A stretch of 45,405 bases of DNA from Sulfurimonas sp. Lineage in GTDB: Bacteria; Campylobacterota; Campylobacteria; Campylobacterales; Sulfurimonadaceae. The stretch spans positions 1 to 45,405 of the forward strand of contig NZ_JABIOQ010000059.1 in NCBI RefSeq assembly GCF_018698455.1, read 5' to 3'. Below, piece by piece: positions 1-45,405 of the stretch. Below the pieces are notes generated by a model. The model had not been told where the DNA came from. It was given only the letters and a program-made list of their open reading frames with translations, and made no database searches. The position numbers and the translations under genes were made by a program. The first letter of the stretch is position 1, and each line of letters opens with the position of its first letter.

Positions 1-404
1 ATGTCTGTCTATTTTATAGGGGACATTCCAGTTTATATTTTACCTTAGTAGCCAGAGCTTTACTCTCTAGTTACTAAGGTAAATCTTATGTTGTGATAGG
101 GTATATGACATAAATTAGTTATTATACCTTCGATAAATTTTCTTAAAACGAAAATGATAGTTTGACTGAGCATCAAGAAATTAAATTTTATGCACTATAC
201 TCGGATGTTCTTTTTTTGAGCTACACCTCTCATATAGTAAGCAATGCTTTAAAAAGCTATAATTAAAACAAGAAGAGTACTTTAGCATATTGATACACCC
301 CTAAGACCAATTCTATTGTGTCTGTTTCACAGTCAGATAGCTAAACTAAAAATTTGAGTGGTAACTAAGTCGGATATTTCCAGACTGAATTTTATGAGGT
401 GAAA
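1..404. other. non-coding stretch at window start
   Basis: No convincing gene is visible on either strand. Frames are short and broken by stops, and the sequence is AT-rich. It contains the strong hairpin at 39-83 and leads into the structured leader of the IS110-type remnant. It may be left-end DNA of that element or older mobile-element debris; this is inference. The first ~45 bases start TGTCT and include GGGGACATTCC, which looks like an insertion-sequence end, but I cannot assign a family. Confidence 0.5.
39..83. repeat. 12-bp perfect inverted repeat (stem-loop)
   Basis: TTTACCTTAGTA (39-50) pairs perfectly with TACTAAGGTAAA (72-83) around a 21-nt loop. The loop can itself form a small AGAG/CTCT stem. 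No T-tract follows on the plus strand, so it is not a typical intrinsic terminator. It could be part of a structured RNA or of a mobile-element end. Confidence 0.75.
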
Positions 405-500
405 TTAGGTTTAGCGGCTATTCAGGTGAAGTTAAACTTCACCCTAACGAACTCTTGCCGTGAACGAAGTGAGGAAATACTCTTAGGGTGCTAAAACTAG
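405..500 (+). ncRNA. structured leader of IS110-type remnant (possible bridge RNA relic)
   Basis: Three nested or adjacent complementarities lie just before the transposase start. TTTAGC (410-415) pairs with GCTAAA (490-495). CACCCTAA (440-447) pairs with TTAGGGTG (483-490). GTGAAGTT/AACTTCAC forms a small hairpin at 426-442. IS110-group elements are known to encode a structured bridge RNA in the non-coding stretch upstream of the recombinase gene, and this stretch is in the right place. That it was a bridge RNA is inference. The element is broken, so any RNA is probably a relic. Confidence 0.35.
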
Positions 501-509
501 GAGGTTCTT

Positions 510-805
510 ATGTTTAATTATATCGGAATTGATGTTTCAAAAGCGACCCTACAAGTTTATACCCCCCCCATCAAAGATGAGAATATTAGTATAGAAAATA
601 GTAAAAAAGCTTTAATATCTTTGTACTCTAAATTGAAAAAATCTTAAAAAAAAACATCGCTAATTTAGTCATTATTTTTGAACCTACAGGTTCTTATTCG
701 GCATTATTAAAACGATTCTGTGCTGATAAAAACATATATGCTTTTATTATAAACCCAAGACAAAGTGCCAACTTTGCTAATCAAAGATTTAGAAAGATTG
801 ATAAA
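510..805 (+). pseudogene. IS110-family transposase, N-terminal fragment, frameshifted
   Basis: An ATG at 510 follows a good AGGAGG site. The first frame encodes 45 residues beginning MFNYIGIDVSKATLQVY, the typical start of the DEDD RuvC-like domain with GIDVSK. It hits a stop at 645-647 next to a run of nine A. The shifted frame carries on with NLVIIFEPTGSYSALLKRF (conserved Glu in FEPTGSY) and INPRQSANFA, both typical of IS110 transposases. The last recognisable part, RKIDKL at about 785-802, resembles the family's NKTDKIDA motif. The remaining ~200 residues are missing. It is inactive, with at least one frameshift and a 3' deletion. Confidence 0.8.
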
Positions 806-3268
806 TTACACCACAAGTGTAACATCCTTATCTTCAATCCACTTAACAAGTACTTGTTGCAGTAACTTTAAATCAATCGGCTTTGTTATAAAATCATCCA
901 TCCCATATTCAAAACATTTTTCTCTATCACCTCTCATTGCATTTGCCGTCATTGCGATGATTGGTATAGTTGTATAAATATCTCCAGCATCTCCACTTCT
1001 AATATTTCTTGTTGCTTCATAACCATCCATAACAGGCATTTGACAATCCATCAAAATAAACTCGTATGTTCCTGCTGGTGTTGCTTGTAAAATCTCTATA
1101 GCTTCTTTACCATTGTTGGCTATGTCAATCTCTATGCCAAACTCTTCTAATATAGCCTCGGCAACCATTTGATTTGTTTTGTTGTCTTCAACTAAAAGTA
1201 ATTTAACCTCATTCTTATAATTTAAAGCTTGGGATTCAGCTTTATTTTGGACCATTTGAGAGTCTTCGTTGTACCCAACCTCTATTTGTATTCTAAATTT
1301 ACTACCTACTCCTAGCTCACTTTGAACTTTTATATTTCCACCCATAAGTTCACATAATTTTTTCGCAATTGTAAGTCCTAAACCAGTACCACCAAATTCT
1401 CTTGTAGTAGATTTATCTGATTGAGAAAAAGAATTAAATAAACTATCAATCTTCTCTTGAGGAATACCAATGCCACTATCTTCAACTTCCACTATTAAGA
1501 TGGCACTTGTTTCATTCTGCTTTTTTAAGCTTACATTAACTTTAACCTGACCTTTATGAGTAAATTTAAGAGAATTACTTACTAAATTATTCATTATTTG
1601 TCTTAATCTTGTGGGATCTGAAATAATTATATTTGCTGCTAGTTCGGACATATCAAGTATAAGTTCTAAACCTTTTTCTTCTGCTTTAAAATTCATAAGT
1701 TCTATGAATTCTCTAAGTTCATTATAAATATCAAATTCTATATTTTCAATATCTAATTTACCTGCTTCAATTTTACTAAAATCTAAAATATCATTAATAA
1801 GACTTAAAAGTGAAGTGGCACTATTATTTGCAATATTTACATGTTCTTTTTGAGCCGTATCTAATTTACTCTTAGATAACATTCTAAGCATTCCGATAAC
1901 ACCATTCATAGGTGTTCTAATTTCATGAGACATACTTGCTAGAAATTCTGATTTTGCAGCATTAGCTGAATCGGCATGTTCCTTGGCTTTGGATAATGTT
2001 GCCGTTTGCTTAGAAACTTTGTGCTCAAGAGTGTCATTTAAATCATTAAGTTCCTTAACACCTTTTAAGACCTCTCTTGTCATTATCTGAAGAGACTCTT
2101 GTAAAACATCATATTCCTCTATGAAAGAAGAAGTAAATTTAATATCTTTACTTTCTAAGATACTTTTAGATATTGTTCTGCTCTTGCTTGCAGTTTCACG
2201 AATTGAATGTGACATCCATCGACTAACAAAATATGAAAATAGAATTCCAAAGAATATCATTATGCTTAAAGAAATAAAATATTTTAATTTATTTGATTCA
2301 AGTTGTAGGACTAAATCTTTTGCAATAAACTCAATTGTTAGGATGTATTTCTTATCCTCCATTTTTGATCTGAAAGATGCATAGTATACTCCTGTTTTCC
2401 AGCGCTTCATTGTCGGTAGGTCATTATTTGGTAACCATATATCCAAACCATCTATGTCTGTATTGAAAATTTCTCCCGTCTTTACATCACTTTGAATTTC
2501 ACCTTGTGAATAAATCACTTCGCCATCAACTTCTTGAAGTTTAAAGGTAAAGTCTTTTAAGTGGAAATAATTCAAGTTCGTATGATCTTTTAGGTTAGAT
2601 TTACTTTTCAAATATTCAAAGTATTCTGTGGAATTTTGATGAAGCAATGTATATAATGATTGTTCTTTTTCAAATTTATCGCTATAACCACCATGTATTA
2701 TTGGAATACCTGCTGCAAGAGTAATAGTTATTAAAAATATGGAAAAGTGCAGATAACCCAAACTTACTTTTTTCAATGAAGCTATAAAAGTATAGGGACT
2801 TAGTTGTAATAGTAGTATGATTATTCCAGCTATTAAAGTATTGAAAATTCCATTAATAAACTGTTTTAAGGCTATAAAGATAGCTGTGTCAAAATTCATA
2901 CCTAGATGTTGCATATAAAAATATAATACTAACGGCAACCCTATAAAAACCCAGTATATAAAATCAGTTAATACCAAGTTATTTGAAAACTTTTTATAAA
3001 ATAAACCTACAAAAATAGCCTCACATATAAACCCAATCATTGCATATGGATGACCCCAAAGAAGGAGAGTATATAAGCCACCTGCTAGTGCAGCGATTAT
3101 ACCAGGTATAAAACCAAGATAGGCAATACTTAGCATTACAGCAATAGAACCAAAGATAAAATCTATTCCAAAAAAGAAAGGGAGATTTAAATAGTTACCA
3201 AGATAAGCAAAAATTGCAAAAAGAAAAGTCAAGGTTATCATACGAATAGATATAAGGTTGCTTAACAA
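806..3268 (-). CDS. hybrid sensor histidine kinase with C-terminal receiver domain
   Basis: 820 aa. Residues 1-165 form a multi-pass membrane region (about five helices) resembling a MASE-type input module. A further helix at ~172-192 precedes a ~135-residue extracytoplasmic segment and a last helix at ~330-349. A coiled coil (~405-440) leads to the HisKA box SHEIRTPMNG with phospho-acceptor His448. Then come the HATPase N box (NNLVSNSLKF), the G1 box DSGIGI and the G2 box GGTGLGL. The receiver domain (~690-810) has VEDN and acceptor Asp741 in LMDCQMPVMDG. The start is TTG at 3268, preceded by AAGGA five bases upstream; an ATG at codon 10 is the alternative. No cognate regulator is adjacent, so the signal is unknown. 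It converges on the IS110 relic, which abuts its stop codon. Confidence 0.92.
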   Translation of the reverse strand: MLSNLISIRMITLTFLFAIFAYLGNYLNLPFFFGIDFIFGSIAVMLSIAYLGFIPGIIAALAGGLYTLLLWGHPYAMIGFICEAIFVGLFYKKFSNNLVLTDFIYWVFIGLPLVLYFYMQHLGMNFDTAIFIALKQFINGIFNTLIAGIIILLLQLSPYTFIASLKKVSLGYLHFSIFLITITLAAGIPIIHGGYSDKFEKEQSLYTLLHQNSTEYFEYLKSKSNLKDHTNLNYFHLKDFTFKLQEVDGEVIYSQGEIQSDVKTGEIFNTDIDGLDIWLPNNDLPTMKRWKTGVYYASFRSKMEDKKYILTIEFIAKDLVLQLESNKLKYFISLSIMIFFGILFSYFVSRWMSHSIRETASKSRTISKSILESKDIKFTSSFIEEYDVLQESLQIMTREVLKGVKELNDLNDTLEHKVSKQTATLSKAKEHADSANAAKSEFLASMSHEIRTPMNGVIGMLRMLSKSKLDTAQKEHVNIANNSATSLLSLINDILDFSKIEAGKLDIENIEFDIYNELREFIELMNFKAEEKGLELILDMSELAANIIISDPTRLRQIMNNLVSNSLKFTHKGQVKVNVSLKKQNETSAILIVEVEDSGIGIPQEKIDSLFNSFSQSDKSTTREFGGTGLGLTIAKKLCELMGGNIKVQSELGVGSKFRIQIEVGYNEDSQMVQNKAESQALNYKNEVKLLLVEDNKTNQMVAEAILEEFGIEIDIANNGKEAIEILQATPAGTYEFILMDCQMPVMDGYEATRNIRSGDAGDIYTTIPIIAMTANAMRGDREKCFEYGMDDFITKPIDLKLLQQVLVKWIEDKDVTLVV

Positions 3269-3461
3269 TTTAGTCCTTTTTCTAGAGTTAAATATATAAT
3301 ATGAAATGATACTATATTTTATAAAATTCAGACTGAGGTGTCTTTTTGATCTTTAATGGGACCACTGCATAACAACAAGCATCATATCACCCTCTAATTT
3401 TACAAATATTTAAATAAATCCACTTTCAAATATTCTAAATTGATAAGATATCCCATCAGCA
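3269..3461. other. intergenic, upstream of histidine kinase
   Basis: AT-rich sequence without a convincing gene. The kinase promoter should lie here on the minus strand; TATTAT-like boxes occur near 3290-3305 but are not distinctive. A short minus-strand frame beginning MMLVVMQWSH ends quickly and is probably meaningless. Confidence 0.4.
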
Positions 3462-3795
3462 TTAGATATATTGAAGCTCTTTAGTCATCTTTGTATCATC
3501 TATCTCTTTATATTTATAAGCTGTATACTCCCTGGCATTTAACAGCTTTTGGATTTTTCTTTTTGAAGGTGTAGTTGATTTGAGTGTTATCGCTTTTAAT
3601 AAGAGAAGCATCTTCCAGTACTGATTTACCTTCTTTGGCAATATATCTGAAAATGTGTTATTTATAGTAGTTATTTTAGCTAAACAGTGCTGTTAAAGTG
3701 CTTGTTTTAGGGAGTTGTTTGGAGTATTTTTATTAATGGCCTTTTGTATATGCATTGGCAATACGGCTTTTGCTATTTCATGCTCTGATCTTCCT
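3462..3795 (-). pseudogene. decayed gene of unknown family (at least two frameshifts)
   Basis: The minus strand shows coding-like pieces in alternating frames. About 3693-3795 reads GRSEHEIAKAVLPMHIQKAI and onward to a stop. 3517-3657 reads a clean 47-residue stretch including YIAKEGKSVLEDASLIKSDN. It then continues after a shift near 3520 as YKYKEIDDTKMTKELQYI to a stop at 3462-3464. Joined, the pieces look like the C-terminal ~120 residues of one protein. I do not recognise the family. The location next to an IS relic fits an accessory gene that was lost. The 5' limit is uncertain; coding-like sequence may reach ~3830. Confidence 0.4.
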
Positions 3796-3953
3796 TTGTC
3801 TTAGTCGCACCATCATATCTAATAGTCAAGCATATTCTAAATTACTCTTATGATACTCTTTAATTTATATATTATATTAACAAAGAGTAGAAATATTTTG
3901 CATTTGTTACATAAAATTCGTTTAGTAATTAAACTATTATACAAAGGATGTTT

Positions 3954-4319
3954 ATGTTAGATGATGGGCCTTTTATTTCTCTCACTGCAGAAGATTTTAA
4001 TGAGAAAGTAGAACAAGGATATGAAATTATTGACATCAGAAGATCTGATGAGTGGGAGCACTTTGGAGTTATTCAAGGAAGTCATAAAATCACATTTTTT
4101 GATGAAGAAGGTGGATATGACACTGATGGTTTCTTAGCAGCATTTACAAAGATTGTCACAGATAAAGAACAACCTTTTATCTTAGTCTGTGCTCATGCAA
4201 GAAGAACAAAAGCAGTTGGTAGATTACTCACTTTACAACTTAAGTATATAAATGTTTATGAATTAGATGGTGGTATTAATTGGGGTTGGATTGATAAAGG
4301 TTATAAAACTATTAAATGA
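3954..4319 (+). CDS. rhodanese-like domain protein
   Basis: 121 aa, a single cytoplasmic rhodanese domain. IIDIRRSDEWEHFGVIQGSH is the characteristic first half. The active-site loop is CAHARRTKAVG with Cys79 as the presumed persulfide carrier, and it ends in the usual YELDGGINWGW stretch. I chose the ATG at 3954 rather than 3948 because AAGGA (3944-3948) overlaps the upstream ATG and sits five bases before 3954. Single-domain rhodaneses move sulfane sulfur or detoxify cyanide; the substrate cannot be told. It stands alone, flanked by non-coding DNA on both sides. Confidence 0.88.
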   Translation: MLDDGPFISLTAEDFNEKVEQGYEIIDIRRSDEWEHFGVIQGSHKITFFDEEGGYDTDGFLAAFTKIVTDKEQPFILVCAHARRTKAVGRLLTLQLKYINVYELDGGINWGWIDKGYKTIK

Positions 4320-4394
4320 CTATATTTTTGTGTTAGCATTGAGAAGAAAGAATACTATACTGCCCCAAGATAAACAAACAACATTTTCTAAATC

Positions 4395-4410
4395 GCTATT
4401 TTAAAATAGC
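4395..4410. repeat. 16-bp perfect palindrome
   Basis: GCTATTTTAAAATAGC is fully self-complementary. It could be an operator or an RNA hairpin, but there is no T-tract and no obvious target promoter. Chance is possible in such AT-rich DNA. Confidence 0.6.
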
Positions 4411-4437
4411 TAGAATAACACAAGATAATGAAGATGA

Positions 4438-4638
4438 ACATATGAATACTTTAAAGGGCCTACCGCTGCAAGTATGTTTCACTCATTAAAATACATAAAG
4501 AGTACCCAGAGGAATACCTATACTATATGTTTAGAGTTACAAACGGGACTTGTAAGCTATGAAGGCATAAATAAAGAAATAGATGAATTTGTAAATGTTA
4601 TAACTAAATTGTTTATTTATCTAGTTCATTCAAGTTAA
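4438..4638 (+). pseudogene. orphan coding-like fragment, family not recognised
   Basis: The frame from 4438 to the stop at 4636-4638 is open for 66 codons. It reads EYFKGPTAASMFHSLKYIKS and later GLVSYEGINKEIDEFVNVI, with balanced amino acid composition. No start with a ribosome binding site precedes it; the only internal ATG is at 4474 (54 codons), without a Shine-Dalgarno. It is probably the 3' remnant of a lost gene. I cannot name the family. Confidence 0.3.
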
Positions 4639-4669
4639 TTATGTTAGAATTAAAAAAAAAAGGTCTCCG

Positions 4670-5836
4670 TTGTTTAAAATATTCTTAGTAATTACATCAT
4701 TGGCTGGTTTTCTTATGGCACAAACAGCTGAAGAATTTAGAAAAGAGCAGATGTCAGGTTTTGACTCTTACAAAACTACTCAAGAAGCAGCTTTCAAAAA
4801 GTATCAAAAAGATCAAATGAAAGCTTTTGCAGACTATAAAAAAGAGGTTGGTGCACTCTGGAGTGAACCTAAAATGTCAACAAAAAAAGCTTGGGTTTCT
4901 TATACTAAAGATAAGAAGACGAGAACGGATGTCGACTTCTCAAAAGAAACAATCACGGTTGAGACTATAGCATCATCTCCCCAAGAGGCAAGAACAAAGC
5001 TTAAAATTGCCCTTGCAAAAGCTGTAACAGTTGACACCAAAACAGTACAAGAAACAGATCCTCTAGAAGTAAAGTTAGATGCACTTAAGAAACCTAGTGG
5101 AGTTGTTGACGGTAAGGTAAAAGCAGAACCAATTCTCTCAACTGTAATCTTTAAAAAACCACCAACTAAAAAAAGTGTTTTTATATATGTAAAGAAAAAC
5201 ATAACAGATGAAAAAATGAAAGTAGTAAAGTCAGATAAAGTAAAACATAAAAAAGTATATAGTATACAAGTTAAAATGCCATCAAACGCTATGGTGAAAA
5301 GATCTGAAGTATATAAAAATGTAATCATGAAAAATGCTAAAAAGCAGAAACTTCCAGTATCTTTAGTATTTGCAATTATGCATTCTGAGAGTAACTTCAA
5401 CCCAAGAGCTAGGTCTCATGTTCCTGCATTTGGTTTAATGCAAATAGTTCCAAAAACTGCTGGTATAGATGCATATAACTTTTTATACAAGAAAAAGAAG
5501 TTAGTAACAGGGCAATATTTATATGATAGTACTCAGAACATTACAATGGGAACTGCTTACTTACATATACTTTACTTCAAATACCTTAGAAAGATAAAAG
5601 ACCCTAAAAGTCGTATGTATTGTACAATTGCAGCTTATAACACAGGGTCTGGAAATATTGCTTGGGCATTTACTAAAAAGTACAATATGAACAAGGCTGC
5701 TCCACTTATAAATGAGATGTCAGCAGAACAGGTTTATAAAAAACTTCGTAAAGACTTAAGATGGCCTGAGGCTCAAAACTATCTTAAAAAAGTATCTACA
5801 AGAATGACTTCTTACCATAAAATATACGGTAGTTAG
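4670..5836 (+). CDS. mltC: membrane-bound lytic murein transglycosylase C-like protein
   Basis: 388 aa. An N-terminal signal peptide (MFKIFLVITSLAGFLMAQ) is followed by a charged helical region with FRKEQ/FKKYQ/FADYKKE units resembling the MltC N-terminal domain. The C-terminal ~180 residues are a GH23 SLT domain: catalytic Glu240 in HSESNFNPRA, then GLMQIVP, an NITMGTAYL segment and AAYNTGSGN. It would cleave peptidoglycan glycan strands to 1,6-anhydro-muramyl products in the periplasm. The start is TTG at 4670 with AAGG ~6 bases upstream. No lipobox Cys is visible, unlike E. coli MltC, so it is probably periplasmic or held by an uncleaved signal. It converges with the next gene, leaving a 16-bp gap. 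Confidence 0.85.
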   Translation: MFKIFLVITSLAGFLMAQTAEEFRKEQMSGFDSYKTTQEAAFKKYQKDQMKAFADYKKEVGALWSEPKMSTKKAWVSYTKDKKTRTDVDFSKETITVETIASSPQEARTKLKIALAKAVTVDTKTVQETDPLEVKLDALKKPSGVVDGKVKAEPILSTVIFKKPPTKKSVFIYVKKNITDEKMKVVKSDKVKHKKVYSIQVKMPSNAMVKRSEVYKNVIMKNAKKQKLPVSLVFAIMHSESNFNPRARSHVPAFGLMQIVPKTAGIDAYNFLYKKKKLVTGQYLYDSTQNITMGTAYLHILYFKYLRKIKDPKSRMYCTIAAYNTGSGNIAWAFTKKYNMNKAAPLINEMSAEQVYKKLRKDLRWPEAQNYLKKVSTRMTSYHKIYGS

Positions 5837-5852
5837 GCATTAAAGATAGAAT

Positions 5853-6512
5853 TTATTTAACATCTTCAGTTGGAATCCATTTAGATTTTATTTCAGCTAT
5901 TCTTTTTGCTCTTTGTTTTACTTTTTGATGACGTGGTTTTTTTGTTTTGTCTTTTGGTCTACTTTGTACACGGTTTGTGTGTTCAAACCCTTTAATCTCA
6001 ACTTCTTTCATTTCGCATTTCATCATTAGTTCTACCATAGCTAACATATTTTCATCTTCTGGGTCTATAAGAGAGATGCTTTCTCCCACTTCATCGACCT
6101 GGCGCAGACGTAAAAAGTAGTCTGGTGCATCTATTGGAAGGTCATAGTTTATAAGAAGTCGAGTATCTTCAAGAGTCATCGTCTCAAAGATTCTATCTGT
6201 TGTGATGAGTATAGCTGTCTTTTTTGCATTAAATGCAGTCTGTGCATCTACTATCTGAGAAGCTCTATGATTACCGTGAATACTAATGGAGTTTATACCT
6301 TGTGCTTTAAGGTATTCCATCAAACTATCGGCACCGCGTTTACTCTTAACAATTACTAAAGTCTGTTTATCATTCATCTCTTTGAGAAGTTCTTCAAACA
6401 TTTTATTTTTGTCGTGCTGTTGTACAAAGTAAGCTCTTTGCGGAGTACGGTTTCCAACACTAATGTAGTCGTAGTATTTTTTCTTAGGTGTTTGTTCGTT
6501 TTCTTCGCTCAT
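5853..6512 (-). CDS. stand-alone helicase C-terminal (RecA2-like) domain protein
   Basis: 219 aa. Only the second RecA-like lobe of a DEAD-box-type helicase is present. TLVIVKSKRGADSLMEYL (motif IV region), SIHGNHRASQ and ILITTDRIFETMTLEDTRLLINYDLP (motif V region) are clear. Where motif VI (HRxGRxGR) is expected it has YFLRLRQVDEVGES, so the arginine fingers are degenerate. There is no Walker A or DEAD lobe here or upstream. The C-terminal ~45 residues are very basic (KDKTKKPRHQKVKQRAKR), suggesting nucleic-acid binding. It lies 40 bp downstream of hrpB on the same strand. It probably binds RNA or acts as an accessory factor; unaided ATPase activity is unlikely. Confidence 0.75.
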   Translation of the reverse strand: MSEENEQTPKKKYYDYISVGNRTPQRAYFVQQHDKNKMFEELLKEMNDKQTLVIVKSKRGADSLMEYLKAQGINSISIHGNHRASQIVDAQTAFNAKKTAILITTDRIFETMTLEDTRLLINYDLPIDAPDYFLRLRQVDEVGESISLIDPEDENMLAMVELMMKCEMKEVEIKGFEHTNRVQSRPKDKTKKPRHQKVKQRAKRIAEIKSKWIPTEDVK

Positions 6513-6552
6513 AATGGTAGTCCTTAAATATTTAATAGAATTATAGCTAATA

Positions 6553-9069
6553 TTACTCTGTTGTTATTTTCATCATATGTTTTTTTGTTTTACTCGTGGC
6601 AATCGCTTGGAAAGGATCTTCTGGCCAGTAGTGGCGTTTATACTTTCCTCTGACTTCTTTTCTCACCTCAGAATAAGAATTTTCCCAAAAGCTTTTGAGG
6701 TCGTAAGTGATTTGCATAGGAGTCATTGCCGGAGTAAGCAGATGAACTTGTAAAGCAATAGTTCCATTAAGGACTCTTGGCATTTCATGAAGTCCAAAAA
6801 CTTCTTGTATTTTCACGCTCATAGATGGTTTTTCATAGTCGGAGTAATCTATATGTATGTTTGAGCCACTTGGAACCTTTACACTTGAGGGTGCCATAGT
6901 GTCAAGTAGTTGTTGTATATCCCAAGGTAGGAGAGAAAGGAGCATTGCATGAACGTCTAAGGCCTCCAGAGCCTTGATGGTTGTTATACCTGAGAGAAAG
7001 GGCTCTAACCAAGTGTCAAGTGTCTTAAGTAGAGTTTTATCATTAAAGTCTACAAATTCTCTATGATGGTTTAAAAAGTTTACTCTATTTTTTAATCTTG
7101 TAGCTTTTTTATCCCAAGTGAGTATTTCTAATCCTTCCTTTTTTACCAGCGCTAAAAGGAGCACTTTAAAGTTTAGTTTAGATGTAGACTGACTTGGTTT
7201 GGAGTGTAGGAGTAGTTGTAGGAAGTAAGAGCTTTCTCTGATGTCAAACTTCTTCGCCTCTTTGTTGTAAGTGATGGACTCTTTGGTTACTATAAACGCA
7301 GAAAAGTGTTCTTCTATAGCCTGCAAAGATATGCTAAGAGCCATGTTTATAAAAGAGTCTCTATCGTGTGCGTTGAGGTTTGCAACTACTAAGTACTCTT
7401 CATTAAAGAGAGTGTCTTCTTCGTGAATGATAGCCCCTTTCGCATTGCTAAGGACATACTTGTTATCGTTCTTCACTCGTAGACGGGCAAGTCTATCTGG
7501 GTAAGCAAAAAGAAGTAAAACGCTAACCATCTCTTGGTTAAGTGAAGTATTCTTTTTTGCTACTTGTTTAATATTTTTCAGTTTTTTATAAAAGAAATCG
7601 GCTCCGGTTATAACCTCTTTAGCCTTATATCTGTTTATGTAAACACTATCAAAATCTTTTTCAAACAGATGTATAAACCGTGATAACAAGTCACTATCTC
7701 TAGTGGAGTTTTTAAAGATGTCTTTCTCTCCTAAAAGTGAGGCTAAAAGACAGGCTTCATATGCAAAGCCTAAATCATTCGCTTTTAAAATCATGTAAGA
7801 AAATCTTGGATGAAGACCTAAACTTAGTGCGTCTCTTCCAAACTGAGTGATTTTAAAGGAATCATCGAGCATTGCCAGTTCTTTTAAAACCTCTTTAGTA
7901 TTTTGGATAATATTGGTATTTGGAATATCTAAAAATTTCAATTCATCAAACTCATCAACTCCCCATAAAGACAAATCTAAAACAAGGGAACTTAAATCAG
8001 CTCGGAGTATTTCAGGCTTTGTTGATTGCTGGAGTACTTTTGACTCATGCCAAAGTCTATAACACTTTCCACTTGAGAGTCTACCCGCTCGACCAGCTCT
8101 CTGCACTGCCGCATCTTTAGATATAAACGCCAACTCTAAATGGTCCATAGCATTTGCATAGTTGTATCTGGATTGTTTTTCTAAACCAGAATCTATGACT
8201 ACCTTTACACCTTCTATTGTAAGAGAGGTTTGCGCGATGTTCGTACTTAAAATAATTTTGCGTTTTGAAGATTTGAGTATTGCCTTGTCTTGTTCATTCT
8301 TTGGGAGGGAAGAGTAGAGTGGTAAGAGTAAAATATCTTGTGAGAGCGAAGAGCTTGAAAGTAGGTTTTGTAAGGTTTTAATCTCTTTGACACCTGCTAA
8401 AAATATTAAAATATCGCCATCATTCTCTTTTATAGCTTTGAGAGTAGTGTTTAATAGTAGGGTGCTTAAAGACCTTGTATCTGGTTGTTTCGTTTTGATG
8501 TCAAGATATATGTTCTCAACATCAAACATTTTACCCTTTGAAGTGATGACAGGCACACTTCCAAGTAAGCTGGAAATTTCCTCTGCGTTTAAAGTAGCGG
8601 ACATTATGAGTATTTTTAAATCCTCACGGAGAAGTTCTTGAACTTGTAAAGAAAGGGCAAGTGACAAGTCAGTATGAATGCTTCTCTCGTGAAACTCGTC
8701 AAAGATTATCATAGCTACATTATCAAGTGTTTGATTGGCTTGAAGTTTACGGACTAAAATAGCTTCAGTCACTACAAGTATCTTAGTTTTTTTAGTATAA
8801 CAGCTATCCATTTTTACTTGGTAACCGACACTTTGTCCTACTTCCTCACCAAGAAGTCTTGCCATTTGAGTCGAAACCATACGAGCAGCCACTCTACGTG
8901 GCTCCAACATGATAATTATTTTTTCGCCAAGCCAAGCTTCTTGTAAAAAAGAGATGGGTACAGCTGTACTCTTTCCAGCACCTGGAGGAGCTTGTAGTAT
9001 TAGTGTTGCATTAGTTCTGAGTGAGCTTTTAAGCTCTTCTAAGACTTCATGTATTGGTAGATTAATCAT
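6553..9069 (-). CDS. hrpB: ATP-dependent helicase HrpB
   Basis: 838 aa, normal HrpB length. Walker A is APPGAGKST (Lys33), the DEAH-like box is DEFH at 124-127, motif III is SATL, and motif VI is QRAGRAGR. The HA2-like region and HrpB-specific C-terminal domain follow, ending HYWPEDP near the C-terminus as is typical of HrpB. It is a DEAH-family putative RNA helicase whose cellular role is poorly defined. It diverges from the MORN-type gene and lies upstream of the helicase C-domain gene, with which it may be co-transcribed. Confidence 0.93.
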   Translation of the reverse strand: MINLPIHEVLEELKSSLRTNATLILQAPPGAGKSTAVPISFLQEAWLGEKIIIMLEPRRVAARMVSTQMARLLGEEVGQSVGYQVKMDSCYTKKTKILVVTEAILVRKLQANQTLDNVAMIIFDEFHERSIHTDLSLALSLQVQELLREDLKILIMSATLNAEEISSLLGSVPVITSKGKMFDVENIYLDIKTKQPDTRSLSTLLLNTTLKAIKENDGDILIFLAGVKEIKTLQNLLSSSSLSQDILLLPLYSSLPKNEQDKAILKSSKRKIILSTNIAQTSLTIEGVKVVIDSGLEKQSRYNYANAMDHLELAFISKDAAVQRAGRAGRLSSGKCYRLWHESKVLQQSTKPEILRADLSSLVLDLSLWGVDEFDELKFLDIPNTNIIQNTKEVLKELAMLDDSFKITQFGRDALSLGLHPRFSYMILKANDLGFAYEACLLASLLGEKDIFKNSTRDSDLLSRFIHLFEKDFDSVYINRYKAKEVITGADFFYKKLKNIKQVAKKNTSLNQEMVSVLLLFAYPDRLARLRVKNDNKYVLSNAKGAIIHEEDTLFNEEYLVVANLNAHDRDSFINMALSISLQAIEEHFSAFIVTKESITYNKEAKKFDIRESSYFLQLLLHSKPSQSTSKLNFKVLLLALVKKEGLEILTWDKKATRLKNRVNFLNHHREFVDFNDKTLLKTLDTWLEPFLSGITTIKALEALDVHAMLLSLLPWDIQQLLDTMAPSSVKVPSGSNIHIDYSDYEKPSMSVKIQEVFGLHEMPRVLNGTIALQVHLLTPAMTPMQITYDLKSFWENSYSEVRKEVRGKYKRHYWPEDPFQAIATSKTKKHMMKITTE

Positions 9070-9114
9070 ATAGGATATTATACCTATTTATAGGCACTAG
9101 AACTTGCTTTATGC

Positions 9115-9120
9115 TACAAT
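9115..9120 (+). promoter_or_regulatory. -10 box for the MORN-type gene
   Basis: TACAAT lies 20 bases before the ATG at 9140, in the gap between divergent genes. No clear -35 is seen, as is usual for Campylobacterota sigma-70 promoters. Confidence 0.4.
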
Positions 9121-9139
9121 TGCATCCATAAGGATTAGC

Positions 9140-9655
9140 ATGAAAGAAAATCAAAAAATTATTAATCATCCAAGTAGAAATATTCAAACTGAAACATATA
9201 TAGAAGGTGACACATTTGTTACCAAACATTTTTATGACGGAAAAGATGCTTATGTAAAAGAGTTCATTTACCTAACAGATGGAATTAAAAAGATTAAGTA
9301 CTTTAATATAAATGGCGTTCAAACGAAGTTAGACCATTTTGTAGAAGACAAGAGACAAGGTGAAGAGATAAAGTACTTTGTTTCTAAAGCAGGAGCTATG
9401 AAAAGTAGTAAAATTTATGATAATGGAAAACTACATGGTGCTAATATCACTTATAATGAAGCTGGACAAATAATCAAACATGAAGTTTTTGCAGGCGGAA
9501 AATGTGTGCTTAAGTACTTCCGTAAAGATGACGAGACTAATGACATATCAAATGTTGTGATTCTTGATAAAGCTAATGTAGAGAACTTACCAAAAGATGA
9601 GTATGAAAAACTACAAACTCTTATGGCAAATAACCCTGAGAGTTTTGTAGAATAA
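9140..9655 (+). CDS. MORN-repeat / YwqK-like protein
   Basis: 171 aa, soluble, no signal peptide. It has repeated aromatic-glycine units of the MORN/YwqK kind: FYDGKDAYVKEFIY, YFNINGVQTKLDHF, IYDNGKLHGANITYNEAGQI and HEVFAGGKCVLKYF. The ATG at 9140 is preferred because AAGGA sits five bases upstream; longer in-frame starts have no ribosome binding site. Proteins of this kind are sometimes annotated as antitoxin component YwqK, but no toxin partner is evident. The stop overlaps the ATG of the small membrane protein by one base (TAATG), implying coupled translation. Confidence 0.65.
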   Translation: MKENQKIINHPSRNIQTETYIEGDTFVTKHFYDGKDAYVKEFIYLTDGIKKIKYFNINGVQTKLDHFVEDKRQGEEIKYFVSKAGAMKSSKIYDNGKLHGANITYNEAGQIIKHEVFAGGKCVLKYFRKDDETNDISNVVILDKANVENLPKDEYEKLQTLMANNPESFVE

Positions 9656-9855
9656 TGGACTCAATTATAGAAATGAGTAAACTAGTATTTCTTATGATAT
9701 TTGTTTCATCTCTTGGTGCTCAAGGATGGATAGCATTTTTAGATATTACTGGTTATTTTACCAAACAACTAGAGAGATTCCGTCCTCTTCCAGTACAAGA
9801 TAAGTTCTCAAGATTTGCTATAATAATTGGGGCTCTAGTTCTCTCTATATACTAA
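9655..9855 (+). CDS. small membrane protein
   Basis: 66 aa. Two hydrophobic stretches (about residues 8-30 and 50-65) suggest one or two membrane passes around a basic loop (TKQLERFRPLPVQDKFSR). It starts inside the stop codon of the preceding gene, so it is likely translated by coupling. No family is recognised. Confidence 0.6.
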   Translation: MDSIIEMSKLVFLMIFVSSLGAQGWIAFLDITGYFTKQLERFRPLPVQDKFSRFAIIIGALVLSIY

Positions 9856-9913
9856 AGTTTTTCATAAAGTCAAAAATGTTAAAATACTTGAAGGCAACAA
9901 AAGGATATAAAAA

Positions 9914-10189
9914 ATGTCAAATACATTAATACACAATGCAGATGAATGCAAATATGAATACCATATAGAAGGTCATGTTGCATACATCACATATGATGAT
10001 CAAAATGGGAATATGCACTTAACACATACAGTCGTGCCAGAAGCATTAGCTGGCAAAGGTTTAGCTCGGACTCTTTTAGAAGATGTACTTCAAGAGATAA
10101 AAAAAGCAAATAAAAAAGCTGTAGCTCAGTGCTCTTACATAGTGAAATACCAAGAGAAACATCCAGAGTTAAGCGACTTATTTGCATAA
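9914..10189 (+). CDS. GNAT-like N-acetyltransferase, YjdJ type
   Basis: 91 aa, matching the minimal acetyltransferase family (YjdJ/Acetyltransf_CG). HVAYITYDDQNGNMHLTHTVVPEALAGKGLARTLLE shows the strand-loop-helix acetyl-CoA binding signature with GKGLA, and QCSYIVKYQEKHPELSDL is the typical C-terminal end. AAGGA lies eight bases before the ATG. The substrate is unknown; small GNATs of this type are thought to acetylate small amines or proteins. Confidence 0.85.
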   Translation: MSNTLIHNADECKYEYHIEGHVAYITYDDQNGNMHLTHTVVPEALAGKGLARTLLEDVLQEIKKANKKAVAQCSYIVKYQEKHPELSDLFA

Positions 10190-10289
10190 ATAACTTCCAA
10201 AGTATAATCTTACCTATATATGGATAGTAGTTTTAATTATTTTATATTAAGCATAAGATGATAATTTACGGAAAATAAAAGGATAATCT

Positions 10290-10562
10290 ATGGATGAGCA
10301 CGAAAAGTTTAAAAATATGACAATGGTTCAAAAAATAAATACAATTGACCAAGTCATTGAAGAGAATATAAGAGAATTTTTGGTGAAAGATAATGGTGAT
10401 ATGGATCTACTAAACGTAGTAGAACAAAATGGTCTTCTTCTAGTATATGTAGAATTTCAAGGAGCTTGTACATCTTGCGACTCTTCTGGCGGAACACATA
10501 AGTCAATAGAGACCATTCTACAAAGAATGCTTGCACCTAACATCAGAGTTTTAACAGTATAA
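10290..10562 (+). CDS. NifU C-terminal domain (NFU) Fe-S scaffold protein
   Basis: 90 aa. A short N-terminal helix is followed by the NFU domain. VIEENIREFLVKDNGDMDLL and GACTSCDSSGGTHKSIE contain the CxxC that binds an Fe-S cluster between two subunits. It would carry clusters to apoproteins in the cytoplasm. AAAGGA precedes the ATG. A weak stem (CACTC/GAGTG, 10576-10589) lies just downstream of the stop. Confidence 0.9.
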   Translation: MDEHEKFKNMTMVQKINTIDQVIEENIREFLVKDNGDMDLLNVVEQNGLLLVYVEFQGACTSCDSSGGTHKSIETILQRMLAPNIRVLTV

Positions 10563-10928
10563 ATTACTTACAATGCACTCTTGTGAGTGTGTTAAATATA
10601 ATATCTTACTGAACTCATATGTTCTTTCTTCTGTACATTTTTAATTTATACTTCTTTTGAATAGTTCGTTAGAAGTAATGAATCGGTACTTAGCTAAAGC
10701 GGCTTAAAAGTCACATAGGAGTTTACTCCTATCTTTAATTGATGCAAAAAATAATACTTACTGCACATTCTCTTTATAAAAATAATATAAAATATGATGA
10801 GAACTTTAACACTAATCAGGCTGGAAATTTCACAAACATCCTTCCACTTCTTTCACTTTAGCCTCTTCTTTTAACTCAGAGTAGCTTTGTATTATTTGTG
10901 TGAATTAGTGTAGCCGTATCATTTACAG
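10563..10928. other. intergenic between convergent nfu-type gene and kdsB
   Basis: 366 bp without a convincing gene. It holds two short stem-loops (10576-10589 and 10715-10732). A minus-strand frame near 10850-10900 reads QSYSELKEEAKVKEVEGCL to a stop and looks faintly coding, but has no start and no recognisable family. Confidence 0.5.
10715..10732. terminator. stem-loop, possible bidirectional terminator
   Basis: ATAGGAGT/ACTCCTAT forms an 8-bp perfect stem with a two-base loop (or seven pairs with four). CTTTAATT follows on the plus strand. It sits between convergent genes, where a terminator is expected, but the T-tract is poor. Confidence 0.4.
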
Positions 10929-11645
10929 CTATAAAAATATCTCTATAGCTCTTTTCAAATCTTCCTTGGTGTCGATCCCAAATCCTGTTGAAGCTACCTT
11001 AACCATACTGATTTTCTTTTGATGGTATATAGCTCTTAGTTGTTCTAGTTTTTCTATATCTTCTATTGGAGCATCTCTAAGTGAGCAAAACTCTTGAAGA
11101 CTTTTTTTAGAAAAACCATAAATACCAATATGACCAAAATACTTTGCACCACCACCTTGGTTGTATGGAATTTGTGAACGAGAAAAATAGATTGCGTTTT
11201 GATCTGCATCGAGCACAACTTTTACAAGGTTAGGATCCTTTGCCGCATCCGCGTTTATAGAGTTGTAGCAACTTCCCATAATGAAAGGTTCGTTTTCATT
11301 TTGAAGCAGTTTGAGTTGACTCATAAGTGACTCGACAACATCAGGTTCTATAAATGGCTCATCCGCTTGAACATTGATGATGATTTCATCATCTGTGAGT
11401 TTTAAAATAGTCGCACACTCATGGATTCTATCTGTCCCACTTTTGTGTGTAGTTGATGTCATCATTGCTTCGATGCCATATTCTTTACATACTTGGATTA
11501 TTTTCTCATCATCTGCTGCTACTACAACTCTGTCGAGATGTGCCACACGTTGAGCGGTTCTGACAACCATAGGTAAGCCACCTATATCTGCTAGAACTTT
11601 TTGAGGAAAGCGAGTAGATGCCAAACGTGCAGGAATAATAATCAT
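10929..11645 (-). CDS. kdsB: 3-deoxy-manno-octulosonate cytidylyltransferase
   Basis: 238 aa, normal length. It activates Kdo with CTP to give CMP-Kdo for lipopolysaccharide inner-core synthesis, in the cytoplasm. MIIIPARLASTRFPQKVLAD is the N-terminal nucleotide-binding signature. INVQADEPFI carries the conserved acidic residue for Mg2+, and IYFSRSQIPYNQ and FGHIGIYGFSKKSL are family hallmarks. It diverges from the methyltransferase gene across a 48-bp gap with facing -10 boxes. Confidence 0.95.
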   Translation of the reverse strand: MIIIPARLASTRFPQKVLADIGGLPMVVRTAQRVAHLDRVVVAADDEKIIQVCKEYGIEAMMTSTTHKSGTDRIHECATILKLTDDEIIINVQADEPFIEPDVVESLMSQLKLLQNENEPFIMGSCYNSINADAAKDPNLVKVVLDADQNAIYFSRSQIPYNQGGGAKYFGHIGIYGFSKKSLQEFCSLRDAPIEDIEKLEQLRAIYHQKKISMVKVASTGFGIDTKEDLKRAIEIFL

Positions 11646-11660
11646 TTAAAGCCTTTAAGT

Positions 11661-11666
11661 TATAAT
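11661..11666 (+). promoter_or_regulatory. -10 box for TrmN6-like gene
   Basis: TATAAT lies 28 bases upstream of the ATG at 11694, in the kdsB divergent gap. Confidence 0.5.
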
Positions 11667-11672
11667 TACAAA

Positions 11673-11678
11673 ATTATA
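11673..11678 (-). promoter_or_regulatory. -10 box for kdsB
   Basis: TATAAT on the minus strand, 28 bases before the kdsB ATG. It lies only seven bases from the plus-strand -10 box, so the two polymerase sites overlap. Confidence 0.45.
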
Positions 11679-11693
11679 TCTAAAAGGAGTTTG

Positions 11694-12389
11694 ATGTTAC
11701 TTTATCAACCAGAGAGTGGTTACTGCTATAACTCAGATTCACTTTTTTTGTATGATTTTATCAACTCTTTAGAACCAAAGGGAAGAGTCCTCGACGTAGG
11801 TGTAGGCTGTGGAATCGTTGGGCTACTAGTTGCTAGAGATAACTCAAAAGTCTCTCTTAGTGGTGTTGAGAAGCAAGAACTCTTTGTTGAGTACGCGACT
11901 ACAAACGCGAGGGTAAATAAAATAGAATATGATTTACACCAATCAGATTTCTTAGAGTTTGAAGATGAACAAAAGTTTAACTATATCATTTCAAACCCTC
12001 CTTTTTACACTGTTGGTGCGAAGAGAAGTGAGAATGAAATGCTACTGAACGCGAGGTATAACTATAACTTACCTCTAGCGAGTTTTTTTAAGAAAGTGTC
12101 GCGTCTACTCAAACCAAGTTCACATTTCGTTTTCTGTTATGAAGCGAGTCAATTTGGCGATATCTGTGAAGAACTAGCTAAAGTGAAGATGAGGGTAGTA
12201 GATGTACGTTTTGTGCATCCTAATATAAATAAAAAAGCTTCATTAGTTTTAGTCCATGCTAGAAATGGTTCAAAAGCGATGATGAATGTTTTAAAACCAT
12301 TTATAACAATGGATGGAGATGAGCATTCACAAGAAGCCAAGAATATATATGAAAAAGCTAAAACACAGAGTATAAAATGTCAACTATAA
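11694..12389 (+). CDS. TrmN6-like tRNA (adenine-N6)-methyltransferase
   Basis: 231 aa class I SAM-dependent methyltransferase. Motif I is VLDVGVGCG (residues 32-40) and motif IV is NPPF at 101-104, the signature of N6-adenine and N5-glutamine methylases. The opening LLYQPESGYCYNSDSLFL resembles the YfiC/TrmN6 N-terminus, which modifies A37 of tRNA1(Val). The start is the ATG at 11694 with AAAAGGAG four to five bases upstream; a longer frame into kdsB lacks a site. It overlaps the next gene by 13 bp. Substrate assignment is by family only. Confidence 0.82.
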   Translation: MLLYQPESGYCYNSDSLFLYDFINSLEPKGRVLDVGVGCGIVGLLVARDNSKVSLSGVEKQELFVEYATTNARVNKIEYDLHQSDFLEFEDEQKFNYIISNPPFYTVGAKRSENEMLLNARYNYNLPLASFFKKVSRLLKPSSHFVFCYEASQFGDICEELAKVKMRVVDVRFVHPNINKKASLVLVHARNGSKAMMNVLKPFITMDGDEHSQEAKNIYEKAKTQSIKCQL

Positions 12390-12757
12390 TAAAAAAAGAG
12401 GGTTACCCTTATGCCTTTAACACTAATGCTTGCTCAACCTGTGAAGGGCGATGCTGTACTGGTGAAAGCGGTTATATATATGTAAGTAAAAATGAAATAT
12501 TTAAAATTGCTGAACTTTTAGATTTGAGCGTTAATGATTTTGCAGTAGAATACCTTTTTAAGAAAGATTATAAATACTCGATTAAAGAGAGAGTTTATAA
12601 TGGCTCTCATGAGTGTGTTTTTTATGATAGAGATACAAATGGCTGTAAAATATATAAAGAACGTCCTTCTCAGTGTATGACATTTCCTTTTTGGGATTAT
12701 TATAAAACGCGAGTGGATGAACTAAAAGAAGAGTGTCCAGGAATTATTGATGGTTAA
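12377..12757 (+). CDS. YkgJ-family CxxCxxCC cysteine-cluster protein
   Basis: 126 aa. NACSTCEGRCCTG gives the C-x2-C-x3-CC cluster near the N-terminus. HECVFYDRDTNGCKIYKERPSQCMTFPFW gives three further cysteines and the typical RPxxCxxFPFW end. Members of this family are predicted to bind zinc or iron; the function is unknown. It starts inside the methyltransferase gene and overlaps the next gene by 8 bp, so translation is probably coupled. Confidence 0.85.
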   Translation: MSTIIKKEGYPYAFNTNACSTCEGRCCTGESGYIYVSKNEIFKIAELLDLSVNDFAVEYLFKKDYKYSIKERVYNGSHECVFYDRDTNGCKIYKERPSQCMTFPFWDYYKTRVDELKEECPGIIDG

Positions 12758-14030
12758 ATATGTACTATTTTTAGCATTGTCACTTTTATTTGTCTCTTGT
12801 AAAGACTTAAGCTCACTCAAACCAAGCGAAAAGGCTTTTGACAGAGAAGACAGTTATATACTCTTTGCATTACGTGCAGAGGAAGTTAAAGACTATATTT
12901 CTGCTTCAGAGCTTTTCACTATTTTGTATGAAAAATCTTTGAAACAAGAGTATCTTTATCGTTCTTTACAAAATGACCTCTTAGCAAAGAAATATATAAA
13001 ATTAATCAAAAGAGTAGATGTTTACCTAAAAGATTCTCCACAGGATCCAGTTTTACAAAGACTGAAGGTAGTTTCTTTATTTGATTTAAATAGACTTGAT
13101 GAAGCTACTACACTTTCTATTAGTCTTGCCAAGATGACAAAAAATCCTAATGATTACATTTTAGTAAGTGATATATACTCTAAACGCCAAGAGTATGACA
13201 CTGCATTAAAGTACCTTGAAAGTGCTTATACTAAAGAGTACAATGAAAAGATTTTAGACAGAATATCAATAATACTTTATGTGAATCTAAACAGAAAAAA
13301 AGAGGCAATAGCCCAGCTTGAAACACATTCCAGAATGTTAGGATGTTCAGAGCGGATCTGTATGAGACTTATTGGCTTTTATAGTAATGAAAATAATGTA
13401 GATGGTTTACTTGCAACATATTTAAGACTTTATAAGTCTAAAAAGAATGAAGAAATCGCGAAAAAAATAGTGCAAATATACTCTTACAAAAAAGATTATT
13501 TAGCACTTATGAATTTTTTAGAACATTCAAGTGTTGATGATGAAGTACTTTTACAACTTTATACAGCATCAAAGAATTATGATAAAGCATATGTTCTCTC
13601 CCAAAAACTTTATGAAAGAACTTCGCAGATAGACTACCTAGGAAGAAGTGCTATATATGAGTATGAAAGTGCGAAAGATAAAAATAAGCAAGAACTTATA
13701 CAACGAGTAGTAAGAAAACTTAAAAAAGTGATACTTGAAGACAAAGGACCTGTGTATCTTAACTATTTGGGTTATATCTTAATAGATCATGAAATCGATG
13801 TGAAAATTGGTATGGATTATATAGACAGAGTGTTAAAGATGCAACCAAATTCATCGTACTATTTAGATTCAAAGGCTTGGGGATACTATAAACTTGGTAA
13901 GTGTGAAAAAGCAAAAAAGATTATGCAAAGAGTTGTGAAGCTAGATGGTGGAGATGATCCAGAAGTTCTCTTTCACCTGAAAAAAATAGAGAAATGTTTA
14001 AAAAATAAAAAGGTAATAAGTAAAAAATGA
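12750..14030 (+). CDS. TPR-repeat lipoprotein
   Basis: 426 aa. A lipoprotein signal ([17 protein letters not shown]) ends in a lipobox Cys17. About ten helical hairpins of tetratricopeptide type follow, for example [33 protein letters not shown] and [20 protein letters not shown] near the C-terminus. I use the ATG at 12750; a TTG at 12747 is possible. Likely an outer- or inner-membrane-anchored scaffold of unknown partner. The last four bases overlap trpC (ATGA). Confidence 0.85.
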
Positions 14031-14815
14031 TTTTAGATGACATAATTAAAAAAACAAAAGAAGATTTAGTTAAACGCGAGAAAGAGTTTTCATTGGATTG
14101 GCTAGGTCGTTCACTTGCATTTAATGCAAGAGTACCTCGTGATGTTTTTCCTTACCTAACAGCTACACCAGAAGACCCTTATAGAATTATTTCAGAGGTG
14201 AAAAAAGCTTCTCCATCAAAGGGGATTATTCGTGAAGATTTTGACCCTCTAGCTATTGCTCAGGCATATGAACGCGGAGGAGCAAGTGCTATTTCTATAC
14301 TTACAGAACCTCACTTTTTTCAAGGTTCACTTGATTATCTAGGTGGTATTCGTCGTTATGTTGGAATACCTCTTTTAAGAAAAGATTTTATTGTGTCAAA
14401 GTATCAGGTTTTAGAAGCACTTGTTCATGGTGCAGATTTTATTTTACTTATTGCAGCGGCACTGAGTAAAAAAGAGCTTAAAGAGTTACTTGGATATACA
14501 AGGCACTTAGGAATGGAAGCACTTGTTGAGGTTCACGATAAGACAGATTTAGTGAAGGCTATTTATGCAGGAAGTGATATCATCGGTATTAACCATAGAA
14601 ACCTTCAAACTTTTGAGATGAATATGAATCTCTGTTATGAACTTATCCCTCTTATTCCAAATGGTAAGGTCATTGTTGCAGAAAGTGGAATCTATGAGCA
14701 TGGACAACTTGAAGACTTAAGTAAGGCTGGTGTTGATGCCTTTTTAGTTGGAGAATCTTTAATGCGGACCGATGATGAAGAGGCTGCACTAAGAATACTA
14801 AAGAATGGAAAATAA
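14027..14815 (+). CDS. trpC: indole-3-glycerol phosphate synthase
   Basis: 262 aa TIM-barrel enzyme that closes the indole ring of CdRP in tryptophan synthesis. [20 protein letters not shown] carries the catalytic Lys and phosphate-binding Ser. [34 protein letters not shown] and VAESGI are family motifs in order. It is monofunctional (no TrpF fusion). It sits alone among non-trp genes, so tryptophan genes are dispersed. ATGA overlap with the TPR gene. Confidence 0.96.
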
Positions 14816-14818
14816 ACC

Positions 14819-15916
14819 GTGGATGTTATAGAACTTTTTAAACACCTTATAAGTACAAAAAGCGAGACTCCAGATGATGGAGGACTTCTAGACTTTATAG
14901 AAGAATATTTAACTGGATTTGAAGCTGTTCGAATAGATGTAGAAGATGTGAAGAATCTTTTTATATATAAAAAGTTTAGAGAAGGTGAACACCTCTGTTT
15001 TGCAGGACATGTAGATGTAGTTCCAGCTGGAAGTGGCTGGGATACTGACCCTTATACAGCAGTGGAAAAAGATGGTTTTATATATGGTCGTGGTGCTCAA
15101 GATATGAAAGGCGGTTTAGCTGCGTTTATGCAGGCTGTTAAAGAAGCAAAAAACTTTAATGGAACACTTTCACTAATGCTCACGTCAGATGAAGAGGGCG
15201 AAGCAGTAAATGGTACTGTGAAGATTTTAGAATTTTTAGAGAACAATGATTTACTTCCAAATGCAGTAGTTGTAGCTGAACCAACATGTGAAGATAGACT
15301 TGGAGATGCTATAAAAGTAGGACGACGTGGTTCTATAAATGGCTATGTGACACTTAAGGGTAAACAAGGACATGCTGCATATCCTGAAAAAGCGATAAAC
15401 CCTATACATAATATTTCTAAAATTTTGGGATCGATGGCTGGTGTTGATTTAGATAATGGCGATGAGTTTTTTGCACCGAGTAAGTTTGTTGTAACAGATA
15501 TTCGCTCAGGTATGCAAGTGACAAATGTAACGCCTAATGAACTAAAGATGATGTTTAATGTTAGAAATAACACAAAAACAACACAAAAAGAGGTTGCTGA
15601 ATTTGTTGCGAAACATTTTGCTGGACTTGATTATGAGCTGCGTTTAACACAAGGTTCTTATCCTTTTAAAACAGATACTAATACAAAACTTGTTATAATG
15701 GTGGACAGTGCAATAGAAAAAGTTACTAATGCAAAACCACAACATTCTACTGCCGGTGGAACAAGTGATGCAAGGTTTATGGCTCCACTAGGTGTTGAAG
15801 TTGTCGAGTTTGGTGTCAGAAATGACTCAATACACTCAGTTAATGAAAGAACAACTCGTGGGGAAGTGGAAGATTTACATAAAATATTTAAAGTACTTAT
15901 TAAGGATTGGAAGTAG
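14819..15916 (+). CDS. dapE: succinyl-diaminopimelate desuccinylase
   Basis: 365 aa M20 metallopeptidase-fold enzyme that makes LL-diaminopimelate for lysine and peptidoglycan. Zinc ligands are visible: His in CFAGHVDVVP, bridging Asp in GRGAQDMKGG, catalytic Glu pair in TSDEEGE, Glu in VVAEPT and the final His in NDSIHSVNE. The lid dimerisation domain starts after VGRRGSINGYV. The start is GTG at 14819, three bases after the trpC stop; no ATG fits. Confidence 0.95.
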   Translation: MDVIELFKHLISTKSETPDDGGLLDFIEEYLTGFEAVRIDVEDVKNLFIYKKFREGEHLCFAGHVDVVPAGSGWDTDPYTAVEKDGFIYGRGAQDMKGGLAAFMQAVKEAKNFNGTLSLMLTSDEEGEAVNGTVKILEFLENNDLLPNAVVVAEPTCEDRLGDAIKVGRRGSINGYVTLKGKQGHAAYPEKAINPIHNISKILGSMAGVDLDNGDEFFAPSKFVVTDIRSGMQVTNVTPNELKMMFNVRNNTKTTQKEVAEFVAKHFAGLDYELRLTQGSYPFKTDTNTKLVIMVDSAIEKVTNAKPQHSTAGGTSDARFMAPLGVEVVEFGVRNDSIHSVNERTTRGEVEDLHKIFKVLIKDWK

Positions 15917-15918
15917 AT

Positions 15919-16344
15919 ATGAAAAAGCTATTATTACTTTTAGCATTGCTTACATCACTATTTAGTGTTGAACTTGGATGGATGGATGATTACAAACAAG
16001 CTTTAGTTGATGCAAAAAAAGAGAACAAGCTTATTTATTTGCTGATAACTTCATCAACTTGTTCTTGGTGTCAAATGTTCAAAGATATAACATTGCAAGA
16101 TAAGAAACTAATCCAGCGTTTAGAAAAAGAATTTATTACAGTACAGCTAGTACGTGATTTTGATAAGATTCCCGAGGGTTTTGAGAGTTCTCCTGTTCCA
16201 AGACACTATTTTACAGATAGTGATGGAGTTATGCTTTATAATTCGCTTGGGTATAGAGATGAAGAAACATTTGAAGTATTTATTGATAATGCAGAAGAAA
16301 AATTTGAGATGAATAATGAAAATAAAAGTAAAGGAAAAAAATGA
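15919..16344 (+). CDS. secreted thioredoxin-like protein (CSWC)
   Basis: 141 aa. The signal peptide MKKLLLLLALLTSLFSVELG is followed by a thioredoxin-7/DUF255-type fold. YLLITSSTCSWCQMFKD has the redox CxxC, and FESSPVPRHYFTDSDG has the cis-Pro region. A Lys-rich tail follows. Likely a periplasmic thiol-disulfide protein. The ATG at 15919 is preferred (GGAAG five bases upstream) over the TTG at 15907. It starts just after dapE and overlaps ridA by ATGA. Confidence 0.8.
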   Translation: MKKLLLLLALLTSLFSVELGWMDDYKQALVDAKKENKLIYLLITSSTCSWCQMFKDITLQDKKLIQRLEKEFITVQLVRDFDKIPEGFESSPVPRHYFTDSDGVMLYNSLGYRDEETFEVFIDNAEEKFEMNNENKSKGKK

Positions 16345-16721
16345 AATTAGTACAAACAGAAAAAGCTCCCTCGGCAATAGGACCATACTCACAAGCAGTA
16401 GTGGCAAATGGTATAGTATACACATCAGGTCAGATCGCATTAACTCCTGAGGGAACAGATGAACTATTAAGTGAGGGTGTAATCGTACAAGCTGTAAGAG
16501 TAATGAAAAATCTTGAGGCAGTTCTTGAAGCGGCAGGTAGTTCACTAGACGATGTTGTCAAAACTACAATTTTCTTAGCAGATATGAATGATTTTGCAGT
16601 TGTAAATGAAGTTTATGAAGAAGCTTTTGGTTCACATAAACCAGCTCGAGCAACAGTTGCTGTAAAAACATTACCTAAAAATGCATTAGTAGAGATAGAC
16701 GCTGTTGCTTTAGTAAAGTGA
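16341..16721 (+). CDS. ridA: RidA family (YjgF/UK114) enamine/imine deaminase
   Basis: 126 aa, usual length. APSAIGPYSQAVVANGIVYTSGQIAL is the family N-terminal half. HKPARATVAVKTLPKNALVEID is the signature, with the conserved Arg that binds the substrate carboxylate and the catalytic-site Glu near the end. It would hydrolyse reactive 2-aminoacrylate-type enamines. Last gene of the run. Confidence 0.95.
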   Translation: MKLVQTEKAPSAIGPYSQAVVANGIVYTSGQIALTPEGTDELLSEGVIVQAVRVMKNLEAVLEAAGSSLDDVVKTTIFLADMNDFAVVNEVYEEAFGSHKPARATVAVKTLPKNALVEIDAVALVK

Positions 16722-16748
16722 TTAAATAAAACTTAAAGCTTATTAGGG

Positions 16749-16754
16749 TATAAT
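16749..16754 (+). promoter_or_regulatory. -10 box for rplU operon
   Basis: TATAAT in the 78-bp gap between ridA and rplU, 46 bases before the rplU ATG, preceded by a T-rich stretch rather than a -35 box. Confidence 0.6.
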
Positions 16755-16799
16755 TCCGGCACTTTTTGTAGAAATACATATTTATTTTAAGGACCATAG

Positions 16800-17108
16800 A
16801 TGTACGCAATAATTAAAAATGGTGGAAAACAGTATAAAGTTACAGAAGGTGATGAATTATCACTAGATAAAATGTCACTTGAAGCTGGTTCTGTTGTAGA
16901 AATCAAAGAAGTTTTAGCAGTAAATGCTGGTGAACTTAAAACGGGAGCTCCTTTTGTTGAAGGTGCTATAGTAACGGCTGTAGTTATCAATGAGGGACGT
17001 GACAGAAAAGTAGTAATTTTCAAGAAACGTCGTCGTAAAGATAGTAAAGTTAAACGTGGTTTTAGAAGAGACTTCACTCGTGTTAGAATCACGAAAATAG
17101 CTGCATAA
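16800..17108 (+). CDS. rplU: 50S ribosomal protein L21
   Basis: 102 aa. [18 protein letters not shown] is the L21 start. [19 protein letters not shown] is the basic 23S rRNA-binding segment, and the end is FTRVRITKI. First gene of the rplU-rpmA-obg group conserved across bacteria; AAGGACC precedes the ATG. Confidence 0.98.
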
Positions 17109-17133
17109 GCTAAAATAACTCAAGGAGCATAGA

Positions 17134-17391
17134 ATGGCACATAAGAAAGGTCAAGGAAGTACGCAGAATAATCGCGACTCAGCTGGTAGAAGACTTGGTG
17201 TAAAGAAATTTGGTGGAGAAGTTGTTATTCCTGGTAACATCATCATTCGTCAACGTGGAACTAAAGTTCACCCTGGTAACAATGTAGGAATGGGAAAAGA
17301 TCATACTATATTTGCACTTATTGAAGGTGTTGTTACTTTTGAACGTAAAGATAAAAAACGTCAACAAGTTTCAGTAGTTCCTGCAGCTTAA
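17134..17391 (+). CDS. rpmA: 50S ribosomal protein L27
   Basis: 85 aa. [20 protein letters not shown] is the flexible N-terminal arm that reaches the peptidyl-transferase centre. No Firmicutes-type cleavable extension is present. [20 protein letters not shown] is the family core. It lies 25 bp after rplU with an AAGGAG site. Confidence 0.98.
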
Positions 17392-17404
17392 TTCTACAAA
17401 TATT

Positions 17405-17428
17405 TGGGCTTAGCCCATTTATTCTATT
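17405..17428 (+). terminator. possible intrinsic terminator after rpmA
   Basis: TGGGC (17405-17409) pairs with GCCCA (17413-17417) across a TTA loop, followed by TTTATTCTATT. The stem is only five pairs, so it is weak and may allow read-through to obg. Confidence 0.45.
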
Positions 17429-17567
17429 CCCTCATAACGGAATTTAATATTCCAAACCAAACAAATATTTAACAATTAACTCTTTTATTCTCAAAGTCAA
17501 TTTTTAAGTATTTTAGTTTTAATACAATAAAGTATCTCTTATTAACATAGATACTCAAGGAGCACAT

Positions 17568-18668
17568 TTGTTTACAGATAGCGTCGAATTAACAGTAAGT
17601 TCAGGTAAAGGTGGACAAGGGTGTGTCGCATTTCGTCGTGAGAAGTTTGTACTCAATGGTGGTCCAAATGGTGGGGATGGTGGCAAAGGTGGTGATATCC
17701 ATTTTAAATGTGATAATAATACACACACTCTCTCTCACTTTCAAAGAAAGATGCACATTAAAGCAGATGGTGGAAAGCCAGGAGAAGGCTCAAACTGTAC
17801 TGGAAGATCAGGCTCTAAAACAGTAGTTATTGTTCCGCCTGGAACACAAATTATTGATAATGACACTGGTGATATTCTCTTTGATATGACAACAGATGGT
17901 CAAGAAGAGAAATTTCTTCAAGGTGGAAAAGGTGGACTCGGAAATACTCACTTTAAGTCACCAACAAATCAAAGACCTACTTATTCACAACCAGGTGAAA
18001 AGGGTGAAACAAGAGCTATAAAGCTTGACCTTAAACTTATAGCGGACATAGGACTTGTTGGTTTTCCAAATGTTGGAAAGTCTACACTTATTTCAACTGT
18101 GTCAAACGCAAGACCAGAAATAGCGAACTATGAGTTTACAACACTGACTCCAAAGCTTGGCCAAGTAAATATTGGGGATTATGAGTCGTTTGTAATGGCA
18201 GATATTCCTGGAATTATTGGTGGTGCTCACGAAGGCAAAGGTTTAGGAATTCAATTTTTACGTCATATTGAACGTACGAAAATACTTTTATATATGGTGG
18301 ATTTAGGAAACTATAGAGAGCTGAAAGAGCAGATAGAAGTTCTAAAAGATGAGATAGCTTCATTCTCTGAAATTTTAGGTGAGAGTAAATTTGCAATAGC
18401 ATTAACTCGTTCAGATGTTGTCCCACCTGATGAGTTGAATGCTCAGGTTAATGATTTTATAGAGATGCTTGGTCTTAAAGCGACTTATGAAAATGAGTTT
18501 GAATTTGATTCTAAAATACCTTTTTATATTCAAAAAAGTGCATCAGATGAATTAGGTTTTGATAAAACTCAGCCATATTTGATTGCACCAATATCTTCAG
18601 CGACTCATAAAAATATAGATGCACTTAAGCATGCTCTATTTAATTTAGTTCTGACTGATAGAAAGTAG
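17568..18668 (+). CDS. obg: GTPase Obg/CgtA
   Basis: 366 aa. The glycine-rich Obg fold (1-158) has GGPNGGDGGKGG. The G domain follows: G1 GFPNVGKS (165-172), switch I TTLTP, G3 DIPG (212-215) and G5 ISSA near residue 345. At G4 the usual NKxD is TRSD (280-283). Obg binds the 50S subunit and acts in ribosome maturation and stress control. The start is TTG at 17568 with AAGGAG eight bases upstream; it aligns with the usual Obg start. Confidence 0.96.
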   Translation: MFTDSVELTVSSGKGGQGCVAFRREKFVLNGGPNGGDGGKGGDIHFKCDNNTHTLSHFQRKMHIKADGGKPGEGSNCTGRSGSKTVVIVPPGTQIIDNDTGDILFDMTTDGQEEKFLQGGKGGLGNTHFKSPTNQRPTYSQPGEKGETRAIKLDLKLIADIGLVGFPNVGKSTLISTVSNARPEIANYEFTTLTPKLGQVNIGDYESFVMADIPGIIGGAHEGKGLGIQFLRHIERTKILLYMVDLGNYRELKEQIEVLKDEIASFSEILGESKFAIALTRSDVVPPDELNAQVNDFIEMLGLKATYENEFEFDSKIPFYIQKSASDELGFDKTQPYLIAPISSATHKNIDALKHALFNLVLTDRK

Positions 18669-18673
18669 TAAAC

Positions 18674-19432
18674 TTGCGAATTGTAGTTAAAGTTGGTAGT
18701 GCAGTTTTAACTCAAAGTGGAGTTCTGGCTCTAGATAGAATGCAATCACTTGTAGAGTATTTAGTAGAGCTAAAAAAAGAGAATGAAGTAATAATTGTAT
18801 CATCAGGTGCTGTGTCAGCAGGATATACTAAATTAAAGCTCGACAGAAGTATTCTTCATAACAAACAAGCCTTAGCCTCTTTGGGACAGCCAATCCTAAT
18901 GAGAGAATATACTAAAAAATTTGAAAAACAAGATCTTTTATGTGCACAAGTTTTAGTAACTGCGGCAAATCTCAATAAAATTGATGATGTACAAAGAATT
19001 AAAAACACAGTTGAAGTACTTCTTGGTAATGGAATAATCCCTATAGTTAATGAGAATGATGCGACAGCAACAGATGAGTTAGAAGTTGGAGATAATGACC
19101 AACTTTCAGGATATATTACCGCACATATAAATGCAGACCTCCTTATAATCCTTTCAGATATAGATGCCTACTATGATATGGATCCAAGAAAACATAAAAA
19201 TGCAAAAGTTTTAAAAGTTGTTCATTCAATTAGTGATGAGGAACTGAGTAAAAATGCAACACCTCATGATGTTTTTGCAACTGGTGGAATAGTAACAAAG
19301 TTAAAAGCGGCAGCATATCTGCAGAAATTAAATATTGATATGTTTTTAGCAAGTGGTTTTAACCTAGATGATGTCAAAAGCTATACACTAAATGCGACAC
19401 ATTGTGGTGGCACACTCTTTACAAAGGCTTAA
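18674..19432 (+). CDS. proB: glutamate 5-kinase
   Basis: 252 aa amino-acid kinase domain only; the C-terminal PUA domain of E. coli ProB (367 aa) is absent. IVVKVGSAVL is the ATP phosphate-binding start. IIVSSGAVSAG, IVNENDATATDELEVGDND (glutamate binding) and FATGGIVTKLKAA follow. First step of proline synthesis. The start is TTG at 18674, five bases after obg. Confidence 0.95.
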   Translation: MRIVVKVGSAVLTQSGVLALDRMQSLVEYLVELKKENEVIIVSSGAVSAGYTKLKLDRSILHNKQALASLGQPILMREYTKKFEKQDLLCAQVLVTAANLNKIDDVQRIKNTVEVLLGNGIIPIVNENDATATDELEVGDNDQLSGYITAHINADLLIILSDIDAYYDMDPRKHKNAKVLKVVHSISDEELSKNATPHDVFATGGIVTKLKAAAYLQKLNIDMFLASGFNLDDVKSYTLNATHCGGTLFTKA

Positions 19433-19433
19433 T

Positions 19434-20342
19434 ATGAATATTATTTTTATGGGTACACCAGATTATGCTGAGAAGATTTTACTAAGATTGATTGAAGAAC
19501 CAAATATTAATGTAGTTGGTGTTTATACACAGCCAGATAAACCGGTTGGACGAAAAAAAGTTATGTCGTCCCCTGCAGTTAAAGTTTTAGCACAAGCACA
19601 TGATATTAATGTTTATCAACCAAATCGCCTTCGTGATGATGAAGTCGTAGTTGAACTTTTAAAAATTGAGTGTGATTACATTGTTGTAGCAGCTTATGGA
19701 CAGATACTTCCTAGTAAAATATTAGACCATGCACCATGTATCAACCTCCATGCATCTATACTCCCTCAGTATCGTGGGGCAAGTCCAATTCAGCAGACTC
19801 TCTTAAATGATGATAGAGAAACTGGTGTTACAGCAATGCTAATGGAAGAAGGTTTAGATACTGGTGATGTTTTAAAAATAATGAAAATTGCTGTCGATAA
19901 AGACATGATGGTTTCTCCTCTTTTTGATGACTTAACTGGGGTTGCAACAGATTTAACAGTTGATGTTTTAGAAAACTTTTCTTCATATACTCCTCAGAAA
20001 CAAGATGAGCACAAGGCAACACACTGTAAAAAGATTACAAAATCTGATGGAGAAGTGACATTTGATAATGCAAATATTATTTATAATAAATATCGTGCAT
20101 TTACTCCATGGCCTGGAATTTATTTAAAAAGTGGATTGAAATTAAAACAGATTATTTTGGAAGACAAAGTATCTCACAACAGAATAGCTAAAATCATCTC
20201 TATAGATACAGACAGTATTGTTATTTCTTGTGAAACAGGAAGCTTAAGAATTTTCAGTGTGCAACCTCAGTCTAAAAAAGAGATGGATGTACTATCTTAT
20301 ATAAATGGGAAAAGACTAAATCTTGAAGACACTTTTCTTTAA
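19434..20342 (+). CDS. fmt: methionyl-tRNA formyltransferase
   Basis: 302 aa. MNIIFMGTPDYAEKILLRL is the standard start; the ATG at 19434 follows AAAGG. The catalytic core is INLHASILPQYRGASPIQ, with the conserved Asn, His and later Asp in MEEGLDTGD. The OB-like C-terminal domain begins at AFTPWPGIYL. It formylates Met-tRNAfMet. The 3' end overlaps birA by 20 bp. Confidence 0.96.
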   Translation: MNIIFMGTPDYAEKILLRLIEEPNINVVGVYTQPDKPVGRKKVMSSPAVKVLAQAHDINVYQPNRLRDDEVVVELLKIECDYIVVAAYGQILPSKILDHAPCINLHASILPQYRGASPIQQTLLNDDRETGVTAMLMEEGLDTGDVLKIMKIAVDKDMMVSPLFDDLTGVATDLTVDVLENFSSYTPQKQDEHKATHCKKITKSDGEVTFDNANIIYNKYRAFTPWPGIYLKSGLKLKQIILEDKVSHNRIAKIISIDTDSIVISCETGSLRIFSVQPQSKKEMDVLSYINGKRLNLEDTFL

Positions 20343-20958
20343 AAGCCTCCCATCAACACAGACATACCTTAAGAATTTACTTAAACAAGATAAAACAATA
20401 ACGAGCATTGCTGTTGTTGCAGGTATTCAAACTGCAGGCATTGGAAGTCGTGATAATTCCTGGAATTCAATAGAAGGAAATCTTTTTTTATCTTTTAGTA
20501 TGAAAATTTCTGATTTACCAAAAGATTTAAAAATAGAATCTGCTTCTATTTATTTTTCTTATCTTTTAAAAGAGACCTTATCCGAACTAGGATCTAAGGT
20601 TTTAGTAAAATGGCCAAATGATCTGTACTTGAGAGATAAAAAAATTGCTGGAATGATTACCAATATAGTTGATGATAGACTTGTATGTGGAGTAGGTGTA
20701 AACTTGGTAAGTTCACCTACTGGCTTTGGACATGTAGATATTGAAATAAGGAAAGAAATTCTCTTGAAAAATTATTTTAAAAATATCGCTAAAAAAGTTT
20801 TATGGAAGCAAGTATTTAGTAAATATAAGTTAGAATACTACACAAATAAAAATTTATATACACATGTTAACGGTGCTAAAATTCATTTGAATAATACAGA
20901 ACTTCAAGATGATGGAAGTTTAAAGATAAATGGTGAGAGGATATATAGTTTAAGATGA
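20323..20958 (+). CDS. birA: biotin--[acetyl-CoA-carboxylase] ligase
   Basis: 211 aa, catalytic class I ligase without the DNA-binding HTH of E. coli BirA, so it cannot be a bio-operon repressor by that route. QTAGIGSRDNSW is the biotinyl-AMP loop (GRGRxGR in others), KWPNDL and KIAGMI are the substrate-binding motifs, and GVGVNL closes the site. The start is TTG at 20323, inside fmt. It ends with an ATGA overlap into parA. Confidence 0.9.
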   Translation: MKTLFFKSLPSTQTYLKNLLKQDKTITSIAVVAGIQTAGIGSRDNSWNSIEGNLFLSFSMKISDLPKDLKIESASIYFSYLLKETLSELGSKVLVKWPNDLYLRDKKIAGMITNIVDDRLVCGVGVNLVSSPTGFGHVDIEIRKEILLKNYFKNIAKKVLWKQVFSKYKLEYYTNKNLYTHVNGAKIHLNNTELQDDGSLKINGERIYSLR

Positions 20959-21737
20959 GCGAAGTAATAGTAATTGCAAATCAGAAAGGTGGTGTAGGTA
21001 AAACTACAACAGCTGTTAATCTAGCCGCATCATTAGCAGTAGCTGAGAAAAAAGTGCTGTTAATAGACTCGGATCCACAGGCCAATGCTACTACCTCTTT
21101 GGGGTTTCACAGGAATGATTATGAGTTCAATATTTATCATGTTCTTATAGGAACAAAAAAGTTAAAAGATATTATATTAAAGTCAGATTTACATACTCTG
21201 CACCTTGCACCTTCGAACATAGGTCTTGTAGGGATAGAAAAAGAGTACTACGACACAGATAAAGCGAAAGGGCGAGAACTAGTTCTTAAGCGTGCTATTG
21301 CGAATGTCAAAAAAGATTATGATTATATTATTATTGATTCCCCACCAGCGTTAGGGCCAATGACTATTAATGCTCTTTGTGCTTCTAATTCTGTGGTAAT
21401 ACCAATTCAGTGTGAATTTTTTGCTCTAGAGGGTTTAGCTCAACTTTTAAACACTGTGAAATTAGTAAGAAAATCAATAAACCCTAAACTAAGTATTAAA
21501 GGCTTTGTGCCAACTATGTTTAGTGCACAAAATAACCTTTCCAAACAAGTTTTTGCAGATTTAAAACAACACTTTAAAGGGAAGCTTTTTAAAGATGACG
21601 ATGATGAGTACATAGTAGTTCCAAGAAATGTAAAACTAGCAGAGGCTCCATCTTTTGGTAAACCAGCTATTCTTTATGATGTTAAATCGAGTGGTTCTAT
21701 CGCTTACCAAAATTTAGCAAAAGCGATAATGAGATAA
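20955..21737 (+). CDS. parA: chromosome-partitioning ATPase ParA (Soj)
   Basis: 260 aa, chromosomal short type. The deviant Walker A is KGGVGKTT (11-18), with LIDSDPQANATTSLG (Walker A') and IIIDSPPALGPMTINAL (Walker B). It binds nucleoid DNA as an ATP dimer and is stimulated by ParB to segregate origins. Directly followed by parB, sharing one base. Confidence 0.97.
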   Translation: MSEVIVIANQKGGVGKTTTAVNLAASLAVAEKKVLLIDSDPQANATTSLGFHRNDYEFNIYHVLIGTKKLKDIILKSDLHTLHLAPSNIGLVGIEKEYYDTDKAKGRELVLKRAIANVKKDYDYIIIDSPPALGPMTINALCASNSVVIPIQCEFFALEGLAQLLNTVKLVRKSINPKLSIKGFVPTMFSAQNNLSKQVFADLKQHFKGKLFKDDDDEYIVVPRNVKLAEAPSFGKPAILYDVKSSGSIAYQNLAKAIMR

Positions 21738-22579
21738 TGAAAAGTCAAAAATTAGGACGTGGATTAGATGCTCTTTTAGGGGAGATGGGTGAAGCTTATG
21801 AAAATGAGAGCACACAGCATGATACAGTAATCGAAATATCAGTTAAAGATATTCGAGCTAATCCTTTCCAACCTAGAAAAACTTTTAACGAAGATGCTCT
21901 TCTTGAGTTAGCAGAATCAATTAAAAATGATGGACTTATACAGCCTATCGTTGTGACGGAAGATATAGATGGATATGTAATTATTGCAGGTGAGCGAAGA
22001 TTTCGTGCTACAAAAATTGCAAAAATAAAAGCAATACGTGCAATAGTTTTAAATTCTGATGAACAAAAAATGCGTCAATATGCACTTGTTGAAAATATTC
22101 AACGCGAAGAATTAAATTCTATTGAACTAGCAGAAGCTTACGGCGAGCTTATTAAAATACATAATATTACTCATGATGAGCTAGCATCTAAAATTCATAA
22201 GAGTAGAACACATATTACTAATACTTTAAGACTTTTACAACTTTCCATAAAAACACAAAAAGCACTTTTAGAGAAAAAAATTACAGCTGGACATGCTAAA
22301 GTGCTAGTTGGATTAGATGATGAAAATCAACATTTAATAGTAAATTCAATTATTGGACAAAAACTTAGTGTAAGAGAAGTTGAATCGATGATTAAAAGTA
22401 TGAAAACAAGCGAAGAAGTTTGTAGACCAAGAAAAGAAGAAATTAGATATGACTTTATTCTTTTAAAAGAGAAACTCACTAAACTTGGTTTAAATACAAA
22501 AATATCAAAAAAAAGCTTAACATTAGAGTTTTCATCTCAAGATGAGATAGAAGATTTTATGGCACTTATTAAACAATAA
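21737..22579 (+). CDS. parB: chromosome-partitioning protein ParB (Spo0J)
   Basis: 280 aa. LGRGLDALLGEM is the N-terminal ParA-contact region. IRANPFQPRKTF begins the ParB/Srx CTPase domain, and GERRFRATKIAKI is its conserved box. ENIQREELNSIELAEAY leads to the HTH (HDELASKIHKSRTHITNTLRLL). A C-terminal dimerisation part follows. No clear parS site was found in the window. Start TAATG overlap with parA. Confidence 0.97.
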   Translation: MKSQKLGRGLDALLGEMGEAYENESTQHDTVIEISVKDIRANPFQPRKTFNEDALLELAESIKNDGLIQPIVVTEDIDGYVIIAGERRFRATKIAKIKAIRAIVLNSDEQKMRQYALVENIQREELNSIELAEAYGELIKIHNITHDELASKIHKSRTHITNTLRLLQLSIKTQKALLEKKITAGHAKVLVGLDDENQHLIVNSIIGQKLSVREVESMIKSMKTSEEVCRPRKEEIRYDFILLKEKLTKLGLNTKISKKSLTLEFSSQDEIEDFMALIKQ

Positions 22580-22633
22580 ACAATAAAATTTATTTTTTTT
22601 TCTACTTTAACTATCCTTTCAATTTAATCATAG

Positions 22634-22639
22634 TATAAT
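22634..22639 (+). promoter_or_regulatory. -10 box for atp operon
   Basis: TATAAT 23 bases before the atpF' ATG, in the only sizeable gap (82 bp) between parB and the atp genes. A strong AGGAGGT site (22652-22658) follows. Confidence 0.6.
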
Positions 22640-22661
22640 CTCGAAACTTTTAGGAGGTGCT

Positions 22662-23084
22662 ATGTTAGATATAAATCCAATACTACTTTTGGCTACATTT
22701 GTCGTATTTGTTTCTCTTATAGCCGTTTTAAATAGTTGGCTTTATAACCCATTATTTAGTTTTATGAATAATCGTAATGATGATATCAAAAGAGACCTCG
22801 ATAGAGTAGGTTCTAATGATGATGAAATCAATGCGCTTAACGCACAAGCTGAAGAAATAGTTATGAATGCTAAACTAGAAGCTGCGGCCCTAAGGGAAAA
22901 AGTTATTACGGATGCTAAGGAATTAGCTGATAGTAAATTAGAAGCAAAGCGTGCTGAGCTTGCAAAAGAGTATTTAGAATTTGAGCAATCACTTTATAAA
23001 TCCAAAGAAGAGTTGACTACTGACTTAATGTCACAAGTTCCGGTGTTTAAAGAAGCTGTTAAAGCTAAATTTAGTCAAATATAA
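22662..23084 (+). CDS. atpF': F0F1 ATP synthase subunit b'
   Basis: 140 aa. One N-terminal membrane helix (ILLLATFVVFVSLIAVLNSWLY) is followed by a long charged coiled coil rich in Ala and Glu (NAQAEEIVMNAKLEAAALREK). It pairs with subunit b to form the peripheral stalk. Campylobacterota carry both b' and b. Strong AGGAGGT site. Confidence 0.92.
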   Translation: MLDINPILLLATFVVFVSLIAVLNSWLYNPLFSFMNNRNDDIKRDLDRVGSNDDEINALNAQAEEIVMNAKLEAAALREKVITDAKELADSKLEAKRAELAKEYLEFEQSLYKSKEELTTDLMSQVPVFKEAVKAKFSQI

Positions 23085-23093
23085 GGGTGTAAT

Positions 23094-23606
23094 GTGAGTA
23101 GAATTCTATTATTAATCATAATGATATCAACTTATGCACTTGCATCTGAAGCTGTGCATGGTGAAACAGATATAGTTCAAAGAACTGTAAACTTTTTACT
23201 TTTTGCTGGGCTTGTTTGGTATTTAGTTGGGGAACCTGCAAAAGCTTATTTTGCATCAAGAAGTCAGGGAATATCTGGTGAATTAAAAAAGGTTCAAGAG
23301 AAACTCGAAGAGTCAATTACTTTAAAAAAAGATGCACTTGTAAAAATATCTGATGCTGAGAAATTTGCTAGAAATTTACTTGTATCATCTAAAAAAGAAA
23401 ATAAAGTAATTAATGACAAAATCATGAATCAGTGCGATACAGACTTAGAGATTATTTCTACACAAAGTGTATCTTTCAAAGAGTTTGAAGAGAGAAAAAT
23501 GGTTCGTAGTGTTGTTGAAGATGTTCTGAATGAGACATTAGTCCAAAGTTCAGAAAGTTTCGATAAACAAGCAATGGTGAATGTTATCTTGAAAAAGGTC
23601 GCTTAG
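23094..23606 (+). CDS. atpF: F0F1 ATP synthase subunit b
   Basis: 170 aa. A signal-like N-terminus (MSRILLLIIMISTYALASEA) precedes the membrane helix VNFLLFAGLVWYLVGEPAKAYF and then a coiled-coil stalk. The extra leading hydrophobic segment is seen in this phylum's b subunits. The start is GTG at 23094 with AAGGG upstream. Confidence 0.92.
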   Translation: MSRILLLIIMISTYALASEAVHGETDIVQRTVNFLLFAGLVWYLVGEPAKAYFASRSQGISGELKKVQEKLEESITLKKDALVKISDAEKFARNLLVSSKKENKVINDKIMNQCDTDLEIISTQSVSFKEFEERKMVRSVVEDVLNETLVQSSESFDKQAMVNVILKKVA

Positions 23607-24140
23607 ATGGAAGAACTTATCGCAAAAAAGTATATAAAAGCTTTAACAGATGACTTTGATATTGAATCTATTCAAAATAGTGCAGATATTTTTTCTGTGT
23701 TAGCAGATTCATTTACTGATGAAAAATTTAAAAGTATTATTATTAGCCCACTTGTGAGCAGTAGTGATAAAGAAAGTATTTTATTAGATGCTATTAAATC
23801 AGCTTCATCAGACAAAATAAATAATTTTATCAAACTTTTGGTTGAAAATAAACGTCTTGATATTATTCCTGCAATTGCAAAAGAGTTAAAAAAAGATATT
23901 GCAAATTCTACTAAAACTTATACTGGTATCATTTATAGTGATAGTGATATTGAGTTAAAAGTTTTAGAGGAATTAAGTCATGGTTTAAGTGCAAAGTTTA
24001 ATTCTACAATAACATTATTATTTGTTAAAAATGATTTTAATGGTATTAAAGTAGAAGTAACTGGACTTGGAATAGAAATTAGTTTTTGTAAAGATAGAAT
24101 CGATAGTCAAATAATAGAACATATAATTAAAGCAATTTAA
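23607..24140 (+). CDS. atpH: F0F1 ATP synthase subunit delta
   Basis: 177 aa OSCP/delta subunit linking the stalk to the top of F1. IAKKYIKALTDDF is the typical start. FIKLLVENKRLDIIPAIAKE is the conserved central motif. The C-terminal half is divergent, as is usual. It starts immediately after the atpF stop. Confidence 0.93.
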   Translation: MEELIAKKYIKALTDDFDIESIQNSADIFSVLADSFTDEKFKSIIISPLVSSSDKESILLDAIKSASSDKINNFIKLLVENKRLDIIPAIAKELKKDIANSTKTYTGIIYSDSDIELKVLEELSHGLSAKFNSTITLLFVKNDFNGIKVEVTGLGIEISFCKDRIDSQIIEHIIKAI

Positions 24141-24161
24141 CTTGATAAGAGGAGAACAATA

Positions 24162-25679
24162 GTGGTAGCAAAAATTCAAGCTGATGAGATCAGCTCAATA
24201 ATTAAAGAACGTATTGACAACTTTGAACTAAGTGTTGATATTAACGAAACAGGTAAAATTGTTTCTTATGCTGATGGTGTTGCACAAGTTTACGGACTAA
24301 GCAATGTTATGGCTGGTGAAATGGTAGAGTTCGAAGACGGTACACAAGGTTTAGTAATGAACCTTGAAGAAAGTAAAGTAGGTGTTGTTATACTTGGTGC
24401 TGGTACTGGACTTCGTGAAGGTGTGAGTGTTAAGCGTCTTGGAAAACTTTTACGTGTTCCAGTTGGTGATGCACTACTTGGTCGTGTTGTAAATGCACTA
24501 GGTGAGCCAATCGATGGTAGAGGTCCAATAGAAACAACAGAAACTCGTTTTGTTGAAGAAAAAGCACCTGGAATTATGGATAGAAAATCTGTACATGAGC
24601 CTTTATCAACTGGTATTAAAGCAATTGATGCTCTAGTTCCAATTGGTCGTGGTCAACGTGAGCTTATCATTGGTGATAGACAAACTGGTAAAACAACAGT
24701 TGCTCTAGATGCTATCATTAATCAAAAAGGTAATGGCGTTGTTTGTATTTATGTTGCCATTGGTCAAAAAGAATCTACAGTAGCACAAATTGTTCGTCGT
24801 TTAGAAGAACATGGTGCTTTAGAATATACAATTATTGTATCTGCAACTGCTGCTGAAGCTGCTGCACTTCAATTTTTAGCTCCATATACTGGCGTTACTA
24901 TGGGAGAATACTTCCGTGATAGTGCCAGACATGGTCTAATCGTATATGACGACTTATCTAAGCATGCGGTTGCATACCGTGAAATGTCACTTATTCTTCG
25001 TCGTCCTCCAGGTCGTGAAGCATACCCAGGTGATGTTTTCTATGTTCACTCTCGTTTACTTGAGCGTGCTGCTAAAATGTCTGATGAAAATGGAGCCGGT
25101 TCTTTAACTGCTCTTCCTATTATTGAAACACAAGAAGGTGATGTTGCGGCATATATTCCAACTAATGTTATTTCAATTACAGATGGTCAGATTTTCCTTG
25201 AAACTGACTTATTTAACTCTGGTGTTCGTCCAGCAATTAATGTAGGTCTTTCAGTTTCTCGTGTTGGTGGTGCTGCTCAAATTAAAGCTACTAAGCAAGT
25301 TGCTGGTACTTTAAGACTTGATCTTGCACAATATCGTGAGCTTCAAGCATTTGCACAGTTTGCATCTGATCTTGATGTTACATCTCGTAATCAACTAGAG
25401 CGTGGTCAGAGAATGGTAGAGGTTCTTAAACAGGGACCATTTTCTCCACTTTCAGCTGAAAAACAAGTTGTAATTATATTTGCTGGTAATACAGGTTTCT
25501 TAGATGATATGGATTCTTCAAACGTAGTGCGTTTCGAAGCTGAAATGTATCCATTCCTTGAAGCATCATATCCACAAATCTTTGAGAATATTAGAAGTAC
25601 TTCTAAGGTTGATGATGATACAAAATCATTACTTATGAAAGCTCTTGAAGAATTCAAAGCTAGCTTTATTGCTAACTAA
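24162..25679 (+). CDS. atpA: F0F1 ATP synthase subunit alpha
   Basis: 505 aa. The non-catalytic nucleotide site P-loop is GDRQTGKT (171-178). [39 protein letters not shown] spans the interface, and [20 protein letters not shown] carries the alpha-subunit signature with the Arg finger. The start is GTG at 24162 with AGAGGAG upstream. Confidence 0.98.
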
Positions 25680-25690
25680 GGAATACTAAA

Positions 25691-27987
<2,297 letters not shown>

Positions 27988-28012
27988 GCATTATGCTTAT
28001 TAAAGGACTATA

Positions 28013-28405
28013 ATGGATACATTAAAACTTGAAATCCTAACTCCTAATGGTGAAATCTTCAATGGTGAAGCTCTTAGTGTAGTTCTTCCTGGTGAAGAGG
28101 GAGAGTTCGGAGTACTTGCTGGACATGCATCACTTACAACACTTTTAACAAGTGGTGTAGTTGATGTTGAAAAAAAAGACAAATCAGTTGAAGCTATTGT
28201 AATTAGCTGGGGTGTTGTACAAGTAGATGAAGAAAAAGTTATAATTTTAGTAGAAGGTGCAGCTCCAATTCGTGGTAATAACGAAGCAGAAATTGCACAG
28301 GCTCTTGATGATGCGAAGAAACTAATTAAAGATGTTGCTGACTCTAGTGCAGCAATCGCTGTTGTTTCATCAAAAATAGAATCAGCAGCTCAAAGACTAC
28401 TATAA
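28013..28405 (+). CDS. atpC: F0F1 ATP synthase subunit epsilon
   Basis: 130 aa. LKLEILTPNGEIFNGEALSVVLPGEEGEFGVLAGHA is the beta-sandwich domain that contacts the c-ring and gamma. The C-terminal helical hairpin is Ala-rich. AAAGGAC precedes the ATG. exbB follows after three bases. Confidence 0.96.
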   Translation: MDTLKLEILTPNGEIFNGEALSVVLPGEEGEFGVLAGHASLTTLLTSGVVDVEKKDKSVEAIVISWGVVQVDEEKVIILVEGAAPIRGNNEAEIAQALDDAKKLIKDVADSSAAIAVVSSKIESAAQRLL

Positions 28406-28408
28406 TAT

Positions 28409-28975
28409 ATGTTAAACAGTTTAATTGATTTTTATCTTAAAAGCCATCCTGTGACTATAGGTGTATTGATTCTTTTATCAGTATACTTTATAGTCTTAAA
28501 CTGGGTATTTTTTTATAGATACTTTTCTATTAATAACTGGCTCACTTCTGAAAGTAATTCGTTAGAATCGTTATTAATGGGTTCAACTACAGTTAATGAA
28601 GACTCTTTTTTAAATAATTTTATAAAAACAAGTAATGTTATTTCAAAAGAAGTACTTGGTCTAGGAATGATTGCTGCTACAAAAGAGGCTACTAAAGGCC
28701 TATCTATACTTTCTATATTTGCTTCTACAACACCTTTTATTGGTCTTTTTGGTACAGTTGTTTCTATTTTAGATACATTTTCTCATATTGGGCAAACTAG
28801 TGGAAGTATGTCTGTTATTTCTAGTGGTGTTTCTGATGCTCTTGTGGCAACAGCTGCTGGTATATTTGTAGCGATTTTTGCTTATACATATCATCAAGTT
28901 TTAAAAAGAAAATCTTTTGAACTTATATCATATCTTCAGATGCAAAGTGATGCAATAATAGCTCGAAAGGTGTAA
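28409..28975 (+). CDS. TolQ/ExbB/MotA-family proton channel protein
   Basis: 188 aa. Three membrane helices: ~17-37, one around ATKGLSILSIFASTTPFIGLFGTVVSIL, and SDALVATAAGIFVAIFAYTYH. The GLFGTV and ALVATAAGIFVAI motifs are typical of the TolQ/ExbB proton channel. With the ExbD/TolR partner downstream it should power the Tol system. The place next to tolB and pal argues for a TolQ role. Confidence 0.9.
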   Translation: MLNSLIDFYLKSHPVTIGVLILLSVYFIVLNWVFFYRYFSINNWLTSESNSLESLLMGSTTVNEDSFLNNFIKTSNVISKEVLGLGMIAATKEATKGLSILSIFASTTPFIGLFGTVVSILDTFSHIGQTSGSMSVISSGVSDALVATAAGIFVAIFAYTYHQVLKRKSFELISYLQMQSDAIIARKV

Positions 28976-28977
28976 CT

Positions 28978-29370
28978 ATGTTATATGATTGGGATGAAAA
29001 ACCAGAACTAAACATTACTCCTCTCGTAGATGTGATGCTAGTTTTACTAGCTATACTCATGGTTATTGCTCCAAATATAGTTTATGAAGAAAATATTAAA
29101 CTTCCTCAGGGTTCAGTCTCAAAACAACTCTCTAAAATTTCACCTGTACATATAGTGATAGATAAAAATTCAAATGTCAAGCTAAATGGAAACCAAGAAC
29201 TGATGAATGCATTTATGGATAACTTCTCTAGCTATGCACAAGATTTAGATAAAAAAGCGACAGTTCTTATAAGTGCAGACAGAAGTCTAGACTATGGAAT
29301 TGTTATGTCCGTTTTAGCAGCTGTAAAACAGGCTGGTTTTATAGAAGTATCATTAGCAACAAATGGATAA
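28978..29370 (+). CDS. TolR/ExbD-family protein
   Basis: 130 aa. LNITPLVDVMLVLLAILMVIAP is the single membrane helix with the essential proton-carrying Asp in PLVDVMLVLL. The periplasmic domain has VHIVIDKNSNVKLNG and VLISADRSLDYGIVMSVLAAVKQAG. Forms the TolQR/ExbBD motor with the preceding gene. Confidence 0.93.
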   Translation: MLYDWDEKPELNITPLVDVMLVLLAILMVIAPNIVYEENIKLPQGSVSKQLSKISPVHIVIDKNSNVKLNGNQELMNAFMDNFSSYAQDLDKKATVLISADRSLDYGIVMSVLAAVKQAGFIEVSLATNG

Positions 29371-30040
29371 TAACAGTAATTTTTACTTCAGTGGATTTCT
29401 CTCATTTTCATTTTTTTTCATTTTCATTTTAATTTTTTCATTATTATTTAGTAAAGAAGTAATCCCTAAGACGTTCGCTTTGAAAAAAGCTAACTTTATC
29501 TCTGTTTCTTTAAGTAGTATAGATCTCAAAAAGAGTAGTTATACTCCTCAAGTCGAAGTAAAATCTCCTAAAGTTAAAAAGAAAAATGTTGATATAAATA
29601 ATTTATTTAATGATGTTTGGACTCCTAAAATAAAAAAAACTGAGCAAAAAAATATTCAAAAAAATTCAAGACGACTTTTGGAGATTCAGAAGAAGATTAA
29701 AACAAAAAACAGTAATACTGTTAAAGCAAGAGATAAAGCTAAAAAAAATAATTCAACTGCTGATGAAGTAAATGAATATAATGCTAAAATTCAAGCAATT
29801 ATTCATCAATACTTTAGTGTTCCTCCTAATTCACAAGGATATAGAGCAAAGAGTGTTATTACAATAAGTGCCATTGGCAAGGTTATTGATTTCAGGATTT
29901 TGACCCACTCTGGACATGAAGAGTTTGATAATGAAGTTGATAAAATTAAAAGTAGAATTATAGATGTTATTTTTCCATTGAGCCCTGAAAAAATAACAAC
30001 AAGAACTATCATTTTACTTATATCTGAGGAAGAAACTTGA
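29363..30040 (+). CDS. TolA/TonB-like energy transducer
   Basis: 225 aa. One N-terminal membrane anchor (FLSFSFFFIFILIFSLLF), then a Lys-rich linker (~60-150), then a TonB/TolA C-terminal fold: IHQYFSVPPNSQGYRAKSVITISAIGKVIDFRILTHSG. It would span the periplasm and pass motor force to outer-membrane partners. TolA is favoured over TonB by the neighbouring tolB and pal. Overlaps the TolR-like gene by 8 bp. Confidence 0.82.
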   Translation: MDNNSNFYFSGFLSFSFFFIFILIFSLLFSKEVIPKTFALKKANFISVSLSSIDLKKSSYTPQVEVKSPKVKKKNVDINNLFNDVWTPKIKKTEQKNIQKNSRRLLEIQKKIKTKNSNTVKARDKAKKNNSTADEVNEYNAKIQAIIHQYFSVPPNSQGYRAKSVITISAIGKVIDFRILTHSGHEEFDNEVDKIKSRIIDVIFPLSPEKITTRTIILLISEEET

Positions 30041-31287
30041 AAATACTATTTTTAATACTTATGTTATTTGGACTCTTATTTGGTGGTGATGCTACTATTG
30101 AGGTTATTAAGAAAGTTGATGTACTACCATCTTTAGCAGTGGAAGATGCATCTATAAGTTATGATGACTCTTTTAAGTTGAAGTTTTTTAAATCAATTAT
30201 TGCAGATTTGAATGTACTATCAATTTTTAATGTTGATAGATTTTATCGAGAAACACATTACAACAATACAAATGTTGTAGCTTCCAATAGAAATAAAAAG
30301 TATGTACTTAGATACAAAATGTTTGAAGATGATGGCGGAGCTTTAAATGTGCACATTAAACTCTTGAAAAATAATGAAATTGAGTTTTCTAAAAACTACA
30401 AAATAAGTCGACAAAGTATTTATATGTTTATCTCGCATGCGATAGCTTTTGATATAAATGAGTTTATGGGTGCTTCCTCTGTAGAATGGATGAAAAGAAA
30501 AGTTATATTTTCTCGTATTGTAGGTCCAAAAAAAAGTGAGATTATTATATCTGACTATACTTTAGCTTATCAGAGGGTTATTTTAAAAGGTGGATTTAAT
30601 ATTTTTCCAAAATGGGCTAATAAGTCACAAACAGCTTTTTACTATACAGCATTAGACCCTAAAGTTCCCACACTTAAGCATTTAGACATAAAAACATTAA
30701 AAATAAAGAGTGTCATTACATCTGATGGAATTATGATTTGTTCAGATGTTAGTCCAAATGGAATTACATTGCTTTTAACTATGGCAAAAAAAGGACAACC
30801 AGATATATATTCGTATAATATAAAAACAAAAAAGTATATACGCGAGACTACCTATGGTGGAATTGATGTAAATGCTCAATTTATGAATAAAGATACTATT
30901 GTTTTTATATCTTCGCGACTTGGATATCCAAATGTTTTTTCAAAAAAACTAAATACCAATGAGATAGAGCAAATGGTTTATTATGGAACAAGTAACTCAG
31001 CTTGTAGTTCGAATGGAGAATATATAGTTTACAAAGCACGTGAAAGTTCAAATGCATATGATATAAATACATTTAATCTTCATCTGATTTCAACTAAAAC
31101 AGACTTTATTAGAAGATTAACAGCTACGGGGGTAAATGAATTTCCAAGATTTTCTAAAGATGGGGATGCAATACTTTTCATTAAGAATTATAAGGGACAG
31201 AGTGCAATCGGAATAATAAGGGTCAATCATAATAAAAACTATCTTTTCCCACTTAAATATGGAAAAGTTCAGTCAATGGACTGGTAG
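30037..31287 (+). CDS. tolB: Tol-Pal system protein TolB
   Basis: 416 aa periplasmic beta-propeller. A signal peptide (LKILFLILMLFGLLFGGDA) is followed by an N-terminal domain and WD40-like TolB repeats, for example MICSDVSPNGITLLLTMAKKGQPDIY and FPRFSKDGDAILFIKN. It is divergent from E. coli TolB but in the right place. The start is TTG at 30037, within the preceding stop (TTGA), with GAGGAAG upstream. Confidence 0.88.
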   Translation: MKILFLILMLFGLLFGGDATIEVIKKVDVLPSLAVEDASISYDDSFKLKFFKSIIADLNVLSIFNVDRFYRETHYNNTNVVASNRNKKYVLRYKMFEDDGGALNVHIKLLKNNEIEFSKNYKISRQSIYMFISHAIAFDINEFMGASSVEWMKRKVIFSRIVGPKKSEIIISDYTLAYQRVILKGGFNIFPKWANKSQTAFYYTALDPKVPTLKHLDIKTLKIKSVITSDGIMICSDVSPNGITLLLTMAKKGQPDIYSYNIKTKKYIRETTYGGIDVNAQFMNKDTIVFISSRLGYPNVFSKKLNTNEIEQMVYYGTSNSACSSNGEYIVYKARESSNAYDINTFNLHLISTKTDFIRRLTATGVNEFPRFSKDGDAILFIKNYKGQSAIGIIRVNHNKNYLFPLKYGKVQSMDW

Positions 31288-31316
31288 CAATTATAGTAAT
31301 ATTGACATTTTTTAGG

Positions 31317-31322
31317 TATAAT
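31317..31322 (+). promoter_or_regulatory. -10 box for pal
   Basis: TATAAT 37 bases before the pal ATG, in a 71-bp gap after tolB, so pal and cpoB can be expressed separately from the atp-tol run. A TTGACA at 31302 is only nine bases upstream of the -10 and cannot be its -35. Confidence 0.55.
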
Positions 31323-31358
31323 AGCGATAATTTTTAAAAACAATTAAGGAAATCAAAT

Positions 31359-31922
31359 ATGAAAAATATAGTTCTTTCAAGTGTAGCAACAGTACTTTTA
31401 TTATTTACTGGATGTAGCCAAAGTGAACCAGCAGTAGATATAAAGTCTAACACAGAGACAATAGCCGTTGTGGAGGAAGTGAAAAGTGTAGAAACTGAAG
31501 TAGTTGCGAGTGAAGAGAGTATGGTAAGTTTATCATCAAATGAAAATGCAAGTTCAAATACGAACTTGAGTATGTCTGAGGTTGAAAGTAAATTACCCGC
31601 TATTTATTTTGCATTTGATAAGTTTGAGATAGATACTGCAATGCAAGTAAAAATTTCTGAGGCAGCTGATCTTGGAAAGAATGGGGCTAAATCATATAGT
31701 GTTAAACTTGAAGGTAACTGTGATGAATGGGGAAGCGATGAGTATAATTTCGCTCTTGGTTTAAAACGTGCTAGCAATGTTAAAAAAGCATTAGTATCTG
31801 AAGGTATTGACACTTCTCGTATATCTATGGTAAGTTATGGTGAAAGCAATGCTGTATGTAGTGATAAAACACAAGCATGTTGGGCTAAGAACCGTCGTGT
31901 AGATTTTAAACTTCTTCCATAG
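31359..31922 (+). CDS. pal: peptidoglycan-associated lipoprotein Pal
   Basis: 187 aa. Lipoprotein signal with lipobox LFTGC. A low-complexity Glu/Ser/Val linker (~20-80) leads to the OmpA-C domain: IYFAFDKFEID, LEGNCDEWGSDEYNFALGLKRA and VSYGESN...CWAKNRRVDF. It ties the outer membrane to peptidoglycan; known as Omp18 in Campylobacter. Confidence 0.95.
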   Translation: MKNIVLSSVATVLLLFTGCSQSEPAVDIKSNTETIAVVEEVKSVETEVVASEESMVSLSSNENASSNTNLSMSEVESKLPAIYFAFDKFEIDTAMQVKISEAADLGKNGAKSYSVKLEGNCDEWGSDEYNFALGLKRASNVKKALVSEGIDTSRISMVSYGESNAVCSDKTQACWAKNRRVDFKLLP

Positions 31923-31933
31923 TAGTATGTATT

Positions 31934-32851
31934 ATGAACAAGAGTAAAAATCTTCTTTTACTCTCTCTAGTCTTCCCTGTAATTATTCTCAGTGCTGAAC
32001 CTTCTGCGTTTGGTGCTGGCAATATTGATAGTTCAAATCCTTATGGACTCACTTCAAATGAAAAAGTCATACTCGCTACTAAAAATAAACTTAATAAAGT
32101 CTCGATAAAGAGTAGTAATCAAGCCAATAGACTCGACTCATTAAGAGATAGGATAGATGGTTTACAGAGTGTTCTAGAGAGTTTAAGTAGAAAAGCACAT
32201 AATAATAAAATTCATTTAAAAGATCAAGATGTTAAGAATAATTTAACTCGAACTAATGTTAAGGAATATGAAAAACGATTAAGTGAATTTGTAGAACGAA
32301 ATACAAAAAATATTCAAGAGCAAAAAATACTTCTATCGCAAATGGTTTCACTTGTAGATGAAATTAGTCGAGAGTATGTTTCTAAAAAAGAGTTCAATGC
32401 TTTAGTTAATGATGTAAATAAATTTAAATCTCTAATAGTGAAAGAGCTAAAAACAAAAACAAAAACAAGTTCTAAGAGTAAACTGTCATCGTTGAGTTCA
32501 ATAGAAGTATATAATCAAGCAGATAAATACTACAAAAAGAAGTATTATACAGATGCTATTAAAAATTATGAATACTTAATTAAAAAGAACTATAAACCTG
32601 CTTTCGCACATTATATGATAGGTGAAATGAACTTTAAGAGAAAAAATTATGCGAATGCTATTTCGTATTTTAAAAAGAGTTCGGCAATGTACGCAGAGGC
32701 TAGCTACATGCCGAATTTAATGCTACATACCGCACTGGCAATGAAAAGGACAGGAGACAATAACCATGCACAGGCTTTCTTTGAAGCGATTATTGTTAAG
32801 TATCCAAATTCAGTTGAATCAGATAAAGCAAGTTTATATATTCAGCCGTAA
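31934..32851 (+). CDS. Tol-Pal associated TPR protein CpoB/YbgF-like
   Basis: 305 aa. A signal peptide (to about SAEPSAFG) is followed by a coiled coil (~45-175), which in CpoB/YbgF mediates trimerisation. The C-terminal TPR domain is IEVYNQADKYYKKKYYTDAIKNYEYLI...HYMIGEMNFKRKNYANAISYFKKS...FFEAIIVKYPNS. The last gene of the Tol-Pal set; it coordinates peptidoglycan synthesis with Tol in other bacteria. Confidence 0.85.
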   Translation: MNKSKNLLLLSLVFPVIILSAEPSAFGAGNIDSSNPYGLTSNEKVILATKNKLNKVSIKSSNQANRLDSLRDRIDGLQSVLESLSRKAHNNKIHLKDQDVKNNLTRTNVKEYEKRLSEFVERNTKNIQEQKILLSQMVSLVDEISREYVSKKEFNALVNDVNKFKSLIVKELKTKTKTSSKSKLSSLSSIEVYNQADKYYKKKYYTDAIKNYEYLIKKNYKPAFAHYMIGEMNFKRKNYANAISYFKKSSAMYAEASYMPNLMLHTALAMKRTGDNNHAQAFFEAIIVKYPNSVESDKASLYIQP

Positions 32852-32853
32852 TA

Positions 32854-32859
32854 TATAAT
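32854..32859 (+). promoter_or_regulatory. -10 box for slyD
   Basis: TATAAT 40 bases before the slyD ATG; an overlapping alternative TAAAAT is at 32867-32872, 27 bases before the ATG. One of these probably drives slyD and the two genes after it. Confidence 0.4.
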
Positions 32860-32898
32860 TTTATGATAAAATCGCAAAAATAATTAAAGGACATAAAA

Positions 32899-33408
32899 AT
32901 GGCAATAGAAGCGAATCAAATAGTATCAATAGAATACGAAGTACGTGATGGTGATAAAGTAGTAGATAGTAATATGGGTGGAGACGCACTTATTTTTATG
33001 TTTGGAAAAGGTCAAATTATTCCAGGTTTAGAAAATGGAATTGTTAATATGACTGCCGGCGAAAAAGCAGATATACTAGTTAAACCAGAAGATGCTTATG
33101 GTGAGTATAGCGGAGAAGCAACTCAAGAAGTTCCAGTAGACCAATTTGCAGGAATTGATTTAGCACTAGGAATGACTCTTTATGGTCAAGCGGAAGATGG
33201 TGGAACTACACAAGTAACTGTTAAAGAAATTGGTGCAGATACAATTACTATTGACTTTAACCATCCTTTAGCTGGAAAAGAATTAATGTTTAGTATAAAA
33301 CTAAACAGTGTTAGAGATGCTTCTGAAGAAGAAGCAATGACAGGTGTACCTTCTGAAAACAAGAAAGAAGAGGGTGAAAGCTGTGGTACAGGCTGTGGAT
33401 GCCACTAG
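32899..33408 (+). CDS. slyD: FKBP-type peptidyl-prolyl isomerase SlyD
   Basis: 169 aa. The FKBP domain (IEYEVRDGDKVVDSN, GKGQIIPGLENGI) is interrupted by the insert-in-flap chaperone domain (EDAYGEYSGEATQEVP...TVKEIGADTITIDFNHPLAGKEL). A short metal-binding tail ends CGTGCGCH, far shorter than the His-rich tail of E. coli SlyD. Likely role in protein folding and nickel supply to hydrogenase or urease. The end overlaps the next gene by 26 bp. Confidence 0.95.
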   Translation: MAIEANQIVSIEYEVRDGDKVVDSNMGGDALIFMFGKGQIIPGLENGIVNMTAGEKADILVKPEDAYGEYSGEATQEVPVDQFAGIDLALGMTLYGQAEDGGTTQVTVKEIGADTITIDFNHPLAGKELMFSIKLNSVRDASEEEAMTGVPSENKKEEGESCGTGCGCH

Positions 33409-34153
33409 TTTCGTAACTGCTTCTGAAGCTTCTTACCAAGCGAAGAAGACAGCTACACTTTTAAAAACACTTAATGTCAATGCTCTCATTATGGGAGAGG
33501 TTGGCGTTGGTAAAAAAAGTTTAGCTATTTTTATACTTCCAGATGCACCTATCTTAGATGCATCTAACTTTGATGAACTTCTTACTAGCATAGAAAGCTG
33601 TGATGAAATTATCATAACAAATATTGACAATTCACCAAATATTAAAAGACTTATAGATACAATTAACGAAAGTAGTATTCGTGTTATAGCGACTTCAAAA
33701 AGTTTTTTTACAAATGACTTTATTAATGATTTATTTAGTGTAAAATTTACAATTCCACCTCTTATAGAAAGAGAAGAAGATGTAGCACTTTTAGTAAAAT
33801 CATTTGTAAAAGAAGCAGCTCTCTTATTTGGATTTACTAAAGAGTTTAATATGGATAATTTTCATGCAGACTTGAGAGAAAATTCGAAATCTTTGAGAAA
33901 ACAAGTTACTATGACATATTTGATGCAAGATATCGGTGATAGCGAACTTATGAGCATTATGGAAAATTATTTGTACGATAAAATGGGTTCAAGTAGTGAC
34001 TATAGAAACTTTTTATATCTTTACGAAGTTCCTCTCATTAGAGCGGGACTAGCAAAATTTAAATCTCAATTACAATTATCAGATAAATTGGGTTTAAATA
34101 GAAATACCTTAAGAAAAAAAATATCTGATAATAAACAATATTTAGAGGAGTAG
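33383..34153 (+). CDS. degenerate NtrC-like AAA+ protein with C-terminal Fis-type HTH
   Basis: 256 aa. Walker A is GEVGVGKKS (38-46). The central region has [15 protein letters not shown] and [20 protein letters not shown], matching the PPLxxRxEDI part of sigma-54 activators. The last ~30 residues ([18 protein letters not shown]) are a Fis-type HTH. It lacks the GAFTGA loop that contacts sigma-54, the Walker B is weak (EIIITNID), and no receiver domain is present. GTG 33383 is chosen as start (GAGGGTG seven bases upstream, inside slyD). It probably binds DNA but may not activate sigma-54. It sits 2 bp before the metacaspase gene, so they are likely co-transcribed. Confidence 0.75.
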
Positions 34154-34155
34154 GT

Positions 34156-35589
34156 ATGAGAGTAATTTTAAATCTATTTTTAATGATGTTATTATGTACC
34201 GTTTCACTGCATGCACAACGTGGTCTGAAACTCAAGCAGATGAAAGAAGAACAGCGAATAGCACTTGTTATTGGAAATGTTAATTACCAAAGTCTATCCA
34301 AACTTAAAAATCCCATAAATGATGCTCGAGCGATGAAAAATGCTTTAAAAAAGCGTGGTTTTAGTGTTATGTATAAAGAAAATGCTTCTAAACGCGAGAT
34401 GAAGAAACTTATAAAAGAATTTACATATAAGCTCAAACGTGGTGGAGTAGGACTTTACTATTTTGCTGGACATGGTATAAATGTAAATGGTCAAAACTAC
34501 CTTGTTTCTATAAACTCAGACTTAGCAAGTAAAGAAGATGTTGAGTATGAAGCTTATGCCTTAAACCGCATAACTAAGAAGATGCAAGAGGCGAAAAATC
34601 GTTTAAACATTGTAATACTTGATGCTTGCAGAAACGACCCGTTTTCTAGAAGTGCTGGCGGTGGTTTGGCTCCTGTTGGAAATGCCAAAGGAATTTTTGT
34701 GGCCTATGCGACGGAAGCTGGAGATGTAGCGGCCGATGGTAGTGGTAAAAATGGTGTTTTTACAAAACGACTCATAGAGCATATGAACGAAAAGGGTGCT
34801 ACGATAGAGAGAGTCTTTAAAAATGTACGTACAGATGTTCAAACAGATACTAATGGAAGACAGTCTCCTGGAGTTTACAACCAGATAACAGGTGACTTTT
34901 ATTTTACACTTCCAAATACAAATACGAACGGATATAAAAAAACAAAACAACAAGTTAAAAGCACAAAAAAATCAAGCTTTAATTTTGGAGACAATGCTCC
35001 ATCTACTTTCTCACTTACAATAAACCAAACTCCATCTGATGCAAGAGTAAGCATAACAAATATAAGTCCAAGATACTATGATGGTATGGCTTTAGAAGCT
35101 GGGTCTTATAACATAAAAGTAAGTAAGACTGGTTACTACTCTAAAACTGGAAAAGTTGATTTACAGAGTGATTTGAATATTGAAATAAGTTTAAAGAAGA
35201 AACTTGTGTCAAGAAAAGTAGTGGAGAAAAAAACAGGAACAAAGGATGTAGTTGTTTTAAATGGTTTAATGTGGCAAGATAATCGAGATGCTAAAACTTT
35301 AAGAGAAGACTGGGGAGGGGCTAAAGATTACTGTAGCAATCTAAAGTTAGCTGGATACTCTGACTGGTATCTTCCAAGTAAGGATGAACTAAAAAGTATC
35401 GTTGATAAAAGTAGAACACCAAGTATAAAGAATGAATTTACTAATGCTACTTCTAGTTTTTATTGGTCTTCTTCGTCCTATGTTTCGAATTCTAAGCGTG
35501 CTTGGTTTGTAAACTTTAAGCTTGGCACTTCCTACAGCTACAATAAGACCGATGAGTTTTATGTCAGGTGTGCTAGGGCAGGACAATAA
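34156..35589 (+). CDS. secreted metacaspase-like protein with PEGA and DUF1566 domains
   Basis: 477 aa. A signal peptide (to ~Ala20) is followed by a caspase-like p20 domain (33-250) with catalytic His106 in [12 protein letters not shown] and Cys158 in [31 protein letters not shown] is the usual first strand. Then comes a PEGA-like domain (~284-347: [27 protein letters not shown]). Last is a DUF1566/Lcl-C domain (~365-475: [34 protein letters not shown]). Caspase-type peptidases of this class usually cut after basic residues. Export suggests periplasmic or surface action. Confidence 0.88.
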
Positions 35590-35611
35590 GATACTTTGAT
35601 TATTTGCTCTT

Positions 35612-35631
35612 TTCCATCGTCCTCTATGGAA
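35612..35631. repeat. short stem-loop after metacaspase gene
   Basis: TTCCAT (35612-35617) pairs with ATGGAA (35626-35631) across an eight-base loop, 23 bases after the stop. No T-tract follows, so termination is uncertain. Confidence 0.3.
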
Positions 35632-35694
35632 GTATATACATCAATAAGTAAAGTATGTATTCCTAAGCAAAGCATGGGTAGTAGAAAAATTAGT

Positions 35695-35700
35695 TATAAT
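35695..35700 (+). promoter_or_regulatory. -10 box for fabD
   Basis: TATAAT 25 bases before the fabD ATG in a 135-bp gap, followed by an AAGGA site. Confidence 0.6.
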
Positions 35701-35724
35701 CTCACAAAATAATGAAGGACAAAT

Positions 35725-36663
35725 ATGAGTAAAATTGCAATGATATTCGCAGGACAAGGTAGTCAAGCTGTAGGAATGGGTAAAGATTTTTATGAAAACA
35801 GTGAAGTAGCACGAGAGATGTTCGCTAAAGCTGGAGAGAGAATAGGTGTTGATTTTAAAGAATTAATTTTTGAAGAAAATGAGAAATTAGGTCAAACAGC
35901 TTACACTCAACCTGCAATTCTACTTGTTCAGATGATAGCTTACAAGCTTTTTACTGATGCTTGTCCAGATGTAAAAGCTGAGCTTTTCTTAGGACACTCA
36001 CTTGGTGAGTTCTCTGCACTATGTGCTTCTGGTGCTATAGATTATGTTGACGCAGTTGAGTTAGTTCATAACCGTGGAGCTTACATGCAAAAGGCATGTG
36101 ACACTGTTGAAGCTGGAATGATGGTTCTTGTTGGACTTGATGATGCTTCAGTTGAAAAAGTTTGTGCTGATGCGCAAGCAGATGGTAAAAAAGTTTGGCC
36201 AGCTAACTATAACCAAGATGGTCAACTTGTTGTTGCTGGTATGAAATCAGACTTAGTTTCATTAGAGCAAACTTTTAAAGATGCTGGTGCAAAACGTGCG
36301 ATTTTACTAGATATGTCTGTTGCTTCTCATTGTGAGATTTTAGCACCTGCTCAAGCACCACTTGCTGAGTTAATGGAAAGAATGGTTAGTGATAATTTTT
36401 CTGCTCCCATCATCTCAAACGTGACAACTGCTCCATATAGTACTAAAGCAGATGCAGTTGCACTTCTTAAAAAGCAACTTGTTGAGCCAGTTAAGTACAA
36501 ACAGTCTATATTAGCTGTAGCTGGTGATTTAGATATGGCAATTGAGTTCGGTAACGGCATTACTCTTAAAGGTCTTAACCGTAGAATAGCTAAAGAGCTT
36601 ACAACTTTAAACATTTCAGATATGGCATCTTTAGAAAAAGTAAAAGAAGAAATCTGTTCATAG
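35725..36663 (+). CDS. fabD: malonyl-CoA-acyl carrier protein transacylase
   Basis: 312 aa. FAGQGSQAVGMG is the N-terminal motif. Catalytic Ser92 lies in GHSLGEFSAL, and the catalytic His is in MSVASHCEIL. The TQPAILL and GNGITLKGLNRR motifs are also present. It loads malonyl groups onto ACP for fatty-acid synthesis. The next gene starts two bases after the stop. Confidence 0.97.
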   Translation: MSKIAMIFAGQGSQAVGMGKDFYENSEVAREMFAKAGERIGVDFKELIFEENEKLGQTAYTQPAILLVQMIAYKLFTDACPDVKAELFLGHSLGEFSALCASGAIDYVDAVELVHNRGAYMQKACDTVEAGMMVLVGLDDASVEKVCADAQADGKKVWPANYNQDGQLVVAGMKSDLVSLEQTFKDAGAKRAILLDMSVASHCEILAPAQAPLAELMERMVSDNFSAPIISNVTTAPYSTKADAVALLKKQLVEPVKYKQSILAVAGDLDMAIEFGNGITLKGLNRRIAKELTTLNISDMASLEKVKEEICS

Positions 36664-36664
36664 T

Positions 36665-37387
36665 ATGAATGTAACTCTAGCACAGATCTCTCCAAAACTA
36701 AATCGTTCAAACTTGGATGAGATATTAAGAATAATAGAGCTTCATAAAAGCTCTAGTGACTTGATTGTATTTCCTGAGCTCTCTTTAAATGGCTACTCAC
36801 TTCAAGACAAACTGAGCGAAGATGCTTGGCGCTTAGAAGAGCTTGATGCTTTAAAAGATGCAAGTAAAGAGATAGATATAGTTGTTGGTGGAGCTATTAG
36901 AGAAGCTAATAGTTTTGTAAATGCAGCCCTTTATTTTTGTGAAGGAAAATTACTTTCTAAACACAACAAAGTACATCTTCCTAACTACGGTATGTTTGAA
37001 GAAGCTAGATACTTTGAAGCAGGAAAATTTTTTGAGAGCTTTAAAGTGCGAGATACTAAAGTGTCAATGTTAGTATGTGAAGACTTATGGCATAAGAGTG
37101 TACATGAAGAACTTATAAAAGAAAATCCAGATTTGATTATAGCTCTTGTTGCATCTCCAGCCAGAGGTTTTAGTGATGATGGTTTAGATATCGAGAAACA
37201 ATGGCAAACAATTATAAAAACAGTTGCATCAGAATGTAAGGCCAACTTAGTTTTTGTAAATCGTGTTGGTTTTGAAGATGGCCTTGGTTTTTGGGGTGGA
37301 AGTTGTATAGTCAATGCAAATGCAGAAATAGTAGAAAAACTACCTCATTATGAAGTGGTTACAAAAACATTTAAATTAGGAGAGTAG
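36665..37387 (+). CDS. carbon-nitrogen hydrolase (nitrilase superfamily)
   Basis: 240 aa. The triad is visible: Glu38 in VFPELSLNGY, Lys102 in HNKVHLPNYGMFEEARYF and Cys138 in LVCEDLWH. The KVHLPNYGMFEEARYF segment resembles the glutaminase domain of NAD synthetase more than a classical omega-amidase, but there is no synthetase domain and none adjacent. It would hydrolyse an amide; the substrate is unknown. It lies in a tight cluster with fabD and mtn. Confidence 0.85.
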   Translation: MNVTLAQISPKLNRSNLDEILRIIELHKSSSDLIVFPELSLNGYSLQDKLSEDAWRLEELDALKDASKEIDIVVGGAIREANSFVNAALYFCEGKLLSKHNKVHLPNYGMFEEARYFEAGKFFESFKVRDTKVSMLVCEDLWHKSVHEELIKENPDLIIALVASPARGFSDDGLDIEKQWQTIIKTVASECKANLVFVNRVGFEDGLGFWGGSCIVNANAEIVEKLPHYEVVTKTFKLGE

Positions 37388-37388
37388 T

Positions 37389-38102
37389 ATGAATAAAATA
37401 GCAATCATGGGTGCAATGCCAGAAGAAATAGCTCCAATTCTAGAAATAGTAGGAGAGTATAAAACAACTGAGTATGCTGGAAATGTATATTATGAAGCAA
37501 ATTATAAAGGTACGGACTTAGTTGTGGCACACTCGAAAATTGGTAAAGTATTTTCAACTCTTACTGCATCTTCAATGATTCAACACTTTGGATGCAATAA
37601 GCTTCTTTTCTCAGGTGTAGCAGGTGGGATTAACCCATCTTTAAAAATTGGAGACTTGATAGTTGCCACTAAACTTTCTCAACACGATTTAGACATCACT
37701 GCGTTTGGTCATCCAATGGGATTTGTTCCAGGTGGTTCTGTATTTGTAGAAGCTGACAAAGGTTTGATTGCACTTTCTAAAGAAGTTGCGCAAGAGCTAG
37801 GAAAAACAGTTCAAGAAGGGATTATTGCAACAGGTGACCAGTTTGTACACAATCAATCTATTAAAGATGAAATTGTAAAGAACTTTAATGCTGATGCTTT
37901 AGAGATGGAAGGTGGAAGTGTCGCTGTTGTTTGTGATGCTTTAAATGTGCCTTTCTTTATTTTACGTGCTATAAGTGATACAGCAGATACAGACGCTAGT
38001 TTTTCATTTGATGAGTTTATGGAATCAAGTGCAGTTATATCAGCAGAATTTGTTATGAAAATGGTAGATAAAATAGTTAGTCCATTAAATAACACCAAAT
38101 GA
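37389..38102 (+). CDS. mtn: 5'-methylthioadenosine/S-adenosylhomocysteine (aminodeoxyfutalosine) nucleosidase
   Basis: 237 aa. MNKIAIMGAMPEEIAPIL carries the catalytic-base Glu. VFSGVAGG-like LLFSGVAGGINPSLKIGD, ALEMEGGSVAVV and ISDTADTDA (catalytic Asp) are the MTAN motifs. In Campylobacterota this enzyme also cleaves 6-amino-6-deoxyfutalosine in the futalosine route to menaquinone, so the dual role is likely but inferred. Also named pfs or mqnB. Confidence 0.93.
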   Translation: MNKIAIMGAMPEEIAPILEIVGEYKTTEYAGNVYYEANYKGTDLVVAHSKIGKVFSTLTASSMIQHFGCNKLLFSGVAGGINPSLKIGDLIVATKLSQHDLDITAFGHPMGFVPGGSVFVEADKGLIALSKEVAQELGKTVQEGIIATGDQFVHNQSIKDEIVKNFNADALEMEGGSVAVVCDALNVPFFILRAISDTADTDASFSFDEFMESSAVISAEFVMKMVDKIVSPLNNTK

Positions 38103-38156
38103 ATAAAATCCATTTGACTCCGTTAACACTATGTTTTCCTAAGCGGAAGGCTCTTC

Positions 38157-38936
38157 ATGCGTAGTATAGTACCATCTAAAAAGATTATGTCTAAACTTGG
38201 TAAAACAAATGCGGAGTTTACTCTTATAGAAGAGGGTGATAAAATACTTGTTGGACTTAGCGGTGGTAAAGACTCACTCACTATGATTCATGCTATGAAA
38301 GAGCAACAGCGTCGTGCCCCTTTTAAGTTTGACTTTATTGCTGTTACTATTTCATATGGTATGGGTGAGAACTATGATGCACTTGCAGAGCATTGTAAAG
38401 AGTATGAAATAGAGCATATTGTTAAAGATACTAGAACTTTTGAGCTTGCAAAAGAGAAAATTCGCAAAAATTCATCATTTTGTAGTTTCTTTTCAAGAAT
38501 GAGACGTGGTTATATATACTCTGTTGCCGAGGAGTTAGGGTGCAACAAAGTTGCCCTTGGTCATCACTTGGATGATGCTGCAGAGAGTTTCTTTATGAAC
38601 TTCATATATAATGGTCAGATGCGATCATTAGCTCCTAGATACACTGCAACGAATGGTTTAGTAGTTATTCGTCCTTTAATTCAGATGAGAGAACGTCAAC
38701 TCACTGCATTTGTTGTAGATAATGACTTAGTCGCTATAGGTGATGAAGCATGCCCAGCAATGCGTTTTGATGTTAAAATGCCTCATGCAAGAGCAAGCAC
38801 TAAAGTGATGTTAGCTAAGATGGAAGAAGAATTTCCTAGTCTTTTTACGTCTTTAAATGCAGCCTTTAAAAATATAAGTGTTGATAGTTTTTTTACACAA
38901 GAGCCATTTGAGGAAGTAGATGAAGTGGTTAAGTAA
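38157..38936 (+). CDS. TtcA-like PP-loop ATPase (tRNA thiolation family)
   Basis: 259 aa. PP-loop VGLSGGKDSLTM (SGGKDS 35-40) and GHHLDDAAESFFMN are family motifs. SFCSFFSRMRRGYIYS (residues 107-122) matches the CxxCSRxRRG motif of TtcA, but the second Cys is Phe112. A further Cys199 lies in DEACPAM, where TtcA has its third cluster ligand. E. coli TtcA is longer (311 aa) and uses a [4Fe-4S] cluster for 2-thiocytidine at C32. The exact product is therefore uncertain. It overlaps the convergent RDD gene by 8 bp. Confidence 0.82.
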   Translation: MRSIVPSKKIMSKLGKTNAEFTLIEEGDKILVGLSGGKDSLTMIHAMKEQQRRAPFKFDFIAVTISYGMGENYDALAEHCKEYEIEHIVKDTRTFELAKEKIRKNSSFCSFFSRMRRGYIYSVAEELGCNKVALGHHLDDAAESFFMNFIYNGQMRSLAPRYTATNGLVVIRPLIQMRERQLTAFVVDNDLVAIGDEACPAMRFDVKMPHARASTKVMLAKMEEEFPSLFTSLNAAFKNISVDSFFTQEPFEEVDEVVK

Positions 38937-39447
38937 CCTCTTCATCATAGATTACTACAGTTCCCGCAAGTAGATCATGAAGTCCTCGTTTGTCTTTTCT
39001 AAACGCAACCATAATAAATCCAATGAGTAAAGCGAATGTTGAAGCTATATAACCAAAAGAACGAGTTATGGCTTGTTTATTATTTATATCTTTAAATGTT
39101 TTAGCATCTACAATTTTTATATGAACAAACTTTTTTCCAGGTGTAGCCCCTTTATTTTTTTTCCAAAAAATAAGAGTGATTAATAAAACTGAAGTCTCAA
39201 ATAGAAGTTCCCACTTTATGGATGTTGTAGGTTGCTTGTCAAGGGCATGTGAATTTCCACTCATGGCCATTTGCACATTTTGTACATACTGAGAATAGTC
39301 AAACCAATTTCCATCGCTGATAAAGTATATAACTATTGCAATAGGAAGTGCTAAGAAAAATGTATCAGCAAGAGATGCTAGGAAACGTATCCAAAAGCCT
39401 GCATATCTAACATCTTTTTGTGAGAGTGAATTATTTGTATTGTTCAA
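38929..39447 (-). CDS. RDD family membrane protein
   Basis: 172 aa. YAGFWIRFLASLADTFFLALPIAIVIYFI is the first helix with the Arg-Asp signature of the RDD family. LLFETSVLLITLIFW, KKNKGATPGKKFVHIKIVD and FRKDKRGLHDLLAGTVVI follow, with three or four helices in total. Family members include putative ion transporters; the role here is unknown. The start is TTG at 39447, with AGGAG seven bases upstream. Confidence 0.88.
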   Translation of the reverse strand: MNNTNNSLSQKDVRYAGFWIRFLASLADTFFLALPIAIVIYFISDGNWFDYSQYVQNVQMAMSGNSHALDKQPTTSIKWELLFETSVLLITLIFWKKNKGATPGKKFVHIKIVDAKTFKDINNKQAITRSFGYIASTFALLIGFIMVAFRKDKRGLHDLLAGTVVIYDEEVT

Positions 39448-39483
39448 GATTTAACTCCTATGGATGAGGATAGAAAGACATCT

Positions 39484-39498
39484 ACCCCAAGAGGGGGT
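39484..39498. terminator. GC-rich stem-loop downstream of guaB
   Basis: ACCCC (39484-39488) pairs with GGGGT (39494-39498) across AAGAG. It lies between the guaB stop and the RDD start on the minus strand. It is unusually GC-rich for this region but lacks a T-tract in the guaB direction, so it may be a weak or attenuating terminator. Confidence 0.35.
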
Positions 39499-39523
39499 TT
39501 ATGTATATAAAAGAGGTTTGATA

Positions 39524-40978
<1,455 letters not shown>

Positions 40979-40991
40979 TTAAAATTTGTAG

Positions 40992-40997
40992 ATTATA
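40992..40997 (-). promoter_or_regulatory. -10 box for guaB
   Basis: TATAAT on the minus strand 22 bases before the guaB ATG. An AAAGGACG site lies close to the start. Confidence 0.5.
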
Positions 40998-41025
40998 GCT
41001 TTTTTGTGGTTAAAAAGAGGTAAAA

Positions 41026-43008
41026 TCATAACCATTCTTTAAGTGTTTTAGGTTTCCCAAGGAAGTATCCTTGACCGTAAGTTATTCCTATTTCTTTAAG
41101 AGCATCTACATCTTCTTGTGTCTCTACATATTCGGCAACAGTCTCCTGCCCTTTGAGCTCACTTATCTCATGTATATATTTTATTACAGCCTTATCTATA
41201 GGATCCGTATGCATATCTTTTACAAAACTACCATCTATTTTAACGACATCGAAAGGCATGCTTTTTAAGTACTCAAAAGATGCCATTCCCGTTCCAAAAT
41301 CATCTAATGCAAGGCCAATACCAATATTTTTTAACCAGAGTATAAACTCATTTGCTTGTGCAAAGTTACCAACGGCTGATGTCTCTGTGACTTCAAGTTC
41401 TAACTTCTCCCATGGAAAGTTAAAGTGAGTAACGGCTTCTTTTATCTTCGCTTGAAAATCTGGGTTTGTTAAAGAAGACCCTGCAAGATTTATATGTGCA
41501 GAGTGAAGATTTTTGATATGCTCTGGATTTTTTGTAACCTGTTCAAGATAAGTCCATAGAACCCAGATATCTATCTCTGTCATTAGTTGATATCGTTGTG
41601 CTGTAGGCAAGAAATTATCTGGTGGCACAAAGTTGTTGTTTTTATCCCACATTCTGATTAGAATTTCATAACTGACTTTGCTAGTTTCGTATTGAAGTGG
41701 AACTATGGCTTGTGCAAAAAGCTCAAATTTCGAAGGGCCAGAGGATAGGGCCTCTTTAACATAACTTGCAGTCTCAAGCTCTTGCTCAAACCTTTTAGCT
41801 ATACCATCATCAGGATTAAATATATGAAATTTATTCCTTCCTTTTTCTTTGGCACTGTATAAAGAAGAGTTAATAGCTTTAATAAGTTCTGTAAATGTGT
41901 ATTCAAAAGGTTTAAAGTGTACAAATCCAATACTTGCGGAAACACTATAAACTTCTTGTCCAGGAGTAAAACGAAAATCGCTTAACTTGGTAAGACTTTT
42001 GTTTAAAAAATCTAAACCAGACTCCTTACTAGAATCTTTAAGTAAAACCATAAAACCATCACCATCAACTCTTCCAAATGTAGTGCAATCAGGAAGAATT
42101 TTTGAATACTCAAAGACAATCATTTTAAGAAGTTCATCACCAGCCTGATAGCCAGCAGAATCATTAATAAGTTTAAATTGGTCCAGGTTTAAATAGAGGA
42201 GGTTATAGGTCAGGTTAGATTCATTTTTTAAAACTTCTTTGAGTTCTTCTTCTATAAAAAATCTATTATGAATACCTGTTAATTTGTCATGCTCTGCTTG
42301 GAATTGTAACTTGCCCGAAGCATCTGAGACCTGCTGCATAAGAGTGTTATAACCGTTAAAAAGTTTTTTAATCTCGTTGTTAGAAGAGGTTTGTATAGAT
42401 ACTATTTCATTATGCGTAGGATCACTATTTTTCATAGCTTGAAGTAATATTGTGAATGGTTGTGTAAAACTTTTACTTAAAAATTGACTTATTATAAAGC
42501 CTAAAAGAAGTGCAAATGGTAGTGTCTTTAGAATTGAAAATACAATGGCATCTTGTTTTTTCTTATATTCTTGAAGGTTAATATCTATAAGTGTGTAACC
42601 ATAGATATAAGAGTCCATTGCAAGGTGATGTTTTACATAGAGATTTTCATCAGTAAATATCTCTTGAGTTGTTATCATCTGAATTTTATTGAGCTGAAGG
42701 TTCTTAATTGATTTATAAGCATAAATAGTTTGGTTCATATCGTTAAGCAAAATAAGACCATTTATCTCATCAAACGCGGAGAGTCGGCTTTTTATATCGG
42801 TGATTGCATCAGCTGAAGGGGAGAGGATAAAGCGTAAAAAATCTTGGTTTAATGATTTTGTTACTTTTTGGACTTGTATAATTGCATTGTCTTTGTTTTG
42901 TGAATTTTGCAAGTTTAGAATAACCAAAAGAGTACTAATCTCAACGATAGTAACAACAAGTGTCATAAAGAGAATGAGTTGCCATTTTATACTTAGTTTA
43001 TTCCACAT
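41026..43008 (-). CDS. membrane GGDEF-EAL protein, probable c-di-GMP phosphodiesterase
   Basis: 660 aa. Membrane helix ~10-30, a ~120-residue periplasmic sensor resembling LapD/MoxY N-terminal domains, a second helix (~155-175, LKTLPFALLLGFIISQFL), a HAMP-like linker, GGDEF (~240-400) and EAL (~415-660). The cyclase signature is RVDGDGF instead of GGDEF, so it is probably inactive. The EAL side keeps its acidic set: YEILIRM, INLAGSSL, LEVTETS, ALDDFGTG, VKIDGSF and AEYVET. It should therefore hydrolyse c-di-GMP. It lies 10 bp after the two-domain rhodanese gene, so they are likely co-expressed. Confidence 0.9.
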   Translation of the reverse strand: MWNKLSIKWQLILFMTLVVTIVEISTLLVILNLQNSQNKDNAIIQVQKVTKSLNQDFLRFILSPSADAITDIKSRLSAFDEINGLILLNDMNQTIYAYKSIKNLQLNKIQMITTQEIFTDENLYVKHHLAMDSYIYGYTLIDINLQEYKKKQDAIVFSILKTLPFALLLGFIISQFLSKSFTQPFTILLQAMKNSDPTHNEIVSIQTSSNNEIKKLFNGYNTLMQQVSDASGKLQFQAEHDKLTGIHNRFFIEEELKEVLKNESNLTYNLLYLNLDQFKLINDSAGYQAGDELLKMIVFEYSKILPDCTTFGRVDGDGFMVLLKDSSKESGLDFLNKSLTKLSDFRFTPGQEVYSVSASIGFVHFKPFEYTFTELIKAINSSLYSAKEKGRNKFHIFNPDDGIAKRFEQELETASYVKEALSSGPSKFELFAQAIVPLQYETSKVSYEILIRMWDKNNNFVPPDNFLPTAQRYQLMTEIDIWVLWTYLEQVTKNPEHIKNLHSAHINLAGSSLTNPDFQAKIKEAVTHFNFPWEKLELEVTETSAVGNFAQANEFILWLKNIGIGLALDDFGTGMASFEYLKSMPFDVVKIDGSFVKDMHTDPIDKAVIKYIHEISELKGQETVAEYVETQEDVDALKEIGITYGQGYFLGKPKTLKEWL

Positions 43009-43018
43009 TTACAAGATC

Positions 43019-43867
43019 CTACTTTTGTGAGGGATTAACAATTGGAAGTTTAAGGTCATTTCCCCACTCTTTCCATGAAGCATCGTAGTTTGATACATCA
43101 TAGTCAAGTTCACGAAGTGCAAAGTAGTTTGTAGCAGAGATTTTACCTAGGGCACAGTATATAACTACTTTTTTATCTTTAGAAATATTCTTATATATGT
43201 CTTTTAGTATTTCTACATCTTTCAGTATAGAAATATTTGAACTTTTATCTATGTTGTGAGAAGCCGGAATATTAGTTGCCTTTGGAATATGTCCAAACCT
43301 TTGAGCGACTGAAACTTTTCCAATATAAGCTTTTGTAGGACGTGCATCTATAATTATATGATTGGGATTTTTAGTTGCTATTTGTGTAGAAAATTTTGTA
43401 GCAAGCCTTTTATTGTTAATAACTGTTATGTAGTCACTTTGGACAACACTTGTTACTTTTGTCGTAGTTTTTAAACCTTTTTGCAACCACTGCTTATAGC
43501 CAGCAGTTAAAAGTTTAACATTTGTAAATCCATAAACTTCAAGTGCCCAAAAAAGCCTTGCTGCATCAAAAAAAGACCCATTGTCATAGATTACGACATT
43601 GTCTTCTATGTTAAGACCTGCTAACTGAATAATATTTTGCATTTCTAAAGGGTCTGTGAGTTTTCCATTTAATTCCATGTTTGAATAAGTTTGTGCTACA
43701 TCAAAATTTATAGCACCATGAATATGACCTGCTTGGTAATCTTTAAGTGAGCGAGTATCTAAAATTTTATATTTAAGGACATCTTGATTTAAAGTTTGGG
43801 CTGAGATTCTTAGTGATGATGCGTTGAGAGTAAAAAGTAATAAAAGTAGAACGATAAGTGTTTTCAT
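43019..43867 (-). CDS. exported two-domain rhodanese (thiosulfate sulfurtransferase-like)
   Basis: 282 aa. A signal peptide (MKTLIVLLLLLFTLNAS) is followed by two rhodanese domains. Domain 1 has YKILDTRSLKDYQAGHIHGAINFD and a Cys-less loop (IYDNGSFF), so it is non-catalytic. Domain 2 has IIIDARPTKAY, GHIPKATNIP and active Cys238 in IYCALGKIS. It is likely periplasmic, transferring sulfane sulfur, which fits sulfur-oxidising relatives, although no sox genes are nearby. Confidence 0.9.
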   Translation of the reverse strand: MKTLIVLLLLLFTLNASSLRISAQTLNQDVLKYKILDTRSLKDYQAGHIHGAINFDVAQTYSNMELNGKLTDPLEMQNIIQLAGLNIEDNVVIYDNGSFFDAARLFWALEVYGFTNVKLLTAGYKQWLQKGLKTTTKVTSVVQSDYITVINNKRLATKFSTQIATKNPNHIIIDARPTKAYIGKVSVAQRFGHIPKATNIPASHNIDKSSNISILKDVEILKDIYKNISKDKKVVIYCALGKISATNYFALRELDYDVSNYDASWKEWGNDLKLPIVNPSQK

Positions 43868-43926
43868 AGAAGAGCCTTTTTTTGTAAGTAAAGGGATTAT
43901 ACATTATAAAAAGTTATAAGTAGCTT

Positions 43927-44343
43927 TTAAAGATACATAAACTGTGAAAGTAAGATAATAATAATAACTAGGGAAAAAGGGAAAAGATGACTTTTAAATA
44001 CAAAGGGATTGATTCCAAAAAGCTTTTGATTTATGCCTCTAACGCCAAGCCATAAACCTAAAAATGCTTTTATACTTAGTAGGATTTGAAAAGAGTTTAA
44101 ACCATCTTCGCTTATCTCACCAAAGATATGAAAGAACATATACAAACCACTAAAAACTGCAACCACTAAAGCATAAGGAACTACTTTTCTTACATGCATC
44201 ATAATAGCTTCACGAGCAGTTTTATATTCTTTTTCGCTAAGAGTTTCGTTCATCTTAGATAAAAAGAGAATATCTACAACAAGAAACCCTCCATAAATAA
44301 ATACGGAGAAGATATGAATGGTATGTATGAGAGTATAAAGAAT
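43927..44343 (-). CDS. CopD-like small membrane protein, apparent ATT start
   Basis: 138 aa if started at ATT 44343, or 108 aa from ATG 44253. The in-frame stretch upstream of the ATG, ILYTLIHTIHIFSVFIYGGF, is clearly a membrane helix with two His residues, as in CopD-type proteins, so the longer form is probably real. Upstream the frame runs straight into the gatA stop (44353-44355) and offers no ATG, GTG or TTG. Further helices lie at VVPYALVVAVFSGLYMFFHIF, ILLSIKAFLGLWLGV and PFSLVIIIILLSQFMYL. The function is perhaps copper or haem related; family assignment is tentative. Confidence 0.6.
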   Translation of the reverse strand: MLYTLIHTIHIFSVFIYGGFLVVDILFLSKMNETLSEKEYKTAREAIMMHVRKVVPYALVVAVFSGLYMFFHIFGEISEDGLNSFQILLSIKAFLGLWLGVRGINQKLFGINPFVFKSHLFPFSLVIIIILLSQFMYL

Positions 44344-44352
44344 GATAAATCT

Positions 44353-45405
44353 CTATTTTTGGTAGTTTATAGCAGTCTCAAGACTTAGGGAACCATCAAA
44401 GAGAGTTTGCTCATCGAAAGCTGCTGCAATAAGTTGAAGGCCAACTGGCATGCCATCTGTATTTTTAGATATAGGAAGTGAAAGAGCAGGGAGACCTGCA
44501 AGATTTACCGAGATTGTGTAAATATCACTAAGGTACATATCCATAGGTTTTGATAACTCCCCGAACTTTGGTGCAACAGTAGGTGCAACAGGAGATAAAA
44601 TTAAATCTACTTCTGCAAATATTCTTTCAAAGTTGTCCTTAATGATATGACGAGTCTTTTGTGCTTTTACATAGTAAGCTTCATAATAACCACTACTTAA
44701 AACGAAGTTTCCAAGTAAGATACGGCGTTTTACTTCATCTCCAAAACCATTACTTCGCGTTTGGATAAAAGTATCTTCAAGATTTTTCCCATCAACGCGG
44801 TTACCGTAACGAATGCCATCATAACGAGCAAGGTTAGTCGTAGCTTCAGCAGTCGCTGTAATATAGTAAGCTGAGATGTCAAACTTTGCATCCATCATCT
44901 CGCGTTCAACGATGGTATGTCCAGCAGATTTAAGAGCTTCTATAGCCTTAGCATAAGCATCTTTAATATCTTGACTTGCATCTTTTAAGTACTCAGGTAA
45001 AACAGCAATAGTAAGCTTTCTATCTGCATTTAGGTTTGGAGTTACTTTTTCATCTCTCCCAGCATTTGTAGAATCTTTCTCATCAGAACCACTAATGATG
45101 TCATAAAGAATTGCAGCATCTTCAACATTTTGTGTCATTGGTCCGATTTGGTCAAGGCTTGATGCATAAGCACCTAAACCATAACGAGAAACGCGACCAT
45201 AAGTTGGTTTCATTCCTACTATTCCACAAAACGCAGCAGGTTGACGAATACTTCCACCAGTGTCACTTCCAAGAGCGGCAATGGCAAGACCTGCACCAAC
45301 GGCCGCTGCACTACCACCAGAACTTCCACCAGGAACTCTGTCTGCGTTTATTGGGTTGAGTGTTTTACCATAAAAGCTCGACTCTGTTGTAGAACCCATT
45401 GCAAA
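44353..45405 (-). CDS. gatA: glutamyl-tRNA(Gln) amidotransferase subunit A (5' end outside window)
   Basis: The C-terminal ~350 residues are present; the frame is open to the window edge and the first ~100 or more residues (with the catalytic Lys) lie outside. Amidase signature: [20 protein letters not shown] with the cis-Ser, then [16 protein letters not shown] with the nucleophilic Ser. [13 protein letters not shown] and [14 protein letters not shown] follow. With GatB and GatC it converts Glu-tRNAGln to Gln-tRNAGln. The stop is directly followed in frame by the CopD-like gene. Confidence 0.96.

Follow-up and report, generated by a model that had tools for sequence, protein, structure and literature searches.

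DGR variable proteins with N-terminal orthocaspase domains have been described in cyanobacteria (PMC7517822), where a caspase-type peptidase is joined to a C-type-lectin-fold variable region. Most of these proteins are predicted to be cytosolic and some to be secreted or membrane-located; for DGR-linked kinases of the same build, the lectin-like domain has been proposed to be autoinhibitory or ligand-recognizing (PMC7517822). The protein considered here has the same general build and is encoded in a 45,405-nucleotide stretch of Sulfurimonas sp. DNA (contig NZ_JABIOQ010000059.1), the whole of which we call the window. It differs from the cyanobacterial proteins in that it looks exported, carries an Lcl_C/DUF1566 tip and belongs to a Campylobacterota host, the genome of which encodes two distantly related caspases with variable regions (VRs) at opposite ends; neither 'DUF1566' nor 'FGE' occurs in the main text of PMC7517822.

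Two further groups of systems are comparable. The putative antigen sensors that DGRs diversify in multicellular bacteria (Dore et al. 2024, PMC10907252) couple C-type-lectin variable targets, some of which are predicted to be periplasmic or secreted, to effectors that include caspase-like peptidases; these systems centre on STAND/NACHT or MoxR NTPases and adaptor domains. Likewise, the VMAP/iSTAND ternary conflict systems, with their DGR-linked FGS domains (PMC7159879), place diversified domains of C-type-lectin fold alongside caspase or trypsin domains, but they are NTPase-centred and multi-gene, and no such genes were seen beside the window gene among the ORFs at 30–40 kb. For the former systems too, no STAND/MoxR NTPase or adaptor gene was found among the ORFs of at least 80 residues in that interval, five of which were scanned with Pfam. 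We take the first author of the report on the cyanobacterial proteins to be Vallota-Eastman, and that of the report on the ternary conflict systems to be Kaur.

The individual parts of the window protein also have precedents. DUF1566/Lcl_C is known as a DGR target from a source (PMC6642488) whose main text does not contain the word 'caspase'. A prokaryotic metacaspase fused to an FGE-sulfatase domain was reported in 33 sequences, in a survey (Asplund-Samuelsson et al. 2012, PMC3501461) that gives the Epsilonproteobacteria a low frequency of metacaspases, 0.01 per 1000 proteins; that build is shared by 4 of the 14 window-type homologues scanned, and neither 'PEGA' nor 'DUF1566' occurs in the main text of the survey. 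DUF1566 as a DGR target, orthocaspase domains in DGR proteins and DGR sensors next to caspase effectors are already in print. What is new, within the literature searched, is the Campylobacterota host, the Lcl_C–PEGA–caspase build with a probable signal peptide, and the sharing of a VR, at opposite ends, by two distantly related caspases of one genome. No DGR-diversified caspase in Campylobacterota was found by title or abstract in that literature, the scope of which mostly excluded subscription journals and preprints.

The caspase gene and its neighbours

The gene is an ATG ORF of 477 codons plus stop, without internal stops, at 34156–35589 on the forward strand, as are the other features of the window given below; these are exactly the limits given in the preliminary description, which had read the product as a metacaspase–PEGA–DUF1566 fusion. 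Two of the three domains score above their Pfam cut-offs: Peptidase_C14 (PF00656, caspase/orthocaspase) at residues 34–249 (34255–34902; E 2.2e-39, 136 bits, cut-off 21.4), for which a genome search gives the same span, and Lcl_C (PF07603, DUF1566) at residues 369–474 (35260–35577; E 3e-26, 92.5 bits, cut-off 34.9). The PEGA assignment is tentative: residues 286–347 (35011–35196) match the model, and four of the 14 window-type homologues scanned pass its cut-off of 20.8 (L052, 23.9; L060, 22.6; L061, 21.0; L063, 34.2 bits; here and below, G, C and L numbers denote genomes, contigs and loci), but the window protein itself scores only 18.8, and we refer to this region as PEGA-like.

The catalytic dyad, described beforehand as intact, is found at the positions claimed, with His106 encoded at 34471–34473 and Cys158 at 34627–34629. 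Counting the window's own, the His is kept in all 22 aligned caspases and the Cys in 16. The six aligned caspases without the Cys (L074–L079) are distant homologues in which it is replaced by Ala or Ser, and are possible pseudo-enzymes. Judged from its sequence, the window protein is an orthocaspase/metacaspase-type (C14) cysteine protease with its His–Cys dyad in place. Its caspase part finds human MALT1 paracaspase as the best sequence match in the PDB (E 6.1e-19), and the protein matches the PADLOC 'caspase' model at 51 bits; the NCBIfam model for EACC1-associated caspases (NF047832) scores 68.5 bits against a cut-off of 140, which is not reached. The genome of the organism holds five PF00656 matches, and any such match is seen in 11 of the 41 genus genomes searched. 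Residues 1–20 (34156–34215) constitute a putative signal peptide, recognized by eye; among the 21 homologues listed, the majority begin similarly, and the protein is probably exported, in line with the secretion first proposed.

Immediately upstream, at 33344–34153, lies the degenerate regulator that had also been described: a truncated NtrC-type protein with a sub-threshold HTH_8 match in Pfam and partial, sub-threshold matches to the NtrC family in NCBIfam. The caspase gene starts two bases past the stop of the regulator, co-transcription is possible, and the two were originally put forward as a two-gene system, acting perhaps in envelope stress. The distribution of the regulator argues strongly against this. 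It is nearly universal in the genus (109 of the 120 genomes searched, and 72 of the 73 of good quality) and, in all 38 loci read, which come from 34 distinct genomes, it is followed by fabD after a gap of 7–100 bases and with no caspase between, even though five of those 34 genomes (G099, G129, G140, G153 and G178) hold window-type caspases elsewhere. Conversely, neither the regulator nor fabD is present in 20 fetched regions around caspase homologues, several of which stop at contig ends. Since the two genes do not occur together in the relatives examined, we reject the pairing, give a two-gene envelope-stress system practically no credence, and treat the regulator as context rather than as a partner. 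Within the window, an acyltransferase gene (35725–36663; Acyl_transf_1, 99.2 bits), identified by eye as fabD, follows the caspase; given that fabD directly follows the regulator in every relative read, the window caspase gene separates two genes that are adjacent there.

A variable region shared by three genes

The initial reading, which took the protein for a possible surface protease or envelope-stress effector, missed the main feature of the C-terminal domain: going by its pattern of variation, the segment formed by the last 46 codons (35449–35586), inside Lcl_C, is almost certainly a DGR variable region. The genome contains five Lcl_C matches, and the same VR segment is present in the window gene and in two neighbouring genes of contig C45, where a 160-residue Lcl protein (C45b) is followed directly downstream by C45a, a protein of 602 residues that has Lcl_C N-terminally and a caspase-like part C-terminally. 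In C45a, the VR is near the N-terminus, before the caspase part, and the VRs of the two caspases are thus at opposite ends. The caspase part of C45a is 26% identical to that of the window protein over the matched stretch (E 2e-6); the Pfam C14 model misses it, and the caspase-like Raptor_N model reaches 20.4 bits, below its cut-off of 27. Nevertheless, because of this similarity, and because two proteins that align with its C-terminal part at 48–52% (from G153:C23 and G173:C160) are themselves C14 matches, C45a appears to be a caspase of a distant family.

In ordinary divergence, third codon positions vary most, and this is what is seen in the Lcl DNA upstream of the VR, where the three genes differ pairwise at 53–68 of 159–162 bases. 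The opposite pattern holds for the final 138 coding bases, up to the end that the copies share: the 30 columns that vary among the three copies are distributed 15/12/3 over first, second and third codon positions (27 of 30 at first or second), such that third positions are variable in 3 of 46 codons, whereas in the adjoining upstream Lcl DNA they vary in 36 of 53 (Fisher p 1.1e-10). An adenine is present in at least one copy at 25 of the 30 variable columns, and writing A at every one of them yields an Asn-rich translation, as in real templates, although this result is drawn from those three copies themselves and gives no independent evidence. The VR closes with an invariant 27-mer (35560–35586) which, with up to three mismatches allowed, is found at three places in the genome, all identical and all VR ends; presumably, this is where the DGR homing site (IMH) would lie.

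The strongest evidence is provided by the templates of relatives, as these had no role in choosing the columns. At least four genomes of the genus (G201, G197, G178 and G221) have Lcl_C genes beside an RT, and their DGRs, comprising RT, template, Avd-like gene and targets, rewrite Lcl_C genes: mismatches between template and VR fall at adenines and elsewhere, respectively, in the numbers 22/1 and 23/0 (G201), 23/0 and 24/0 (G197), 12/0 and 15/1 (G178) and, more weakly, 20/9 (G221), with 16/0 and 19/0 in G020, which belongs to another genus of the family. The RTs of the relatives' DGRs are 56–64% identical to that of G197. The Avd-like gene of the G197 locus scores 34.5 bits, under the model cut-off of 40, and a similar small ORF can be seen by eye in the same place at the loci of G201, G178 and G221. 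When the VR of the organism is compared with these templates, which come from other genomes and are not cognate ones, adenines coincide with 29/30 (G201), 28/30 (G197), 24/30 (G178) and 27/30 (G221) of its variable columns, and with 26/108, 26/105, 21/108 and 24/105, respectively, of its invariant columns, the enrichment having p values from 1.5e-13 (G201) to 1.5e-9 across the four. G218 may hold a further DGR, as one of its Lcl_C matches has a partial RT match next to it (C372:3197–4115; L136).

The same comparison bears on a reading that dispenses with a retroelement, namely, gene conversion among the three Lcl paralogues and subsequent positive selection on the binding loops, which would suit an assembly that yields no RT (see below). 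Selection is not expected to act at the adenines of independent templates, nor to shun third positions so strongly in the VR alone, and we consider this explanation highly improbable.

A model of the Lcl_C domain, made from 36 sequences (alignment A2: the segment of the window protein plus 35 out of 50 listed ones, the longer and overlapping segments having been omitted), has a mean pLDDT of 92.6. The best match of solved structure is the C-terminal domain of Legionella Lcl (8q4e; Foldseek E 2.1e-5; VIA Z 12.9 over 105 residues, 2.3 Å, 31% identity), followed by many C-type-lectin-like domains. The VR corresponds to model residues 77–122 and spans the last four strands; according to the model, then, it sits in the last strands of a domain of C-type-lectin fold. 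No DGR variable protein of solved structure is among the best 50 VIA rows, which excludes nothing, and a full-length AlphaFold model from a two-row alignment (pLDDT 36.7) was not used.

Elsewhere in the genome, contig C58 (14031–14841; L021) carries tandem Lcl genes that differ at 7 of 195 bases over 65 upstream codons and at 51 of 132 bases, including 18 third positions, over the last 44 codons. The second copy holds a TGA stop, and one end may come from another source.

Retroelements and their remains in the genus

The extent of the signature was gauged from third-position differences over the last 44 codons in 61 same-genome Lcl pairs, one of which was counted twice, L053 being contig C12 of G153. 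Eleven pairs have at most six such differences, and the other 50 have at least ten. The low group is made up of the three pairs of the organism itself (3, 3 and 2 of 44), those of the RT-bearing genomes G197 (2), G201 (1), G178 (3) and G020 (6), and pairs from G140, G123, G077 and G179. G140 is a single-contig genome with a VR-type Lcl pair (3/44) and no RT match, whereas in G179 only RT fragments remain, between two VR-type Lcl genes (6/44); from these two cases, VRs seem to outlive their retroelement in the genus. The G179 locus itself (C30:2430–3631; L175), with RT fragments flanked by VR-type Lcl genes, has the appearance of a decaying DGR. A VR-like pair in the complete genome G099, one member of which is in an Lcl–caspase, is ambiguous at 10/44.

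The assembly of the organism (76 contigs, 98.1% complete) yields no RT, either by PF00078 or by tblastn with the DGR RT of a relative; over 19 genomes, the same tblastn recovered the RTs of G178, G197, G201, G221 and G020, as well as the fragments in G179. Nor is there a template in the assembly, as judged by the lack of a fourth copy of the VR-end 27-mer at up to three mismatches, and when viral contigs were searched for a cognate template, a 26-mer from the end of the VR found no exact match there. An orphan piece from the 3' end of an Lcl_C gene, lying in a short frame (C59:5061–5156; L022), was considered as a template and rejected, as its DNA alignment is a misfit and it has no 27-mer match. 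The DGR cassette of this genome is lost or unassembled.

Because neither an RT nor a fourth copy of the VR end is found, present diversification of the VR is not supported, and the three VRs may be fossils. Accordingly, the VR may have been written in the past and the retroelement since lost, leaving Lcl_C as a fixed adhesin or binding tip. This would agree with the high completeness of the assembly from which RT and template are missing, and with the VR-type genes of G140 and G179. Set against it, an unassembled or episomal cassette is possible, and only 2–3 of 44 third positions differ among copies whose upstream DNA is far apart, from which the last rewriting would be recent relative to the divergence of the genes. 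We regard this outcome as a real possibility, to which we give somewhat less than even weight; it is compatible with the origin of the VR in our preferred account, set out below, and the two are not exclusive.

Association of caspases with Lcl_C, and a possible function

Homologues were sought in 200 genomes of the family and in genome_contigs. Besides the window's own, the matches listed include at least five intact caspase–Lcl_C ORFs (L052, L061, L062, L063 and L069) and at least one broken one (L072); among those matches, the architecture is not common. Of the 14 window-type homologues scanned, five end in Lcl_C (L052, L061, L062_6489, L063 and L069) and four in FGE-sulfatase (L060, L064, L070 and L071), one each has a cyclophilin (L067) or a thioredoxin-like domain (L068), and in three (L062_8090, L065 and L066) no C-terminal domain is recognized. 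The cyclophilin and thioredoxin-like fusions (L067:5742–7070 and L068:5068–6771) join caspases to folding-enzyme families.

A DGR reading was rejected for the caspase–Lcl fusions L061, L062 and L072, which have no VR pattern. As the caspase–Lcl ORFs of G178 (L061) and G020 (L072) mismatch the templates of their own genomes, and those of G153 (L062) lack the pattern, DGR-rewritten caspases are shown only in the genome of the organism itself. L052 lies on a 3.9-kb contig with a single copy of Lcl, and no DGR RT was found in G228, the genome to which it belongs. Beyond cellular genomes, no relative of the whole protein was confirmed in viral contigs or phage records. Plasmid records give 284 matches, none covering 80% of the query in one place, and the best 15 of these span the caspase part and, in two cases, the linker as well; the Lcl_C domain alone is found on viral contigs at 60 loci, with 29–59% identity over the best segment.

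The association of the two domains was also counted by gene neighbourhood. In 41 genomes of the genus, Lcl_C is found within 2 kb of 5 of 25 PF00656 genes, against 0.27 expected, a count to which fusions, a tandem pair and the gene of the window itself contribute. Furthermore, among the matches listed, Lcl_C lies beside 12 of the 26 best places for C45a-type caspases (at least 230 bits, own locus included, the query itself holding Lcl_C), versus none of 29 regulator loci used as controls, which are shorter (2.5–3.8 kb). At C45 of the organism, as in G099, G161 and G093, an Lcl gene is followed by a caspase gene and then by the gene for a third protein, which looks exported (N-terminus like APTWYHN). 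From these counts and the recurrent order, we infer that caspase and Lcl_C act jointly, with or without a DGR. At C45 itself (24038–26361; L019:6036–8485 and the stretch below 6036), the arrangement is operon-like, with an Lcl gene with VR, an Lcl–caspase gene with VR and an open frame of 333 residues with a signal-like start, which we take to resemble LPP20-type lipoproteins; in G099 (L280), the caspase of the equivalent locus is split into two frames, and G161 (L291) also has the same order. Additionally, the single contig of G140, a genome without RT match, carries four caspase genes at C1:198000–216000 (L281), two of which enclose a pair of VR-type Lcl genes.

We consider it probable that the window protein is an extracytoplasmic sensor–effector: on binding a ligand, its C-type-lectin surface, diversified by the DGR, would activate the caspase or direct it. 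The three VR copies would have been written from one template by an RT since lost or unassembled; the diversified Lcl_C surface, outside the cytoplasm, might then bind a variable ligand on a phage, a neighbouring cell or a host, and binding would either relieve inhibition of the caspase or bring it to its substrate, the two possibilities also raised for the DGR-linked kinases of cyanobacteria (PMC7517822). Cleavage, probably after Arg/Lys, may lead to self-sacrifice, to envelope remodelling or to damage to the bound cell. The diversified tip could instead pick a substrate or docking partner, delivering the protease to varied surface proteins, and not be an on-switch at all. The varied C-termini of the homologues (Lcl_C, FGE-sulfatase, cyclophilin and thioredoxin-like) are what docking modules would show, and the second caspase bears its VR at the other end; autoinhibition by the lectin-like domain fits equally well, and we hold a purely docking role to be possible but doubtful. 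The broadest form of the sensor–effector account, in which one template rewrites in trans the Lcl_C domains of two distant caspase families and of a companion lectin gene, amounting to extracytoplasmic anticipatory recognition in Sulfurimonas-type bacteria, is, on balance, unlikely. Were it true, a population would contain a large set of exported proteases, each of them ready for its own, as yet unmet, ligand.

Few tests have so far addressed what DGRs do in cellular genomes. The window gene offers a small but concrete case: its product links a hypervariable binding surface covalently to a protease that has an intact dyad and probably a signal peptide, and several members of the same group possess DGRs directed at this domain, Lcl_C. 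Two questions thereby become testable, namely, whether lectin-like domains that have been diversified switch caspases on or guide them, and what happens to variable regions after their retroelement has been lost.
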